64,000 nucleotides of DNA, taken from positions 2,009,501-2,073,500 of the forward strand of contig NZ_CP053557.1 of the NCBI RefSeq assembly GCF_014524545.1, in the 5' to 3' direction. Below the pieces are notes generated by a model, which was given only the letters and a program-made list of their open reading frames with translations, did no database searches and had not been told where the DNA came from. A program made the position numbers and the translations under genes. This document shows positions 1 to 64,000 of the stretch, one piece after another. This DNA is from Exiguobacterium sp. Helios. GTDB lineage: Bacteria > Bacillota > Bacilli > Exiguobacteriales > Exiguobacteriaceae. Positions within the stretch are counted from its first letter, which is position 1, and the number at the start of each line of letters is the position of its first letter.

Positions 1-131
1 AGATAAATGCCGAGGGGAATTGCAATCAGACAGGCAATCACAAGTGATAGAACAGACAGTTGAATATGTTCAATTAAAGCTTGCAGTAATTCAGCTTTCC
101 GGTCCTGATACGTCTCAAACAATCCTGTCAT
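1..131 (-). CDS. Osmoprotectant ABC transporter permease (OpuCB/ProW type), 5' part only
   Basis: Only the first 43 codons lie in the window; the rest runs off the left edge. The visible protein begins [16 protein letters not shown] and then has a hydrophobic stretch ([17 protein letters not shown]), the usual N-terminus of the membrane subunit of glycine betaine/carnitine/choline importers. Its ATG overlaps the TGA of the upstream ATPase gene as ATGA, so the two are translationally coupled, as in opuCA-opuCB. A substrate-binding subunit would be expected further left but cannot be seen. The substrate is not determinable from this fragment. Confidence 0.75.
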
Positions 132-859
132 TGGAAAGTCCCCCTGACTTGCCCCATGAACTCTTGAACGAATTCATCCTTACTGGCCAAGATTTCTTCT
201 TTTGTCCCGATTAAAACGATCTCGCCCTCATTCATTAAACAAATCCGGCTGCCGAGTTTTAACGCTTCATTCATGTCATGGGTTACGAATAAGATTGTTT
301 TACCGAGTTCTGCGTTCAATCGCAATAAATCATTTTGTAATTGATCTCTCGAAATCGGATCGAGTGCCGAGAACGGCTCATCCATTAAGATGACGTCTTG
401 TTCTGCCGCTAACGCCCGCATGACACCGACGCGTTGTTGTTGTCCGCCTGAAAGTTCACCCGGATACTTTTTTCTTAAATTCTCATTTAATCCTGTGAGT
501 TGGAACAAGGTATGGACACGTTCTTCCACCTTCTTTTTGTCCCACTTCAGTAAATGCGGCACGACACTTACATTTTCTTCGATCGTCATATGCGGAAATA
601 AGGCAATTTGCTGAAGGACGTAACCAATTTGACGACGTAACTCATGTTCGTCGATCGACATAATCGGTTGACCATTTATCCAAATTTGTCCTTCCGTATG
701 ATCAATCAATCGATTGACCATTTTCATCGTTGTTGTTTTCCCACAACCGGACGGACCAATCAGACAAAAGATTTCCCCCTGATTGACTGTAAAGTTTAAA
801 TCGCGGACCGCTTTCGTTCCATCTGGATATGTTTTTCCAACTGCTTTAAATTCAATCAC
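128..859 (-). CDS. Osmoprotectant ABC transporter ATP-binding protein (OpuCA-like, no CBS domains)
   Basis: A 243-residue cytoplasmic ATPase that powers uptake of a quaternary-amine osmoprotectant. Visible motifs are Walker [10 protein letters not shown], the Q-loop region [13 protein letters not shown], signature [10 protein letters not shown], Walker [14 protein letters not shown] and the H-loop VTHD. OpuCA and OpuBA of B. subtilis are about 380 residues because two CBS domains follow the ATPase. This protein stops right after the ATPase, so CBS-based osmosensing should be absent. The start is taken as GTG at 859 because GGAGGG lies 8 nt upstream; the GTG at 877 is upstream of that ribosome binding site. 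Family call is firm, substrate is inferred. Confidence 0.85.
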
Positions 860-968
860 GTACGATCCCTCCAACACCTTAATGTAATCAAGTCTATTCT
901 TTAATTATCTTTGTAAAATTTCCCTCATTTAACTTTTCTGAAACCTGCTTTACAAGAATGGAAAACAC

Positions 969-998
969 AAAAAAACCGGCAGAAGATTCTGTCCGGTT
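969..998 (-). terminator. Intrinsic terminator after the 68-residue gene
   Basis: AACCGG (974-979) pairs with CCGGTT (993-998), extended inward by AGAA/TTCT. On the minus strand it is followed by a run of seven T. It closes the single-gene unit at 1005-1211. Confidence 0.8.
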
Positions 999-1004
999 CG
1001 CTGT

Positions 1005-1211
1005 TTATTTTGTTTTACGCTCTAATAATTCAATCTCTGATTTGATCAAAACTTGTTTTTCGAATTCAAAACCGAGAGATTCAAAGTTTTTAGTATGCGA
1101 GAGGTCACCCACTACTGTATTGGTTAATACAGCTGTGACTTCTGCCACCCAACCTTCTTTTGTTTTTACCATATCACCGACGATATAATCAAATAACTCT
1201 TCTTCTTCCAT
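1005..1211 (-). CDS. Small acidic conserved-type protein, possibly DUF2187 (YkvS-like)
   Basis: A 68-residue soluble protein, rich in Glu, with no membrane segment or signal peptide. The pattern of short strands (VGDMVKTKEGWVAEVTAV, then TNTVVGDLS) resembles the small SH3-like YkvS/DUF2187 family. That assignment comes from remembered resemblance and is weak. The start is set at the ATG at 1211: AGGAG lies 9 nt upstream of it, whereas the ATG at 1220 directly abuts the Shine-Dalgarno sequence. It has its own terminator. Function unknown. Confidence 0.65.
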   Translation of the reverse strand: MEEEELFDYIVGDMVKTKEGWVAEVTAVLTNTVVGDLSHTKNFESLGFEFEKQVLIKSEIELLERKTK

Positions 1212-1271
1212 CTTCTTCATCTCCTGACACGTTCAGATATTCTTAATCATATAAAAGAACCTGTGAAAAAG

Positions 1272-1883
1272 CTAGTATTGCGTCAACGTCCGTAACATCT
1301 GCCGTAAAATTTTGGCTGTCAGCCCCCAAATTAAATACTCTTCATGTTCATAAAAATGTTCGACCGTTTTATACGTCCGGTCGACGTATGCATCACGATT
1401 CGCCAGACGATCCGTCGGTACGGTTTTACCGGGACGAATTCGCCACTCCATTTCGCCTTGAATCGGTTCCGCTGCAAGTAAGTCAGCGAGCGCTACATAA
1501 AAGATGTGGTCGACTTCCATCGGGGATGGGTCGATTTCCTCCGCTGTCAGAATGCCGAGGTACGGATAGATGATGGAGCGATGGGGAGTCACGAGTGGTT
1601 CCAATGTCCCGATGATCTCAATATCCGTAAAACTGACGTTCAGTTCTTCCACCGTTTCACGAATCGCCGCTTCTCTTGGTTGTTCGCCCGGATCAATCCT
1701 TCCACCCGGAAAAGCAATTTCTCCCGGTTGCGATCGTAACGTCTTCGCCCGAACTTGGAACAACAGATGCACTTCTCCGTCCCGCTCCACTAAAGGAACT
1801 AAAACTGCAGCGGCATTTTTAGGAAGTTGTTCCGTCGAAGACGTAAATGCACGCTTGACATCATTTAATTGGAAATCCTTCAT
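1272..1883 (-). CDS. Nudix hydrolase, CoA pyrophosphatase type (NudL/YeaB-like)
   Basis: A 203-residue Nudix protein expected to hydrolyse coenzyme A or related pyrophosphates. The Nudix box runs from Gly61 to about residue 83: G-x5-E67-x7-R75-E76-x2-E79-E80. The preceding LRSQPGEIAFPGGR is the extra motif typical of the CoA pyrophosphatase (UPF0035) branch. Residue 82 is Asn where the box normally has Gly (EELNV instead of EELGV); the metal-binding glutamates are intact. Its ATG overlaps the stop of the upstream 73-residue gene as ATGA, so the two genes form one unit. The exact substrate cannot be read from sequence. Confidence 0.85.
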   Translation of the reverse strand: MKDFQLNDVKRAFTSSTEQLPKNAAAVLVPLVERDGEVHLLFQVRAKTLRSQPGEIAFPGGRIDPGEQPREAAIRETVEELNVSFTDIEIIGTLEPLVTPHRSIIYPYLGILTAEEIDPSPMEVDHIFYVALADLLAAEPIQGEMEWRIRPGKTVPTDRLANRDAYVDRTYKTVEHFYEHEEYLIWGLTAKILRQMLRTLTQY

Positions 1884-2101
1884 CGTGTTTCCTGTGCCAC
1901 TTTCTGATACGCTTCTTCGAGATGGCGCATCCGAACGATTAAATCGGCATTTTTGGCAATTCGATCCGCTAAAATTGATCCGGCTACAACCTTATAATAG
2001 GCATTTAACGCTTGAATTTTCGTCATGTACGCTTCGTTTTGCTGCATGTATTCTCTAAAGTTAGTCACCAAACGTTCTGTCGTAAATAATTGCTCGTTCA
2101 C
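1880..2101 (-). CDS. Small hypothetical helical protein
   Basis: A 73-residue protein, predicted to be mostly helical (QQNEAYMTKIQALNAYYKV, then RMRHLEEAYQKVAQETR). It has no signal peptide, membrane segment or recognisable domain. The GTG at 2101 is chosen because AAAGGA lies 8 nt upstream; the ATG at 2110 is fused to that Shine-Dalgarno sequence. The stop overlaps the Nudix start (ATGA), so it is co-translated with the Nudix hydrolase. It is divergent from the FAD monooxygenase at 2191. Function unknown. Confidence 0.7.
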   Translation of the reverse strand: MNEQLFTTERLVTNFREYMQQNEAYMTKIQALNAYYKVVAGSILADRIAKNADLIVRMRHLEEAYQKVAQETR

Positions 2102-2190
2102 TGCTCTCATCCTTTCAGACGGTTTGCCGTCCAGTCGATAGTTTAATGGTAGCGAGTTTCGGCTAAGAAGTAAAATAAGGGGGGCTATCC

Positions 2191-3765
2191 GTGAAGAAAA
2201 AAATAGATGTACTGATCATTGGGGCTGGACCGACCGGCTTAACATTAGCGCTTGCCTTGTCCCGTTACGGACTGACGTTTCGAATCATCGAACGCGCAAG
2301 CGGTCCATCTGTCGTTTCAAAAGCAATCGGCATTCAGGCCCGGTCGCTCGAATTGTTTGCACGCCTTGGTGTAGCGGATGCTTTGATGGAGAATGCCATT
2401 AAAATCAATCAAGGGAACTTATATGTTAATGGAGCCTGGCAGGCCAAACTTGATTTTACGGATTTAAATACACCGTTTCCTTTCGTCACGTTGTTGCCGC
2501 AAAGCGAAACAGAGCGTATTCTTGAAACGCGTTTAAAAGAAGACGGTCATACGGTCGAACGTGAAACAGAGTTGACCGGCTTCGCACAATTTCCGACGTT
2601 CGTTACCGCATCGATTCGAAAAAACGATGTCACGGAAACCGTTGATGCTTCTTTTATCATCGGGGCGGATGGAGCCAACAGCTTCGTCCGGCGCGAACTC
2701 GGACTTCCGTTCAGCGGTAAGTCTTTTAAGGAATCTTGGGCACTGGCCGACATTGAAGTCGATTGGCCATTATCTTCCGAAGAAGTGCATATCTTCTTCT
2801 CTGATCATGGTGTCATTGAATCCTTCCCACTTCAGTCGAATCTTTTCCGGATAACAGGAAACCTGACAAACGGGACTGTCCCGACCGATCATTCTGCCAT
2901 TGAAGATTTCTTAAAAAATCGCGCAAAGGTTCCATTTACATTGAAGAAGGTCCACTGGTATTCCATGTTCCGGGTGCACAACCGAATCATTGAAAAATTC
3001 GGGCACCACCGGATTTATTTAATAGGTGACGCTGCCCATATCAATTCACCGGTTGGCGGGCAGGGCATGAACACCGGAATCGCCGATGCGATGAATTTAG
3101 CCTGGAAACTTTGGTGTGTTCACCGCTTCAAGGCAAGTTTCCCCTTACTCGATTCTTACAGCGTCGAGCGGCGTGAAGCGGCACGCGGTATTCTACGTTC
3201 TACGAACCTCGCGACTGAATTATTACAGATTAACGTTCCATTTTTACTACCGCTCCAGGAAAAAGTCATTCGGAACAGCCTAAAGATTACACCGTTACAT
3301 CACTACGTCACGAACCGGATCGCGCAACTTAACAGCAACTATCAAACGTCACGGTTGTTTGTTACACAAGGACGGTTCCCTCTTTTGACACCACGTCCGG
3401 GAGAACCGATGCCTTATAGTGAAGTCGTGAATCCGCGAACGAAAAAAAATGAACTGTTATTACGGCGTGCGGACCGCAATTTCCTGCTCTTGCTGTTTCT
3501 CCCCCGGGAAGCGAACGAACAAATTCTCCTGCCGTTTAAGGAATTAGCTTATTCTTATCCAGATCTGTTTGAGACCGTTCCGATTCATCAGGAACTGAAA
3601 GACGACGGTGTCGTCGACCAAGGTGGCGAACTCGCCCGGAAGTTCGGAATCAAACAAGCCGGTCTCTATTTGATTCGACCAGACGGGTACATTGCGTATC
3701 GTCAACAAGGTTTGAAGATTCAATCCTTCTCACGTTATCTTGAACGTTTACTTTATGCCCGTTAA
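2191..3765 (+). CDS. FAD-dependent aromatic-type monooxygenase (PF01494 family)
   Basis: A 524-residue flavoprotein hydroxylase of the PheA/TfdB/MhpA class, which uses NAD(P)H and O2 to hydroxylate an aromatic or quinone-like substrate. It has the N-terminal FAD fold VLIIGAGPTGLTLALAL (residues about 7-23), the DG motif GADGANSFVRRELG (about 155-168) and the second FAD motif IYLIGDAAHINSPVGGQGM (about 277-295). A C-terminal thioredoxin-like tail ends in GLYLIRPDGYIAYR. It starts with GTG preceded by AAGGGGGG. No aromatic-catabolism genes lie nearby, so the substrate is unknown. A 102-residue membrane protein follows after 31 nt and then a terminator, giving a two-gene plus-strand unit amid minus-strand genes. 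Confidence 0.85.
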   Translation: MKKKIDVLIIGAGPTGLTLALALSRYGLTFRIIERASGPSVVSKAIGIQARSLELFARLGVADALMENAIKINQGNLYVNGAWQAKLDFTDLNTPFPFVTLLPQSETERILETRLKEDGHTVERETELTGFAQFPTFVTASIRKNDVTETVDASFIIGADGANSFVRRELGLPFSGKSFKESWALADIEVDWPLSSEEVHIFFSDHGVIESFPLQSNLFRITGNLTNGTVPTDHSAIEDFLKNRAKVPFTLKKVHWYSMFRVHNRIIEKFGHHRIYLIGDAAHINSPVGGQGMNTGIADAMNLAWKLWCVHRFKASFPLLDSYSVERREAARGILRSTNLATELLQINVPFLLPLQEKVIRNSLKITPLHHYVTNRIAQLNSNYQTSRLFVTQGRFPLLTPRPGEPMPYSEVVNPRTKKNELLLRRADRNFLLLLFLPREANEQILLPFKELAYSYPDLFETVPIHQELKDDGVVDQGGELARKFGIKQAGLYLIRPDGYIAYRQQGLKIQSFSRYLERLLYAR

Positions 3766-3796
3766 GAACGTATGATAAAGATGAGGTGAGATTTTC

Positions 3797-4105
3797 ATGG
3801 ACTTTAATACGATTCGGATTATATTGATTGTAGTACTTGTTTTATGTTTTCTCTTCATCGTGACACGGCGGACAAAAGAATCGTTGAGTTGGGTGCTGTT
3901 AGGCGAAGAGTTTGGAGAAAAGGGAGAACGGTTGGCCCGTGATCATGACCGGCTCGAACAAGCAGGACTTCATGTCCGGATGGAACGCGGCGTCAAAACA
4001 TCGTTTCTGTTCCGTAGATTCAGTAAGGATTTAGATGATCGTGTAGCACTTTATGTCTTAAAAGAAGAGTTACCGGAAGTAGAAGTGCTTTTGCATCGTT
4101 CGTAA
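3797..4105 (+). CDS. Small membrane-anchored hypothetical protein
   Basis: A 102-residue protein with one N-terminal membrane segment (IRIILIVVLVLCFLFIVT, residues about 6-23) and a charged cytoplasmic-type tail. The tail includes SFLFRRFSKDLDDRVALYVLKEELPEVEVL. AGATGAGGTGAG precedes the ATG. It follows the monooxygenase by 31 nt and precedes a strong terminator, so it is probably cotranscribed with it. No family was recognised. Confidence 0.7.
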   Translation: MDFNTIRIILIVVLVLCFLFIVTRRTKESLSWVLLGEEFGEKGERLARDHDRLEQAGLHVRMERGVKTSFLFRRFSKDLDDRVALYVLKEELPEVEVLLHRS

Positions 4106-4109
4106 TACG

Positions 4110-4145
4110 AAAAACGGATTCTCTATGCAGAGAATCCGTTTTTTC
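4110..4145 (+). terminator. Bidirectional intrinsic terminator
   Basis: AACGGATTCTCT and AGAGAATCCGTT form a near-perfect 12-bp stem with a T tract on the plus side and AAAA (T on the minus strand) on the other. It sits between the plus-strand monooxygenase unit and the minus-strand mrfA-gpsB unit and can serve both. Confidence 0.85.
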
Positions 4146-4182
4146 ATGCATACCATGATATTTGCTATAAGTAAGACAGAAA

Positions 4183-4509
4183 TCAATCTTCTTGATGGGG
4201 ACGTCCAAAAACTGCTTTTTCAAGATTAGAAATCCGGCGCAACATATCGTAGTTTGACGAATTAGATGGTGGAGCCGTCACTTCCGGTTCCACTCTTCGT
4301 TCTTCCCGTTTGAAACCGACAGAAGAAGATGATGAAGATTTCGCTTCTTCTAGTTCTCGTTTTAAACGCTCGATTTCCCGTTCAAATCCTTCATAATCTT
4401 TGATGACTTGATCAAGATAACCATCGACATCTTCAATCACATATCCGCGTAGTCCGGTTTTGAACTCTTTTTTGTAAATATCATCTGCTGTCAATAACGG
4501 CTTATACAT
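4183..4509 (-). CDS. gpsB: Cell cycle protein GpsB (DivIVA-like)
   Basis: A 108-residue cytoplasmic coiled-coil adaptor that helps distribute PBP1 and related cell-wall enzymes between septum and side wall. It has the N-terminal DivIVA-type domain (KKEFKTGLRGYVIEDVDGYL), a central coiled coil (EREIERLKRELEEAK), a Ser-rich linker and the C-terminal trimer segment MLRRISNLEKAVFG. The start is the ATG at 4509, with GGGAG 8 nt upstream. It begins 5 nt after the ypsA stop, the same ypsA-gpsB pairing found in B. subtilis. It is the last gene of the mrfA-mrfB-ypsA-gpsB unit. Its classical partner PBP1 is encoded 4 kb upstream at 8621-11329. Confidence 0.95.
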   Translation of the reverse strand: MYKPLLTADDIYKKEFKTGLRGYVIEDVDGYLDQVIKDYEGFEREIERLKRELEEAKSSSSSSVGFKREERRVEPEVTAPPSNSSNYDMLRRISNLEKAVFGRPHQED

Positions 4510-4514
4510 ATGCT

Positions 4515-5075
4515 TCACTCCCACTGTTCATTGTAGTTCTGCTCTTGTTCCATCATCGCTAAATCATCTTGCGTAATCAGAAACAATTGATAATCCGAAC
4601 GTTCCATCTCTAGTTTAGCACGTTCCACTAAATACTTGGCGGATCCACCGTGTTCTTCATCATAGACAGACAACAATCCCTGACTCTTTTGAATCATGAA
4701 TTCTGTTTTATTTCGGAACTGGGATGGATTTTCATACGGTTTTTGACTGATGGCATCCACGAAGTCCGCTTGATTCAACACAGCCAGGTATTGCGCTTGA
4801 ACCGGCTCTTTCCATTTTGACTCTTGTTCCAAAAAAGGAAGCAGGATTCCCAACCGTATTTCCGGATACTCCTGTTTAAGTTCCAGAATGACTTCACATG
4901 CCCAAAGTTCACATCCCGGCGTGGCACTTGTAATGAACCAGGTCGTACCCATGTCTTCGATCAAACGGATTATCCGTTCCCGATAAGCAGCTTTCAAAAT
5001 GTTGATTCCTGGATGTTTTTGATCAAAAATCCCGAGTTCCGTCGGTTTATATCCTGTTACTGCGACGACATTCAT
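4515..5075 (-). CDS. ypsA: YpsA, SLOG-superfamily protein (DUF1273)
   Basis: A 186-residue protein of the SLOG/LOG-like Rossmannoid superfamily, predicted to bind nucleotide-derived ligands. YpsA affects cell division when over-produced in Firmicutes. Characteristic segments are the start MNVVAVTGYKPTELGIF, WFITSATPGCELWACEV, GILLPFLEQESKWKE and YLVERAKLEMER. B. subtilis YpsA has a similar length and shares these segments. The ATG at 5075 is used because it overlaps the mrfB stop (ATGA) and has AAAGGAAG at a proper distance; the GTG at 5084 is too close to that site. gpsB follows directly. Confidence 0.9.
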   Translation of the reverse strand: MNVVAVTGYKPTELGIFDQKHPGINILKAAYRERIIRLIEDMGTTWFITSATPGCELWACEVILELKQEYPEIRLGILLPFLEQESKWKEPVQAQYLAVLNQADFVDAISQKPYENPSQFRNKTEFMIQKSQGLLSVYDEEHGGSAKYLVERAKLEMERSDYQLFLITQDDLAMMEQEQNYNEQWE

Positions 5076-6253
5076 CCGCGACACTTCCTTTGCAGGCGTA
5101 AGCTCCGATGGGCTAACTCAGCAGACAATCGTTCTCGCCGCGAAGCTAACAACTGCTGGTTTTCCAATAGACGTTTGGCTTGTTCAGTATAATCATAAGC
5201 AACGGATGGTTGTTTGGCAATGTGCTCGGCCCATTTTGCCAGTTCGATGAATCCTTCATACGTTTCACTTTTTTCAAAGCAGATTTTGGCCTTCTCATGT
5301 TGGTGCAATTTTTTATATAAGCGCCCTTGACGCAACCAGCCTTGAGCCGTCAATTCGTCAGCTTGTCCAAAATGTTCGGCTGATTGTTCATTTATACCTA
5401 AATCCGCTAACCAGACCCCGATATTCTCACGGATCCGTGACGTGGCTTCTTGACGGTGCGTCACGAGCCGATTACATTCATCATATAAACTCACCAGTGT
5501 TAAACAATCGTGCAGATGATGTTCAAGTACGCCTTCCATAATCGCCGGATTCTGGTGTTCAACATATTGAAAATAATGCATCGGCGCTAAAAATCCCGGT
5601 AAATCATCTGTTCGTTCAAATCCGATCCGCTCTTCCATCGCCGTCAAGCGGAACGAATCGTACAGACCTTTGAACATTCGCCGGCAGACATGGAGTAAAT
5701 CCAAATGACCGACTTTCGGCAGACGGGGAACACGTTCGCGGACAAAGACATGACGTGTCTTAATCTGCGGCCAATCAAAACTTTTTCCGTTGTAGGTGAC
5801 GAATCGGACATCATCCCCGATATCATGCAGAAAATGGTGATAGAGAGCCGCCTCATAATGCGGGTGCGGTAAAAAATACTGCCGCATCAGCAACTCCCCC
5901 TGTTCAAAGCGGGCAAATCCGAGCAAAAAAATCGTCGTCCCCGTTCCCTTTAATCCGGTCGTCTCCGTATCGAAAAATATGACCTGTTCGAGCGGGACAT
6001 CGAGGGCGAGTGGCGGATGCGGCAACTGCAACGATTCAAACACTTCGGCATACGAACGATGTCCATGTTTGGCTTCCAGTGGATACCGGTGATCGATCCG
6101 GACAATCCATTCCTCTTCAAACGTGAGGATATCTGCTCCTCGATCCAGCCATGCGGTTTGTTCCGCTGATGTCATTTGCTCCTGATCCGTCGATGAGGAG
6201 CTTGTCGGCTCGGTCTCGGTCGTCTTCAACATCCGTCTCAGCTTATTTTTCAT
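5072..6253 (-). CDS. mrfB: MrfB (YprB), RNase H-fold DEDD exonuclease
   Basis: A 393-residue predicted 3'-5' exonuclease; in B. subtilis MrfB works with helicase MrfA in a UvrA-independent repair path for mitomycin C damage. The nuclease core starts at VIFFDTETTG (Asp95, Glu97). It continues through YNGKSFD (Asp160) and ends at HHLHDC (Asp249), giving a DEDD set. The C-terminal 100 residues are helical and TPR-like (AQGWLRQGRLYKKLHQHEKA). Both junctions are ATGA overlaps, with mrfA upstream and ypsA downstream, so translation of the three genes is coupled. Substrate and role are taken from the B. subtilis homologue. Confidence 0.9.
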   Translation of the reverse strand: MKNKLRRMLKTTETEPTSSSSTDQEQMTSAEQTAWLDRGADILTFEEEWIVRIDHRYPLEAKHGHRSYAEVFESLQLPHPPLALDVPLEQVIFFDTETTGLKGTGTTIFLLGFARFEQGELLMRQYFLPHPHYEAALYHHFLHDIGDDVRFVTYNGKSFDWPQIKTRHVFVRERVPRLPKVGHLDLLHVCRRMFKGLYDSFRLTAMEERIGFERTDDLPGFLAPMHYFQYVEHQNPAIMEGVLEHHLHDCLTLVSLYDECNRLVTHRQEATSRIRENIGVWLADLGINEQSAEHFGQADELTAQGWLRQGRLYKKLHQHEKAKICFEKSETYEGFIELAKWAEHIAKQPSVAYDYTEQAKRLLENQQLLASRRERLSAELAHRSLRLQRKCRG

Positions 6254-8514
6254 GATAATTCCTTCTCCATTTCAGCTAGCATTCTGATTGTCCGCTCTTT
6301 TTCATCAGACAAACCAATCATTCCGATACACGCCGGACAACCATCCTGACAAGGACAGGTCTCGATCGAGTCCCGGGCAGCCCTTAGCATGACACCACGT
6401 TGTTTGTAAATCGATTCTGCCAATCCGACACCACCAGGATAACGGTCATACAAATAGATGGTCGGTTTTTGTGTATGCGTCGCTTTGACCTGGGGCACAA
6501 CGAAGACATCACTGGCATCACACATCAAATACAGCGGGGCGACACGTCTTAAGCTGTTCGCGACGCCTTCGATGACTTGTTCCAGTTCCGTACTCGAGGA
6601 AGCTTCTTCCGGCAACGAAAACCAGACACCCGTCGTGTGAATTTCCCGTTCCGGAAGATGAATCGGACCTGATCCGATGTTTTCATGTGTTCCGAACTTT
6701 ATTTTCTTGAACATCGTGGCCATACCGCGGACACTGACATCCCCTCTGGCGACACTGAAATCTCCGTTCGTGTAACTGTCATCCTCATCGAGCACGGAAA
6801 GTTCGACTGAAAAATTGGCATCTGTATAGTAATCGACGTCGACGGCACGAACAAAGGCTTTTTTCTCTTCAAAATCCAAGACCTCGACCTGATATTGATC
6901 CGCCCCATGTAAATAGATGGCTTCATCGTGCAACAGGGTCATCGCGCTGAACGTATCCATTTCTCCGATAACACGATTCGGGACTTCTGTTTGGTCCACG
7001 ATGATGACATTTTCCTGATCACTGGATCGCAGAGAAATACCATGAGCCGGAAACGCATCATTCATCCAATAATAACGTTCCCCGCGTTGATGCAAAACAC
7101 GTTCTTCGACCAGGTATTCGAGGATATCTTCTGTCTCCAATGTCCCGAACGTCTCGCCCTGCCGGAACGGCAGTTCAAATGCCGCACATTTAATGTGATC
7201 GACTGCAATAATCAGATTATCTGGGTCGAGCCGTGCCGCTTCCGGTGATTGATTTAAAAACAATTCAGGACGTTCGGCGACATACTGATCGAGCATCCCG
7301 GAAGAAGCGACTAAGATGATCAACGCGTCGTCTTGTCGTCGACCGGCTCGACCGGCTTGTTGCCATAACGAAGCAATCGTTCCCGGATAACCGTTCATGA
7401 TACAGACTTGTAGTTGCCCGATGTCGACACCGAGCTCTAACGCATTCGTCGAAACAATTCCGGTGATTTCACCTTTACGCAACCGTCTTTCAATATCCCG
7501 GCGTTCACTCGGAAGATATCCGCCTCGATATCCTTCAATTGATTTCGGTCCCAGTTCAAACCGGATCAAACTTCGGAGATAGGTCAATAACACTTCGACC
7601 CGTACCCGTGAGCGGGCAAAAACAATCGTTTGGAATTTCTTTTTAATAAATCGCGATGCCAATTGTTTTGTCTCAAGGGTTGCCGAACGACGGATACCAA
7701 GCTGTGCATTGACGATTGGTGGTTGATAGACGATAAAATGTTTCCGACCGGTTGGTGCCCCGTTGTCGTCAATCAATTGGACTTTTTTCTCTGTCAAACG
7801 TTCCGCTAATTCTTGCGGATTGGCAATCGTTGCACTTGTCATGATAAAGATCGGATCACTTCCATAATAACGGCAGATCCGTCGCAACCGGCGAATGACA
7901 TTCGCTACATGGCTTCCAAATACCCCACGATACGTATGCAGTTCATCAATGACGATATGCGATAGATTTTCAAACAATTCAATCCATTTCGTATGGTGTG
8001 GCAAGATTCCGGAATGCAACATATCCGGATTCGTAATGACGATGTTCCCGGCTTTTCGAACTTTTGTCCGAATCGTCGGTGATGTATCCCCATCGTACGT
8101 AAAACAACGGATCGGCGCTTCCATCTCATCAATCAGCTCCAACAACTCACTGTTTTGATCTTGGGCCAATGCTTTAGTCGGATACAGATACAGTGCCCGT
8201 GCATTCGGATTTTCTAAGAGATGGGATAAAATCGGTAAATTAAAGCAATAGGTTTTCCCTGAAGCCGTCGGTGTTACAATCACCGTTGATGCACCGCTTT
8301 GGACGGTTCGAAACGCTAATTCCTGATGGCGATACAACGATGTGATGCCTCTGCCTTCCAGTGCCTGGCGTAAACGCTCCGGCATCGCTTTCGGAAACGG
8401 TTCATAACGTCCGGCAGTCGCTTCCATCGTTTTCATATATGTGACACGTTCCATGAAGGAACGATCGGCTTTTAATTCTTCTAAATAGGTAACAAGTGAT
8501 TGTCTTGATTCCAT
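6250..8514 (-). CDS. mrfA: MrfA (YprA), DEAD/DEAH-box helicase with C-terminal zinc-binding domain
   Basis: A 754-residue superfamily 2 helicase, partner of MrfB. Motif I is TPTASGKT (residues 81-88), motif II is the DEAH variant DELH (190-193), and motif VI is QQAGRAGRR. The C-terminal DUF1998 domain carries the four-cysteine cluster CPCQDGCPAC near the end. The B. subtilis protein is about 750 residues. The ATG at 8514 gives MESRQSLVTYLEEL with GGAAGG upstream. An upstream in-frame ATG at 8604 is rejected because it lies inside the ponA terminator hairpin. Confidence 0.92.
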   Translation of the reverse strand: MESRQSLVTYLEELKADRSFMERVTYMKTMEATAGRYEPFPKAMPERLRQALEGRGITSLYRHQELAFRTVQSGASTVIVTPTASGKTYCFNLPILSHLLENPNARALYLYPTKALAQDQNSELLELIDEMEAPIRCFTYDGDTSPTIRTKVRKAGNIVITNPDMLHSGILPHHTKWIELFENLSHIVIDELHTYRGVFGSHVANVIRRLRRICRYYGSDPIFIMTSATIANPQELAERLTEKKVQLIDDNGAPTGRKHFIVYQPPIVNAQLGIRRSATLETKQLASRFIKKKFQTIVFARSRVRVEVLLTYLRSLIRFELGPKSIEGYRGGYLPSERRDIERRLRKGEITGIVSTNALELGVDIGQLQVCIMNGYPGTIASLWQQAGRAGRRQDDALIILVASSGMLDQYVAERPELFLNQSPEAARLDPDNLIIAVDHIKCAAFELPFRQGETFGTLETEDILEYLVEERVLHQRGERYYWMNDAFPAHGISLRSSDQENVIIVDQTEVPNRVIGEMDTFSAMTLLHDEAIYLHGADQYQVEVLDFEEKKAFVRAVDVDYYTDANFSVELSVLDEDDSYTNGDFSVARGDVSVRGMATMFKKIKFGTHENIGSGPIHLPEREIHTTGVWFSLPEEASSSTELEQVIEGVANSLRRVAPLYLMCDASDVFVVPQVKATHTQKPTIYLYDRYPGGVGLAESIYKQRGVMLRAARDSIETCPCQDGCPACIGMIGLSDEKERTIRMLAEMEKELS

Positions 8515-8545
8515 TGCCCCACTTCCTTCCTGACCTCCATTATAC

Positions 8546-8594
8546 AAAAAAAGAGAAGCAAGACCGAAGAAACGGGTGTGTTTCTTCGGTCTTA
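8546..8594 (-). terminator. Intrinsic terminator after ponA
   Basis: On the minus strand AAGACCGAAGAAAC pairs perfectly with GTTTCTTCGGTCTT (8580-8593), followed by GCTTCTC and a run of T. It separates recU-ponA from mrfA-mrfB-ypsA-gpsB. Confidence 0.9.
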
Positions 8595-8620
8595 TCTTCT
8601 TCAAGTAATCTCTTTACTCG

Positions 8621-11329
8621 TTATTGCTGATTTTCTGATTCTGATTGTTGCTCGGCGGGCGCATTATCCTGACCGCGCCCTTGGTTGCCGTTTGATGAAT
8701 TTCCTCTGTCCGACTGAGTAGATGCTCCGTCGCTTGAGGCTGGCTCATCCGTTGCCGGTTGATCTGTTGCCGGCTCATCTGTTGCCGGTTCGTCTGTCGC
8801 CGGTTCGTCCGTTGCCGGTTCGTCCGTTGCCGGTTCATCCGTTGCCGGTTCGTCCGTTGCCGGTTCGTTCGTCGTCGGTTCATCCGTTGTCGGCTCGTCC
8901 GTCGTCGGTTCGTCCGTTGCCGGTTCATCCGTTGTCGGTTCGTCCGTTGTCGGTTCATCCGTCGTCGGTTCGTCCGTCGTCGGCTCGTCCGTCGTCGGCT
9001 CGTCCGTCGTCGGTTCTTCTGTTTCGACGTCTGCAACAGTCACAGTCGTTGATACCGGACCAGACTGTTCCCCGGATGCTTTCGCAACGACTGTGAACGT
9101 CGTCCGACCCGGATCAAGTCGATTAATGCCCATCCGATTCGTTGAGCTGGTGCCAAGCACCGACTGTTTTCCATCCGGATCCGTCATCGTCACTTCAAAC
9201 GACACGCTGTCATAGCCGTTTGTCCGAAGGGCAGAATCATTGTAACTCCATGTCAGTTCACCAGACTCCGAGTCTTCATTGTAAGATGCTTGTAAGCCAG
9301 TCGGAGCTGGTACTGCCTTTTTTTCGACAACCGGCTCTTTTGTCCCTTTGACATACAGTTCCTCCCCGATACTGAGGACAGAACTCGGTTGCTCAAACGG
9401 AGCAGGTGTCCGGTCACGCGTTTTCGTGACAAAATCTTTCCAAATGTTTTGCGCCATCGTACTGTTTGTCGGTCCGCTTAAACCGGCACCGTTGTTGTTA
9501 CCCGACTTCGTTGTTCCCGTCCAGACACTGATCGAGACATCAGAGGTGTAACCGGCAAACCAAACATCTTTGTAGGCATTGGTTGTTCCGGTTTTACCTG
9601 CTGCGTCAAAAGCAAGAGCGGCACTCGGGAACGTCCCGCCCGGTTTGAGAACATCACGTAACATATCCGTTAACATATAGGCTGTATAATCCTGCATTGC
9701 TTTTTTCGGTTTGACCGGTGATTTGATTTTTGAACCATCGCTGTATTCAATCGTTTTGATGATATGCGGTTTGATGTAGTCACCGCCATTACCAAGCGTC
9801 GCATAGGCAGAAGCCATTTGCGTCGTATTGAAGCCGTGTTTCATCCCGCCAATTGCATAAGCCGGTGAAATCGATTCGTCTTTTTCTAAACCTAATCCGG
9901 ACTTAGCTGCAAAACTTTCAACCGTATCGCCGCCGATTTGTTGGAACGTTTGAATGGCAGGCGTATTGGCAGAAATCTTCAGCCAGTAGCGAATTGTATT
10001 TGTTCCACGGTAACCGTCATAGTAGTTGCCGATTTTTTTGCCGTTTACTTCTGTTTCCTGGTCGGTCATCATTTTAGCCGTTGACCATTTCTCATTTTCA
10101 ATGGCTGGTCCATATGCGAAAAATGGTTTCGCTGATGAACCGGGTTGATGCGGTTCTTTGGCAAAGTTACGCCGCGAAGTGCCTGTACCCGGTTTTTTCC
10201 CGTCAACAATCCCTAAAATCTCACCCGTTTGTGTATTGACCGCCGTGGCCGCTGCTTCCGCGTAATCCGGCAACTGGACGACTTGATCTTTTTTAATCGC
10301 TTCGTTCATATAATCGTGCATCGGCTTATCAATTGATGTATAAACTTTCAATCCTTGACCGTAGATATCCTTGCCTTCTAAGCCAAAGACGTCTTCCAAC
10401 TCTTGCGACACCATATCAAAGATGACGCTGTCGTAAGCCGCATCGTCTTTTGATTTTGGTGCTGGGTTGATCAATTTTGAAATCGGTTGATTGACTGCTT
10501 TATCACGTTGTTGTTGCGTGATGACACCTGTCGTCAACATCGCATCCAAGACTTGCGTTTGACGCCATTTCGTTAACTTCGGATCTCCTTGAATCGGATC
10601 GTAAGCCGATGGACGTTGCGGTAAGCCGGCAAGCATCGCCGCTTCTGCATAGTTCAACTTATCGACCGTCTTGTCGAAGTAGGCTTTTGAAGCCGTTTGA
10701 ATTCCGTATGATTCTTGACCGTAATAGTTTTTATTCAAATACATCTCAAGGATCTGTTCTTTCGTGTAGTCCCGTTCCAACCGGATCGCTAACCATTGTT
10801 CCTGGACTTTCCGGGTAATGGTCTTGTCTGAACTTAAAAACGATTGTTTGATGACCTGTTGCGTGATCGTTGAAGCTCCCTCAGAACCAAAACCATCTGT
10901 GATGTTGGCAATGATGGCGCCGCCCAAGCGACGGAAGTCGATTCCGTTATGCTGATAGAAGCGTCGATCTTCGATTGAAATAAAGGCATCTTTTACGACA
11001 TCAGGAACTTCTTTAATCGACACATACTCCCGACTCGTCCCACCCTTTTTGATTTCTTCTTTATTGCTCGCATAAATTTTTAGCGGGAGTGCATCACGTA
11101 ACTTTGATTCATCAAGTTCCGGTGCGGTCGCGACAGCATATGCTGCGAATCCTCCACCTGCAATCATCATCAGGATGAACAATCCTGTCGCGATCAGTAG
11201 GAGCTTTTTCCAAAGTGGACCTTTACCGCCGGTCCCGCCTGATTTTTTCTTTTTCGGACGTTTTGTCCGATTCGTTTGTTTGGCTGACGTCTTCGTTTCT
11301 TCACGACGTGCGACACGACTTCTTTCCAT
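8621..11329 (-). CDS. ponA: Class A penicillin-binding protein 1 (PBP1A/1B)
   Basis: A 902-residue bifunctional peptidoglycan synthase. It has a basic cytoplasmic tail (1-40), a membrane anchor (about 42-66), a GT51 glycosyltransferase with EDRRFYQHNG (Glu120) and GASTITQQ (151-158), and a transpeptidase. The transpeptidase motifs are SxxK at Ser398-Lys401, SAN at 453-455 and KTGT at 579-582. A fibronectin type III-like domain (about 675-765) follows. The extracellular tail is unusual: about 90 residues of the pentapeptide (T/A)TDEP followed by a Ser/Gln/Asn-rich end. recU lies 33 nt upstream, the same recU-ponA unit as in B. subtilis. AAGGAG precedes the ATG. Confidence 0.95.
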   Translation of the reverse strand: MERSRVARREETKTSAKQTNRTKRPKKKKSGGTGGKGPLWKKLLLIATGLFILMMIAGGGFAAYAVATAPELDESKLRDALPLKIYASNKEEIKKGGTSREYVSIKEVPDVVKDAFISIEDRRFYQHNGIDFRRLGGAIIANITDGFGSEGASTITQQVIKQSFLSSDKTITRKVQEQWLAIRLERDYTKEQILEMYLNKNYYGQESYGIQTASKAYFDKTVDKLNYAEAAMLAGLPQRPSAYDPIQGDPKLTKWRQTQVLDAMLTTGVITQQQRDKAVNQPISKLINPAPKSKDDAAYDSVIFDMVSQELEDVFGLEGKDIYGQGLKVYTSIDKPMHDYMNEAIKKDQVVQLPDYAEAAATAVNTQTGEILGIVDGKKPGTGTSRRNFAKEPHQPGSSAKPFFAYGPAIENEKWSTAKMMTDQETEVNGKKIGNYYDGYRGTNTIRYWLKISANTPAIQTFQQIGGDTVESFAAKSGLGLEKDESISPAYAIGGMKHGFNTTQMASAYATLGNGGDYIKPHIIKTIEYSDGSKIKSPVKPKKAMQDYTAYMLTDMLRDVLKPGGTFPSAALAFDAAGKTGTTNAYKDVWFAGYTSDVSISVWTGTTKSGNNNGAGLSGPTNSTMAQNIWKDFVTKTRDRTPAPFEQPSSVLSIGEELYVKGTKEPVVEKKAVPAPTGLQASYNEDSESGELTWSYNDSALRTNGYDSVSFEVTMTDPDGKQSVLGTSSTNRMGINRLDPGRTTFTVVAKASGEQSGPVSTTVTVADVETEEPTTDEPTTDEPTTDEPTTDEPTTDEPTTDEPATDEPTTDEPTTDEPTTNEPATDEPATDEPATDEPATDEPATDEPATDEPATDQPATDEPASSDGASTQSDRGNSSNGNQGRGQDNAPAEQQSESENQQ
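8742..9011 (-). repeat. ponA: 15-bp tandem repeat in the ponA 3' end (18 copies)
   Basis: Eighteen back-to-back 15-bp units, plus-strand consensus GGTTCGTCCGT(T/C)G(C/T)C, encode TTDEP or ATDEP on the minus strand. One unit encodes TTNEP and one ATDQP. Variation between units is mostly at third codon positions. Such exact-length repeats are prone to slippage, so copy number may vary between strains. Confidence 0.95.
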
Positions 11330-11362
11330 ATGCTATCCTTCTCCTTCAATCTGTAAAGTTTC

Positions 11363-11971
11363 TCAAGTGAAATATAACTCGTCCACTGCTGGTAAATAAT
11401 CAATCGCAGGAAACGCACCTGTCTCGAGTTTTTTTCCATGCCGTTCGATTTCGTCTAGCGGAATCGATTTTCTGCCCGTTTCCAGTTGCTCCCACCAGGG
11501 GAACAAATGCTCTGCAGACAACACATATTGCACATTATACATACTGAATCGAATGATGACAAAACAAATTCCTCCATGTGCGATACATTGACGCATATGC
11601 TCGATTTGATGGGTATGAAAGTTTTTTAAGGGGAAGGATGTTTTATGATTGGTTTCCTTCGCTTCAAAATCGATGTATTTTCCGCGGTACACACCATTAT
11701 AGTCGGTTGTCGAAGGTTGCTTGAAGTACGCTTCCTTGACGACGGCTGCCGACCGTTTCGGATAATCGACTTGGACGATTTGTAGAGGGGTCGGTTTCTT
11801 GTGAATGATTGCCCGATTATGCGTCAAATAAAACATATTACTTTCATTGATGAGTTTCTCAAGCTTCATTCCGCGATTTGAAAAAGTCGATTCCTTAGAG
11901 CGTGCACTTCGGATCGCCATACCATGCGGTTCTACTGGTTTCTGAAATTTTTTACCGTTCGGGTAATTCAA
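11363..11971 (-). CDS. recU: Holliday junction resolvase RecU
   Basis: A 202-residue endonuclease that cleaves four-way DNA junctions in recombination and chromosome segregation. Family hallmarks are YSNRG-like [52 protein letters not shown] (holding the Asp/Glu-x-Lys active-site residues) and FHTHQIEHM. The B. subtilis protein is 206 residues. The start is the TTG at 11971: AGGAGG lies 9 nt upstream and the resulting NYPNGKKF matches the known N-terminus. ponA follows 33 nt downstream. A candidate extended -10 promoter lies at 11996-12001. Confidence 0.95.
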
Positions 11972-11995
11972 AAGGATTCCCCTCCTAACGCGTTT

Positions 11996-12003
11996 ATTGT
12001 ACC
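11996..12003 (-). promoter_or_regulatory. Candidate extended -10 promoter for recU-ponA
   Basis: On the minus strand TGGTACAAT gives an extended -10 (TG-n-TACAAT; the hexamer is at 11996-12001) about 25 nt upstream of the recU TTG start. The -35 at 17 bp spacing (TACGAT) is poor, as expected for extended -10 promoters. Confidence 0.4.
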
Positions 12004-12051
12004 ATGATATGTGATTGTATCGTATCGGCCGAGAGGAGTAGTTAAAAACAA

Positions 12052-12345
12052 ATGACAATAGAACCGTTACTTCAGGATATCGAACGGATTTACCAGGCTG
12101 GACGAAATGGTCAGGAATATGACTTTCAAACGGATGTCATCCCCTTCGTCGCACAAGCAGACGTCCTGATTGAAGCCTGGCAACAAAATGCACAGAACAG
12201 TCCTTATTTGCGCCCGGCGATGGTCGAGAGTGCCGTTGACCAGTTAAAACAACTGTCCGTCCAGGCATTTCAACCGAAAACCAGTTTAAAACGCTTTAAC
12301 GAAACCATCAAGTCTGTCCGTTATATCGATCAACTAATGCAATGA
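12052..12345 (+). CDS. yppE: YppE-like protein (DUF1798)
   Basis: A 97-residue, helix-rich cytoplasmic protein. The end [16 protein letters not shown] and the overall pattern resemble B. subtilis YppE (DUF1798), encoded near recU there too. The match comes from remembered similarity of the C-terminal part and gene context. It is divergent from recU. The Shine-Dalgarno GAGAGGAG is about 13 nt from the ATG, longer than usual, and no better start lies between. Function unknown. Confidence 0.7.
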
Positions 12346-12494
12346 GTCAGAGGACTTCTGTTTTCAGATAAGCAATTTAGAAAGTTTCGTGATACCTTTC
12401 TTTGCATATCATCTTCTGATATATTTTCAATGTGAAATAAGGATTTTTATACACTCCGAAAGGAGACTCATTCTACAAATGTCAGAATGACAAT

Positions 12495-12524
12495 TTGACG
12501 GATTTTAATCAAACAAAGCATAAT
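12495..12524 (+). promoter_or_regulatory. Sigma-A promoter of the 81-residue gene
   Basis: TTGACG (12495-12500) and CATAAT (12519-12524) at 18 bp spacing. Transcription would start near 12531, giving a leader of about 46 nt that begins with the hairpin at 12532-12559. Confidence 0.65.
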
Positions 12525-12531
12525 GAGAAAC

Positions 12532-12559
12532 AGCAAAGCGTTATACAACTCGCTCTGCT
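12532..12559 (+). other. Hairpin in the 5' leader of the 81-residue gene
   Basis: AGCAAAGCG (12532-12540) pairs with CGCTCTGCT (12551-12559), eight of nine positions matching, around a 10-nt loop. It starts at the predicted transcript 5' end and stops 3 nt before the ribosome binding site AAAGGAAG (12563-12570). It could stabilise the mRNA 5' end or tune translation; that role is inferred. Confidence 0.5.
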
Positions 12560-12576
12560 ACGAAAGGAAGTTGTTT

Positions 12577-12822
12577 ATGTCATCCAAAAAAATGTGGTCG
12601 GTAGAAGGTTATGAAGAGCACGGTGTAGAGAACCATCAAAAAGCAACTATGACTGAAACGTTTACGAATGAGGCGGATGCTCGTAAAGCCGCAAAAAAAA
12701 TGGCGGATACGTACGATCAACTCGATGTCTATGTCATCTATACGAATACGTCAAGCGGTAAAGCAGAAGAAAAATTCTTTAATTCTGATGGATCTTACAG
12801 TGAAGAAGGATTTGAATGGTAA
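12577..12822 (+). CDS. Small orphan protein, monocistronic
   Basis: An 81-residue hydrophilic protein with no membrane segment. It starts MSSKKMWSVEGYEEHG and has an alternating helix/strand pattern (EADARKAAKKMADTYDQL, DVYVIYTN). The ATG at 12577 has AAAGGAAG 6 nt upstream. An in-frame ATG at 12523 is inside the promoter -10 region and is rejected. The gene has its own promoter, a leader hairpin and a tight terminator, so it is an independently expressed unit. No family recognised. Confidence 0.75.
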   Translation: MSSKKMWSVEGYEEHGVENHQKATMTETFTNEADARKAAKKMADTYDQLDVYVIYTNTSSGKAEEKFFNSDGSYSEEGFEW

Positions 12823-12828
12823 CATCCC

Positions 12829-12853
12829 AGCCGTCTATAGGACGGCTTTTTTG
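12829..12853 (+). terminator. Intrinsic terminator of the 81-residue gene
   Basis: AGCCGTC and GACGGCT form a 7-bp stem with a 5-nt loop followed by TTTTTT, just after the stop codon at 12822. Confidence 0.9.
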
Positions 12854-12855
12854 TA

Positions 12856-13361
12856 TAACAAGTCTAATTAAAAACAATCTCCCCCCTCTTCTATCGAGCT
12901 GCTCATTCCTTTTTTAACAAGAAACATCCTGTTGTCTTTTCCCGAAGCTTCTCCTATTCGAGTAAATGACCGGGTCACTTCATCACGTTACGCTTCTCAT
13001 TTTTTTATGGGGGGTGTGGTGCCATTTGATCCATCGTCCATTTCACGAAAAATATCCCCACTGTCATAATCAGGCAGGAAGCAGAAGCTATATGACGAAT
13101 ATAAAAAAAGACCCCCACTACCAGTAAACGGGCAGTCCGAATCTGCTTTGGATGCGATGAACGAGAAAAGCGATACTGAGACACATCCTCGTCTGTCTGG
13201 ACGAAGTCCACAGAACCGTGTCGAGAAAAAATTGGTCATGCAAGTTGTGCAATAACCATGGATTTATATAGCCGTGTCAGTGTAAAGTTACATAAAGAGG
13301 TAATAAATGTGCTTGGTTTTAATAAAAGTGTGCAGTATGTGTGCAATTGGAGGAGATTCGC
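12856..13361. other. About 500 bp without a convincing gene
   Basis: No ORF here has a good start plus ribosome binding site. On the plus strand one reading frame is open for 61 codons (13070-13252, stop TAA 13253-13255). It would give a hydrophilic product with YDEYKKRPPLPVNG and SDTETHPRLSGRSP but lacks a credible start, so it may be a gene remnant. Minus-strand ORFs here have no Shine-Dalgarno and odd composition. A weak promoter-like pair (TTGTGC 13245-13250, TATAGC 13267-13272, spacer 16) precedes the DUF3800 gene. Nothing else was identified. Confidence 0.5.
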
Positions 13362-14276
13362 TTGAATAAAAGAGAACCAAGAAACGTGAAAAACGTTGAT
13401 GTCAAAGGATTTCCTAGGACTACAAACCCAACAGCCAAAAAATACGTCATGTTCGTGGATGAGACCGGGACACCAAAAGGAAACACCCAATTTAACCTGA
13501 CCGGCGTCTTGATGGAATATAAATACGCCATCGACTCAGACGAAACCGGTGAACCCAGTCCATTACGCAAACGATTAATGGCATTCAAATCGTCTGTTTT
13601 TGAAGATCCGCATATTCCGCTTCATCTGAAAGAAATCTTAAAGGCGGAACACCCGTATGGCAAAGAAGACGGAATCACGATTGATATGTTACGGCATTTT
13701 TGGGTCGCCTTACCGGACTTTTTAGTCGACATTGATTGTACGATCGTCAGCGTCGAAGTCGATAAACAAAAACTACAGGAATTTTATTCGACACCGAAAG
13801 ATCCGTATGTCGTTGCCTTTGCCCACCTGATGAAATCGTTTTACGCGTTTCTTGAGGAGACGGAAGCAACAAGCGCCCGTGTCGTGCTTGAAAGTCGGGA
13901 TGATTATCAGAATCTACTGATTCAAAAAGCATTTTTTGATATCTTTAACTCCGGTACCGTTCATTTGGATGTGGAGAAAAGCCGTCAAAAAATCAAAGGT
14001 TTTATTTTTGCTGAAAAAGATAGCGACCTCTACCAATCGGGTCTTGAGATTGCCGATCTCGTCTGTCTTCCTCTTTCCCGCGTCCGACGTGGTGTCATTG
14101 AGGTGAAACCCCGGTTTGTCCATTATGGGGACGAAAACCGAATTTTCAAAGCCATCAAAAATAAAATTTATATCCGCCGTGACAGTCCCGATCAGGATTT
14201 CCGAAACTGGGGCTTCAAAAAGGTTCCGATTACGAAAAAGCGCCGCGAGTGGTCCGATACACCGTGGAACGGGTAA
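13362..14276 (+). CDS. DUF3800 domain protein
   Basis: A 304-residue protein with the DUF3800 hallmarks: the near N-terminal YVMFVDETGTPKG (acidic residues after a hydrophobic strand) and the C-terminal SGLEIADLVCLPLSR. The family is thought to have an RNase H-like fold and is often carried on phages, plasmids and genomic islands; biochemical function is unsettled. The start is TTG at 13362 because GGAGGAG ends 6 nt upstream; the GTG at 13341 lies before that site. It is a lone plus-strand gene between minus-strand core genes, flanked by the gene-poor stretch and a terminator. Acquisition by transfer is inferred. Confidence 0.8.
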   Translation: MNKREPRNVKNVDVKGFPRTTNPTAKKYVMFVDETGTPKGNTQFNLTGVLMEYKYAIDSDETGEPSPLRKRLMAFKSSVFEDPHIPLHLKEILKAEHPYGKEDGITIDMLRHFWVALPDFLVDIDCTIVSVEVDKQKLQEFYSTPKDPYVVAFAHLMKSFYAFLEETEATSARVVLESRDDYQNLLIQKAFFDIFNSGTVHLDVEKSRQKIKGFIFAEKDSDLYQSGLEIADLVCLPLSRVRRGVIEVKPRFVHYGDENRIFKAIKNKIYIRRDSPDQDFRNWGFKKVPITKKRREWSDTPWNG

Positions 14277-14289
14277 TTTTCCAACCAAC

Positions 14290-14326
14290 AACAGCGTCCC
14301 GCCAAAAGTGGCAGGACGCTGTTTTG
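14290..14326 (+). terminator. Intrinsic terminator between the DUF3800 gene and nth
   Basis: ACAGCGTCC and GGACGCTGT, extended by GCC/GGC around AAAAGT, form a strong hairpin followed by TTTTG on the plus strand. It lies between convergent genes and may stop nth transcripts too, although the minus side lacks a long T run. Confidence 0.75.
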
Positions 14327-14995
14327 TCATTCTCCCTCAGCAGGCGGCAATAATCCTTTTGTCCGTTTTTTCCCTTCCCGACACATATCGAGCAACGGGC
14401 ATTCCAGACAGTTCGGTCGTTGAGCCTTACAGTGATATCGCCCAAAAAAGATGAACTGGTGATGCAGCTTCGACCATCGTTCCCGCTTAAAGCGTTTCAT
14501 CAAGGTCTGTTCGACTTTCGTGACGTTGTCTTTCCAGCGGCAGATGCCAAGGCGCTTCGATACCCGTTCGACGTGCGTATCGACCGCGAAGGCCGGCACG
14601 TCAAATGCAACGGATAATACAACATTCGCCGTTTTTCGTCCGACGCCCGGTAAGGCTTCAAGCCCTGCGCGATCCGTCGGGACTTCACCATCGTGTAACA
14701 CCAGCAATTGCTCCGCTAACGCTTTAATGTTTTTTGCTTTGTTGCGGTACAAACCAAGCCGTTTAATTTTTTCCTCAATCTCTTCGACCGGTGCTGCAGC
14801 CAACTGATCCGGTGTCGGATAAGCGGCAAATAGCCCCGGGGTCACCTTATTGACCAAGACGTCGGTTGCTTGCGCACTGAGCGCCACGGCGACGACGAGT
14901 TCGAACGGATTTTGATGAACCAGTTCACAGAAAGCTTCCGGAAACATCTCTTCGAGTGTCGATTCAATTCGATCAATCTCTGCTTTGCGTAACAT
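14327..14995 (-). CDS. nth: Endonuclease III (DNA glycosylase/AP lyase)
   Basis: A 222-residue base-excision repair enzyme removing oxidised pyrimidines. The helix-hairpin-helix LPGVGRKTANVV contains the catalytic Lys, and VDTHVERV contains the catalytic Asp. The C-terminal 4Fe-4S loop is C-x6-C-x2-C-x5-C (in CKAQRPNCLECPLLDMC). The ATG at 14995 has GAGGGAGC upstream and lies 5 nt after the dnaD stop; the N-terminal extension from 15055 is rejected. It is the last gene of the dinG-to-nth run. Confidence 0.95.
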   Translation of the reverse strand: MLRKAEIDRIESTLEEMFPEAFCELVHQNPFELVVAVALSAQATDVLVNKVTPGLFAAYPTPDQLAAAPVEEIEEKIKRLGLYRNKAKNIKALAEQLLVLHDGEVPTDRAGLEALPGVGRKTANVVLSVAFDVPAFAVDTHVERVSKRLGICRWKDNVTKVEQTLMKRFKRERWSKLHHQFIFFGRYHCKAQRPNCLECPLLDMCREGKKRTKGLLPPAEGE

Positions 14996-15000
14996 CCTTG

Positions 15001-15579
15001 TCAGCTCCCTCTCGTCGCAAGATCTTCGAGCGTCTTGATGCCTTCTCGTTCCCACGTTCGGAGAATTTGATTGATGTACGTCATCTTCCGGACATTATGG
15101 TAGACGGCTTCCCGTAAAGCTGCGAGAACAAGTTCTTCTGCAATGTTTTCAATCGTCAACCATTGAATGATCTGTTCCATCTGAAACGGGGACATCATCC
15201 CAAGTTCGCGCTCAAAATGCTGGAAGACAGACGGATTAATCGTATCGAAGTTTGGCGCTTCCTGTTCCGGGGGTGCCATTAACTTTTCATAGAGCGGCAC
15301 CAGGGAATAACGTTCCGAGCCGGCGACGTTCTCCATGGCGAGTAATCCTTTTTGAAGCAATCCGAGTGTCGTCTCAATCGTTTCCGTTTCTGAAAGTCCG
15401 AGCCGGTTACTGAGCTCCTCTGGCGACGGCATCTCCATCCCTTCGGCGCGACAGGCAAACAATTGTCCAATCAGCGTAAACTCAACAAAACTGATGCCAA
15501 GACGTTTGGCTTCTGTAAACAATCGTTTGGGAAGGACAACCGTTCCTTCTTCAAACAGCTGAATTAAATTATGATCCAT
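15001..15579 (-). CDS. dnaD: DNA replication initiation protein DnaD
   Basis: A 192-residue primosome protein that remodels DNA and helps load the replicative helicase. The N-terminal winged-helix DDBH1 domain (FEEGTVVLPKRLFTEAKRLG) and C-terminal DDBH2 domain (QIIQWLTIENIAEELVLAAL, then INQILRTWEREGIKT) are both present. The ATG at 15579 has GAGGAAG upstream. Order asnS-dnaD-nth matches B. subtilis. Confidence 0.93.
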   Translation of the reverse strand: MDHNLIQLFEEGTVVLPKRLFTEAKRLGISFVEFTLIGQLFACRAEGMEMPSPEELSNRLGLSETETIETTLGLLQKGLLAMENVAGSERYSLVPLYEKLMAPPEQEAPNFDTINPSVFQHFERELGMMSPFQMEQIIQWLTIENIAEELVLAALREAVYHNVRKMTYINQILRTWEREGIKTLEDLATRGS

Positions 15580-15610
15580 GATACTTCCTCGATTCTTTAT
15601 TGTAAGCAAG

Positions 15611-15641
15611 AAATCGACCCGTCCGAGGGATGGGTCGATTT
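15611..15641 (-). terminator. Hairpin between asnS and dnaD
   Basis: AAATCGACCC (15611-15620) pairs perfectly with GGGTCGATTT (15632-15641). On the minus strand it is followed by CTTGCTTAC, which is only weakly T-rich, so it is probably a partial terminator or an mRNA stabiliser between asnS and dnaD. Confidence 0.5.
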
Positions 15642-15650
15642 CGATCACTA

Positions 15651-16949
15651 TTACGGATACAATCGGTTCAGCAGACGCGGGAATGGAATCGTCTCGCGGA
15701 CGTGTTCGACTCCTGTGATCCAGGCGACAGTCCGTTCAAGTCCAAGACCAAAACCACTGTGCGGTACTGATCCATATTTACGTGTTTCCAAGTACCATTT
15801 GTAAGCACCGGTTTCATCCAGGTCATGTTCCTTCATACCGGCAAGCAACTTCTCATAGTCTTCTTCCCGTTGTGAACCACCAACGATTTCTCCATAGCCT
15901 TCCGGCGCAATCAAATCGTCACATAATACGAAGCCCGGGTTTTCCGGATCTTCTTTCATGTAGAATGGTTTGATGGCTTTCGGCCAGTGTGTAATGAAGA
16001 CGGGACGCGCAAACGTATTGGCGATTGCCGTTTCATGAGGCGCACCAAAATCGTCGCCGAATTCGATATCGTCAAAACCTTGTTCTTTCAGCATGTCAAT
16101 CGCTTCCGTATATTTTACACGCGGGAACGGGGCTTGAATGTTTTCGAGAACCGTCAAGTCACGCTCGAGCAACTCGAGCTCTGGACGACAGTTTTTCAAA
16201 GCCGATTGAACAAGATGCGACACATAGTTTTCCTGAACTTCGAGATTCATGTCGTGATCATAAAACGCCATCTCCGGCTCCATCATCCAGAACTCGATCA
16301 AGTGGCGGCGTGTCTTTGATTTTTCGGCACGGAACGTCGGACCGAATGAGAAGACTTTGCCGAGTGCCATCGCGGCTGCTTCCATATAAAGCTGACCGGA
16401 TTGCGACAAGTAGGCATCTTCGTCAAAATATTTCGTATGGAACAATTCAGTTGTTCCTTCCGGTGCACTGCCGGTTAAAATCGGAGGATCAACTTTAATG
16501 AATCCTTCTTGGTTAAAGAATTCATATGTCGCCCGAATCAGTTCGTTCCGGACAACCATGACGGCATGTTGACGTTTCGATCGTAACCAGAGGTGACGGT
16601 TATCCATCAGGAAATCCGTTCCGTGCGCTTTTGGTGTAATCGGATAATCGACCGCTTCATGAATCACTTCGATCGCTGTGATTTCCATTTCGTGACCGAT
16701 TGCTGTCCGTCCACCATCCGACTTGATGACGCCAGTCACCCACATTGATGTTTCCTGCGTCAAGCCTTTCGCCGTTTTGAACAATTCTTCCCCGACTGTT
16801 TCCTTGACGACGACTCCTTGCATGAATCCTGAACCATCGCGTAATTGAAGAAACGCGATTTTTCCGCTCGAACGTTTATTTGCGAGCCAGCAGCCAATCG
16901 TGATTTCCTCGCCTACGTATTTCTCTACATCCCGAATCATTGCTTTCAA
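15651..16949 (-). CDS. asnS: Asparaginyl-tRNA synthetase
   Basis: A 432-residue class IIb aminoacyl-tRNA synthetase. The N-terminal OB-fold anticodon-binding domain includes [20 protein letters not shown]. The catalytic core includes [21 protein letters not shown] (motif 2 region) and the C-terminal motif 3 [15 protein letters not shown]. The TTG at 16949 is used because it aligns with the start of B. subtilis AsnS; AGAGAGG lies about 10 nt upstream. Located between aspB and dnaD as in B. subtilis. Confidence 0.95.
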
Positions 16950-16969
16950 AAGTCAACATCCTCTCTCTA

Positions 16970-18151
16970 TTAAACGGCCGTATGTGCCGTGATAAATCCT
17001 TCGATCCGGTCTAATGCTTCAAGTACCCGTTTCGGGTCTGTCGCATACGATAACCGGACATATTCTGGTGCGCCGAAGCCGGAGCCCGGAATCAGGGCGA
17101 CCTTAGCTTCCGACAAGACCGCTGTGCACCAATCATCGACGTTTGAGAAGCCACACATTTCGGCTGCCCGTAAGGCATGTGGGAACAGGTAAAAAGCACC
17201 TTCCGGCTTCAGGCAGGTTAAGCCTGGAATTTGAATCAACCGGTCGTAAATTTGTTCCAAGCGTTCTTCAAACACAACACGCATCGCCTCGACCGGTGCG
17301 TCACCTTCCGCATAGGCTGCGACCGATGCCGCTTGCGCGATCGATGTCGGATTTGAAGTCGAATGACTGGCAAGGTTCGTCATCGCACTGATGATGTCTT
17401 TCGGTCCGATGGCATAACCAATCCGCCAGCCTGTCATGGCATGCGATTTCGACACGCCGTTGATGATGACCGTCCGCTCGCGCATATGTGGTAACGTCGC
17501 AATCGATAAATGCGTCACACCGTTGTATAACAGCTTTTCGTAAATTTCATCACTGATGACAAGCAAATTGTGGGCAATCGCCACATCTGCGACCATTTCA
17601 AGTTCTTCCTTCGTGTAGACCATCCCTGTAGGATTCGAAGGTGAGTTTAAAACAAGTGCTTTTGTTTTCGGCGTGATATGTTGCTCGAGCAGATCACGCG
17701 TTACTTTAAAGCGTGATGCTTCCGTCGTCTCGAGGATGACCGGAACGCCGTCACTCAGTTTGATTTGCTCCGGATAGCTGACCCAATACGGAGCCGGGAC
17801 GATGACTTCGTCGCCCGGATCTAAAATCGCCTGGAACAATGTCGATAAGGCATGCTTTGCTCCGGAAGCGACCATGACTTCCGAGCGGTCATATGATACC
17901 CATAAATCACGGCGGGTTTTTTCAATGATTGCATCTTTTAGAGCCACTGTTCCGCCGGACGGCGTGTACTTCGTATCGCCTGCTTCAGCTGCTGCAAATG
18001 CCGCTTGGATGATAAATTCTGGAGTGTTGAAATCCGGTTCGCCTGCACCGAGTCCGATGATATCTTGTCCTTCTTCACGCAAGGCTTTCGCTTTTGCAGT
18101 AATCGCCAGTGTCGTTGACGGTGTCAGTTGTTGTACCCGTTTCGATAACAT
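16970..18151 (-). CDS. aspB: Aspartate aminotransferase
   Basis: A 393-residue PLP-dependent class I aminotransferase interconverting aspartate and oxaloacetate, the same length as B. subtilis AspB. Visible features are GLGAGEPDFNTPEF, NSPSNPTGMVY (substrate/PLP contact), VISDEIYEKL, the Schiff-base lysine in NGVSKSHAMTGWRIGY, and VRLSYA near the end. The ATG at 18151 has AAAGGAG 8 nt upstream; the N-terminal extension to 18259 is rejected. Adjacent to asnS, linking aspartate supply and asparaginylation. Confidence 0.95.
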   Translation of the reverse strand: MLSKRVQQLTPSTTLAITAKAKALREEGQDIIGLGAGEPDFNTPEFIIQAAFAAAEAGDTKYTPSGGTVALKDAIIEKTRRDLWVSYDRSEVMVASGAKHALSTLFQAILDPGDEVIVPAPYWVSYPEQIKLSDGVPVILETTEASRFKVTRDLLEQHITPKTKALVLNSPSNPTGMVYTKEELEMVADVAIAHNLLVISDEIYEKLLYNGVTHLSIATLPHMRERTVIINGVSKSHAMTGWRIGYAIGPKDIISAMTNLASHSTSNPTSIAQAASVAAYAEGDAPVEAMRVVFEERLEQIYDRLIQIPGLTCLKPEGAFYLFPHALRAAEMCGFSNVDDWCTAVLSEAKVALIPGSGFGAPEYVRLSYATDPKRVLEALDRIEGFITAHTAV

Positions 18152-18167
18152 CCTGCCCACTCCTTTT

Positions 18168-18635
18168 TTAGTTGATCCGTAATCGTTTGATGAAGGATCC
18201 CTCTTGATAGGTATAATACGAATAATCGTATCCGGTCGTCGTTTTAGTGACAATTTCAATCAGCGCCCGGTCTTCAAAACCGTATTTCGCTGAAACGATG
18301 TTCTCCGGATTGCCCGCTTGTCGAATGACATCGGCAATCTTCATCCCATCCTTGACACGTCTCGTCTCGATTTTACCCTTTTTCGGAACGAATGCCCGTA
18401 ATGCTTGACCATCCTGTTTAATCGTAAAGACACTATACTGGGTTTTTCCATTAAATACATAATCAAATTGAATCTGTTGCGGTGCCACTTCTTTTTTCAA
18501 ACGTGATTCCGCCTGTACGGCAACGGTTTGTTCGCGTTCTTTTGCCTCAGCAACGGTGAATTGATACACACCTGTCCCGATGAGCGTAATCAAAAGGATG
18601 AAGCCGATCAGACCAATGACGATCTTCCACTTCAT
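18168..18635 (-). CDS. ypmB: YpmB-like membrane-anchored protein
   Basis: A 155-residue protein with an N-terminal membrane anchor (IVIGLIGFILLITLIGTGVY, about 5-24) and an extracytoplasmic PepSY/cystatin-like domain. It matches YpmB (DUF5590) by position, length and pattern. Its ATG overlaps the ypmA stop (ATGA). Function unknown. Confidence 0.85.
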   Translation of the reverse strand: MKWKIVIGLIGFILLITLIGTGVYQFTVAEAKEREQTVAVQAESRLKKEVAPQQIQFDYVFNGKTQYSVFTIKQDGQALRAFVPKKGKIETRRVKDGMKIADVIRQAGNPENIVSAKYGFEDRALIEIVTKTTTGYDYSYYTYQEGSFIKRLRIN

Positions 18636-18802
18636 GTGCGGTAGATGGTAAAGACCATCTGCTCCTTATCTTTTTCGTCCAATGCCAGACCAAACATCAA
18701 ATCTTCTGTTTTTAACGTGCGATTCAATAAGTCTACAATCTTGTACGTATCGTCATGGCGGTTGACCTTGACGGTTGCTAGCGTCTCGATTTTCGAATCC
18801 AT
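18632..18802 (-). CDS. ypmA: YpmA-like small protein (DUF4264)
   Basis: A 56-residue protein, MDSKIETLATVKVNRHDD... ending MVFTIYRT. GGGAGG lies 9 nt before the ATG at 18802, and the TGA overlaps the ypmB ATG (ATGA). In B. subtilis ypmA occupies the same place between dinG and ypmB, and the sequences share the KIVD-LN-TL core and the IYRT end. Short enough to be missed by length-filtered gene finders. Function unknown. Confidence 0.85.
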   Translation of the reverse strand: MDSKIETLATVKVNRHDDTYKIVDLLNRTLKTEDLMFGLALDEKDKEQMVFTIYRT

Positions 18803-18863
18803 CTTATATCCTCCCTCATTTTTCTACATCTATTATAATGCGATAATGCTTATTTTAACAGAC

Positions 18864-21677
18864 TCAATCCGTCTCATTTAAGAACAATTCCAACTCGGCC
18901 GTTAATTCGTCGAGCGGTTGCGCTAAAAGCGGGACATTGGGCAGACTGGAAACGAACCGTTTTCCGTACCGTGTCGTCTCGATCCGGCGGTCAAAAATGA
19001 AGACGACCCCCCGGTCATTTGTCGTCCGGATCAAGCGGCCAAATCCTTGTTTGAAGCGAATGATCGCTTGCGGCAAACTGTATTCGAAGAACGACGATTT
19101 GCCTTGCTGTTCAATCTGCTCCGAACGTGCTTGAACGATTGGTTGATCGGGTGGTGCAAACGGCAGACGCACAATGACAAGACAGCTGAGATCATCACCC
19201 GGAACGTCAACGCCTTCCCAGAAACTGGCTGTACCGAACAGGATGCAGGCATCGAGCTGTTTGAATTGTTTCATCAACCGTTGTCGTGACCCTTGGGTGA
19301 TTCCTTGGGACAGCAGCGTAAACCGTTCCGGCAAGGCCATTTTCGTCGCATCATGCGTTTGACGCAACATCTCGTTTGACGTAAAGAGTACCAACATCCG
19401 GCCTTCCGTCACTTCGGCAATCCGGATGATAGCGTCCGCAATGACTTCAGAATACGTCGCTTGCGGCACGTCCTGCAATAACGGTAAATCGGTCGGGACC
19501 ATCAGCCGGACTTTTTCTGCATAGCCAAACGGTGACGGAACGATGAAACGTCGTGTCTCAAGTTCCGATAGTCCAAGCCGTTTTTCGATGAACTGGAATT
19601 TATTCGAAACCGTCAAGGTCGCAGACGTTAAGATACAGGTCCGTTTCGAAAACACTTCCCGGTGCAGACGGTCTGAAATATCAATCGGTTGCGTATAAAT
19701 CCTTGTTAACTTTCGATTTTTAGCTGTCGTTTCAATCCAGGAAACCGTCTCGTCGTGAGGTGCGAGCATCGTCTCGAAAATCGCCTGTTCGACTTCCTCC
19801 AGTTGGCCGATGACAGCCTTTAGATCGGCTACGACCGAGCGCTCACGGTAACTCATATGTTCCCGTTGATCATGGAACAGTTTATGAATCGCCCGAATGG
19901 CTTGCCGTAACCGTCTTAAGACAAGTTCGACCCGTTTCGCGCTCTCCTGTACGGCACGCATTGAATGATCCAGTCGTTTGAAACGAACCGTGACCCGTCC
20001 TTCACGCCGTTCTTTTCGTGATGCGAGTTCAAGACCGTAGGCTTGAATGATCGTCAACAGTCCGTCTGCTTCTTCAAGCAGTGCTGTCAACGTCTCATCG
20101 ATCGTCTCACTGTGCGCTTCGACCAACTCCGTCAAGTCATATTGATCCGATAAACTAATCAGACGCGTTAATAATTTTTTATCGGAAGAGAATCCAAGCT
20201 GTCTGAAAATCCGGTCAAAGGAATGGCCGTCAAAAACCAATCCAAAATGATGACTGGCCACTTCTTCGATTTGATGTGCTTCATCTAAAATCAAGGGGCA
20301 TCCCTTTGGTAAGACGCCGGCTTCATATTGAATATCACTAAACAACAAAGCGTGATTCGTGACGATAATCGTCGCTTGTTTTGCCCGTCGGACTGCATGA
20401 TGGAAAAAATCACGGCTGTACCAGGGGTCAAACCGTCCGAGTTGCGACTGGCTGTCCGACTGAATCAGTTGTTTGATGGCGATATTACCTTGCGCTGCCC
20501 CGCCGGGTAAACTGACTTCCTCCAGGTCTCCTGTCTCGGTCTGCGTCAACCAGACTAACAAAATCGCTTTAGCGAGCGTGAAGTTATACGGTTCTTCCGT
20601 TTCACTGAGAAAAAACTCGAACTTGCGCAAGTCCATGTAATTGCTGCGGCCTTTTAACAGGGTGATGTCAACCGGTGCTTCAAACAATTGGCGTAAAAGC
20701 GGCAGATCCCGGGCAAATAACTGTTCCTGCAATTGAATCGTGTGCGTACTGACGATGATCGGCGTTTCATGTTCAATCGCATAATGCGCCGCCGGTACAA
20801 GATACCCAAGCGATTTCCCGGTTCCCGTTCCTGCCTCGACCAGTAATGGCGTTTCTTGATCAAGCGATTGATAGACGTGACGCATCATTTCAAGTTGTCC
20901 CATACGCGGTTCATATCCAGGAAACAGTTGCGGGAATACCGTTTCATTCAAGCGGTCGACGAACGGACTGAATGGTTCCAGTTCTGTCCGTTCCATCCAT
21001 TCTTCCAGTTCGGTGCGTTTCTTTAAAGCCAGCTTACGGAAATAATCAAAACGGTCATCCGGCTCCAGTCCCACCGTTTGAATCGCTTGATCGATTTCTT
21101 CTTCAATGGCGCTAAACAGCTTTCCCGCTAACCGACGTAAGTGTCGTAATGTATCGAGCGGTAAATCCTGTAGACGCGTAAGTAGATGGAGCAACAATTC
21201 CGCTGTTGCCTCGGCATCACTCCCAGCCCGGTGTGCTTCATGGTGCGTCAGTTGTAACGCTTCCGTCAAATGGGACAAGGAATGACTTTCGGCAGTCGGC
21301 AATAAGATTCTTGCCAGCTCCACTGTATCAATGACAGGACCGGAGTACGGTAAATACCCTTCTTCCTCTAGTGCTTCATTCAAAAAGGTCAAATCAAACT
21401 GCACATTATGGGCTACGAACACACCGCCATCGAGTAATTGAAGCACACGCGGTGCAATGGTCGCGAAGGACTCCGCCTGCGCCACGTCCTCATCTTTAAT
21501 ACCGGTTAACTGAGAAATAAACGGCGGAATCGGTTTTTGCGGACGGACAAATGCCGACAGACGATCTGTAATCTGACCATCTTCAATTACTGCCACTCCG
21601 ATTTCAATCATCTCATCGCCGGATTTAATCGAATGTCCGGTCGTCTCTAAATCCACTACAACAAACTTCTTTTCCAC
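18864..21677 (-). CDS. dinG: DinG-family helicase with N-terminal DnaQ-like exonuclease
   Basis: A 937-residue fusion. Residues 1-170 are a DEDD exonuclease domain (VVVDLETTG with Asp/Glu near residues 9-11, then FVAHNVQFDLTFL). The rest is an XPD-like superfamily 2 helicase with Walker A EAGTGTGKS, DEAH in LILDEAHQIEE and the late motifs LFTSNEMLRQ and GFGRLIRT. This exonuclease-helicase fusion is normal in Firmicutes; Gram-negative DinG has an Fe-S cluster and no exonuclease. The four clustered cysteines of Fe-S DinG were not seen. It starts with GTG after GGTGGAG. Confidence 0.92.
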   Translation of the reverse strand: MEKKFVVVDLETTGHSIKSGDEMIEIGVAVIEDGQITDRLSAFVRPQKPIPPFISQLTGIKDEDVAQAESFATIAPRVLQLLDGGVFVAHNVQFDLTFLNEALEEEGYLPYSGPVIDTVELARILLPTAESHSLSHLTEALQLTHHEAHRAGSDAEATAELLLHLLTRLQDLPLDTLRHLRRLAGKLFSAIEEEIDQAIQTVGLEPDDRFDYFRKLALKKRTELEEWMERTELEPFSPFVDRLNETVFPQLFPGYEPRMGQLEMMRHVYQSLDQETPLLVEAGTGTGKSLGYLVPAAHYAIEHETPIIVSTHTIQLQEQLFARDLPLLRQLFEAPVDITLLKGRSNYMDLRKFEFFLSETEEPYNFTLAKAILLVWLTQTETGDLEEVSLPGGAAQGNIAIKQLIQSDSQSQLGRFDPWYSRDFFHHAVRRAKQATIIVTNHALLFSDIQYEAGVLPKGCPLILDEAHQIEEVASHHFGLVFDGHSFDRIFRQLGFSSDKKLLTRLISLSDQYDLTELVEAHSETIDETLTALLEEADGLLTIIQAYGLELASRKERREGRVTVRFKRLDHSMRAVQESAKRVELVLRRLRQAIRAIHKLFHDQREHMSYRERSVVADLKAVIGQLEEVEQAIFETMLAPHDETVSWIETTAKNRKLTRIYTQPIDISDRLHREVFSKRTCILTSATLTVSNKFQFIEKRLGLSELETRRFIVPSPFGYAEKVRLMVPTDLPLLQDVPQATYSEVIADAIIRIAEVTEGRMLVLFTSNEMLRQTHDATKMALPERFTLLSQGITQGSRQRLMKQFKQLDACILFGTASFWEGVDVPGDDLSCLVIVRLPFAPPDQPIVQARSEQIEQQGKSSFFEYSLPQAIIRFKQGFGRLIRTTNDRGVVFIFDRRIETTRYGKRFVSSLPNVPLLAQPLDELTAELELFLNETD

Positions 21678-21739
21678 GACTCATCTCCACCTTTAACCAT
21701 CCATATCTTATATATATGGCATCTCAAGTTCCATCTTAA

Positions 21740-21773
21740 CAAAAAAGAGACCCGAATGTATCTCGGGTCCCTC
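21740..21773 (-). terminator. Intrinsic terminator after panD
   Basis: On the minus strand GGGACCCGA and TCGGGTCTC pair around a short loop and are followed by TTTTTT. It separates panBCD from dinG. Confidence 0.85.
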
Positions 21774-21778
21774 AAAAA

Positions 21779-22162
21779 TCATAAGATCGTATGTGCGATT
21801 TCCTGCGATAACATCTGCTTGATTGAATTATCCTGATCAAGGACCGCGACTTTCGGAACATGTGATGAGATTTCTTCGTTCGTCAACTGCGCATAGGCCA
21901 TGATGATGACTTCATCTCCGATCTGGAAATGACGGGCAGCTGCTCCGTTCAAACAAATCACGCCAGAACCGCGGGCACCCTTGATCGCATACGTCTCAAT
22001 CCGTGCGCCGTTTTGATTATTCGTCACTTGGACTTTCTCATTTTCGAGAATCCCGACCGCATCGAGCAAATCCTCGTCAATCGTAATCGAGCCGACGTAA
22101 TGGAGATTTGCTTCCGTGACACGGGCTTTGTGTAATTTTGCATGCATGAATGTGCGTAACAT
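21779..22162 (-). CDS. panD: Aspartate 1-decarboxylase
   Basis: A 127-residue pyruvoyl-dependent enzyme making beta-alanine for pantothenate. The self-cleavage site is Gly24-Ser25 in HYVGSITID, which yields the pyruvoyl group. Length equals B. subtilis PanD. The ATG at 22162 has AGGAG 7 nt upstream; the ATG at 22168 touches that site and is rejected. It starts 2 nt after the panC stop. Last gene of panB-panC-panD. Confidence 0.97.
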
Positions 22163-22164
22163 AA

Positions 22165-22995
22165 TCATGCTCCTCTCGTATATAGTAAGTTATCAATCAA
22201 CCGGGCCGATGCAAATTGAACGGCAACCGCCAGTAAAATCGTTTCCGTTGTCGCTTCAACCGGTCCGAGCGTCGGATAGGCGACGGCTTCCACATAATCA
22301 ATCGTCGTTCCTTCAAATTGAAGGGACGTACGGGTTTGTGCAAGAACGGTTTCAAGTGGTTTCCCGGAGTCGAGCGCTTGTTTTGCTTCCTGCAATGCGT
22401 GTTGAATCCCCGGCGCTTGCTTGCGTTCTGCTTCCGACAGATAGACGTTACGCGACGATTTCGCCAGTCCATCCGCTTCGCGAATGATCGGACACCGCTT
22501 GATTTCGACCGGGACGAAGTAATCTGTGACGTATCCTTCAATCAATGCCAATTGTTGTGCATCCTTTAATCCGAAATAGGCACGCGTCGGTTGGACAATA
22601 TTAAACAATTTACTGACGACCGTTAAGACCCCGTCAAAATGTCCCGGACGTGATGCGCCACATAAGACGTCATCACCCGAACGAACAGTAACCCGCGCCA
22701 TATCGAGCGGATACATGACATCATTCGTCGGATAAAAGAGGTAATCGACACCTGCTGCTTGCGCCAGTTGTTGATCGCGCTGTTCATCGCGCGGATAACG
22801 GTCTAGATCTTCGTTTGGACCGAATTGGGTCGGATTGACAAAGATACTCAAGACAACGATATCGTTTTCCTGACGTGCCTGATTCAATAATGAGGCATGT
22901 CCTTCGTGCAAGAACCCCATCGTCGGAACGAATCCGATCGATGTTTGTCCTGCCAACGCTTCCCGCAGTTGTTCAACACTCTGCATGATTTTCAT
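22165..22995 (-). CDS. panC: Pantothenate synthetase
   Basis: A 276-residue ATP-dependent ligase joining pantoate and beta-alanine. The HIGH-like motif is HEGH (residues 30-33) after [34 protein letters not shown] and the KMSKS-equivalent KSSRNVYLS follow. Its ATG overlaps the panB stop (ATGA). Confidence 0.97.
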
Positions 22996-23831
22996 TCTTT
23001 TGATCCTCCATATAACGCCCCGATCAATTCTTCATCCATCATAAAGGAATGGGCGAGTTCAGGGAAAGTTCCGTTTTTGACTTCTTGGACATACTGCGCA
23101 ATCGCTTCCGTACCTGATGTGTTCCAATCCGTGTACGCTTTGACGAATTTCGGAAGCCGGCCGACACCGTACGTCAAAAGATCATGATAAACCAATACTT
23201 GACCCGCAACATCCGCCCCTGCACCAATCCCGATGACAGGAATCTTCAGGAGTTCCTGAACACGTTTTGCGAGGGGATGCGGTACACATTCGAGGACGAG
23301 CATCTTCGCTCCGGCTTGTTCTGCTGCCAAACTGTCGGCAATCAACTGTTCCGCTGCTTCAAGCGATTTCCCTTGGACTTTAAACCCTTCGAGCACCCCG
23401 ACAGATTGTGGTGTCAGTCCTAAGTGCGCGACACACGGCATCCCGGCATCGGTAAGACGGCGGATTGTCGTCAAGATGTCTCCGGCCCCTTCAAGTTTCA
23501 GGGCGTCTGCTCCGCTTTCTTGGAAAATACGGGCTGCTGCTTCAAGCGTCCGGTCAAACGAACCATGGTAACTGGCAAACGGCATGTCGACGACCATGAA
23601 TGTCGCCGGCGCCCCGCGCCGAACGGCTTTCGCATGATGGACCATATCGTCTACGGTCACGGCAATCGTCGAATCATAGCCGAGAATGACGTTCCCGAGT
23701 GAATCACCGACAAGTAGCAAATCGACCTGTCCGGCTTCTGCCAGTTTGGCTGACGGATAATCGTATGCCGTCAGCATGACGAGTTTTTCGCCCGCCTGTT
23801 GTTTTTTTAATAAAGGTGTCATCGTGTGCAT
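22992..23831 (-). CDS. panB: Ketopantoate hydroxymethyltransferase
   Basis: A 279-residue enzyme adding a hydroxymethyl group to 2-ketoisovalerate, the first committed pantothenate step. Typical segments are [37 protein letters not shown] and [22 protein letters not shown] lies 9 nt before the ATG. It heads panBCD; a strong hairpin (23866-23912) lies between its probable promoter and its start codon. Confidence 0.97.
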
Positions 23832-23865
23832 GTGTGTTCTCTCCTTCGTAGTTTAGAGAAGACAA

Positions 23866-23912
23866 AAGGAAACGCCTTCCTTCCTAAAATAATCCATAGG
23901 AAAGAAGGCGTG
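23866..23912 (-). terminator. Strong hairpin between panB promoter and panB start
   Basis: Arms 23872-23886 and 23897-23911 pair over 15 positions in the minus-strand RNA (one U-G wobble that would be a C-A mismatch on the plus strand), followed by UUUCCUUUUG. It may simply terminate birA transcripts. Because it lies downstream of the panB promoter at 24030-24059 it may also act as an attenuator. Confidence 0.7.
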
Positions 23913-24029
23913 GATAAGTGCAATATCATCCTTCTGTCCCTGTCCGAGTAGGATCAAGGCAGTCAAATAAACGTTATGAATAAAAGCCTCTAACCGGTAT
24001 GACTCCAAATGGCTATCATCCTCGCATTC

Positions 24030-24059
24030 ATTATACATGATTCAAAAAGCAGACTGCAA
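24030..24059 (-). promoter_or_regulatory. Candidate sigma-A promoter for panBCD
   Basis: On the minus strand TTGCAG (24054-24059) and TATAAT (24030-24035) at 18 bp spacing, with a TG immediately before the -10 (CATGTATAAT). The leader to panB would be about 190 nt and contains the 23866-23912 hairpin. Confidence 0.6.
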
Positions 24060-24069
24060 ACGTCCGAGC

Positions 24070-25041
24070 TTACATTTCCGTCCAGTAAATCAATTCGGCG
24101 GAATGAAATGTTGTCAGGCCCGTCTCTGTTTCGATCTGCAAAGTACCATCCGTCCGAATTCCACGTAAGATTCCGGTCACGGTTTCTTGCCGTGTGCGTA
24201 ACGTTACTAGATCGTTCAACCGGTCGGCATGTCTCTCCCACGCCGGAACAAATGATGCGAATCCGTCCGTCAACCACTTCCGGTACATCGGCTCAAACGT
24301 ATTTAAAAACAACGCGACGATTTCAGCGCGGGCAATTGATTTCCCTGTCGCTATTTTTAATGATGTCGCCCGGTCTGACAATACTTCCGAAAACTGTTCG
24401 TGATGAACGTTGATACCGATTCCGATGATGACGGAATTAATACGATCCGCTTCCGTTTGCATTTCTGTCAAGATACCGGCTACTTTTCGTCCACCGATCA
24501 GCAAATCGTTCGGCCATTTAATCGTCGCCGGAACATCGAGCGTCCGGAACGTCTCAGCTAAGGCGATACCGGCAAGTAATGTCAATTGACCGGCTTGGTG
24601 AAGCGGTGTTGCCGGTCGCAAAATCAAACTCATCGCAATGCCCGCTCCCCGCGTCTCATACCACGTGCGTCCGAGTTGCCCCCGACCGCCGGTTTGAAAG
24701 TCACAGACAATCAGTGAGCCTTCGTTTGCTTCTTGCTGAGCTTGTTCATGGGCAATGCGTTGCGTCGTTTCTGTCTGTTCGAGATGGATGATCTGTTGTC
24801 CAAGCGCCTGCGTCCGCAAATGTTGTTGAATCGCAAGCGGGGTCAACCGGTCACCTTGATCGGCTAAATGATAGCCTGTTTTTTTATTCGCTTCAATGAT
24901 GTATCCGGCTTCTTTTAATGCCGCAATTTGTTTCCAAATGGCGGTACGTGAAATATTTAAATGATCAGCCAACTCTTGTCCCGATATCCAGTCGGTCTGC
25001 ATCAGTGCGTGGAGGACTCGGTCCCGTGTTGATTTTTCCAA
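24070..25041 (-). CDS. birA: Bifunctional biotin-protein ligase / biotin repressor
   Basis: A 323-residue group II BirA: an N-terminal winged helix (ISGQELADHLNISRTAIWKQI, operator binding), a catalytic core and a small C-terminal domain. The biotinoyl-AMP loop is GRGQLGRTW; KWPNDLL and GIGINVHH are also diagnostic. The TTG at 25041 has AAAGGAAG at a proper distance. The gene overlaps the end of cca by 40 nt. It is the third gene of bshA-cca-birA, as in B. subtilis. Confidence 0.95.
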   Translation of the reverse strand: MEKSTRDRVLHALMQTDWISGQELADHLNISRTAIWKQIAALKEAGYIIEANKKTGYHLADQGDRLTPLAIQQHLRTQALGQQIIHLEQTETTQRIAHEQAQQEANEGSLIVCDFQTGGRGQLGRTWYETRGAGIAMSLILRPATPLHQAGQLTLLAGIALAETFRTLDVPATIKWPNDLLIGGRKVAGILTEMQTEADRINSVIIGIGINVHHEQFSEVLSDRATSLKIATGKSIARAEIVALFLNTFEPMYRKWLTDGFASFVPAWERHADRLNDLVTLRTRQETVTGILRGIRTDGTLQIETETGLTTFHSAELIYWTEM

Positions 25042-26147
25042 CTCTTCACTTCCTTTAACAGAATCTCGCGTTGATTGTCCAGTTGGCGGTGTACGACTTG
25101 TCGCTCCAGGTGATGAAGCGCTTCTTTAATCTGGTTTTTTTGCAACCCGAGCTCGATCATGTCACGCCCGTTGACCGTCAAGTCTTGCAGACGACGGATC
25201 GGCAAGGACATCCGCCCTTCATGTCGGCGCCCTGTCATCTCGTTCAAATGTTCCAACTCTTCGTCCGATAGCCGGTAACGTTGCCAATCGGATAACGTCG
25301 CTTCCTGAACAAGCGGAGCCAGTGTCTTCGCACGCCCTTCCTGTTTTTTCGAACGTTTCCAGGCCCTTAACGATTCCGGTCGGAGTCCTGCGACTAAGAC
25401 GAGTGTCCAGACGTCATCTGACGATACACCATTAAACGGGAACGTCATCAACTGCTTGATGATCGTCTCGTTCAGATCGGGCATATACTGCTGGATTCCG
25501 GTTCGGAGCATCGCCGCTAAGGCCGCTTCACGTCCGGGACCTAACAACAGTTTTTCGAACTCAATCGCAATGCGCTCAACGGCAACCGATTGAAGATGCT
25601 GTTTTTGGTTTTTGATCGCCAGTTCCGTCTCCTGGTCGAGCATAAATTCCAACTGGCTCATGAATCGAAATGCCCGGATCATCCGCAGGGCATCTTCATT
25701 AAAGCGTTCTTCCGCTCGACCGACCGTCCGGACGACTTTTGCTGCCAAGTCGTCTTGACCGCCAAACAGATCCACGAGTCCGGTCGGCTTCGATGCCATC
25801 GCATTGATTGTAAAGTCACGACGCGTCAAGTCTTCTTCCAAGCTGACACCGAGCGTCACTTCATCCGGACGCCGGCGGTCACTGTACGTGCTTTCCGAAC
25901 GAAATGTCGTCACTTCAAACGGGACATGATCGAGGACAACCGTGACCGTGCCATGATCGAGTCCGGTCGGAATCACGACCGGAAAGAGGTGCATGACTGC
26001 TTCCGGAAGAAGCGAAGTGGCCAGGTCATAATCTCCGGGTTCCCGTTTGAGCAACATATCCCGGACCGCTCCACCGACGATATAAGCTTCGCCGCCCGCC
26101 TCTTCAATCGTTCGAATGATCTGATTGGCGTAGTCAAGCATTTTCAT
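25002..26147 (-). CDS. cca: CCA-adding tRNA nucleotidyltransferase
   Basis: A 381-residue class II enzyme that adds the 3' CCA to tRNAs. IVGGAVRDMLL (Gly25-Gly26) and the metal ligands Asp39 and Asp41 in GDYDLAT mark the polymerase-beta head; TRRDFTINAMA follows. The start is placed at the ATG at 26147, inside the last codons of bshA. There is no strong Shine-Dalgarno, so translation is probably coupled to bshA. The long N-terminal extension to 26309 is rejected because it only reads the bshA coding region in another frame. Confidence 0.93.
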   Translation of the reverse strand: MKMLDYANQIIRTIEEAGGEAYIVGGAVRDMLLKREPGDYDLATSLLPEAVMHLFPVVIPTGLDHGTVTVVLDHVPFEVTTFRSESTYSDRRRPDEVTLGVSLEEDLTRRDFTINAMASKPTGLVDLFGGQDDLAAKVVRTVGRAEERFNEDALRMIRAFRFMSQLEFMLDQETELAIKNQKQHLQSVAVERIAIEFEKLLLGPGREAALAAMLRTGIQQYMPDLNETIIKQLMTFPFNGVSSDDVWTLVLVAGLRPESLRAWKRSKKQEGRAKTLAPLVQEATLSDWQRYRLSDEELEHLNEMTGRRHEGRMSLPIRRLQDLTVNGRDMIELGLQKNQIKEALHHLERQVVHRQLDNQREILLKEVKSWKNQHGTESSTH

Positions 26148-27276
26148 AGCGTGCACACACCCGTTCATACAGCAGTTCGTAGGCACGAACGACTTGATTG
26201 GAATCAAACCGTCTCCGGGTATCGCGAATCCCTTCCTCTGCCAATTCTTCCCGCAGTGTCGCATCATCCGCCAACTGTCCAATCCGGTCCGCTGCGGCCT
26301 TGACATCATACGTCGGTACGATGAATCCCGTTTTCCTGTCTTGAATCACTTCCGGCAATCCACCGGCACTCGAGACGACACTCGGCACACCGACAGCCAT
26401 TGCCTCGAGGACGACAAGTCCGAATGCTTCTTTTTCCGACAACAGTAAATGAATATCACTGATCGCCAGCAACTGGGCGACATGCTCCTGTTTGCCGGCA
26501 AAAATAATTTTGTCGTAAATCCCCAGTTCCTTTGCCCGGCGTCGCGTCTGCCCCATTTCCGGACCGTCTCCGACCAATAACAAGCGCATGGCACGATCCT
26601 TTGAAGCAATCGCAAAGGCAGCGATTGTATCATCGATTCGTTTGACCGGTCGGAAATTCGAAATATGGATGACAACGACCTCATCCGGTTCGATGCCGTA
26701 GTGGCGTTTCAATCGTTCATCCCGCATCGGATAATACATACTTTCATCAATTGAGTTCGGGATGACTTCAATCGTATACTGTCCGTTTAATGTCATGTTT
26801 GTTTCAAGCGCCAGACTTTCGGAAACTGCCGTGACGGCATCCGAACTTTCGATGCCGTACCGGATCGCCGGTTGCATCTCTAAATCCTGTCCAATGACGG
26901 TAATATCCGTCCCGTGTAAAGTCGTTACGACAGCCACACCCTTTTTCTTCGCCATGTTTCGCCCGAGCTCCGCACAAACGGCATGCGGCACAGCGTAATG
27001 GGCATGAATGACATCAAGATCAAACAAGTCAATGACTTCCGCTACTTTCGACGCCAGCGTGATGTCGTACGGTGGATATTTAAAAACCGAATATTGATTC
27101 ACCTCGACGAGATGGACGGTAATGTTCGGCCGGTACTCCGTCAGTCGAAACGGAATGCTCGATGTGATGAAGTGTACATCGTGTCCCCGGTCTGCTAATT
27201 TCATGCCGAGTTCCGTCGCTACGACACCACTGCCACCGACCGATGGATAACAGAGAATCCCAATCGCTTTTTTCAT
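26134..27276 (-). CDS. bshA: N-acetyl-alpha-D-glucosaminyl L-malate synthase (bacillithiol)
   Basis: A 380-residue GT4-type glycosyltransferase with GT-B fold that joins UDP-GlcNAc and L-malate, the first bacillithiol step. It begins MKKAIGILCYPSVGGSGVV and contains VIHAHYAVPHAVCAEL, TTLHGTDITV, HISNFRPVKR and the donor-binding SEKEAFGLVVLEAMAVG. It heads bshA-cca-birA. The deacetylase gene bshB1, next to bshA in B. subtilis, is not here. The thiol disulfide reductase YpdA is encoded at 50596-51585. Confidence 0.95.
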   Translation of the reverse strand: MKKAIGILCYPSVGGSGVVATELGMKLADRGHDVHFITSSIPFRLTEYRPNITVHLVEVNQYSVFKYPPYDITLASKVAEVIDLFDLDVIHAHYAVPHAVCAELGRNMAKKKGVAVVTTLHGTDITVIGQDLEMQPAIRYGIESSDAVTAVSESLALETNMTLNGQYTIEVIPNSIDESMYYPMRDERLKRHYGIEPDEVVVIHISNFRPVKRIDDTIAAFAIASKDRAMRLLLVGDGPEMGQTRRRAKELGIYDKIIFAGKQEHVAQLLAISDIHLLLSEKEAFGLVVLEAMAVGVPSVVSSAGGLPEVIQDRKTGFIVPTYDVKAAADRIGQLADDATLREELAEEGIRDTRRRFDSNQVVRAYELLYERVCARYENA

Positions 27277-27450
27277 ATCTAGTTCACTCTCTCTTCATTA
27301 AGTAATGTCCTGTCCCCTGCTCATTGTAATCAAATTGCCGACTAAAAACTACATCTGCCACTTTTCAAGTGATTTTCATCAGAAAAGCTAGTCTTTTTTG
27401 ACGTCTGCCGTTACCCTAGAGAAAGAGTCATGTCAGAGAGGAGCAATCAG

Positions 27451-28338
27451 ATGGCACCCCCATTTCAGTTTCCGATTCGTATTCAAAATATCATTTGGAT
27501 TTTGATCGGATCATTTATTTTCGCTTTTGGTATCTATCATTTTAACGTGCAGAACGAGTTGGCCGAGGGAGGATTTACAGGGATCACCTTGATTTTAAAA
27601 GGATTATTCGGGTTTTCCCCATCTGTCACGAACTTGTTGCTCAACATTCCATTATTCTTCGTCAGTTATAAATTGCTCGGGCGGACGACGTTCGTCTATA
27701 CGTTGATTGGGACGTTCAGTTTTTCAATTTGGTATGGATTGATTGCCAAATACTCACCGCTTGAAATTTTCTTGAAAGATGATATGGTCCTCGCGGCTTT
27801 ATTTGCCGGTGTCTTTATCGGTGTCGGTCTCGGCATCATCTTCAATAACGGCGGCACGACCGGTGGTGTCGATATCATCGCCCGCTTAACAAAACGGTAT
27901 TTCGGCTGGTCGATCGGCCGGACATTCATGGTCTTCGACTTTTTTGTCATTATCGCATCACTGAGCTATCTCGATTACAAACAGGCGATGTACACGTTAC
28001 TTGCCGTCTATGTCGGTGCTCGCGTCATTGACTGGATGCAAGAAGGGACGTATGCCGGAAAAGCCGCGATGATCATCAGTGATCAACGAACGGAAATCGC
28101 GGATGGTATTCATGCGACGATGAATCGTGGGACGACTCGCTTGATCGCCAAGGGCGGGTATTCAGGACGCGACTTGGAAGTACTGTACGTCGTCGTCGCC
28201 CGAAATGAAATCACACGATTGAAGACACTTGTCAAATCAGTCGATCAACATGCCTTCATCACCCTGCATGACGTTTATGAAGTGACCGGAGAAGGATTCA
28301 CCTTCGATGAAAACCGAATTCCGATCAAAGAAACGTGA
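27451..28338 (+). CDS. ypjC: YitT-family membrane protein (DUF161 + DUF2179)
   Basis: A 295-residue protein with five or six membrane segments in the N-terminal two thirds (such as NIIWILIGSFIFAFGIYHF) and GGTTGGVDIIARLTKRYFG. A soluble C-terminal domain carries GVTRL-like GTTRLIAKGGYSGRDLEVLYV. The ATG at 27451 has AGGAG 7 nt upstream; an in-frame ATG at 27430 precedes that site. It is divergent from bshA and followed by a bidirectional terminator. YpjC occupies this neighbourhood in B. subtilis. Transport function is not established. Confidence 0.85.
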   Translation: MAPPFQFPIRIQNIIWILIGSFIFAFGIYHFNVQNELAEGGFTGITLILKGLFGFSPSVTNLLLNIPLFFVSYKLLGRTTFVYTLIGTFSFSIWYGLIAKYSPLEIFLKDDMVLAALFAGVFIGVGLGIIFNNGGTTGGVDIIARLTKRYFGWSIGRTFMVFDFFVIIASLSYLDYKQAMYTLLAVYVGARVIDWMQEGTYAGKAAMIISDQRTEIADGIHATMNRGTTRLIAKGGYSGRDLEVLYVVVARNEITRLKTLVKSVDQHAFITLHDVYEVTGEGFTFDENRIPIKET

Positions 28339-28351
28339 TTGGGCAGCATAC

Positions 28352-28395
28352 AAAAAAAAGACGAAAAATCCGATTGGATTCCTCGTCTTTTTATT
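28352..28395 (+). terminator. Bidirectional terminator between ypjC and the zinc protease gene
   Basis: AAAAGACGA and TCGTCTTTTT, extended by AATCC/GGATT, form a long hairpin with T tracts on both strands. Confidence 0.85.
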
Positions 28396-28404
28396 TACCT
28401 GTTT

Positions 28405-29085
28405 TTAATCATCACTTGACGGTGCAAAGACAATCAATGCTAAGCGAATAAACTCAGCAACCGCAACGAGCGTCGCAGCGACATATGTCCAAGCCGCTGC
28501 ATTCAGGACACGGCGCGAACCGCGTTCTTCTTCTGCATCGATGATTCCATGTTCCGTTAACTGGACCATCGCCCGTTTTGAAGCATCAAACTCAACCGGC
28601 AACGTCACGAGTTGGAAGATGACTGCTCCGAGCATCAAGATGACTCCAAGCATCGCCAGTCCACTCATACCCGCCAAGAAACCGATCAATAGTAACGGGA
28701 ATGACAAGTTAGACGTAATCGAAGCCACCGGAGCAATCCGGTGACGGACCCGCATCATTCCGTAATCCGTCGCATCTTGGATGACGTGGCCGATTTCGTG
28801 TGCCGCGATCGAAACCGCTGATACCGTCGAACCGTAATAGACATCTTCCGACAGGCGGACGACCTTGTTCGTTGGGTCGTAATGATCGGACATCGTTCCG
28901 CCAATCGGCTCAAGACGAACATCGGTAATCCCGTTTTGCTTCATGATGAAGTCTGCGACCTGCGCTCCCGTCACTCCACTGTGAATCGGAACTTCCTGAT
29001 ATTTTTTGTACGTCTTTCTGACACGCATCTGTGCCCAAATCGGCACGATGATGATGATTGCCAGATAGATTAAATAGTTCGCCAT
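28405..29085 (-). CDS. Membrane zinc metallopeptidase (YugP family)
   Basis: A 226-residue membrane protein with the zincin motif HEIGH (His96, Glu97, His100) in VSIAAHEIGHVIQDATDYG. It has an N-terminal membrane segment (4-20) and two further hydrophobic hairpins, including FPLLLIGFLAGMSGLAMLGV. PF04298 proteins such as YugP share this layout; targets are unknown. The ATG at 29085 has AAAGGAAG 7 nt upstream. In B. subtilis the place next to ypjA is held by ypjB, so this gene is a local difference. Confidence 0.85.
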   Translation of the reverse strand: MANYLIYLAIIIIVPIWAQMRVRKTYKKYQEVPIHSGVTGAQVADFIMKQNGITDVRLEPIGGTMSDHYDPTNKVVRLSEDVYYGSTVSAVSIAAHEIGHVIQDATDYGMMRVRHRIAPVASITSNLSFPLLLIGFLAGMSGLAMLGVILMLGAVIFQLVTLPVEFDASKRAMVQLTEHGIIDAEEERGSRRVLNAAAWTYVAATLVAVAEFIRLALIVFAPSSDD

Positions 29086-29131
29086 ATCGTCGCTTCCTTT
29101 CATAAAAAAAGATTATAGTCTTATTTTATGT

Positions 29132-29731
29132 TCAAGCGAACTTATTGTCAATCGAATCGCGTGCGACAAACCAATATCCCATCAAAAGACATAATCCGGT
29201 CAACCAAAACGAACCGTATCCGATCCACTGGATATGTTCGGCAAGTGCCGGATACCGCGGCCACTGTCCGAGCACATAATCCACAACATCGTTATGAATG
29301 ACCCAAATTGAGACGAGAACCAGTTCCTTGATCCGAAACGTCATGACAGGCGCATACAAGAGTGCCTGAAATGCCATCGCACCATGTGAAACCATCAGCA
29401 TCAAAGCCATCGCGGTCAAAAAGGAATCATCCGTCCCGAGTTCCTGTAACATCAACGCATTCATGACGACTGCCCAAACCCCGTATTTAATCAAGGTGAC
29501 GAAAGCAAGGGCTTCAAATAAACGCGATCGTCGATTGAAAATCCATAAAAAGACGATAATCGTAAAAAAGAGCGAGGCTGTCGGGCTATCCGGAATGAAC
29601 GGATAATAGTACCATTTCGACTGCGCGAGTTGCGGCTGATACCAGTAATAGCCGTATAATGTTCCGCCCAGATTGATCAATGCAAGCGGCCAAAGCACAG
29701 CTTTATGTTTTAAAATATGAATGAACGGCAT
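29132..29731 (-). CDS. ypjA: YpjA-like integral membrane protein (DUF1405)
   Basis: A 199-residue protein with about six membrane segments and the family start WPLALINLGGTLYGYYWY, followed by FIPDSPTASLFFTI. Adjacent to qcrC as in B. subtilis; linkage to the cytochrome bc complex suggests a role in respiration but no function is proven. Confidence 0.85.
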   Translation of the reverse strand: MPFIHILKHKAVLWPLALINLGGTLYGYYWYQPQLAQSKWYYYPFIPDSPTASLFFTIIVFLWIFNRRSRLFEALAFVTLIKYGVWAVVMNALMLQELGTDDSFLTAMALMLMVSHGAMAFQALLYAPVMTFRIKELVLVSIWVIHNDVVDYVLGQWPRYPALAEHIQWIGYGSFWLTGLCLLMGYWFVARDSIDNKFA

Positions 29732-29787
29732 ATATCGTCACCTCATGATAGACAAAAACCGGAGGAAAATTCCCCCGGCCGGTTGTC

Positions 29788-30579
29788 TTATTTATTGTTT
29801 TCTCCGCCTTCACCGTATGATGCGATGAATTTAGCAAGTTCTTTATGATCTGCTTCTGAACCTTTGAACTGTCCAGCAGGCATCGAACCGATACCTTTAA
29901 CTGCGATATCATAAATCTCTTTTTCTGTCTTCTTCGTCCCGACGAGGGCTGGAGCTGCTGCGCCGCCTTCGAGGTTCTTACCATGACAGTTGACGCATGA
30001 TTGATTCGAGTAAATCTCGAAACCTTTTGCTGCTGTATCGATTTTTGGACCTTCGTTCATTGTCAACTCACCTTGTTTATGGATAGTATCCCAGTGTGTT
30101 GTCTGAACTGATTCCCATGTCAAGAAGACGATCGATACGATCGCAAGTAACATCATGCTGACCGCGATCGGACGTTTTGCCGGGCGACGTTCGAGTCCTT
30201 GATCGAGCCAAGGCGCAACTAACAGTGCCGTAAACGCAAGCCCTGGAAGGATGACGGTACCCATCAAAATGTACGGACCAGCCGCAAATTGATATTTCAA
30301 GAGCTGATAGAGGAATAAGAAGTACCAGTCCGGAAGTGGAATGTACGACGTATTCGTCGGGTCAGCGATATTTTGAAGCGGTGCTGCTTCAACGATAGTC
30401 AATGTCATGAAGCCGATCAGGAAGACCGCTCCTACCATCCATTCGCGAAGCAAGAAGTTTGGCCAGAACGCTTCCGTCCGACCTGGATACTCCGAATAGT
30501 CTTTTGACTTATTCGGCATCCGGTTGTTGATCGACACCCGTGAATCGGTGACGAATTTCATTCCTTTACCACGATGCAT
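29788..30579 (-). CDS. qcrC: Menaquinol:cytochrome c reductase cytochrome b/c subunit QcrC
   Basis: A 263-residue fusion of the C-terminal half of cytochrome b (subunit IV-like) with a cytochrome c domain. It starts MHRGKGMKFVTDSR, the family signature, and has three membrane segments. Covalent haem attaches at C195-V-N-C198-H199, and GSMPAG supplies a likely axial Met. Third gene of qcrABC. It oxidises menaquinol and passes electrons to cytochrome c on the outer membrane face. Confidence 0.97.
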   Translation of the reverse strand: MHRGKGMKFVTDSRVSINNRMPNKSKDYSEYPGRTEAFWPNFLLREWMVGAVFLIGFMTLTIVEAAPLQNIADPTNTSYIPLPDWYFLFLYQLLKYQFAAGPYILMGTVILPGLAFTALLVAPWLDQGLERRPAKRPIAVSMMLLAIVSIVFLTWESVQTTHWDTIHKQGELTMNEGPKIDTAAKGFEIYSNQSCVNCHGKNLEGGAAAPALVGTKKTEKEIYDIAVKGIGSMPAGQFKGSEADHKELAKFIASYGEGGENNK

Positions 30580-30620
30580 CGTGTTCTCCCCCTTTTAGTT
30601 GTCTAATGATAAGTGTCGGT

Positions 30621-31292
30621 TTAAAGTGGTCCAGAGATCCCTTGTTTACGGATCATCATGAAGTGGGCCCCGAGCAAGACGAACAATGCTGCAGGAAGGA
30701 AGAAGACGTGAATCGCAAAGAATCGAGCGATTGTGCTTGCACCGACGATTTCCCCACCCGCCAGGAGTGTTTTCGCGATACCACCGATGACAGGAATACT
30801 TTCCGCAATTTGAATCGTAACTTTCGTTGCGAACAATGCTTTCATATCCCATGGCAACAGATATCCTGTCAGACCAAGTGCTAAGACAACGAAGAATAAC
30901 AGTACGCCGACAACCCAGTTCAATTCACGTGGTTTTTTGTATGAACCTGTGAAGAAGACACGTAATGTATGTAGGAACAACATTACGATGACGACCGATG
31001 CACCCCAGTGGTGCATACCACGGACGATTTGACCGTGCGCTACTTCATTTTGAAGATAGTACACGGACGCATGCGCATTGATGATGTCTGGTACGTAATA
31101 CATTGTCAAGAACATCCCTGAAAGAATCTGGATGACAATCGTGAAGAATGTCAACCCGCCAAAACAATAAACGAATGCTGAGAAGTTATGGGCCGGGTTA
31201 ACGTGTTCTGGAACTTCATGATCGGCGATATCTCGCCAAAGTGGCGTAATATCAACGCGCTCATCAATCCAATCATAAATTTTTTGCATCAT
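30621..31292 (-). CDS. qcrB: Cytochrome b6 subunit QcrB
   Basis: A 223-residue cytochrome b6-type protein with four membrane helices. Haem-ligand regions include GQIVRGMHHWGASVVIVM and FAIHVFFLPAALFVLLGAHF; GYLLPWDMKALFATKV lies between them. It ends in IRKQGISGPL, as in B. subtilis QcrB. It starts 3 nt after the qcrA stop, with GAGGTG upstream. Confidence 0.97.
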   Translation of the reverse strand: MMQKIYDWIDERVDITPLWRDIADHEVPEHVNPAHNFSAFVYCFGGLTFFTIVIQILSGMFLTMYYVPDIINAHASVYYLQNEVAHGQIVRGMHHWGASVVIVMLFLHTLRVFFTGSYKKPRELNWVVGVLLFFVVLALGLTGYLLPWDMKALFATKVTIQIAESIPVIGGIAKTLLAGGEIVGASTIARFFAIHVFFLPAALFVLLGAHFMMIRKQGISGPL

Positions 31293-31295
31293 CGC

Positions 31296-31802
31296 TTACG
31301 CACCTCTTTCGACTGGTTTACCTAGGTAAAGGAAACCATCTTTCTCTTGCTTTTCATATTCATCAAGCGGTTTCGTCGGAGGCGTACCTGGTACGTTAAC
31401 GCCATCTTTCGTATACCGGCCGAAGTGACATGGGCAATAGAATTGTTCTGGGTGCGTCGGATCCGCTCCAAAACTGACCTGGCATCCTAAGTGTTTACAG
31501 ATCGGTGATAGGGCCAATACTTCGCCTTTATCGTTTTTAAACACCCACGCAGATAACGTTTCTTCAAACTCATACCACGCATCCTGTGTCTGTTTTTTGA
31601 AGTCGACCCGTTTTGGTTCTGTCGTGATGTCCGACAACTTCATTACTTTTACTTTATCGCCTGCTCCTGATTTCTTCAGGACTGGGTCAACTGCGAAGTT
31701 GACCATCGGCATGACCATCGTCGCCGCCATAAAGCCGCCGACTCCAGTCAATGTATACGTCAAGAATTGACGACGTGTTACGTTAGACCCGTTTTGAGCC
31801 AT
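31296..31802 (-). CDS. qcrA: Rieske iron-sulfur subunit QcrA
   Basis: A 168-residue Rieske protein. The 2Fe-2S ligands are Cys102 and His104 in CKHLGC (disulfide partner Cys107) and Cys123 and His126 in CPCHFG (disulfide partner Cys125). The N-terminus TRRQFLTYTLTGVGGF is a twin-arginine-type signal anchor. The ATG at 31802 has GAGGGGGG upstream; the extension to 31853 is rejected. A good promoter lies at 31873-31901. Confidence 0.97.
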   Translation of the reverse strand: MAQNGSNVTRRQFLTYTLTGVGGFMAATMVMPMVNFAVDPVLKKSGAGDKVKVMKLSDITTEPKRVDFKKQTQDAWYEFEETLSAWVFKNDKGEVLALSPICKHLGCQVSFGADPTHPEQFYCPCHFGRYTKDGVNVPGTPPTKPLDEYEKQEKDGFLYLGKPVERGA

Positions 31803-31872
31803 CTCGATCCCCCCTCGTGATGTACGCTGTGCCCCAAGACCACAGTACTTCACACAAATTTCTCACATGGTA

Positions 31873-31901
31873 ATAGTATCTTAATAAAATCATTGCGTCA
31901 A
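31873..31901 (-). promoter_or_regulatory. Sigma-A promoter of qcrABC
   Basis: On the minus strand TTGACG (31896-31901) and TACTAT (31873-31878) at 17 bp spacing, just downstream of the ypiF stop and about 65 nt before the qcrA start. Confidence 0.75.
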
Positions 31902-31906
31902 CCGCT

Positions 31907-32347
31907 TCATAGCGCGGTCCAGCGGTTTCCTAACTGCTCTAAGACTTGCCCGACAAAATTCCCGACCATCTGACCTTGTTGATCGCGACTCATCGTCTCA
32001 AGCGATAAACGTGGGACATAAATGATGTCCGTGACCGATGTCTCTTTCCACCGTAAATCGGCAGTAATGAACGTTACAAATCGAAACTGCTCTGAAGATG
32101 CGGCCTGCTCCCAACTGGTGAGCTGGTCAATGGACGGTTCACCAATATATGTCATTGGCGGAACAAGCATCGCCCGTCCCGACAATTGCCGTTCGACTTC
32201 CGTCGCGACAGTCATTGTCATATCTGCACATTCCGAGAAAGCATGCATCGCTTCGTCGAATCCGACGGGAATCAATGGGACAATCAACGTATCGATATAC
32301 GCTTGTTCGTTTCTCGTCCTTTGAACATCGGATGGTTTGAAACGCAA
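31907..32347 (-). CDS. ypiF: YpiF-like protein (DUF2487)
   Basis: A 146-residue soluble protein with LIVPLIPVGFDEAM, QLSGRAMLVPPMTYIG and FRFVTFITADLRWK, matching YpiF in position and pattern. The TTG at 32347 gives LRFKPSDVQRTRNEQAY and has GGGGGG 6 nt upstream; the ATG at 32371 precedes that site. It lies just before qcrABC, as in B. subtilis. Function unknown. Confidence 0.85.
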   Translation of the reverse strand: MRFKPSDVQRTRNEQAYIDTLIVPLIPVGFDEAMHAFSECADMTMTVATEVERQLSGRAMLVPPMTYIGEPSIDQLTSWEQAASSEQFRFVTFITADLRWKETSVTDIIYVPRLSLETMSRDQQGQMVGNFVGQVLEQLGNRWTAL

Positions 32348-32488
32348 GTCATTCCCCCCTTTCCTGTTCACTTACATTTCGTCACATTTAATGTATCATA
32401 TCCGCTTTTGGAACTGCTTCTTTAATGTGAACGTTTTATGAAATTAGCTACAATTTTTCTTCATATTTTCCCCTTAGTTTCGATTTCG

Positions 32489-32524
32489 AAAAAAAGCCTT
32501 CCTTCGGTTCAGTCGAAGGAAGGC
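32489..32524 (-). terminator. Intrinsic terminator after ypiB
   Basis: GCCTTCCTTCG and CGAAGGAAGGC form a perfect 11-bp stem followed by TTTTTTT on the minus strand. It ends the cheR-aroC-aroB-aroA-ypiA-ypiB run. Confidence 0.92.
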
Positions 32525-32543
32525 AAACGACTCGATTTTCCGA

Positions 32544-33071
32544 TCAAAGTTGACTGCGAATAATCCGCAATTCGTCCGAAAGCGATTGGAAACGATTTTT
32601 ATCCCGGGCGTCGAGCGCCTCGTCAATCAATCGGACCAAACGTTCTTCTTCTTGACGGTTGACGGTCGCCGCAATGAAATTCATTGCCGCATCTGCCAAT
32701 TTCGGTTCAACGGCCACTTCCGGTCGAAAAGGATTTTCCTCTAACAGCGAGAGGTACTCGTCATCCATCATCATTCCTTGAAAGTTTAACTCGATATAGA
32801 TCGGCTCATCGGTCAAACGAATATCATGATAGGCTTTTTCCGGATCGGTCGTCTTGACCTCTCCTTTTTTAAAGAGAAAAGGGTCTGCATCAAATCCATA
32901 GGTCGTAATGATTATTGCCTTGGGCGCAAACATGGCATTTTGAACAAAATGAACCTGTTCGAGCTTCGAATCGTTTCGAAGCCAATAATCGATGATCCAC
33001 TTTGATTCCCGACGTTTCAACGTATAATAGGTCAAGATGCGGCGCAAGAAACGCTGCTTTCTCTCTGTCAT
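32544..33071 (-). CDS. ypiB: YpiB-like protein (UPF0302)
   Basis: A 175-residue protein with the UPF0302 start LRRILTYYTLKRRESKWI, then HFVQNAMFAPKAIIIT and a C-terminal helical IDEAL-like segment (LVRLIDEALDARDKNRF). The ATG at 33071 has GGAG 9 nt upstream. It follows ypiA by 28 nt. Function unknown. Confidence 0.85.
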   Translation of the reverse strand: MTERKQRFLRRILTYYTLKRRESKWIIDYWLRNDSKLEQVHFVQNAMFAPKAIIITTYGFDADPFLFKKGEVKTTDPEKAYHDIRLTDEPIYIELNFQGMMMDDEYLSLLEENPFRPEVAVEPKLADAAMNFIAATVNRQEEERLVRLIDEALDARDKNRFQSLSDELRIIRSQL

Positions 33072-33099
33072 CTTAATCCTACTCCCTTCTCCAGTGAAA

Positions 33100-34362
33100 T
33101 CATCCATCCATTCGTTCGACATAGTCGACTAAATCGGCATCTTCCGGTGTCAGATTGGCTGCCCGGCGTAATAAGACCAGTCCTTCGTCGCGGCGCCCTT
33201 CTTCTACGAGAGCATATCCGTACTCTTTTAAGAATAATGCATCATCTGCAAAAGCAGCTTCCACTTGCGCATATTTCTCCATCGCCTGCGTATATTCTTC
33301 AAGCGCGTATAACGACCGGGCGCGATACCACGTTAAGATCGGTGCCGTCACATGTTCTTCGATGGCGGAAATCGTCTCGAGCGTCGCGTCATGATCTTCG
33401 TCTTCTGCGAGTAAGGCCAACAGCCGTTCGGCTGCGACAAGGGATTCTGGGTTGAGGGCCAATGCTTCACGTAACGCTTTGACACTGCCTTCCCGATCAC
33501 CAAGTTTCAAGAGGAACAAGGCTTCCATCGTCCGTAACTCGTCGTTGTAATCATCACGTTCGATTCCTTGCTTGATGACATTGAGCGCTTCTTTCGTCAA
33601 GCCGAGTTCCGACTGACTTTCCGCGTATGGAACATAGGCCGACGTATAGTCGGGATCCTGCGCAATCAGTTGCTGGAATGTCTCGACCGCTTTTTGGTGT
33701 TGTCCGACCCGGTGGGCCGTCATGGCGAGACCGAATAACGTATGCAGATCCGAGCGCTCGGCAACCGCGCGTTCATATAGTGGAATCGCTTCTTCAAACT
33801 CACCGATCATCGCCAGTGATTCCGCATAGAGGGCATCAAGCGGTAACTCTTCGCGTAAGAGCGGATCGGCCGCGATTTCCGCAAACAAAGGAACGGCTTG
33901 ATCAAAAGCACCGAGTGTCATATAGAGTTCCGCCAGTCCATACGCCAGCAATGGTTCGTTTGGGGCCAAGTCACGCGCTTGTTTTAATTTAGCTAACGCT
34001 ACTTCATCGAGCCCTTGGGACTGATACAGGTCAGCCAGCAAAACCAATGTCCGGGGACCATTCTCAATATCCGTCACATCGACCTGCTCAAGCACAGTGA
34101 TGGCCTCTTCTTCTCGGTCCAAATCGATGTAACATTCTGCAAGTAATAAAGCTACACCGGCATTTCCCGAATAATCGACATACAAAGGTGCCAGTAAATC
34201 GACTGCCCGATCGGATAAGCCCAATTCGATATACAAATCGGCGACTGCTAAACGATCTTCATCCGTCCCGGTTTTTTCGAGCTGTTCGAGCGCCGTTAAT
34301 GCTTCTGACGTGTGACCATGTTCGAGACTTTCGACGATCTCTTTTAATACGTTTTCGTTCAA
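33100..34362 (-). CDS. ypiA: YpiA-like tetratricopeptide repeat protein
   Basis: A 420-residue acidic protein made almost wholly of helical TPR units; recognisable repeats include LYIELGLSDRAVDLLAPLY, AYGLAELYMTLGAFDQAVPL and FGLAMTAHRVGQHQKAVETF. No signal peptide or membrane segment, so a cytoplasmic scaffold is likely. The TTG at 34362 has GAGG 8 nt upstream. It lies 44 nt downstream of aroA in the same unit, as in B. subtilis. Partner unknown. Confidence 0.88.
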   Translation of the reverse strand: MNENVLKEIVESLEHGHTSEALTALEQLEKTGTDEDRLAVADLYIELGLSDRAVDLLAPLYVDYSGNAGVALLLAECYIDLDREEEAITVLEQVDVTDIENGPRTLVLLADLYQSQGLDEVALAKLKQARDLAPNEPLLAYGLAELYMTLGAFDQAVPLFAEIAADPLLREELPLDALYAESLAMIGEFEEAIPLYERAVAERSDLHTLFGLAMTAHRVGQHQKAVETFQQLIAQDPDYTSAYVPYAESQSELGLTKEALNVIKQGIERDDYNDELRTMEALFLLKLGDREGSVKALREALALNPESLVAAERLLALLAEDEDHDATLETISAIEEHVTAPILTWYRARSLYALEEYTQAMEKYAQVEAAFADDALFLKEYGYALVEEGRRDEGLVLLRRAANLTPEDADLVDYVERMDG

Positions 34363-34406
34363 GGCAAACGCCTCACTTTCCTCTATTTCACTGTTCGCGA
34401 TCTTTT

Positions 34407-35660
34407 TCAGGGATTCGTTTGTTGCAGTGTCTTTAAATCATCATAAAACGTTGGATAGCTGACTTCAACTACTTCATTCCCAAGGACTTGAATTTCCGGC
34501 TGTAATGTCGAGGCAATCGTCAACATCATGGCCAGACGATGGTCTCCCGCACTGTCGACCGTCGCTCCTGTGAGTGGTGTCGGTCCATCAATAATCATGC
34601 CGTCTTCCGTTGCTTCAATCGTTGCCCCGATTTTTTGAAGGGTCGATACGACCGTCTCAATTCGATCCGTCTCTTTGACACGCAGTTCTGCTGCATCCCG
34701 GATGACTGTCCGCCCTTCTGCTTGCGTCGCCAGCAAAGCAAGCAACGGGATTTCATCAATTAACGAAGGAATTTGCTCCCCTTCGATGGCTACTGCCTGC
34801 AAGTGAGTCGTCGTCAGGGTTACGTCCGCAGTCTCTTCTCCCGCCGTTTCACGGCGATTTGTAATTTCGACACTGGCACCCATCTGGCGTAACACTTGCA
34901 AAAATCCAGTCCGGGTCGGATTCATCAAGACGTGTTCCGTCGTGATTCGGCTATCGTCTCCTAAGGCCGCTGCTGCCCACCAAAAAGCCGCAGAAGAAGG
35001 GTCACCCGGAACATCGATCGTCGTTGCCTTTAGTCGGACCGGTCCTTGCAGACGAATCTGTCGGCCTTGTTCCAGTTCTTGAATCGTCAGATCTGCTCCG
35101 AATTTCGGTAACATCCGTTCCGTATGATCCCGCGATAAAATCGGTTCGACGACTGTCGTCTCTCCTGTTGCAAACAATCCGGCCAATAACACCGCACTTT
35201 TGACTTGAGCGCTCGCTACCGGCAATGTGTAGGTCGTGCCGACAAGCGGTTGACCATGAATCGTCAGCGGGGCATATGTGCCCTCAATGTCCGCTCCAAG
35301 TGTCGCAAGCGGAACAGTCACCCGGTCCATCGGCCGTCGCTGTAGCGAAGCATCTCCTGTTAAAATGTATGTTTCCTGTCCGCCGGCCAAAATCCCGCTC
35401 AACAAACGAATTGTCGTTCCTGAATTGCCGCAGTCAATCGTTGCCGCCTTCAGAGTAGCGGTACCGGTAATCCGAATGTCTTGTTCCGTCCGGTGAATTT
35501 GTGCCCCGAGTGCCTCGACTGCTGCGAGTGATGCCAGACAGTCTGCTCCTAGCAAGGCGTTTGAAATCACGGTTGTCCCCTCTGCGATTCCGCCCATCAA
35601 AAATGCACGATGGGTCATTGATTTATCGCCTGGTACGCGTACTGTCCCTTTTAACCCCAC
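34407..35660 (-). CDS. aroA: 3-phosphoshikimate 1-carboxyvinyltransferase (EPSP synthase, class II)
   Basis: A 417-residue enzyme of the shikimate pathway joining PEP and shikimate-3-phosphate. Motifs are [65 protein letters not shown] and [24 protein letters not shown] and NPTR are the four marks of class II enzymes, which resist competitive inhibition by glyphosate. The GTG at 35660 is chosen because GAGG lies 8 nt upstream; the GTG at 35669 is part of that site. It overlaps the end of aroB by 10 nt. Confidence 0.95.
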
Positions 35661-36709
35661 TTTAAACACCTCACTGTTTGATCGTATGCTTCTTCTAGAC
35701 GTTTCCGGTTGATTGCTTCTAAGCCAAATCCGTCTTGACCTTGTAAGACAAATCGAATCGACGCATCATTTTTTTTATCCCGTTTCATCAACTCCAAGTA
35801 TCTTTCAAACGGTTGACGTTCCGGTAATACGACACCGATTCGACCAATCAGTTCCACCAGCTGACGGGCTTGACGCTCATTTCCTTCGAGTAACGATACA
35901 AAGACCAGTCCAATTCCGACCGCTTCTCCGTGGGAAAGATCTGCACTCGCATATTCAACCGCATGGCCAAACGTATGTCCATAATTTAAAAAGGCGCGGA
36001 TGCCCGCCTCACGTTCATCCTGCTCGACGATATGTTGTTTCACTTTAATCCCGGCTGAAATCCAGTCTCCCAGCGCTAACTGTTTGATATCTGCCAATTC
36101 AAGTCCGATCAAATCTTCAGCAAATGTCGGACGCGCCAATAATCCGTGCTTCAATAATTCAAAAAAACCGCTTCTCCATTCGCGGTCAGGCAATGTTTGT
36201 AAAAAGGCGGGATCGTACAAAACAGCAGAAGGCTGATAAAAAGCACCTACTAAGTTCTTACCCCAACGTAAGTTTAATCCAACCTTTCCCCCGACACTCG
36301 AATCGTGAGCAAGCAGGGTCGTCGGGATTTGGATAAACGGAACTCCGCGCAGGAAAGTCGCCGCGACGAATCCGGCCAAGTCACCAATCATGCCGCCTCC
36401 GACTGCAAGGATCATCGTCTTACGGGTTGCTCCCTGCTCAATTCCCTCTTCCAATAACCGTTGATAGACAGATAATGATTTGCTGTCTTCTCCCGGCTCG
36501 ACGATACTGACAGATTGATGTGTCAATGGAAAACAGCTTTCGAGCTGACTTCGAATCGACACCATGTGCAAATCCGCTACGGTCTGATCCGTAATGATCC
36601 AAAACTGATCTGCTTCTTGCGCTTGTTTGATTTCACGAATATGATGGATAGCCTTCGTTTCGACATAGACCGGATAAGGACGGCTTGCCTCGATGATCAG
36701 ATGCGTCAA
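35651..36709 (-). CDS. aroB: 3-dehydroquinate synthase
   Basis: A 352-residue NAD- and zinc-dependent cyclase converting DAHP to 3-dehydroquinate. Diagnostic segments are [41 protein letters not shown], the zinc ligand region [11 protein letters not shown], and [14 protein letters not shown]. Its ATG overlaps the aroC stop (ATGA). In B. subtilis aroH and the trp genes come between aroB and aroE(aroA); here aroA follows directly. Confidence 0.96.
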
Positions 36710-37860
36710 AAGAGACGCACCTCCTCCCGGTAGTCTGTAACAGCCTGCTTAAGACGACCAAGCGTCGATGTACCGAACATCTCAAGGACAGCTGCAGCAA
36801 TCTCAACGGCTACGACGGCCTCAAGTACGACCGCAGCAGCCGGAACGGCACACGCGTCACTTCGTTCGATTTGGGCAACGAACGGTTCTTTTGTTTCAAT
36901 GTCGACTGACTGCAGGGGACGATACAGAGTCGGTATCGGTTTCATCGCTACTTGGACCCGAATCGGCATTCCGGTCGACATACCTCCTTCGATTCCTCCC
37001 AGATGATTCGTTTTACGGAAATAACCTGTCTCATCATGCAGAATTTCATCTTGGACGGTACTGCCTTTTCGTCGAGCCAGCTCAAATCCGTCTCCGAATC
37101 CGACTGCTTTCATCGCATTGACACTGATGACAGCCCGGGCGATACGACTGTCGAGTTTCGTCTCGTTTTGCGTAAAGGAGCCGATTCCCGGCATGACACC
37201 CGTCACGACCACTTCGACTTCCCCGCCTAACGTATCTCCGTCTTTTTTGGCTTGATCAATCGCTGCCATCATTCGCTCCGCTGCCGCTTCGTCGGCACAG
37301 CGGACAGGTGATGTCTCAATCGCGTCACGATATGTTAGTGGATTGATGACATCCGCATCGACGCCACCAATCGAACGGACATGCGAGAATAAATCGATGT
37401 CGAGTTGGCTCAACAGTTGTTTGGCAATCGCACCGACAGCGACACGTGCCGCCGTTTCCCGGGCAGACGAACGTTCGAGGACATCCCGTAAATCCCGGTG
37501 CCCATACTTCAATCCGCCGACTAAATCCGCATGTCCCGGTCTTGGACGGGTTAGCGTCCGCGGACGTTCCAACTCTTCTTGCAACGGTTCTGCCTGCATG
37601 ACTTGTGTCCAGTGGGTATGATCTTTATTTTCAATGAACAGGCTGATTGGTGCGCCCGTCGTATAGCCATGGCGGATTCCCCCACGGACATCTACCGCGT
37701 CCTGTTCGATCTGCATTCTCCGTCCTCGACCATAACCACCTTGGCGACGTGTCATCTCACGTTGTACTTTGTCAAAATCAATGATAAGACCAGAAGGGAT
37801 TCCTTCGATGATGACCGATAATCCTTTACCGTGTGATTCACCTGCTGTCATATAACGCAT
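36706..37860 (-). CDS. aroC: Chorismate synthase
   Basis: A 384-residue FMN-dependent enzyme that makes chorismate from EPSP. It starts [47 protein letters not shown] and [13 protein letters not shown] mark the active site. It follows cheR by 22 nt and overlaps aroB. Its product feeds menaquinone (menG, hepS, hepT here) as well as aromatic amino acids. Confidence 0.97.
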
Positions 37861-37882
37861 GTTGCCTCATCCCCTCTTACCC

Positions 37883-38656
37883 TTAGATTTTTTCGTAAAA
37901 AAAGCTTTGCTTCATCTTCAGACCAAATCGTTCTGGTTGGAAAATCTGTTCTGTTCCACCGACGAATAAAATGCCGCCCGGTTTTAAGGCATCGACGAAT
38001 GAACGGTAGACATGCGCCTTGGCTTCCTCTGTAAAATAAATCAAGACGTTCCGGCAGATGATCAAATCAAATCCGGTATCATATCGGTCACCCAACAAAT
38101 TGTGTTTACTGAACCGAACGAGACGTCTGATTTCGGGAACGACTTCAAACTGTTGTTCTTGTTCGATGAAATACCGTTTTTTTCGTGCTTCCTCCACTTC
38201 ATTTAAAGCGGATGCCCCGTAACGGCCTTGTTTCGCCTTTTCGAGAACCAGGTCATCCAAGTCCGTTGCCTGAATCGTAAATTGTGCAGGATCCATCTTT
38301 TCGTTTAAGATCATCGCTAACGAATACGGTTCCTCCCCTGTCGAACAGGCAGCACTCCAGGTCCGGATTCGTCCGTGAGCACGGGCTTGCAATACCGGCA
38401 AGATATCTTGTTCGAGTTGTTGCCACCGAATCGGATTCCGGAAAAACTCGCTGACGTTAATCGTCATGCGATCCAAAAATTCGTCATACAATGTCGCACT
38501 TTTTTCCATCGCCTGCATATAAGAAGCAAATGTACTGTATCCTTTTTTATCGCGTAGCGCTGTCAATCGTCGCTTCATCTGGGCTTCTTTATATTGTCCT
38601 AAATCAATTCCTGATTTTTTTAAGAAACGCTGGATGAAAAGCTCATAGTCCTGCAT
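37883..38656 (-). CDS. cheR: Chemotaxis protein methyltransferase CheR
   Basis: A 257-residue SAM-dependent methylase of chemoreceptor glutamates. The N-terminal four-helix domain (YKEAQMKRRLTALRDKKGY) precedes VSEFFRNP, the SAM-binding WSAACSTGEEPYSLAM, IQATDLDDLVLEKA and DLIICRNVLIYF. The ATG at 38656 has GAGG upstream; the extension to 38827 only reads through the ndk terminator. Location between ndk and the aro genes matches B. subtilis. It implies a motile, chemotactic host. Confidence 0.95.
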   Translation of the reverse strand: MQDYELFIQRFLKKSGIDLGQYKEAQMKRRLTALRDKKGYSTFASYMQAMEKSATLYDEFLDRMTINVSEFFRNPIRWQQLEQDILPVLQARAHGRIRTWSAACSTGEEPYSLAMILNEKMDPAQFTIQATDLDDLVLEKAKQGRYGASALNEVEEARKKRYFIEQEQQFEVVPEIRRLVRFSKHNLLGDRYDTGFDLIICRNVLIYFTEEAKAHVYRSFVDALKPGGILFVGGTEQIFQPERFGLKMKQSFFYEKI

Positions 38657-38750
38657 AGTCCACCTCACAAATCCTCTCTCTGTCGGGATTGTTTCTAACA
38701 CACTCCCTATCTTATTTTCTATCTTAGCATAAAGCCATTTCCTTTCCAAA

Positions 38751-38790
38751 AAACAAAAAAAGACGATTGAGCAGTTGCTCAATCGTCTTG
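38751..38790 (-). terminator. Intrinsic terminator after ndk
   Basis: AAGACGATTGAGCA (38760-38773) pairs perfectly with TGCTCAATCGTCTT (38776-38789) and is followed by a T run on the minus strand. Confidence 0.95.
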
Positions 38791-38796
38791 CCAACA

Positions 38797-39213
38797 TTAA
38801 ACGTTTAATGGTTGTCCTTGAAACCAAAGACCGAGTTCACGCTCGGCACTTTCCACACTGTCTGAACCATGAATGACATTCTCGCTCATCGTGTTCGCGA
38901 AATCGCCCCGAATCGTTCCTGGCAGTGCTTCCGTCGGTTTCGTTTTCCCGATCATCATCCGTGAAACCGTGACGACATCTTCGCCTTCAACACGAAGCGC
39001 GACGACTGGACCAGATGTCAAAAAAGTGACCAACTCTCCGAAAAATGGTTTTTCTGCGTGTTCCGCGTAATGAGCTTGAGCCAATTCTTCAGATACCTGC
39101 ATCATTTTCATTTCACGAATTACAAATCCCTTACGTTCGATACGAGCGATGATTTCCCCAATCAAACCTCGTTCAACGCCATCCGGTTTTACCATTAAAA
39201 ACGTTTGTTCCAT
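38797..39213 (-). CDS. ndk: Nucleoside diphosphate kinase
   Basis: A 138-residue kinase balancing NTP and dNTP pools through a phospho-His intermediate. The catalytic His115 lies in [15 protein letters not shown]; the start [18 protein letters not shown] and [10 protein letters not shown] are also typical. It has its own promoter (39261-39289), a cre-like site over the predicted transcription start, and a strong terminator. Confidence 0.97.
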
Positions 39214-39241
39214 TACTAGTTCCCCCTATGAAATGCAGATA

Positions 39242-39256
39242 AAAAAGCGCTTACAT
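39242..39256. promoter_or_regulatory. cre-like CcpA site at the ndk promoter
   Basis: On the minus strand TGTAAGCGCTTTTT agrees with 12 of 14 positions of the usual cre pattern (TG-n-AA-n-CG-n4-CA) and lacks the final CA. It overlaps the predicted ndk transcription start, a position where CcpA would repress. Weak candidate. Confidence 0.3.
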
Positions 39257-39260
39257 AGTA

Positions 39261-39289
39261 AGTTTACTGCGTAAATGGACAAGCGGCAA
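39261..39289 (-). promoter_or_regulatory. Candidate sigma-A promoter of ndk
   Basis: On the minus strand TTGCCG (39284-39289) and TAAACT (39261-39266) at 17 bp spacing, about 48 nt before the ndk ATG. Confidence 0.5.
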
Positions 39290-39307
39290 GAAATTTTTTA
39301 CATTTTT

Positions 39308-40270
39308 TCAACCTTTGCGTTTTCCGACATACCGGGCGACTTCTTCCAAGGAACGTTTTGCTGACGATTTCGGCAGATGATTCAAGCGGAGAATCGCCCG
39401 TCGGATGTATAAATCAACGGTTTGTTGCGTGCGCTCCAACGCATCTGATTGTTGCAACCGGTCCAGTAAAGGAGCCACTTCTTCATGACTCGGCATCGAA
39501 CGGATCTTTTGTAACTCACGAAAGAAGTCTTGATCTTCCGAAGCATAAAACACAGGCAAAGTTTTATGACCATGCCGCAAATCTTCCGCGACAGGTTTTC
39601 CGAGTTCCGTCCGCTTGGCCGTAAAATCGAGCAAATCATCTGCAATTTGGAAAGCTAGACCGATGTCACGCCCAAATTGTCGTAACGCTTTTGTATCTTC
39701 CGGTGAACAGTTCGCGACAATCGCCCCAAGGTGACAGCTGGCTTCAATCAAGATCGCCGTTTTCCGTTCAATCCGCTTGATATACCGTTTGATGGATTGT
39801 TCCCAGTCGTACTGATCGTAAATCTGCTCGATTTCGCCCTCACAGATTTCACGCATCGCATGGACCATCACTTGAACAAGTTCCGGTTTCCCGACTTCAC
39901 CAATCAACTTAACTGCTTCCCCAAATAAAAAGTTACCGGAATAGAGGGCAACTTCTTCATCAAAATGTTGCATGACGGTTGGTTTTCCGCGTCGCAATTC
40001 GGCATCATCAATCACATCATCATGCACGAGCGAAGCCATGTGAACCAGTTCAAGACTGGCTGCGACTCGCACGAGTTCATCACGGTCCGCCCGACCGAAT
40101 TTTGATGCCAACAGAACAAACGCAGGCCGAATCCGTTTGCCGCCTGCTTGAAGCAATTGTTGTCCGGCAGCATCGATTGTCGGATCGTTCGATGCGATGT
40201 GACTGATCAAAAATTCATCCACTAAATTCACTTCTTTTGTTACATCCCGATAAATTGAATGCAGTGACAT
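39308..40270 (-). CDS. hepT: Heptaprenyl diphosphate synthase component II
   Basis: A 320-residue trans-isoprenyl diphosphate synthase that builds the C35 side chain of menaquinone-7. The first aspartate-rich motif is HDDVIDDAE (Asp84-Asp89) and the second is QIADDLLDF. GGKRIRPAFVLLA is the upstream substrate motif. It needs component I (hepS, 41002-41580). The ATG at 40270 lies just past the menG stop. Its Shine-Dalgarno is weak, suggesting coupling to menG. Confidence 0.95.
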   Translation of the reverse strand: MSLHSIYRDVTKEVNLVDEFLISHIASNDPTIDAAGQQLLQAGGKRIRPAFVLLASKFGRADRDELVRVAASLELVHMASLVHDDVIDDAELRRGKPTVMQHFDEEVALYSGNFLFGEAVKLIGEVGKPELVQVMVHAMREICEGEIEQIYDQYDWEQSIKRYIKRIERKTAILIEASCHLGAIVANCSPEDTKALRQFGRDIGLAFQIADDLLDFTAKRTELGKPVAEDLRHGHKTLPVFYASEDQDFFRELQKIRSMPSHEEVAPLLDRLQQSDALERTQQTVDLYIRRAILRLNHLPKSSAKRSLEEVARYVGKRKG

Positions 40271-40271
40271 C

Positions 40272-40979
40272 TCACCACTTCTTTCCGAGGTGCATTGCAG
40301 CCGCCCCACCTGCAAATGCTTTTACTTCAACTTGCATAAAACCGGCCTGTTCAAACAGTTGCTTCAGCTCGACACGATCTAAAAAGACTTCTGTTGATTC
40401 TTGTAGCCAATTGTATTGATCATAGGATTTCGCAAACAAACGACCGACTTGCGGCATGATTTTCCCGAAATATAGTGCGTATGCTTCTTTAAATAACGGT
40501 GCTGTCGGTTGGCTCGTCTCGAGACAAACGACCGTCCCGCCTGGTTTCAGGACCCGGTGCATTTCTTTAATGACTTGCAGATAATCCGGAACGTTCCGCA
40601 GCCCAAAGCCAATCGTCACGTAATCAAACGAATGGTCGCCAAACGGAAGCTCCATCGCGTTTCCATGAATCAATTCGACATTTTTCATTTCAAGCGCTTC
40701 AACTTTTTCCACGCCGACTTTCAACATGTTTTCAGAAAAATCGAGTCCTTTGATCACACCCGTCGGACCGGCTGCTTTCGCAAGTTGAATCGTCCAGTCG
40801 GCAGTTCCGCAACATAAGTCGAGACACTTTGCTCCCGGAAACACATTCATCCGCCGCATCGTTTCTTTTCTCCACAATTTATGAAGGCGGAAGCTGATGA
40901 TGGAATTCATCTGATCATAATTACTTGAAATCGATTGAAACACTTCATATACTTTTTTCTCTTTTTCTTGTGTCTGCAC
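40272..40979 (-). CDS. menG: Demethylmenaquinone methyltransferase
   Basis: A 235-residue SAM-dependent C-methyltransferase, the last step of menaquinone synthesis. SAM motif I is [28 protein letters not shown] and [11 protein letters not shown] follow. The GTG at 40979 is chosen because AAAGGG lies 8 nt upstream and the resulting [13 protein letters not shown] start fits the family. It sits between hepS and hepT, as in B. subtilis. Confidence 0.95.
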
Positions 40980-41001
40980 GCAGTTCACCCTTTCGAAGAT
41001 A

Positions 41002-41580
41002 TTACGCTACTGCCATCTGTTCCAGATGAGATAATAACAGTTGTTGAGCACTTGCCTGTAAGCTTCGTGCCCGTTGACGGATTAAACGTTGTCCGTCCTC
41101 CGTCAACCAGTCTCTTCCGCTAATCGTTGCTAGTCCTTGAACCAATCCGAATTCTGCCTTTAACCACAATAAGACATACTCATCGGTCGAATCGTAGTTT
41201 TCCTCATGAAGGGCACATTTTGCTTCGTTCACATGCTGAACGGTCCGTCCGAGTGTTACGAGTGCCGTTTGGGGAAGAGAAGCCAATTCTTCGAAGAAAT
41301 AGCTCGAAAACAAATCTCCGGCCAAAACCAGCAATTGTCGTTCTTTTGAACCTCTCTCGGTCTCTCCGACACGTTCATGTAACAGTAAGGCCACTTGTGC
41401 ATAGTGCACACCTTTGACAAGTGATTGCCAAGCCAACGTTTCATTTTGGGCGACATCGATCAACCAACTGATTTGTTCACGATTGATGAAAGGGAAATCC
41501 ACATGCCGAGCCAATTGTGTTGTTTGTTTTGTAGTGAGTGCAGTGACCATTTCTTCCACGAGCAGCTCTTGATGATTCAT
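41002..41580 (-). CDS. hepS: Heptaprenyl diphosphate synthase component I
   Basis: A 192-residue helical, non-catalytic partner of Hep[21 protein letters not shown] is the conserved core of the HepS/HepA family. It is the first gene of hepS-menG-hepT. The RNA-binding regulator gene mtrB and folate gene mtrA, which precede hepS in B. subtilis, are not here. Confidence 0.85.
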
Positions 41581-41634
41581 GCTTTTACCCCCCGATCTCC
41601 AGTGCCATCTCGTTGATGGATTTTCTTCTTTTTT

Positions 41635-41643
41635 AATATACCA
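41635..41643 (-). promoter_or_regulatory. Candidate extended -10 promoter for hepS-menG-hepT
   Basis: On the minus strand TGGTATATT gives TG-n-TATATT (hexamer 41635-41640), about 55 nt before the hepS start. No -35 at standard spacing. Confidence 0.4.
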
Positions 41644-41677
41644 TAATCAGTCCGTTTTCTCGTCTCTCAATGTCCAC

Positions 41678-41712
41678 AAAAAAAGCCGTCCGAGGATTTC
41701 CTCGAACGACTA
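41678..41712 (-). terminator. Intrinsic terminator after hup
   Basis: GTCGTTCGAGGA and TCCTCGGACGGC form a 12-bp stem with G-T wobbles in the minus-strand RNA, followed by TTTTTTT. Confidence 0.9.
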
Positions 41713-41722
41713 TGTAGCCGAA

Positions 41723-41995
41723 TTACTTAACCGCATCTTTCAATGCTTTACCTGGTTTGAAAGCCGGTACTTTGCTTGCTGGGATTTCGATATCTTCTTT
41801 TGTACGTGGGTTGCGACCTTTACGAGCTGCGCGTTCACGGACTTCGAAGTTACCAAAGCCAATCAATTGGACTTTCTCTCCAGACTGAAGTGTCTCAGTG
41901 ATCGATTCGAATGTTGATTCTACAACTTTCGTCACGTCTTTTTTAGTCAGACCTGATTTTTCGACAACTGCTTGAATGAGTTCAGTTTTGTTCAT
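41723..41995 (-). CDS. hup: DNA-binding protein HU
   Basis: A 90-residue histone-like protein that bends and compacts DNA. It starts [40 protein letters not shown] leads into the DNA-gripping beta arm, and [14 protein letters not shown] ends it. The ATG at 41995 has GGAGGGGG 8 nt upstream; the GTG at 42004 touches that site. Own promoter and terminator. In B. subtilis spoIVA is the next gene upstream; here it is yphF. Confidence 0.97.
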
Positions 41996-42031
41996 TACGT
42001 TCACCCCCTCCCAATCACTTCTTCGAGGCTA

Positions 42032-42060
42032 ATCATACCTTATAAACGTTGATATTACAA
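42032..42060 (-). promoter_or_regulatory. Sigma-A promoter of hup
   Basis: On the minus strand TTGTAA (42055-42060) and TATGAT (42032-42037) at 17 bp spacing, about 37 nt before the hup start. Confidence 0.7.
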
Positions 42061-42080
42061 CATTTTCGTTAGAATCCCCA

Positions 42081-42815
42081 TTAATTTTCTGATTCTTCGA
42101 TCGATTTCTCAGAAAACACAGGTTCGCCTTTTTTATTGATTGTGTAACTTTGGGAGTACGCAGGAACAAAAGGTTGCTCATCGTAGAGCAAATGCCGAAT
42201 ATCTTGGCCGACTTTCGGCTTTTTCTTCGCTGTTTCGACGGCTTTTTTAAGTTCAGGCAAGTAGTTGATAAACAACTGTCCTTGCCCGTCTACATAGATC
42301 GACAGTTTTTCGTCTGAATACGGACTCGGCACTTTTGGTTCATCTTTAATAAACAGCTTTTTGTAATCCAGCGTAAACTGATTTTTCCCGATCGAACCTT
42401 TGAAAGGATACTTGTCATTTTTCTTACGGTACGTATCAATTCGGACTTGGAGCTTTTGAAGTTCTTCTGCTACAAGCAAGTCCATCAATTTGACTGTCGG
42501 TTTTTTCTCGACGTCGACGAGTAAATAAATGAATGTACCGCCACCTTCAAAACTGTTTGGAGGCGGGTCACTCATGTATCGCGGAATCAGACGTCCCAGT
42601 TCGATTTGATAGCGTTCCATTAATGGCGTATCTGCTTCTCTTGTTTTGATTGGTAAAACTCCCGTATCCTTTTGATACGCGTCCACTGCATTTTGTACCG
42701 TCCGAATCTGTTCCGGATAAGGAACCCGATTCGACGGTTTTTGACTGTCCGGAAACAGACAACCGGATAACAACATGACCGGGACCAACATGAAAACCAC
42801 CAAAAGTTTTTTCAT
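42081..42815 (-). CDS. yphF: YphF-like lipoprotein
   Basis: A 244-residue predicted lipoprotein: signal peptide KKLLVVFMLVPVMLLSGC with lipobox LSGC and Cys near residue 19. The rest is hydrophilic (VQNAVDAYQKDTGVLPI, YEQPF-like YDEQPFVPAYSQSY). Length equals the B. subtilis YphF I recall, and it follows yphE in the same order. The ATG at 42815 overlaps the yphE stop (ATGA). Function unknown. Confidence 0.85.
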   Translation of the reverse strand: MKKLLVVFMLVPVMLLSGCLFPDSQKPSNRVPYPEQIRTVQNAVDAYQKDTGVLPIKTREADTPLMERYQIELGRLIPRYMSDPPPNSFEGGGTFIYLLVDVEKKPTVKLMDLLVAEELQKLQVRIDTYRKKNDKYPFKGSIGKNQFTLDYKKLFIKDEPKVPSPYSDEKLSIYVDGQGQLFINYLPELKKAVETAKKKPKVGQDIRHLLYDEQPFVPAYSQSYTINKKGEPVFSEKSIEESEN

Positions 42816-43009
42816 GCGCTCGGACCTGCCATGACGATAAAGATCATGATGATCGATGCAACGATAAAACAAAGAAAAGCAATGGTCGACATCAAAAATT
42901 GCCAACCTCCGGATAATTTCGTCCGACTGATTGTGACCAATAAGACACTGATCGCAAACAAACCGATCCCGGCGAACGAAATCCACATTTTTAGTAATCC
43001 AGGACTCAA
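42812..43009 (-). CDS. yphE: YphE-like small membrane protein (DUF2768)
   Basis: A 65-residue protein with two membrane segments (ISFAGIGLFAISVLLVTI and TIAFLCFIVASIIMIFIVM) and the family start SPGLLKMWISFAGIG. The TTG at 43009 is preferred because it gives that start and has GGTGG 5 nt upstream. A GTG at 43018 adds three residues and cannot be excluded. Lies between gpsA and yphF. Confidence 0.75.
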   Translation of the reverse strand: MSPGLLKMWISFAGIGLFAISVLLVTISRTKLSGGWQFLMSTIAFLCFIVASIIMIFIVMAGPSA

Positions 43010-43027
43010 GGTTTCCACCCCACTCCG

Positions 43028-44056
43028 TTAATCTTTCATCGTAAACAGATGTTCAATCTCATTTTTCTGCGGACGGCGCATCAATTTCTGTACTTCTTCT
43101 GCCGGAGTATGTCCGTCGAATAAGACATGATAAAGCGCTGTCGTGATGGGTAACTCACATTGTTTCGTTTCCGCTAAATCGTAAGCAGCTTGTGTCGCCC
43201 GGACGCCCTCGACGACCATCCCCATGTTCTCAAGAACGGTTTCGAGTTTTTCGCCCCGGCCGATCGCATTTCCTGCACGCCAGTTCCGGCTGTGGACCGA
43301 TGTACAGGTCACGATTAAGTCGCCCATTCCCGTCAAACCAGTGAACGTCATCGGATTTGCACCGAACAATGTTCCGAGTCGGGCAATTTCGACCATTCCA
43401 CGGGTGATCAAGGCAGCTTTGGCATTATCACCGTACCCTAATCCATCTGCCATTCCGGCTGCTAAAGCAATGATGTTCTTGAATGCTCCGCCCAGTTCTG
43501 CTCCGATGATATCGGCATTCAAATAGACACGGAAGTTATCATTCGTAAACAATTCCTGCACACGTCCCGCCTCTGCCATATCAGTGGAAGCAACCGTCAC
43601 AGTCGTCGGCTTCCGTAATGCGACTTCTTCCGCGTGGGATGGACCCGTCAACACACAAATTGCTGAACGTTTAGAGGCATCAATTTCCTGTTCCATCAAT
43701 TCCGACAGCCGCAAATGTGTTTTAGGTTCAATCCCTTTCGAGGCATGAATCAACACGACCGGTTCCGTCAACAATTCATTCAGCTGACGCGATACAGAAC
43801 GAATCGCAGAAGAGGGCGTCACAATCAAGATATGTGAGACCCCTTCAACAGCTTCGCTTAAAACAGTTGTTGCCCGAAGTGATTCCGGCAACGTCACATC
43901 TGGTAAGAACTGCGTATTTTCATGATTTTGATTAATGGCATCAACATTTTTTTGATCCCGACCATAGAGAGTGACCTCATGACCGTTATCGGCTAAAACG
44001 AGTGAGAGTGCGGTTCCCCAACTCCCGGCTCCAATGACTGCGATTTTTTTCATCAT
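43028..44056 (-). CDS. gpsA: NAD(P)-dependent glycerol-3-phosphate dehydrogenase
   Basis: A 342-residue enzyme reducing DHAP to sn-glycerol-3-phosphate for phospholipids. The nucleotide-binding fold is AVIGAGSWGTALSLVLADNG. SKGIEPKTHLRLSE, LGGAFKNIIALAAG (catalytic Lys), TFTGLTGMGDLIVTCTS and SRNWRAGNAIGRG follow. It is 14 nt downstream of der. plsC at 46732-47331 uses a later intermediate of the same pathway. Confidence 0.97.
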   Translation of the reverse strand: MMKKIAVIGAGSWGTALSLVLADNGHEVTLYGRDQKNVDAINQNHENTQFLPDVTLPESLRATTVLSEAVEGVSHILIVTPSSAIRSVSRQLNELLTEPVVLIHASKGIEPKTHLRLSELMEQEIDASKRSAICVLTGPSHAEEVALRKPTTVTVASTDMAEAGRVQELFTNDNFRVYLNADIIGAELGGAFKNIIALAAGMADGLGYGDNAKAALITRGMVEIARLGTLFGANPMTFTGLTGMGDLIVTCTSVHSRNWRAGNAIGRGEKLETVLENMGMVVEGVRATQAAYDLAETKQCELPITTALYHVLFDGHTPAEEVQKLMRRPQKNEIEHLFTMKD

Positions 44057-44070
44057 GATTCACCTTGTCC

Positions 44071-45381
44071 TTATTGTTTTTGACGTGCCAAAATCCGAAT
44101 TGGTGTTCCTGTAAAATCAAAAGCTTCACGAATCCGGTTATCCAGATAACGTTTATATGAGAAGTGTAACAATTCCGGATCATTGACGAATAAAACGAAT
44201 GTAGGCGGACGAGAAGCGACCTGTGTCGCATAGTTAATCCGCAAACGAACACCTTTATCCGTTGGTGCAGGATTCATTGCTACCGCATCTACGATGACAT
44301 CATTCAAGACACTTGTCTGAATGCGTTGTGCATGACTCTTCGCTGCTTGTTTGATGACAGGAAGTAACGTTTGTAAACGACGTTTTGTTTTCGCCGAGAC
44401 AAAAACGATTGGTGCATAATCAAGGAACCGGAATTCTTCGCGAATTTCCTCTTCCATTTTTTTCATTGTTTTATCGTCTTTTTCAACGGCATCCCATTTA
44501 TTGACGACGATCACGATAGCACGACCTGCTTCATGGGCATAACCGGCAACTTTTTTATCTTGCTCGATGATGCCTTCTTCACCATCTAATACGACACAGA
44601 CGACATCCGCCCGTTCGATGGCTTTTTGTGCACGCATGACACTGAATCGTTCTGTTGATTCATAGACTTTTCCGCGTTTGCGCATACCAGCTGTATCGAT
44701 GATGACATACTCTTGTTCATCCCGTGAAAACGGTGTATCGATTGCATCACGCGTTGTACCGGCGACACTTGACACGATGACCCGTTCTTCACCGAGAATC
44801 GAGTTCGTCATACTTGATTTCCCGACGTTTGGACGTCCGACTAAAGCAAACTTAATCGTGTCCTCATCGTATTCGATCTCTTCTTTATCCGGTGCAAGCT
44901 CAAGCACACGGTCAAGCATATCTCCGAGTCCTAAACCGTGCGTTCCGGAAATCGGATACAAATCACCAAATCCTAATGAATAAAACTCGTACATCAAATC
45001 GCGCATTTCAAAGTTATCGACTTTGTTGACCGCAATGACAACGGGTTTATTTGAACGGAATAACATATTTGCGACTTCTTCATCTGCTGATGTAATGCCT
45101 TCACGGCCGTTGACCATAAAAATAATGACATCCGCTTCATCGATAGCGAGTTCCGCCTGATGACGCATCATTTGAAGTAGGGGCTCATCCCCGACTTCGA
45201 TTCCACCTGTATCAATCAAATGAAAATGACGATTCAGCCATTCTCCAGTTCCGTATATACGGTCGCGGGTAACGCCTGGCTTGTCTTCTACGATCGAAAC
45301 CCGATCTCCAATCACCCGGTTAAAAATCGTCGACTTTCCGATATTTGGGCGACCTACGATCGCCACTACTGGAATTGCCAT
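44071..45381 (-). CDS. der: Ribosome-associated GTPase Der (EngA)
   Basis: A 436-residue essential GTPase for 50S subunit assembly with two tandem GTPase domains and a KH-like C-terminal domain. P-loops are GRPNIGKST and GRPNVGKSS. Their DTxG motifs are LIDTGGIE and IIDTAGMR; NKxD motifs are AVNKVDN and VVNKWDA. Followed by gpsA-yphE-yphF. Confidence 0.98.
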
Positions 45382-45422
45382 CCCAACACCTTCTTTCTCT
45401 TCTCTCGCTTCATAGCCGTTCT

Positions 45423-45431
45423 ATTGTACCA
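45423..45431 (-). promoter_or_regulatory. Candidate extended -10 promoter of der
   Basis: On the minus strand TGGTACAAT gives TG-n-TACAAT (hexamer 45423-45428), about 40 nt before the der ATG and downstream of the rpsA terminator. Confidence 0.5.
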
Positions 45432-45465
45432 AATGAAGCGGTTTTATACCATATCTATCGGAACA

Positions 45466-45499
45466 TAAAAAAAGTGAACACGTTTCGTGTTCACTTTTA
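45466..45499 (-). terminator. Intrinsic terminator after rpsA
   Basis: AAAGTGAACACG (45471-45482) pairs perfectly with CGTGTTCACTTT (45486-45497), followed by TTTT on the minus strand. Confidence 0.95.
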
Positions 45500-45504
45500 C
45501 TACG

Positions 45505-46638
45505 TTATTCTTTTGAATCCGATTCTTTCTCAGCAAGATCAGCAACTGAAAATCCTTCGTTTTGATCCGTATACTGAGAATAGTCATCTTCCGACGATTC
45601 TTCCTGCTCCAGCACACGTGTTGACAAGGAAATCTTATGCTCCGCAAGATGCACTTCAAGAACTTTTGCTTCAATTTCCTGACCTTCTTCAAGCACTTCT
45701 GACGGCGACCCGATGTGACGGTTCGCGATTTGCGAAATGTGAAGCAGTCCTTCCACCTGTGGCGCTAGTTCAACAAACGCACCGAATTGGACGATTCGAC
45801 GGACACGTCCTTTGACGATATCTCCCGCTTCGATTTTACCTTCCATCTGTTGCCATGGACCCGGCTGCGTTTCTTTAATCGAAAGTTTTACTTTTTCCGT
45901 ATCGCGGTCGACACCAAGTACTTTCACTTCGACTTGTTGTCCTTCCGTGACGATATCAGACGGCCGTTCCACACGATGATGTGCCATTTCAGAAATGTGG
46001 ACTAAACCATCCACACCGCCAATATCAACGAACGCACCGAAATCCGTTAAGCGTTGAACCGTTCCTTCTAAAATCTGGCCCACTTCGAGCTGCTCGAGGG
46101 TTTCTTTTTTCTTCGCATTCAGTTCGCCTTCGACAACGGCTTTATGCGAGAGAATGACACGATTTTTTTCTTGATCCAGTTCGACGACTTTAACAGCAAT
46201 CGTTCGACCAATATAATCCGAAAAGTCTTCCACGTAATGTCGTTCTACAAGAGAAGCCGGAATGAATCCACGAACACCGATATCGACGACAAGTCCGCCT
46301 TTGACGATATCTTTTACAACAACATCAAAAATTTCACCTGATGCGTATTTCGCTTCGACTTTTTCCCATGCCTGCAAGGCATCCACTTCACGTTTGGAAA
46401 CAACTACTTCTTCATCTGTTATTTTCTTGACCTTTACTTGTAGTTCATCACCGACTTTGAGCGCACCTTGAATGTCATCCAAGTGGAGACTCGATACTTC
46501 GCTAATCGGCAGGATTGCTTCTGTCTTATATCCGATATCAATGAGTGCTTGCTTGTCTTCAATCTTCACGACCGTTCCGGTTATCACCTGGTCCCGATGA
46601 ATTTCAAAATCAGGCATATCTTTCATTTCTTCGACCAT
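45505..46638 (-). CDS. rpsA: S1 RNA-binding domain protein (ribosomal protein S1 homologue, YpfD)
   Basis: A 377-residue RNA-binding protein with four S1 domains at about 16-85, 103-168, 189-256 and 274-342 (typical strands GTVQRLTDFGAFVDIGGVDG and GRVRRIVQFGAFVELAPQVE). Firmicute versions are shorter than the six-domain E. coli S1, and their ribosomal role is uncertain. The acidic tail ends EKESDSKE. AGGAGG precedes the ATG by 10 nt. Downstream of cmk and plsC. Confidence 0.92.
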   Translation of the reverse strand: MVEEMKDMPDFEIHRDQVITGTVVKIEDKQALIDIGYKTEAILPISEVSSLHLDDIQGALKVGDELQVKVKKITDEEVVVSKREVDALQAWEKVEAKYASGEIFDVVVKDIVKGGLVVDIGVRGFIPASLVERHYVEDFSDYIGRTIAVKVVELDQEKNRVILSHKAVVEGELNAKKKETLEQLEVGQILEGTVQRLTDFGAFVDIGGVDGLVHISEMAHHRVERPSDIVTEGQQVEVKVLGVDRDTEKVKLSIKETQPGPWQQMEGKIEAGDIVKGRVRRIVQFGAFVELAPQVEGLLHISQIANRHIGSPSEVLEEGQEIEAKVLEVHLAEHKISLSTRVLEQEESSEDDYSQYTDQNEGFSVADLAEKESDSKE

Positions 46639-46731
46639 TCCAACACAACCTCCTCACGATGAGTACAAGAAACGTATGAATACGTTTATCCTTCTTCTAA
46701 CTTCTTACAATTCTGACTATTTGTCAAGGCA

Positions 46732-47331
46732 TTACGCGTGATTGAAGTAGACGGTTTTGATTTCTTCCAAAATCCGTTCGGAAATCGCCTTCGCCGCCCC
46801 TCGCTGATCTCTTAAATCCGCAATGTCAACCGGTTTTCCGATGGCAACGCGCATTCTTCGGAACGGACGGTAATCCCCGATGATTGCAATCGGTAAGATT
46901 TGGGCCGGTGAACGCAAAGCGAAGAATCCGACGCCGGGTTGGGCTGATGTAAACTCTCCTGGTGCCGATCGGGTCCCTTCCGGAAAAATTCCGACCGTTT
47001 CATCCGAATTTAACAATTCAATCGTCCGCTTCAGTGCTTGGCGATCACCTTGTCCGCGACCGACCGGATAGGTTCCGGCTGAAATCATGATTTGCTTGAG
47101 AACCGGGATATTGAACAATTCTTCTTTCGCCATGTAGCGTACGGAGCGGCTGGTCGGAATAGCACTGACTAAAAAGACCGGGTCCCAGTTGGAACTGTGG
47201 TTGGCACAGACTAAGAGTGATCCGTCAGACGGAATATTTTCCTTCCCCGTCACTTTTAAACGGAAGACCGTTTTAGCAATCATCAGGACGATGAATCGTG
47301 CTAATCGATAAACAAATTCGTTCTTTTTCAT
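46732..47331 (-). CDS. plsC: 1-acyl-sn-glycerol-3-phosphate acyltransferase
   Basis: A 199-residue membrane-associated acyltransferase making phosphatidic acid. The catalytic HxxxxD is His45-Asp50 in NHSSNWD; the second block is GIFPEGTRS. An N-terminal hydrophobic helix (FIVLMIAKTVFRL) anchors it. Its ATG overlaps the cmk stop (ATGA). Confidence 0.93.
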   Translation of the reverse strand: MKKNEFVYRLARFIVLMIAKTVFRLKVTGKENIPSDGSLLVCANHSSNWDPVFLVSAIPTSRSVRYMAKEELFNIPVLKQIMISAGTYPVGRGQGDRQALKRTIELLNSDETVGIFPEGTRSAPGEFTSAQPGVGFFALRSPAQILPIAIIGDYRPFRRMRVAIGKPVDIADLRDQRGAAKAISERILEEIKTVYFNHA

Positions 47332-47999
47332 TTCAGGACACCTTCTGCAAGTTCAGTTAACCGGGCGACGACCTGATCAATGTTCAATTCTGTCGTGTCG
47401 AGGTAAATGGCATCTTCTGCTTGCTTAAGCGGCGAAACCTTCCGTTCGCTATCCCGCTGATCGCGCAGGGCGATTTCTTCCTGCAATGCTTCTAAGTCGC
47501 TGTCTATTCCACGGGCGACATTCTCACGGTGACGGCGGCTCGCTCGTTCTTCGACCGATGCCGTCAGAAAGACTTTCAGTTCGGCTTCAGGCAAGACGAC
47601 CGTCCCGATGTCACGACCGTCCATGACGATCCCCCCATGTTCCGCCAGTTTGCGTTGGGCAATGACAAGCGCCGACCGGACTTCTGCTTGGCGGGCGACA
47701 AACGAAACGTTATTCGTCACTTCATTCGTTCGAATCGCTTCCGTCACTTCCCGTTCTCCGATGAAGACCCGTTGTCCGTGTTCTCCCGGTGTCAGACGAA
47801 GATCGAGTGATTTCATCAATTCTCCAAGGACCGGTCCATCTTCTAAATCAAGCCCCTGTTCTAACGCGGCAAGCGTGACGGCACGATACATGGCTCCTGT
47901 ATCGATGTACACATAATCGAGATGTGCTGCTAATTGTTTGGCAATCGTACTTTTCCCGGCTCCTGCTGGTCCGTCTAAGGCAATTTGAATATTCTTCAT
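47328..47999 (-). CDS. cmk: Cytidylate kinase
   Basis: A 223-residue NMP kinase phosphorylating CMP and dCMP. P-loop GPAGAGKSTIAK near the start; YIDTGAMYRAVT, VMDGRDIGTVVLP and ASVEERASRRHRE are typical. The ATG at 47999 is used: it gives KNIQIALDG, and AAGGA lies upstream; the extension to 48029 is rejected. cmk-plsC-rpsA form one coupled unit. Confidence 0.96.
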   Translation of the reverse strand: MKNIQIALDGPAGAGKSTIAKQLAAHLDYVYIDTGAMYRAVTLAALEQGLDLEDGPVLGELMKSLDLRLTPGEHGQRVFIGEREVTEAIRTNEVTNNVSFVARQAEVRSALVIAQRKLAEHGGIVMDGRDIGTVVLPEAELKVFLTASVEERASRRHRENVARGIDSDLEALQEEIALRDQRDSERKVSPLKQAEDAIYLDTTELNIDQVVARLTELAEGVLK

Positions 48000-48076
48000 G
48001 AGTGATTTCGTTCCTTCCATCATCACCAACGTAAGTGGTGTATAGTATCGACCGTTATCATAGCAAAAAAAAGCCC

Positions 48077-48733
48077 TTACGTGAATGGATTCGTTCCACG
48101 TCGTGAATTTTTCATTTGCGCTTGGTAACAGTGCCGTAAGACCAGTTCACGACTTCGGTCATTGATCCGAGTAAACTGAAAGGCTAATTCATAACGGGCT
48201 TCTCTCGGGTCAACACGGACGAGTTCTGCCAAAACATCGACTGTATGTGTCACACCGTCTCCCGTCGGCAGTAAAAAGGTTAATTCCAGCTCTTCCTTCA
48301 CTTCAATTGGAATTTGATTAGCCAATACTAAAATTCCGCCTGCCGATAAATCGAGCGTCACAGAAGTGAACGGTTCAAAAGCCGTTTTATGTGGATGAAC
48401 AGCTACATCCAATAATTGAGGCACGCGGACGAACTGTCGGCGCTGGACACGCTGAATCATGTCTTCTTTTGGTCGACGTAACGCATACCGTTGACCTCGT
48501 AACGGATCATTTTGACGTTCGACGACTTCCGTCTCAAATCCATACAGCTTTCCTTTTTCCTTAAAAAAGTAAAATCCGACTTGTTCTTGATCCGACAAGA
48601 TAAAAGTTTTTAACGTCGAGACTTCACTTGGTGCCTCAATCCAAATCAGTCGGTTCGTCACGGCTGTCACTTTCGTTCGCCCTTGCCGGTCCTCTTGATT
48701 GGTCAACATGACTAAATCTCCAGTTTCTATCAT
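48077..48733 (-). CDS. ypfA: PilZ domain c-di-GMP receptor (YpfA/MotI-like)
   Basis: A 218-residue protein with an N-terminal YcgR-like domain and a PilZ domain. The c-di-GMP motifs are RRQFVR (98-103) and D128-L-S130-A-G-G133, both intact. In B. subtilis YpfA (MotI/DgrA) binds MotA when loaded with c-di-GMP and stops the flagellar motor. A similar brake is inferred here, consistent with cheR nearby. The gene lies between prsW and cmk; the sleB and ypeB germination genes found between these in B. subtilis are absent. Confidence 0.88.
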   Translation of the reverse strand: MIETGDLVMLTNQEDRQGRTKVTAVTNRLIWIEAPSEVSTLKTFILSDQEQVGFYFFKEKGKLYGFETEVVERQNDPLRGQRYALRRPKEDMIQRVQRRQFVRVPQLLDVAVHPHKTAFEPFTSVTLDLSAGGILVLANQIPIEVKEELELTFLLPTGDGVTHTVDVLAELVRVDPREARYELAFQFTRINDRSRELVLRHCYQAQMKNSRRGTNPFT

Positions 48734-48758
48734 CTTACTCTCTCCCAGCCCATTCTAT

Positions 48759-49418
48759 TCAGTTACTTTTTCTATTGTGGCGTTGGTTCAAACGATTCGC
48801 ACTTCGAATTTGATACAGACCGACTGTCCATAATCCAATCATAAATAAAATCGGCACAATAGATATCCCACCATTTTCCAATATTAACAAATTAAAGATA
48901 GTGTGTACAATCATCGGAACAAAAATCGATAATCCGAGCCAACGATACGGATGATTCGAAAACTTAGCTTTTCCCATAAAAAATCCCATGATGACTGCAA
49001 ATAAAGCATGTCCTGAGACCGGTAAAAACGCACGGAAAATCATATGTTCAACCGTCCCATTGACCATTAAATATAAAATATTTTCCAGTGTCGCAAATCC
49101 TAAGGAACAAGCGACTGCATAAATGATACCGTCATAATAGTCATTAAACCGCTGATGGATATAGACGGTATAAAACACAACAAACCATTTTGCAAATTCT
49201 TCCGTCACGGCAGAACGAACCAATTGAATCGGTTCCAGTCCTCCAAACTCATTTTGAATGATGTATTCGATGAACATTAAAGGAAAAACAAGAAGTATCC
49301 CGAAAATAAAACTACGTAGGATATACCCTACGGGCTCTGATTCATGTTCGTGGCGCAGATAAAAATATGTCAACAATGCAATTCCTGGGGCAATTCCTGA
49401 GAAAACGATTGGTAACAC
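48759..49418 (-). CDS. prsW: PrsW-family intramembrane protease
   Basis: A 219-residue polytopic membrane protease. The conserved blocks are VTEEFAKWFVVFYTVY (catalytic Glu-Glu), SGHALFAVIMGFFMGKA (His) and IVHTIFNLLI (His). In B. subtilis PrsW starts the RsiW cleavage cascade releasing sigma-W under envelope stress. Position next to ypdA-type genes and ypfA agrees with that homologue. Target here is inferred. Confidence 0.92.
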   Translation of the reverse strand: MLPIVFSGIAPGIALLTYFYLRHEHESEPVGYILRSFIFGILLVFPLMFIEYIIQNEFGGLEPIQLVRSAVTEEFAKWFVVFYTVYIHQRFNDYYDGIIYAVACSLGFATLENILYLMVNGTVEHMIFRAFLPVSGHALFAVIMGFFMGKAKFSNHPYRWLGLSIFVPMIVHTIFNLLILENGGISIVPILFMIGLWTVGLYQIRSANRLNQRHNRKSN

Positions 49419-49481
49419 GTCTCCTCCCCCTTCCTATTCTCTTAGAATAAAGGTTTCTGTCGAAAAAGAAAACAGCACCCA

Positions 49482-49509
49482 TTGTTTCTCTGGAAAAAAA
49501 GGGTACAAT
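49482..49509 (+). promoter_or_regulatory. Candidate sigma-A promoter of ansA
   Basis: TTGTTT (49482-49487) and TACAAT (49504-49509) at 16 bp spacing. It would start transcription near 49516, at or just before the micro-ORF preceding ansA. Confidence 0.45.
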
Positions 49510-49513
49510 GTTA

Positions 49514-49570
49514 ATGAAAATGACGGGAAAGAAGGTGAAGGTTGCTCGTTTTACGACGACGACTACTTAA
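49514..49570 (+). CDS. Micro-ORF fused by TAATG to ansA (possible coupling peptide)
   Basis: An 18-codon reading frame, ATG AAA ATG ACG..., ends with five Thr codons and a TAA whose last A is the first base of the ansA ATG. Alternative starts are ATG 49520 and GTG 49535. ansA itself has no Shine-Dalgarno (TTTTACGACGACGACTACTTA precedes it) and no other in-frame start, so ribosomes may reach it by termination-reinitiation from this frame. AAAGGG lies 10 nt before ATG 49514, but a promoter -10 overlaps it. Speculative. Confidence 0.4.
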   Translation: MKMTGKKVKVARFTTTTT

Positions 49571-50538
49571 TGAAAAAACTACTTTTGATTCATACCGGAG
49601 GCACCATCGCCATGGCGCAAAACCATTCCGGTCACGTTTTACCTAATGAAATCAATCCGCTGGATGCCTCATTGCCCAAAGCGACCGACATTGCTGACAT
49701 TACAACACGTCACTTTTCCAATCTGCCGTCTCCGCATATCACACCAGAAATCATGTTACGACTTGCTCACTTCATCGGTAAGGAATTACAGGATGGCTCG
49801 TATGACGGCGTCGTCATCACACACGGCACGGATACGTTAGAGGAAACAGCATACTTTCTCCAGCTCACGATCGGAGCGCCTATCCCGATCGTTTTGACTG
49901 GTGCGATGCGTTCTTCCAATGAGGTCGGATCAGACGGTGAATTTAATTTGATTACCGCCTTACGGGTGGCCGTCAGTAAGGCTGCTCAAGACAAAGGGGT
50001 CCTCGTCGTCTTCAACGGGGAAATCCACTCTGCGTTTAACGTCACAAAAACTCATACCTCTTCAGTCGATACTTTTAAATCCGTCCATTTCGGAAATCTG
50101 GGTATGGTGACGAAAGATCATGTTTACTTATTTAACACACCGCTTCTCAAACCGACCCATATGGTGACACAATTGAGCAAACGCGTTGCCGTCCTCAAAG
50201 TCTATGCCGGGATGGAGCCTGATTTACTGCTTGCGGTCAGCGAACTCGGTTACGATGGCCTTGTGCTAGAAGTACTCGGTCAAGGAAACGTGCCGCCGAG
50301 CCTGGTAGATGCGATTCAGACACTGACACAACAAATGCCGATCGTTATCGTCAGTCGTTGTTTCAACGGGATCGTCCAGGATGTATACGGGTATACCGGG
50401 GGCGGACAACAATTAAAAGAACTCGGTGTGATTTTCTCAAATGGACTGAATTCTCAAAAAGCACGGTTGAAATTAATGATCGAACTTGAGATTAGTGCGA
50501 CGCACCATGCTTTGGAAGAATCTTTCCGCGTCGAATAG
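49570..50538 (+). CDS. ansA: L-asparaginase, type I (cytoplasmic)
   Basis: A 322-residue enzyme hydrolysing asparagine to aspartate and ammonia. The two active-site Thr motifs are HTGGTIAM (about residues 8-15, Thr12) and VITHGTDTLEETAYFL (about 82-97). No signal peptide, so cytoplasmic. It is the only plus-strand gene between prsW and ypdA. It lacks its own ribosome binding site and is preceded by an overlapping micro-ORF. Confidence 0.95.
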   Translation: MKKLLLIHTGGTIAMAQNHSGHVLPNEINPLDASLPKATDIADITTRHFSNLPSPHITPEIMLRLAHFIGKELQDGSYDGVVITHGTDTLEETAYFLQLTIGAPIPIVLTGAMRSSNEVGSDGEFNLITALRVAVSKAAQDKGVLVVFNGEIHSAFNVTKTHTSSVDTFKSVHFGNLGMVTKDHVYLFNTPLLKPTHMVTQLSKRVAVLKVYAGMEPDLLLAVSELGYDGLVLEVLGQGNVPPSLVDAIQTLTQQMPIVIVSRCFNGIVQDVYGYTGGGQQLKELGVIFSNGLNSQKARLKLMIELEISATHHALEESFRVE

Positions 50539-50547
50539 AAGAACAGA

Positions 50548-50585
50548 CAACAAAGGGAGGGGCTATGAACGCCTCTCCCTTTGTG
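50548..50585 (+). terminator. Hairpin between convergent ansA and ypdA
   Basis: ACAAAGGGAG and CTCCCTTTGT pair, extended by GGC/GCC, just after the ansA stop. The trailing sequence (GTGCATATAC) lacks a strong T run, so termination efficiency is uncertain. Confidence 0.6.
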
Positions 50586-50595
50586 TGCATATACA

Positions 50596-51585
50596 TTATG
50601 ATCGTGCAGTTTCTTGTTTCAGACGATACAGAAGACTGTCTGCAATCAATTCACCATGGAATCGTCCGTTTTCGATGAAGATTTTATTGGCATCATATCC
50701 AGCTGCAACAACACCAGCGATATAGATGCCGTCGATGTTCGACTCCATCGTCGCTTCATCAAATACAGGGATTCCTGTTTCTGAATCGATTTCAATTCCG
50801 GCATCGGCGAACAGTCCGATATCCGGTGTATAACCCGTCATCGCGAAGACAAAATCAGCTTTGACGGCCAACTGTTCACCGTGAACAGAATATAACACTT
50901 CCGCATTCGTAATTTCTTCGATTGTTGCGTCAAACACCATCGTCACTTTTTCTGCCCGGACCAGGGATTCAAAATTCGGCAGGACCCATGGTTTAATCGA
51001 CGGACTATACGATTCGCCGCGATACAACATGGTCACACGGGCACCTGCTTTTTCAAGTTCAATTGCTGCATCGACACTCGAATTCTTCCCACCGATTACG
51101 ACAACATCCTGGCCATAAAACGGATGACCTTCTTTGAAGTAATGGAAAACGTGTGGCAACTCTTCGCCCGGTATATTCATCTTATTCGGCAGTCCATAAT
51201 AACCGGTCGCGAGAACAACCGATTTAGCTTCCCGTGTCACGACTTGCTGACTGCGAAGCGAAGTCACGTTAAACCCGCCGTTGATGCGCGCGACGTGTTG
51301 AACCGTCTCAAATGGTCGCACGGTAACTTCTTTTCGCCGTACTACTTCCCGGTAATAGACGAGTGCATCTTGTCGTTTCGGTTTCAATTCTTTATTAATA
51401 AAAGGCACACCGCCGATTTCCAGCTTTTCACTACTTGAAAAAAACGTCTGGTGTGTCGGGTACTGATAAATGGCTTCCACGATATTTCCTTTTTCAATGA
51501 CTTCGACGGACAATCCCCGTTCCTGCATTTCAATTGCAGCTGATAACCCACAAGGTCCTGCGCCGATGACGATACAATCCAACAT
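50596..51585 (-). CDS. ypdA: YpdA, bacillithiol disulfide reductase
   Basis: A 329-residue thioredoxin reductase-like flavoprotein that reduces bacillithiol disulfide with NADPH. The FAD motif is VIGAGPCGLSAA; its Cys is the conserved YpdA cysteine. The NADPH motif is VVVIGGKNSSVDAAIEL, and a final FAD contact is NIDGIYIAGVVAAGYDANK. It lacks the CxxC of true thioredoxin reductase. gudB is next to it, as in B. subtilis. bshA in this window makes the first intermediate of the same thiol. Confidence 0.92.
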   Translation of the reverse strand: MLDCIVIGAGPCGLSAAIEMQERGLSVEVIEKGNIVEAIYQYPTHQTFFSSSEKLEIGGVPFINKELKPKRQDALVYYREVVRRKEVTVRPFETVQHVARINGGFNVTSLRSQQVVTREAKSVVLATGYYGLPNKMNIPGEELPHVFHYFKEGHPFYGQDVVVIGGKNSSVDAAIELEKAGARVTMLYRGESYSPSIKPWVLPNFESLVRAEKVTMVFDATIEEITNAEVLYSVHGEQLAVKADFVFAMTGYTPDIGLFADAGIEIDSETGIPVFDEATMESNIDGIYIAGVVAAGYDANKIFIENGRFHGELIADSLLYRLKQETARS

Positions 51586-51659
51586 ATCTCTTTCGCCTCT
51601 TCCGCTTGCTTTTTTTTCATCTTAGCAAATCTTTCCGGCCGAAGAAAGAAATAACCATA

Positions 51660-51693
51660 CAAAAAAAGCTCACTTCACTTAGAAGTGAGCTTG
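51660..51693 (-). terminator. Intrinsic terminator after gudB
   Basis: AAGCTCACTTC (51666-51676) pairs perfectly with GAAGTGAGCTT (51682-51692), followed by TTTTTTT on the minus strand. Confidence 0.95.
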
Positions 51694-51700
51694 ACTTAGA

Positions 51701-52966
51701 TTAAACCCAACCACGGAATCGTGACGCTTCCGCCATTTTCCGGACACCTACCATGTATGCCGCAAGTCGCATGTCGACATTTCTTGTCTGAGCCGTTTGA
51801 TACACCTGGTTAAAGGAATTCACGAGCACTTTTTCAAGTTTTTCATGCACTTCTTCTTCCGTCCAGTAGTATCCTTGATTATTTTGAACCCATTCAAAGT
51901 AAGAGACTGTTACGCCACCACTTGAAGCGAGAACGTCCGGAACAATCAAAATATCACGTTCCGCTAAAATCTTCGTCGCTTCGTTCGTCGTTGGACCGTT
52001 CGCCGCTTCGACCACGATACTCGCTTTAATGTCATGGGCGTTGTCTTCTGTGATTTGATTTTCAATGGCTGCCGGGACTAAAATATCACATTCCAGTTCC
52101 AACAACTCTTTATTCGAAATCGTATTTTTGAAAAGGGTCGTCACAGTACCAAATGAATCGCGACGATCGAGTAGATACGGAATATCAAGACCGTTCGGAT
52201 CGTGTAATGCTCCGTATGCATCACTGATGGCGATGACTTTCGCACCGAGGTCATGCATGAACTTCGATAAGAAGCTTCCGGCGTTACCGAATCCCTGAAC
52301 GACGACACGTGCCCCTTCAAGCGTGATTCCTTTTTTGGCAGCCGCTTCTCGAATCATGATGGCGACACCTTTTGCCGTTGCCGTCTCACGACCATGGGAA
52401 CCTCCAAGCACTAATGGTTTCCCTGTAATGAAGCCTGGTGAGTTGAATTCATCGATTCGACTGTACTCATCCATCATCCACGCCATGATTTGTGAATTCG
52501 TGAAGACGTCCGGTGCCGGAATATCTTTCGTCGGACCAACGATTTGACTGATGGCACGAACATATCCGCGACTTAACCGTTCAATTTCACGGAAACTCAT
52601 TTCACGTGGGTCACAGATGATTCCGCCCTTCCCCCCGCCGTAAGGTAAATCGACGATTCCTGCCTTGAGACTCATCCAGACGGACAATGCCTTGACTTCG
52701 ACTTCCGTTACGTTAGGATGGAAACGAATTCCACCTTTCGTCGGACCGACGGCATCATTATGCTGAGCACGGTAACCGGTAAAGATTTTGGTCGATCCGT
52801 CATCCATTCGAACCGGAATCCGGACTGTCAACATCCGAAGTGGTTCTTTCAACAGTTCATACATCTCGTCTGGGTAACCAAGTTTTTCAAGTGCTTCCTT
52901 GACGATTTCTTGTGTTGCTTCGAGTACATTCTTGCGATGATTTGCGTGTTGTTGGTCAGTGATCAT
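51701..52966 (-). CDS. gudB: NAD-specific glutamate dehydrogenase
   Basis: A 421-residue hexameric-type dehydrogenase converting glutamate to 2-oxoglutarate and ammonia. Active-site segments are [11 protein letters not shown] and [10 protein letters not shown] (catalytic Lys). The Rossmann motif is [12 protein letters not shown], and [10 protein letters not shown] lies near the end. The ATG at 52966 has GGAGG 9 nt upstream; the extension to 52993 is rejected. A consensus cre lies upstream of its promoter, suggesting CcpA control, as expected for a glutamate catabolic gene. Confidence 0.96.
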
Positions 52967-53021
52967 TCCAACGTTCCTCCCCATAAGTGGCATCCCCTAT
53001 GCCGTTTCCTTGTTCGGATAA

Positions 53022-53050
53022 AGTATACCTTTTTCCGAGCCGTAATGAAA
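53022..53050 (-). promoter_or_regulatory. Candidate sigma-A promoter of gudB
   Basis: On the minus strand TTTCAT (53045-53050) and TATACT (53022-53027) at 17 bp spacing, about 55 nt before the gudB start. Confidence 0.5.
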
Positions 53051-53066
53051 GGGGTTGTCACCATAT

Positions 53067-53081
53067 TTGTAAGCGCTTTCT
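53067..53081. promoter_or_regulatory. Catabolite-responsive element (cre) upstream of gudB
   Basis: TTGTAAGCGCTTTCT is a near-perfect palindrome around CG and fits the cre pattern. It lies 17 bp upstream of the gudB -35, between ddl and gudB. Upstream placement is compatible with either activation or repression by CcpA. Confidence 0.7.
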
Positions 53082-53097
53082 AACATCTACTTCATTT

Positions 53098-54045
53098 TCA
53101 CTTTTTTTTGCTTGCCGATTCACTTTGATGACGCGTAATCGCCAGTTCAATAAATGTTTCGACCAGTTCCGGATAGTCGATTCCGACAGCTCGCGCACCA
53201 TCTGGGAACAGACTCGTAGAGGTCATCCCCGGTAACGTATTCGTTTCCAGAATAACCGGTGCCCCTTCATCGGGAACAAGGAAATCGGACCGCGAATAAC
53301 CGGCGCATCCTAACACTTGATGGGCTAAAACGGCCCATTCCTGTAAGATTTGTGTCGTCTTGTCGTTAAACTGCGCCGGACAGATATGTTTCGATCCACC
53401 GATTGCATATTTTGACTCGTAGTCATAAAATTCATTTTTCGGAATGATCTCAATGACCGGCAAGGCTTTTTCTTGTCCTTTCGCCCCGAGAACCGGCACT
53501 GTAACTTCACGCCCTTTGATGAATTGTTCAATCAAAACAGCATCATCCGCCTGGAATGCCAGTTCGATGCCTTGACGCAGCATCTGTTCGTCCGTCGCAA
53601 TCGTTAAACCATTCGAAGAGCCTTCTTGTGCCGGCTTGACGACACAAGGGAATTGCTTGTCCCATTGTTTGACTTTTTGTTCGATGTCGTCCCCTCGCTC
53701 GACCAATACATCCCGTGCAATTCGAATGCCTGCTTTTTCGAAATGTACCTTTGAGCGCGCCTTGTCCATCGCTAACGCTGACGCCAATACTCCTGAACCT
53801 GTATATGGAATGCCTGCCATCTCTAGTAGTGCTTGGACACGACCATCTTCACCAAACTTGCCGTGAAGGGCAATGACAGCGGCCTCGACTTGTAGATTTA
53901 AGATTTCCTCTGCACGCTCTGGATGAAAGTCGACGGCAACGACTTCATGCCCTTTACTTTCCAGCGCATTAATTACCGATTTCCCACTATTTAATGAAAC
54001 TTCACGTTCACCAGAAATTCCGCCAAACAATACTGCCACTTTCAT
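53098..54045 (-). CDS. ddl: D-alanine--D-alanine ligase
   Basis: A 315-residue ATP-grasp enzyme making the D-Ala-D-Ala end of peptidoglycan precursors. Features are VLFGGISGEREVSLNSG, LHGKFGEDGRVQALLEM, IPYTGSGVLASALAMDK, VVKPAQEGSSNGL, GYSRSDFL and LETNTLPGMTSTSLFP. The ATG at 54045 has GGAG 8 nt upstream; the GTG at 54054 is part of that site. Functionally linked to ponA through cell-wall synthesis. Confidence 0.96.
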   Translation of the reverse strand: MKVAVLFGGISGEREVSLNSGKSVINALESKGHEVVAVDFHPERAEEILNLQVEAAVIALHGKFGEDGRVQALLEMAGIPYTGSGVLASALAMDKARSKVHFEKAGIRIARDVLVERGDDIEQKVKQWDKQFPCVVKPAQEGSSNGLTIATDEQMLRQGIELAFQADDAVLIEQFIKGREVTVPVLGAKGQEKALPVIEIIPKNEFYDYESKYAIGGSKHICPAQFNDKTTQILQEWAVLAHQVLGCAGYSRSDFLVPDEGAPVILETNTLPGMTSTSLFPDGARAVGIDYPELVETFIELAITRHQSESASKKK

Positions 54046-54078
54046 CTTGTTCACTCCTTCATCTTACGTTCAATGCTT

Positions 54079-54087
54079 ATCATACCA
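54079..54087 (-). promoter_or_regulatory. Candidate extended -10 promoter of ddl
   Basis: On the minus strand TGGTATGAT gives TG-n-TATGAT (hexamer 54079-54084), about 35 nt before the ddl start; the -35 at 17 bp is a T run. Confidence 0.5.
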
Positions 54088-54138
54088 TCACTTTTTGTAT
54101 GAAAAAACACAAAATGGTCGCAAGAATCGTCCAGACAC

Positions 54139-54182
54139 ATAAAAAGTCACTTCCCGAATGCATTCGGTGAAGTGACTTTTTA
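54139..54182 (-). terminator. Intrinsic terminator after the MecA-family gene
   Basis: AAAAAGTCACTTC (54141-54153) pairs with GAAGTGACTTTTT (54169-54181), extended by CCGAATGCATTCGG. T runs occur on both strands. Confidence 0.92.
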
Positions 54183-54223
54183 GCTACACCTTGACGATTC
54201 CCGATTAAAATGGGTCATCCGAA

Positions 54224-54814
54224 TCAAGGTGTAAAGGTTGCGATTAGAGCTGGAACCGCTTGTTCCAACAGAATCGTTTTGCCGTATTCCGACATCACGA
54301 GCGGACTTTTCGGACTGGGTACTCCGTATTCCGACAGAATCGTTGTAATCGTCTGCTCAACATGTTGCTTCATTTGTTCTTGGAAGTATAAATAATAACG
54401 GTTTTCAAAGAAATACAGTGTGCCACCCGATTCCGTTTGATCGATGTGACGCCCCAGACTATGACTCGCTTGAATGACATCCTCCAACTGATCCAGTTGA
54501 TATAAGACATGATGCACGATATCGACCGTCATCCTGATTTCCACTTGATCAAATTCTTCAAACGTTTCTTCCGGCAAGGCGCCTTCCCGCCGAACATCGA
54601 CCAACATCCCGTCATTCGGAAAAAATGTGACAAAAAAGTCGAGTGTCCCGACGGCATGAAATCCGTAATTCGATTCTGCTTCTTCTAGTAAATTACGTAA
54701 TAATGCTTGTCCTTTTCCGACAGCCAACGTTTCTGGTCGAACGTCATGGGCAGACAGTTCTTGCTTTGACACGAAGACCCGTAAGTGACCTTGCTTAAAT
54801 TGCTCAAACCTCAT
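54224..54814 (-). CDS. ypbH: MecA-family adaptor protein (YpbH/MecB-like)
   Basis: A 196-residue Clp-protease adaptor-type protein. The N-terminal domain (FKQGHLRVFVSKQELSAHDV) binds substrate in MecA. The C-terminal domain (FFVTFF, DQLEDVIQASHSLG, GGTLYFFENRYYLYF) binds ClpC. MecA and its paralogue YpbH are hard to separate by eye; the position near recQ and ypbB favours YpbH. Substrates are unknown. Confidence 0.82.
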   Translation of the reverse strand: MRFEQFKQGHLRVFVSKQELSAHDVRPETLAVGKGQALLRNLLEEAESNYGFHAVGTLDFFVTFFPNDGMLVDVRREGALPEETFEEFDQVEIRMTVDIVHHVLYQLDQLEDVIQASHSLGRHIDQTESGGTLYFFENRYYLYFQEQMKQHVEQTITTILSEYGVPSPKSPLVMSEYGKTILLEQAVPALIATFTP

Positions 54815-54873
54815 ATTAGACTCCTCCAGTTACTCGGCAGAGTATAAAAGCTCTCCGTTCAATATGACTCACA

Positions 54874-55758
54874 CTATACACCAGTTGTCGGAGTGAGTCG
54901 ACTTAACCAACTTTTCCAAGCGGTGTCATCTGATCCAAGCAACATATCCCCATACTTTTCCGGATGTTGGTCAACGGCATAGCCACCCAAACCAATTTCC
55001 GTTTGCGGCGCATGCAGATGAATCTCGTCAATTGCTTCATCCAGGTCCTTTAAATGATCAGAAATCGTACAAGATAAAACAACTGCTCGAGGAGTCAGCT
55101 GTTTCGTTACCGCCACAAGATCGGGTACTGGAATACCCGCGCCAAGGAAAATGACATCGAATCCGCTCTGACGTAAATACAACGTAAAGAACAGCAATCC
55201 AAGTTCATGTTCTTCTTCCGGTGCACAAACGCACAGAATGCGTGGCAAAAATGGATTAATCGGCATTTGAAGGGATAACGTCGAGAGACGCGCCCGTAAG
55301 AACGCCGTCGCAAAATGTTCATGTGCAATCGTAATCGTTCCTTTTTCCCATCGCATCCCGATTTCATGTAACAACGGACCTACGATATCTTGAATGACCT
55401 TATCAAAGCTAAACATCGAAAAGGCTTTGTTCATGATGTCATGTGCGTGCCGTTCTTCGAAACTCGTCAGTGCTTCGAACAGTTGATCACGCAGTTCGAT
55501 CCCGTAATCGGTTGGAACCTCCGTTCGGTTCACCGGCATTTCATATAGTTGAATGGCTTTCGAAACCGATAGCCCTTCTTTTTGTTTATCGACAATCCAC
55601 CGCAGCTTGGCAACATCGTTATCGCTGTAAATACGATGTCCTGATTCGCTCCGATCTGGATCCAATACTTGATACCGCCGTTCCCAAGCACGAATGGTCG
55701 TCGGATTGAGTCCCACCAATGCAGCAACTGCTTTGATATTATATTTCCCACGATCCAT
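54874..55758 (-). CDS. carH: MerR-type regulator with cobalamin-binding domain (CarH/LitR-like photoreceptor)
   Basis: A 294-residue transcription factor with three parts. First is a MerR winged helix (1-75; IKAVAALVGLNPTTIRAWERR and ESGHRIYSDNDVAKLRWI). Second is a four-helix B12-cap domain (about 85-165) and third a Rossmann B12-binding domain (about 172-290). The cap holds Trp137-x9-Glu147-His148, the arrangement of CarH that surrounds the adenosyl group. The Rossmann domain holds E182-E-H184-E-L-G187, with His184 as expected lower axial cobalt ligand. In CarH, AdoCbl binding drives tetramer formation and repression in the dark, and light releases the DNA. No carotenoid or photolyase gene is adjacent, so targets lie elsewhere. 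GGAGG is 8 nt before the ATG. Confidence 0.88.
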   Translation of the reverse strand: MDRGKYNIKAVAALVGLNPTTIRAWERRYQVLDPDRSESGHRIYSDNDVAKLRWIVDKQKEGLSVSKAIQLYEMPVNRTEVPTDYGIELRDQLFEALTSFEERHAHDIMNKAFSMFSFDKVIQDIVGPLLHEIGMRWEKGTITIAHEHFATAFLRARLSTLSLQMPINPFLPRILCVCAPEEEHELGLLFFTLYLRQSGFDVIFLGAGIPVPDLVAVTKQLTPRAVVLSCTISDHLKDLDEAIDEIHLHAPQTEIGLGGYAVDQHPEKYGDMLLGSDDTAWKSWLSRLTPTTGV

Positions 55759-55829
55759 GCACCGTGCCTCCTTTCTTCTTCCCTTTAGTATACCCGTAAA
55801 GGAAAAAAATCTCCGTTCACAATGTGCGC

Positions 55830-56027
55830 TTACATCATGAAACCGATGGAGACAAAGGCAATGATAATGGTAATCATCAAAACGGTGAGGGTAATCGCAA
55901 GTGGATTTTTAGCAAATGGTTGTTTTAACCGTTCATTTCGAACGTGCTCGATTCTCGAGGAACGTGGAGGTAATGATGTTCGTTGTTGTTCATCTTGCCG
56001 ATTTTTTCGTTGATCGTGTTTACTCAA
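55830..56027 (-). CDS. Small single-pass membrane protein
   Basis: A 65-residue protein: a very basic N-terminal half (HDQRKNRQDEQQRTS, then RSSRIEHVRNERLK) and a C-terminal membrane segment (LAITLTVLMITIIIAFVSIG). The TTG at 56027 has AAAAGG 8 nt upstream; the GTG at 56036 lies on that site. It lies between recQ and carH, where B. subtilis has ypbD-ypbG; no clear homologue recognised, although the N-terminal half of a YpbE-like protein is possible. Confidence 0.65.
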   Translation of the reverse strand: MSKHDQRKNRQDEQQRTSLPPRSSRIEHVRNERLKQPFAKNPLAITLTVLMITIIIAFVSIGFMM

Positions 56028-56066
56028 TTTCATCACCTTTTCTAAAAAATAAGGAATACTATTAGT

Positions 56067-57500
56067 TTACACTGAAGGACGGGATGAAAAAAAGACTTCT
56101 TCTAGCCGACGTTTCCAGTCAAGTTGGTTCACATCGACCTGTATGACAGGTTCGTCCACCGTGAGTGTACCGCAATTGTCACAACACCGGTCTTGTACAA
56201 CTGGCTTCTCGCCAAAATGCTCCAAGATGAAGGCCCGGCGACAAAACGTATTTTGAATATAATTTATCATTTGCATAAGTTCACGTAAACGTATTTTTTT
56301 CCGGTCCTCTTGCCATTCAATAATTTGTGATTTTGTTTTCCCTTCCATAAGTTGACTTTTTAACAATCGATAGGCGGGATCATCCGGTTCGAGATTAAGG
56401 CGTTGTTCAATCGATTCAAAAGACTCCCCTTGTCCGCGGGATTGAGTCACTTGATCAACCCAAAGTAACGACGCATATTGTTTATCCACTAAGAATTGTT
56501 GAAGTTGTTGATCACCTGGTGCATAGAGTAATACAGCAGTCGAGGGCTGACCGTCCCGTCCCGCTCGTCCGATTTCCTGCATGTAGGCTTCAATCGTAGC
56601 CGGCATCGTATAATGAATGACGGTCCGGACATTTCCTTTGTCAACACCCATACCAAATGCACTGGTACAGACCAGACAGTCAATTTCGTCGTGAAGGAAC
56701 TGTTGTTGAATCAGTTGTCGATCTTCCGGTTCAAGACCGGCGTGGTAATAGGCCGCCTGAGGAACAAACGTCGCGATTCGCTCTGCTTCTTTCCGCGTCG
56801 TCGTATAAATGACGCATGGACGATTGGTAGTCTTCAATCGTCTTTTCAACACTGTATCTTTTTCGCTTTGTTCAGTTTGTTCGACAATGAGTTGAATTTC
56901 CGGTCGGTTGACGGAATGACGGATCCGGTTGGGTTGTATAAGTGCCAGCCCTTGAATGATGTCCTGTTCGACTTGATTCGTTGCCGTAGCCGTCAAAGCT
57001 AGGCAAGTCGGATTACCCAGCTGTTTTCGGATAGACCCCAGTTTTGCATATTCCGTTCTGAACTCGTGCCCCCACTGCGAGATACAGTGGGCTTCATCGA
57101 CGACAAACAGATTGATTTTGATGTCCGCTAACCGTTGTTGGATTTGCGGGACAGCCAACTGCTCAGGGGACAGATATAAATAACGTAACTGATTCAGGTG
57201 GCGTAAAATGTGCTCTTTTTGATCACGGGACTCAAGCGACGTCAACTTGGCGACGGATCGTTCCCCCCGGCGTTTGATTTGCATGACCTGGTCTTCGATC
57301 AGCGACAGCAAGGGGGATACAATCAACGTCAGTCCGGGCGTTTGCAGATAAGATGGCAATTGGTAACAAATCGATTTACCTCCGCCTGTCGGCAGGATAG
57401 CGACTGTATCATGACCGTCAAGGACCGATTCGACGATTGGACGTTGCCCGTCACGAAATGCATCATATCGAAAGATTCGCTTTAATACTTCTTCCATCAT
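56067..57500 (-). CDS. recQ: ATP-dependent DNA helicase RecQ
   Basis: A 477-residue RecQ helicase of the short type lacking an HRDC domain. Motif 0/I region is RDGQRPIVE then LPTGGGKSICYQLP; motif II is VVDEAHCISQWGHEFR; motif VI is QEIGRAGRDG. The zinc-binding region uses FCRRAFILEHFGE and DRCCDNCGTL. Its ATG overlaps the ypbB stop (ATGA), as in the B. subtilis ypbB-recQ pair. Confidence 0.95.
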   Translation of the reverse strand: MMEEVLKRIFRYDAFRDGQRPIVESVLDGHDTVAILPTGGGKSICYQLPSYLQTPGLTLIVSPLLSLIEDQVMQIKRRGERSVAKLTSLESRDQKEHILRHLNQLRYLYLSPEQLAVPQIQQRLADIKINLFVVDEAHCISQWGHEFRTEYAKLGSIRKQLGNPTCLALTATATNQVEQDIIQGLALIQPNRIRHSVNRPEIQLIVEQTEQSEKDTVLKRRLKTTNRPCVIYTTTRKEAERIATFVPQAAYYHAGLEPEDRQLIQQQFLHDEIDCLVCTSAFGMGVDKGNVRTVIHYTMPATIEAYMQEIGRAGRDGQPSTAVLLYAPGDQQLQQFLVDKQYASLLWVDQVTQSRGQGESFESIEQRLNLEPDDPAYRLLKSQLMEGKTKSQIIEWQEDRKKIRLRELMQMINYIQNTFCRRAFILEHFGEKPVVQDRCCDNCGTLTVDEPVIQVDVNQLDWKRRLEEVFFSSRPSV

Positions 57501-58510
57501 GGACGAGCCACCTTTCTTGCCAGGACGATACGGATTTGAAAATAGTCCATTTCCTGCGTCAATTCGTGTTTAATCCGTTTCAGTGAGAACGTCTGTAACC
57601 GTTCAGAGAGTCGGACAACCTCTTCATGTTGGGTAGCAGTCACAAATTGTTCGAGTGGAAAAACAGTAGCATACATTGCGATTTCGACGAGATGATCTTC
57701 CATCGTACTTTTTTTTAATCGTCGCCTCTCGGCAATTTGTTGAACGGTGTAACCTTGTTTCAGCAACTCCCAGGTCTTTTTCGCAGACTGCGTCATTTTA
57801 AAATGATCAATATCGTTTCCTAGAGACAGTATCAGGCCGTCTTCAGGTAATGCCCGTAAACATCTTCGCCAGGCCATCACAAATTCCAACTGTAGCGAAA
57901 GCAAGTCCGTTCCCAGCCGTTCACTCAATTGAGGAAACGATAATCCCGTTTTTTGCCCGGATAACCGGTAACTGATGAGAATTGCATCTCGTTCTGTCAA
58001 TTGATGTAACGCCTTATTCAGTTCTTGATACACAGTCGTTATCCAAACCGACCGTTCGGGTACCTGACGGATTTGTTGTCTGACCCACTCTTTTATCCCA
58101 CTGTCTTGTTGTACTGGAATAAAAAAAGTGTTTTGATTAAGACAGACAATCGATTGAATCAACAGACTGATCCGTTTCCACAAATGTATCGGATAACCGC
58201 GTAGCTCTCCACCTAAGTCATCCAGTAAAAAAGGCGGAGTGATTTGTGCTCTTCCGGCATCTGTAATCATCAAAGTTTGTTCCCGCTCGATCCAGCCGGC
58301 ATGTTCCAGCTCCTGTAACAGCTGCTCAAACCGGTCTTTTTTTAATGGCACCATTCCGAAAATAGCTTCCAGTCCGTAAAAATGTGCGTCTTGTAAGGAA
58401 GTCGCTGAACGTTTTCCTTGAATCAGATGAAATAAGCTTCGATCTGTCCGTTCATTTTGCAAACGACTGATGGCTTCTAGTACGATTTGTCGTACGATTG
58501 TTTTTTCCAT
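57497..58510 (-). CDS. ypbB: YpbB-like helix-turn-helix protein
   Basis: A 337-residue protein with a C-terminal helix-turn-helix of the RQC/HRDC-like type (ELLKQGYTVQQIAERRRLKKSTMEDHLVEIAMY). YpbB is encoded directly upstream of recQ in Bacilli and may substitute for the missing RecQ C-terminal domain; that is inference. The ATG at 58510 has AAGGAGG upstream; the extension to 58576 is rejected. Confidence 0.88.
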   Translation of the reverse strand: MEKTIVRQIVLEAISRLQNERTDRSLFHLIQGKRSATSLQDAHFYGLEAIFGMVPLKKDRFEQLLQELEHAGWIEREQTLMITDAGRAQITPPFLLDDLGGELRGYPIHLWKRISLLIQSIVCLNQNTFFIPVQQDSGIKEWVRQQIRQVPERSVWITTVYQELNKALHQLTERDAILISYRLSGQKTGLSFPQLSERLGTDLLSLQLEFVMAWRRCLRALPEDGLILSLGNDIDHFKMTQSAKKTWELLKQGYTVQQIAERRRLKKSTMEDHLVEIAMYATVFPLEQFVTATQHEEVVRLSERLQTFSLKRIKHELTQEMDYFQIRIVLARKVARP

Positions 58511-58712
58511 GTCAGTCCTCCTTTCCGTCCTGTTGCAAGTTGTTACTGGGATGCCTCGTTCATGTTCAGAATACATCCGACTCCCAATTCGTACATTTGT
58601 TCCTATTTTACATTTCCTATCTGATTTACGCTATGTTGAATCTACTAAAGAAACGGAAAAGGCGATTTCACCCCATCGATTGGTTTATTCACATACTTCT
58701 ACCTCTTCTTCA

Positions 58713-58741
58713 TTGAAATGCGCGCATGAGTCCGATACAAT
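58713..58741 (+). promoter_or_regulatory. Sigma-A promoter of fer
   Basis: TTGAAA (58713-58718) and TACAAT (58736-58741) at 17 bp spacing, about 60 nt before the fer ATG. Confidence 0.75.
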
Positions 58742-58799
58742 GACTTATAGATGAGAACAGTACTTGGTTTCCAATGTTTTCGAATCGAGAGGAGAATGA

Positions 58800-59051
<252 letters not shown>

Positions 59052-59063
59052 TGTTCGACTCAC

Positions 59064-59097
59064 CGGTCTGCTCTTACAGGAGCAGATCTTTTTTTTC
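59064..59097 (+). terminator. Intrinsic terminator after fer
   Basis: GTCTGCTC and GAGCAGAT pair around TTACAG and are followed by eight T. Confidence 0.92.
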
Positions 59098-59142
59098 GTA
59101 AAAAAAATCACTTTCCTACGGCGAGCGCAGAAAAGTGATTTA
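59098..59142 (-). terminator. Intrinsic terminator after nupQ
   Basis: AAATCACTTT (59105-59114) and AAAGTGATTT (59132-59141) pair, with a T run on the minus strand. It faces the fer terminator, insulating the convergent units. Confidence 0.88.
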
Positions 59143-59154
59143 AGACAGGAAACG

Positions 59155-60114
59155 TTACCGTTTTCCTTTGATATACGGTACACCGACAGCTTTCGGTGCA
59201 TCCGCCCGTCCAACGACACCGGCAAGTGCCAAAATCGTCAGCAAGTATGGTGCAATCAACAAGTAGACTTGTGGAATTTGATCCAAAAGCGGTAACTGTT
59301 GTCCAATGATCGAAATCGCTTGAGCGAATCCGAAGAATAAGGCTGCGCCCATCGCTCCGAGTGGATTCCATTTTCCGAAAATCATGGCTGCAATCGCAAG
59401 GAATCCTTGTCCAAGAATTGTTGTTACACTGAAGTTGAGTGAAATCGATGTCGCGTAAACAGCGCCGGCAAGACCACCAAAACCACCTGAAATCATGACA
59501 CCGATGAAACGCATTTTCGTGACATTGATTCCCATCGTATCTGCCGCCATGGGATGTTCCCCGACCGAACGAAGACGGAGACCGAATGGTGTTTTGAAGA
59601 TGACGTACCACGCAACGAATGCCAAAGCAATCGCAATGTACGACGTGTAATAGACGTTAGCAAAAAACATCTTGAGTACCGGGATATCCGATAAAAACGG
59701 AACGTTTTCTTTCGAAATCCGGTTCGGAATCGAATCCGTCTGTCCTTTTCCATAAAACGCACGAACAAGGAAAATCGCCAAACCGACAGCTAACATATTA
59801 ATCGCTACTCCGAGAACCGTCTGATCGGCACGGAATAAAATGGCCGGAATTGCGAGGAACAACGAGAATATGGCTCCGACAACGATGGCAATCAGCATGG
59901 CAATCCAAGGACTGGCAGCGCCTAACCCCATCTTCGATAACGTTAAGGCCGAAACGATACCTGAGAATGCCCCCATGACCATCAATCCTTCAAGTGCGAT
60001 GTTGACAACACCAGAACGCTCACTGAAGATTCCACCGAGTGCTGCAATGATCAACGGAGCCGAATAGGCAAGTGCGATCGGTACGATAATATACAGTACT
60101 TCTAAAAAGCCCAT
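59155..60114 (-). CDS. nupQ: Nucleoside ABC transporter permease (NupQ-like)
   Basis: A 319-residue membrane permease with eight or more hydrophobic segments. The GIFSERSGVVNIALEGLMVMG and VGEHPMAADTMGINV blocks are typical of BMP-type nucleoside importers (YufQ/NupQ). Its ATG overlaps the nupP stop as TAATG. Last gene of nupN-O-P-Q. Confidence 0.93.
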   Translation of the reverse strand: MGFLEVLYIIVPIALAYSAPLIIAALGGIFSERSGVVNIALEGLMVMGAFSGIVSALTLSKMGLGAASPWIAMLIAIVVGAIFSLFLAIPAILFRADQTVLGVAINMLAVGLAIFLVRAFYGKGQTDSIPNRISKENVPFLSDIPVLKMFFANVYYTSYIAIALAFVAWYVIFKTPFGLRLRSVGEHPMAADTMGINVTKMRFIGVMISGGFGGLAGAVYATSISLNFSVTTILGQGFLAIAAMIFGKWNPLGAMGAALFFGFAQAISIIGQQLPLLDQIPQVYLLIAPYLLTILALAGVVGRADAPKAVGVPYIKGKR

Positions 60115-61187
60115 TATTTATCGGCTCCTTTCACTTTTTTATCTTCGGGTTTCTTGACCGTGAACTTCTCGATCAAAAGACGGATCGCATAACCCGATGC
60201 GACGAAGATGATGATAAATGCGATGATGATTTTAATTAATTCTGGCGGGATTCCGATTTGTTGCATCGAAAGACCACCGATGTTCAGACCCGCAAACAGT
60301 AAGGCGGCAAGTACAACCCCAATCGGATTGTTGGCACCTAGTAAGGCAACGGCAATCCCGTCGAATCCGACACCTGTGAATGAAGCATTCAGCGTCATGT
60401 TTTGGAATGTTCCTAACCCTTCCATCGCTCCGGCGAGTCCTGCAAATATACCCGAGATGACGAATGAAAGAACAATGTTCTTGTTGACACCCATACCGGC
60501 ATATTCTGCTGCACTCTTATTGAAACCAACTGCCCGTAATTCATAACCGAGCGTCGTTTTCCAAAGGATGAACCAAAAGACGAGTGCTGCGAGAACAGCA
60601 ATGAAAATCCCGTTATGCAGACGTGAGAAATCCGTCAATTCCTGCAGGAATGGTGAAGCAAGTGAAGCGGATTCCTTTACTGACTCCGTCCGTTCGTTTT
60701 CAATCCCGATGACGTGACGTAAAATATCATTCGTCACATAGAGGGCGATATAGTTCATCATGATCGACGTGATAACTTCGTGCACGTGGAATTTTGCTTT
60801 TAAGATACCCGGGACGGATGCCCAAAGCGCTCCAGCAAGTCCCGCACCAATCAAAGCGAGCGGCAAGTGAATCGCTGTCGGGAGGTCAAACTCAATCCCG
60901 ATCCAGACGGCAACCATCCAGCCGACCAACACTTGTCCTTCCACTCCGATGTTAAAGAGTCCTGTCCGGAAAGCAAAGGCAACAGCAAGACCCGCAAAAA
61001 TCAACGGAGCAGCAGCTCGTAATGTTTCACCGATGCTGTAAGGCTCTCCGAATATTCCGTAAAACAATTGATCAAATCCATCAACCGGATTGTAACCGCC
61101 AGCCAGCATAACGATTGCACCGACGACCATTCCTAAAATGATGGACAGAATCGGAATCAATATTCCGTAAAAACGTTCTAGTTTCAT
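60114..61187 (-). CDS. nupP: Nucleoside ABC transporter permease (NupP-like)
   Basis: A 357-residue polytopic permease with about nine membrane segments. TGLFNIGVEGQVLVGWM and GFNKSAAEYAGMGVNKN are the family blocks. Its ATG overlaps the nupO stop (ATGA). The charged C-terminus (VKKPEDKKVKGADK) is cytoplasmic. Confidence 0.93.
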   Translation of the reverse strand: MKLERFYGILIPILSIILGMVVGAIVMLAGGYNPVDGFDQLFYGIFGEPYSIGETLRAAAPLIFAGLAVAFAFRTGLFNIGVEGQVLVGWMVAVWIGIEFDLPTAIHLPLALIGAGLAGALWASVPGILKAKFHVHEVITSIMMNYIALYVTNDILRHVIGIENERTESVKESASLASPFLQELTDFSRLHNGIFIAVLAALVFWFILWKTTLGYELRAVGFNKSAAEYAGMGVNKNIVLSFVISGIFAGLAGAMEGLGTFQNMTLNASFTGVGFDGIAVALLGANNPIGVVLAALLFAGLNIGGLSMQQIGIPPELIKIIIAFIIIFVASGYAIRLLIEKFTVKKPEDKKVKGADK

Positions 61188-62713
61188 GAACGACCGACCT
61201 CCTCTTTCTTACCGCCGGCCATCAAGAAGCCAAGTTCGATTTCGTTTGTTTCTTTCGGATCAAGGAAAGCAACGGTACGTCCTTCATAAAGAACCGCAAT
61301 CCGGTCCGACACTTGTAGAATTTCTTCCAATTCAAATGAAATCAATAGAACAGCACGGCCTTTTTCTCGTTCGAGAACCAATTGTTCATGGATGAATTCA
61401 ATGGCTCCGACATCTAGTCCACGTGTTGGTTGTGCCGCAATCAGTAAGTCAGGGGAACGATCTACTTCACGGGCGATAATCGCCTTTTGTTGGTTTCCGC
61501 CTGACAGGGCGCGCGCAAATGTTTCCGGACTTGGAGTTCGGACGTCGAACTTCTCGATTAAGGTTTTTGCTTTTTCCATGACCTGACCGTAGTTCATGAT
61601 GCCTGCTTTTGAATACGGTTTTTGATAATACGTTTGTAACACCATATTGTGCCCGATCGAGTAGTCGAGGACCAAACCGTGTTTATGACGGTCTTGCGGA
61701 ATATGTCCGACACCGGATTCCGTCACTTTTCGTGGTTTTAAGTTCTTGATGGATTTGTTATTGAGGAAAATCTCACCGCTGTCTGCTTTACGCAAACCGG
61801 TAATAGCTTCAATCAACTCCGTTTGTCCATTCCCATCGATTCCAGCGATTCCGACGATTTCACCGGCCCGGATATCGAGGTTCAATCCGTCTACTGCCTT
61901 GATACCGCGACTGTCTTTGACAACTAAATCTTTGATGTCCAGTACAAGTTCTTGTGGAGTTGCCTTGGAATACTCCGCATTGAAGTTTACTTCCCGCCCT
62001 ACCATCATCTCAGCCAGTCTTGATTGGGTCATTGTTTCATCGATATCAACTGTTCCGATATACTTACCACGACGAATTGTCGTACAGCGATCGGCGACTT
62101 CCATGATTTCCTTCAATTTGTGGGTAATCAAGATAATCGATTTCCCTTCAGCAATCAATCGATTCATGATTTGAATCAATTCTTTGATTTCTTGTGGGGT
62201 TAAAACAGCAGATGGCTCATCGAAGATTAGAATATCTGCGCCACGGTACAGTGTTTTTAAAATTTCAACACGCTGTTGCATCCCTACCGAAATATCTTCG
62301 ATTTTTGCATCTGGATCAACGGCAAGACCGTATTGTTCCGAAATTTGGCGGACTTTTTCACGTGCCGCTGCTCGGTCGATTTTCAGACCGGCTTTCGGTT
62401 CTGCACCCAAGATGATGTTTTCTGTTACTGTGAAATTTTGAACGAGCATGAAATGTTGGTGTACCATCCCGATCCCCAGATCATTCGCAACGTTCGGACT
62501 CGTAATATTGACTTTCTCACCACGTACACGAATCTCTCCAGCCTCAGGCTGATACAAACCAAATAAGACGTTCATCAGCGTCGATTTTCCGGCACCGTTT
62601 TCACCAAGTAAAGCGTGAATCTCACCTTTCCGAAGCTGGAGCGTGATGTTATCATTTGCGACGAAACTGCCAAACTCTTTTCGTATGTTTAGCATTTCAA
62701 TGACGTATTCCAA
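61184..62713 (-). CDS. nupO: Nucleoside ABC transporter ATP-binding protein (NupO-like)
   Basis: A 509-residue protein with two fused ATPase domains. Domain 1 has GENGAGKST, MVHQHFML and LIFDEPSAVLTPQEI. Domain 2 has the degenerate P-loop GIDGNGQTE, signature ALSGGNQQKA and IAAQPTRGLDVGA in place of a standard Walker B, as is usual for this family. The TTG at 62713 has GGGAG 9 nt upstream. A leaky terminator-like hairpin separates it from nupN. Confidence 0.93.
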   Translation of the reverse strand: MEYVIEMLNIRKEFGSFVANDNITLQLRKGEIHALLGENGAGKSTLMNVLFGLYQPEAGEIRVRGEKVNITSPNVANDLGIGMVHQHFMLVQNFTVTENIILGAEPKAGLKIDRAAAREKVRQISEQYGLAVDPDAKIEDISVGMQQRVEILKTLYRGADILIFDEPSAVLTPQEIKELIQIMNRLIAEGKSIILITHKLKEIMEVADRCTTIRRGKYIGTVDIDETMTQSRLAEMMVGREVNFNAEYSKATPQELVLDIKDLVVKDSRGIKAVDGLNLDIRAGEIVGIAGIDGNGQTELIEAITGLRKADSGEIFLNNKSIKNLKPRKVTESGVGHIPQDRHKHGLVLDYSIGHNMVLQTYYQKPYSKAGIMNYGQVMEKAKTLIEKFDVRTPSPETFARALSGGNQQKAIIAREVDRSPDLLIAAQPTRGLDVGAIEFIHEQLVLEREKGRAVLLISFELEEILQVSDRIAVLYEGRTVAFLDPKETNEIELGFLMAGGKKEEVGRS

Positions 62714-62736
62714 GAAAATCCACTCCCATGTTTAGT

Positions 62737-62771
62737 TTAAAAGGGGAGGCCGCAGTACTAGCGACCCCCGC
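62737..62771 (-). terminator. Imperfect hairpin between nupN and nupO
   Basis: On the minus strand GGGGGTCGC pairs with GCGGCCTCCCC with G-T wobbles, followed by TTTT. It may partly terminate transcription so that the lipoprotein is made in excess of the membrane subunits, a common arrangement in ABC operons. Confidence 0.5.
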
Positions 62772-62778
62772 TTCCAGT

Positions 62779-63852
62779 TTATTTCAGTGACGCTTCGTAT
62801 TCTTTGTACTCGTCGTCAGTAGCTGGAACTTTGATGTCGCCAGCGATGATTTGTTTTTTGAAGTCTTCCACTTTCGTCAAGACGTCTTTCGCTACATTGT
62901 CTTGTGATGGTGCGATATCAACTCCGCCGTCTTTGAGACCGAACTCAACGACTTTACCAGCTGGGAAGTTACCGTCTTTCGTATCTTTTGCTACTTGTTC
63001 AACTGCTGTATCTACACGTTTGACCATTGACGTCAATGTAACGTTTTCTGGCATACCTTCTTCAACTTGGTCACGGTCGACACCGATTACCCAAACATCT
63101 TCGCCGTTTTTCTTACGGTTTTTCGCTTCTGTGAAGACACCTTGTCCTGTTCCACCAGCAGCATGATAGATGACGTCGACTTTTTTACCGTACATACCTG
63201 AAGCAATTGCTTGTCCTTTTTCAGCAGCGTTAAAGTCTTCTGCATATTGAACTTGGATGTCTGCTTTCGGGTTGACGGCTTTAACTCCAGCTTTAAATCC
63301 ACTTTCGAACTTTTTGATCAAGTCAGAGTTAACACCACCGACGAAACCAACTTTGTCTGATTTCGTTGTCAAACCGGCAACAACACCAACGAGGAATGAT
63401 CCTTCGTTTTCTTTGAAGACGATTGAAGCTACGTTTGGCTTATCAACGACCATGTCGACGAGTGCAAAGTTGTTGTCTTTAAACTGATCGGCAACTTTAC
63501 CGATATCTTCTGCCATTAAGAATCCGATACCGAGAATCAAGTCATATTTCGCACGAGCCAATTGCTGAAGGTTCGGTTGGTAATCCGATTGTTTCGCTGA
63601 CTGGAGGTACTTGTATCCTGTACCTTCTTTTAAGTCGTTGTCTTTACCGAATTTCTGAATCCCTTCCCACGCTGATTGGTTGAACGACTTATCGTCAACA
63701 CCGCCCGTATCTGTAACCATACCTACTTTGAAGCCTGCTTTTTCGTCTCCGCCGCTTGAATCTTTCGAATCATCGTTACCACCACATGCTGCGAGTACCG
63801 AACTCATTGCTAAACCTGTTGCTGCTAATGCGAGAAGTGACTTCTTTTTCAT
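62779..63852 (-). CDS. nupN: BMP-family nucleoside-binding lipoprotein (NupN-like)
   Basis: A 357-residue substrate-binding lipoprotein: signal peptide with lipobox LAAC (SSVLAACGG). The BMP-fold motifs are GMVTDTGGVDDKSFNQSAWEG, ILGIGFLMAEDIGKVA, VYHAAGGTGQGVFTEA-like IYHAAGGTGQGVF and VIGVDRDQVEEG. Guanosine and other nucleosides are the ligands of the B. subtilis homologue. The ATG at 63852 has AAAGGGG upstream. A consensus cre lies about 90 nt upstream of it. Confidence 0.94.
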   Translation of the reverse strand: MKKKSLLALAATGLAMSSVLAACGGNDDSKDSSGGDEKAGFKVGMVTDTGGVDDKSFNQSAWEGIQKFGKDNDLKEGTGYKYLQSAKQSDYQPNLQQLARAKYDLILGIGFLMAEDIGKVADQFKDNNFALVDMVVDKPNVASIVFKENEGSFLVGVVAGLTTKSDKVGFVGGVNSDLIKKFESGFKAGVKAVNPKADIQVQYAEDFNAAEKGQAIASGMYGKKVDVIYHAAGGTGQGVFTEAKNRKKNGEDVWVIGVDRDQVEEGMPENVTLTSMVKRVDTAVEQVAKDTKDGNFPAGKVVEFGLKDGGVDIAPSQDNVAKDVLTKVEDFKKQIIAGDIKVPATDDEYKEYEASLK

Positions 63853-63943
63853 CTGAAATAATCCCCTTTCGAATATGGTCATACAAAGTTCCTGACTACG
63901 TCAAGCACCTGAGGCTGGTGATGAGGAGCGTTACGTAGGTAGG

Positions 63944-63958
63944 TGGAAAGCGCTTTCA
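63944..63958. promoter_or_regulatory. Catabolite-responsive element (cre) upstream of nupN
   Basis: TGGAAAGCGCTTTCA is a near-perfect palindrome fitting the CcpA-binding consensus. It lies 92-106 nt upstream of the nupN ATG in the only non-coding stretch at this end of the window. A -35-like TTGACG (minus strand, near 63898) follows, but with a poorly spaced -10. Confidence 0.75.
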
Positions 63959-64000
63959 GTGGAACCCCTAAAACGAGTGGTTAGACACGCTTACGGATGA

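Follow-up and report, generated by a model that had tools for sequence, protein, structure and literature searches.

A likely CarH-type adenosylcobalamin photoreceptor of Exiguobacterium belongs to a Bacilli clade whose location away from pigment genes looks old

The window analysed here, a stretch of 64,000 nucleotides from the 3.15 Mb genome of the pigmented bacterium Exiguobacterium sp. Helios, contains a carH/litR-type gene within a series of genes arranged on a single strand in the order ypbB-recQ-small ORF-carH-mecB-ddl-gudB (Table 1). The MecA-family neighbour of carH matches PF05389, and its top NCBIfam model, PRK02899, scores under the cut-off of that model. A preliminary description of this DNA had placed carH between a MecA-type adaptor and recQ-ypbB, which is correct as far as it goes but leaves out the 67-codon ORF that lies between recQ and carH. 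Its remark that the gene sits outside any carotenoid cluster also holds, the carotenoid (crt) cluster of the same genome being located about 1 Mb from carH.

Table 1. Features of the carH region, with positions in the window.
Feature	Position	Strand	Remarks
mecB/ypbH-like gene, MecA-family adaptor	54224..54814	-	59 bp downstream of carH; co-transcription possible
carH/litR-type gene	54874..55758	-	294 aa; MerR domain ~6-71, four-helix B12 cap ~89-161, B12 Rossmann domain ~173-268
E182-x-H184-x-x-G187 motif	55198..55215	-	codons 182-187; His184 is the expected lower cobalt ligand
Cap motif W137-x9-E147-H148	55315..55350	-	codons 137-148; Glu138 at the position of Thermus CarH His132
Conserved stretch before carH, genus g1	55787..55830	-	GCACATTGTGAACGG at 55813-55827; TATACT -10-like box at 55787-55792; without tandem repeats
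Small ORF	55830..56033	-	67 codons, hydrophobic end; between recQ and carH; read from sequence
recQ-family helicase gene	56067..57500	-	conserved neighbour, upstream of carH; control by CarH unsupported
ypbB-like gene (HTH_40)	57497..58576	-	upstream of recQ

In a profile search, the 294-aa protein matched MerR_1 (5e-15), B12-binding_2 (7e-16) and B12-binding (2e-14), all above the Pfam cut-offs. These matches give it the domain composition of CarH and class I LitR proteins, namely a MerR domain with a C-terminal four-helix cap and a B12 Rossmann domain. The presence of both C-terminal domains rules out class II LitR, in which the four-helix domain is retained without the B12 Rossmann domain (PMC9758184; here and below, articles with PMC numbers are cited for the part of their text that was accessible). 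Two motifs, Wx9EH and ExHx2G...GG, are considered the defining marks of CarH proteins (PMC8156234, PMC9304148). The Exiguobacterium protein carries both in the form expected for CarH and class I LitR (Wx9EH; ExHx2Gx41SxV/Tx22-27GG), with residues 182-259 fitting the long B12 motif ExHx2Gx41SxTx22-27GG. The residues listed in the preliminary description, Trp137-x9-Glu147-His148 in the cap and E-x-H-x-x-G with His184, are indeed present, and its assignment of the gene to the CarH/LitR type is upheld by these motifs, the best solved relatives being Thermus CarH. By contrast, the score with the NCBIfam CarH equivalog model NF052513 is 170.9 bits where 400 are required, a limit that is a naming threshold and not a biological definition. 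Myxococcus xanthus CarA combines MerR and a B12 fold in the same way but is devoid of Wx9EH and needs no B12 (PMC8156234), whereas the Exiguobacterium protein possesses this motif and cannot be assigned to the CarA-type B12-independent class, for which the absence of Wx9EH is the criterion. A protein 100% identical to that of the window is encoded by Exiguobacterium sp. RIT594, and the orthologue of E. sibiricum 255-15 shows 97% identity.

The closest solved structures are those of Thermus thermophilus CarH (3whp/5c8d, E ~2e-37 over residues 3-256). The two proteins share the same domain order, Wx9EH and ExHx2G...GG (comparison with 3whp and 5c8d-f), but they are only ~34% identical, and the Exiguobacterium protein has Glu for His132, Glu for Arg176 and Gly for Asp201. 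The genomic setting also differs: Thermus carH adjoins phytoene synthase and photolyase genes, which Exiguobacterium carH does not. The first of these replacements, at the position directly following the cap Trp and absent from the preliminary description, concerns the residue that ligates cobalt after illumination in Thermus CarH (PMC10442372). The H132A variant of the Thermus protein was found to be still mostly tetrameric in the light, whereas an earlier report cited in the same article saw disassembly (PMC10442372). In our alignment, His occupies this position in none of the 73 rows from Bacilli (33 from Exiguobacteriaceae and 40 others) and is found in Thermus and in two Nitrospirota proteins. 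As Glu138 replaces the switch His, we did not assign the Exiguobacterium protein to a Thermus-type subtype with a bis-His photoproduct. Compared by its published description, CarH/LitR of Bacillus megaterium, likewise a member of the Bacilli, is reported to bind AdoCbl, to be released by light and to have operators made of four 11-bp repeats (PMC8156234, PMC9304148). Since this protein is said to pass from tetramer to dimer in the light (PMC8156234), the CarH proteins of Bacilli may switch by another route than Thermus His132.

All 38 genomes in our Exiguobacteriaceae set, which comprises two genera (g1 and g2, 19 genomes each) and of which 37 are within the completeness and contamination limits, encode a single carH orthologue. 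Although the proteins of g1 and g2 are only about 60% identical, Wx9EH is intact in the 38 genomes, as is ExHxxG-x41-[S/A]x[T/V]-x22-27-GG, with the strict Ser in 30 of them and Ala in 8. Eab7_1666 of E. antarcticum B7 is very probably an orthologue: it is a B12-binding/MerR protein encoded two tags from a RecQ gene and was modelled on 5c8a (PMC6016940). It was labelled as related to vitamin B12 synthesis, with CarH mentioned in passing, and the portion of that article available to us contains no motif, synteny or operator analysis of it (PMC6016940). In strain SH31, a carH was named in the same context as the crt genes, beside carA and carD, in a passage that also refers to the synthesis of arginine and UMP (PMC6158405). 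A search with carH as query retrieved no relative within the crt loci of 21 genomes, so the SH31 "carH" may be another gene. The literature that we searched, with subscription journals largely outside its coverage, yielded no experimental study of the protein described here.

Relatives of this protein at E <=1e-20 occur in 129 of 398 sampled Bacilli, the 38 Exiguobacteriaceae among them. Outside this family we read 40 places in 39 genomes, picked from a ranked list, and the 17 best, with 42-46% identity and distributed over 11 families, share a common recQ...mecB...ypdA locus. Their neighbours include recQ (16/17), ypbB (16), ypdA (16), fer (14), mecB (13) and gudB (12); the sole locus without recQ, ypbB and ypdA (L087) lies in a stretch bounded at one end by the contig start and cut off at the opposite end 6.8 kb upstream of carH. 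The long motif, in a loosened pattern, is found in the 17 orthologues and Wx9EH in 16 (L090 has HER). In a maximum-likelihood tree built from 52 proteins, among which nine represent Exiguobacteriaceae, with a long-branch warning for L117, L118 and T. thermophilus CarH, a branch supported at 97/97 unites the Exiguobacteriaceae, the 17 syntenic proteins, the motif-less L115 and L116 and the long-branched L117. Another branch (100/98) sets 14 other Bacilli proteins together, including the pigment-linked L109 and L111. These two are the only screened Bacilli loci where pigment genes flank carH, a third (L102) showing one weak crtN-like match, and all three fall outside the recQ-mecB clade. Because of this shared locus and the tree, the placement of carH far from pigment genes looks old and vertically inherited and not like an escape from a pigment cluster. 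What had been taken as an unusual position is therefore the normal one for the clade (17 syntenic Bacilli from 11 families). The phylogenetic check suggested in the preliminary description turned out in favour of its reading insofar as the Exiguobacterium protein groups with motif-intact Bacilli proteins (97/97), but the same group also holds motif-less and divergent members. In family f8, the orthologues L115 (G084) and L116 (G044), located between recQ and mecB-ddl, have lost the cap and ligand residues. Those of L208 (G098, also f8, with mecB next downstream) are likewise lost by reading. As L115 and L116 stand inside the clade, B12 sensing can be lost within it. Genome G128 carries, besides its syntenic copy, another CarH-like gene that is divergent (L110, G128:C46:4000-13447); the 9.4 kb that we read there are free of crt genes.

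Published CarH operators consist of tandem 11-bp repeats with TnnACA (PMC9304148). We scored such arrays upstream of carH and compared them with shuffles, the Thermus locus serving as positive control (12/12). Two perfect tandem 11-bp units precede carH in 9 of the 17 syntenic Bacilli (reached by 0-4% of shuffles); in 7 of these Bacilli, three units score 11/12 or 12/12 (0-1% of shuffles). In most of the 17 promoters, the units overlie a TTTACA-like -35 box accompanied by a TATAAT-like -10 box; one promoter of the clade carries TATACAAAGTTTACACA. In the other Bacilli clade too, several carH genes, L101 and L105 among them, are preceded by arrays. The pattern TATACAAANTTTACACA, derived from the clade promoters, was searched in the Exiguobacterium genome and in 16 of the 17 clade genomes. 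It has ten exact matches, in ten genomes, all of them before carH and with no second exact site. Of the three matches with one mismatch, one precedes L110, the second CarH-like gene of G128; at up to two mismatches there are 113 matches, versus 126 for the reversed pattern. The restriction of the exact site to carH supports autorepression as the conserved target, pointing to predicted carH autorepression in many syntenic Bacilli.

Exiguobacteriaceae themselves do not support tandem-repeat autorepression, since ten of their carH promoters remain at shuffle level bar one: three-unit scores are 7/12, as in shuffles, in five g1 promoters, and in g2 four reach 7 and one (L051) a weak 9/12. Their carH genes are preceded instead by conserved single elements, TTGCACAATAAAACAGG in g2 and GCACATTGTGAACGG in g1. 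The carH promoters of family f8 (L115, L116 and L208) show no clear array, the 10/12 of L208 being reached by 2.5% of shuffles. Elsewhere, no array stands out in the recQ-carH and carH-mecB gaps or ahead of ypbB, ddl and the adenosyltransferase gene. In the ypbB|fer intergenic region, the best score for CarH-type repeats is 7/12, a value equalled by all shuffles, so that no array is recognised there. The proposal that recQ itself might be controlled by light was set aside because of this result and of the gene order in the clade, recQ lying kilobases upstream in other Bacilli, where carH has its own promoter.

A crt-type synthase is encoded in 38/38 Exiguobacteriaceae genomes. The crt cluster comprises a methyltransferase gene, two crtN-like genes and crtM on one strand, and a third crtN-like gene together with glycosyltransferase, acyltransferase and Caroten_synth genes on the opposite one. 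A second squalene/phytoene-synthase-like gene (L077:10084-10908) is present in 19/19 g1 genomes and 0/19 g2 genomes. Promoter pieces of crtN, cruF and the methyltransferase gene from 21 crt loci contain no array above 9/12 or 12/16 (scores without shuffles), bearing in mind that, at some of these loci, a longer open frame may leave the promoter outside the cruF piece. One four-unit array matching 14/16 letters does exist in the cluster (L076:10773-10816), where the 119,803 scanned bases would be expected to yield 0.03, and 0.2% of shuffles of its intergenic piece reach this score. At >=13/16, two arrays were observed in the same 119,803 bases against 1.2 expected. The array at L076:10773-10816 scores 13-14 in 11/11 g1 loci and 12-13 in 10/10 g2 loci, and the -35 region of a candidate RNA gene overlaps with it (core of the array on the RNA strand: TGTGAACGTTATGTGAA). 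This candidate structured RNA of ~360 nt (L076:10389-10751, minus strand, crt cluster G000:C1:1012000-1031900) is located between the convergent crtM and crtP. Its 5' anchor is found in 21/21 crt loci, its fold z-score is -7.3 (against -4.8 on the opposite strand), 19 of the 42 consensus pairs are changed on both sides among 16 sequences, and several hairpins bear UCCCC loops. It has no match in Rfam at gathering score.

The crt array was at first attractive as a CarH operator but came to be doubted, as it can also be read as repeats of TGTGAA. The sequence TGTGAA-N5-TGTGAA, allowing one mismatch, occurs 260 times in ten Exiguobacteriaceae genomes versus 134 for the reversed pattern; within the window, at two mismatches, there is no such excess (7 versus 9.6 expected). 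Two of the window matches, at positions 31849-31865 (-) and 32426-32442 (+), lie near bc1-complex-like genes (named by eye), and comparable sites are found ~22-24 kb from carH in G005, G008, G023, G025 and G035. These repeats may be ResD boxes, and a ResD-like box fits the crt array at least as well. Given their genome-wide excess, the TGTGAA repeats resemble a box recognised by a broad regulator, so we did not count the crt array as a CarH site. These data bear on the suggestion that remote pigment or photorepair genes, or recQ, are under light-responsive control, which is compatible with a light-relieved CarH repressor but which we consider unlikely as it stands. Known CarH proteins control crt genes, the synthase is present in every genome of the family and the 14/16 array precedes the candidate RNA gene. 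On the other hand, no array was detected before ypbB-recQ or in those pieces of crt promoters that we scanned, the crt array doubles as TGTGAA repeats, whose count in ten genomes is about twice that of the reversed control, and the exact clade site marks only carH in other Bacilli.

In the 38 Exiguobacteriaceae, the CarH-type protein is the only PF02310 match above the cut-off, six genomes having a second match below it. Such a single PF02310 protein speaks against the presence of enzymes with a B12 domain, for example MetH or mutases. Each of the 38 genomes also encodes one PduO-type cobalamin adenosyltransferase; only that of G008 (G008:C1:2695760-2696173) was flagged for an in-frame TAA and a shortened match, and carH is intact in this genome. 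The enzyme is present in 318/398 Bacilli and in the 17 clade genomes, and the Bacillus subtilis control has it together with no PF02310 match, so that its presence alone is no proof that it serves CarH. In Exiguobacterium sp. Helios its gene adjoins resE-like and peptidase-like genes. Among the 12 clade genomes with a listed place, 6 have it within 20 kb of carH: G279, G295, G366 (f37), G088, G224 and G207 (f15). A paired loss of the B12 motifs and the adenosyltransferase was rejected, as G044, G084 and G098 (f8) retain the enzyme. We found no cobalamin riboswitch in the Exiguobacterium genome.

This inventory leaves room for a sensor of AdoCbl level, which would repress when the coenzyme is present and whose input would be B12 supply, light being incidental. 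The protein keeps the coenzyme-binding residues while missing the switch His, and in a genome with neither another PF02310 protein above the cut-off nor a cobalamin riboswitch, further B12-responsive control could be useful. We nevertheless judge this quite improbable: Wx9EH, which is tied to photoreceptor activity (PMC9304148), is kept in 38/38 genomes, little B12 metabolism is known that could be regulated in the absence of B12-domain (PF02310) enzymes, and Bacillus megaterium CarH is reported to be light-responsive (PMC8156234). A MerR repressor that depends on neither light nor B12 and whose B12 fold is a relic, in the manner of Myxococcus CarA, which binds B12 yet functions without it (PMC8156234), would agree with the loss of B12 residues at the same locus in L115 and L116 (and, by reading, L208) and with the lack of a second PF02310 protein and of a riboswitch, but it is very unlikely considering that every motif position is conserved across the 38 genomes of both genera, whereas CarA lacks Wx9EH (PMC8156234).

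The protein is probably an AdoCbl-bound, light-relieved repressor of the CarH/class I LitR kind, and represents Exiguobacterium in a Bacilli clade established at the ypbB-recQ...mecB...ypdA locus. As far as can be read from the sequences, the cofactor residues are retained, the genes descend in common at one locus, and a predicted CarH-type operator covers the promoter of carH itself in many other Bacilli. By analogy with known CarH proteins, the oligomeric holo-protein would sit on promoters in the dark and block transcription; in the light, breakage of the Co-C bond would loosen the oligomer and allow transcription to begin. The coenzyme would be supplied by the single PduO-type adenosyltransferase acting on a presumably imported corrinoid. 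We count several points against this light-relieved repressor: the Glu at the His132 position, the NF052513 score, the lack of a tandem operator in 10 Exiguobacteriaceae promoters, the lack of a cobalamin riboswitch, and an adenosyltransferase that is common, is kept where the motifs are lost and has an in-frame stop in G008. A bolder proposal is that the whole family keeps AdoCbl and the adenosyltransferase for light sensing alone, with B12 as a dedicated light pigment, in a CarH clade living away from pigment genes and without the Thermus switch His. It is possible but doubtful, its support being the only B12-domain protein above the cut-off and the adenosyltransferase, each in 38/38 genomes.

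Although proteins of this kind were already known, Exiguobacterium likely possesses a CarH-type AdoCbl photoreceptor belonging to an old clade located away from pigment genes. If the protein binds AdoCbl, Exiguobacterium would offer a clean system, in which no other B12-domain protein confuses the phenotype and light and B12 supply can be separated as inputs of CarH. More broadly, the recQ-mecB clade provides a natural test of how CarH can switch when the Thermus His132 is missing and of which targets it has when pigment genes are not adjacent, and family f8 provides a natural case of loss of B12 sensing in CarH orthologues.
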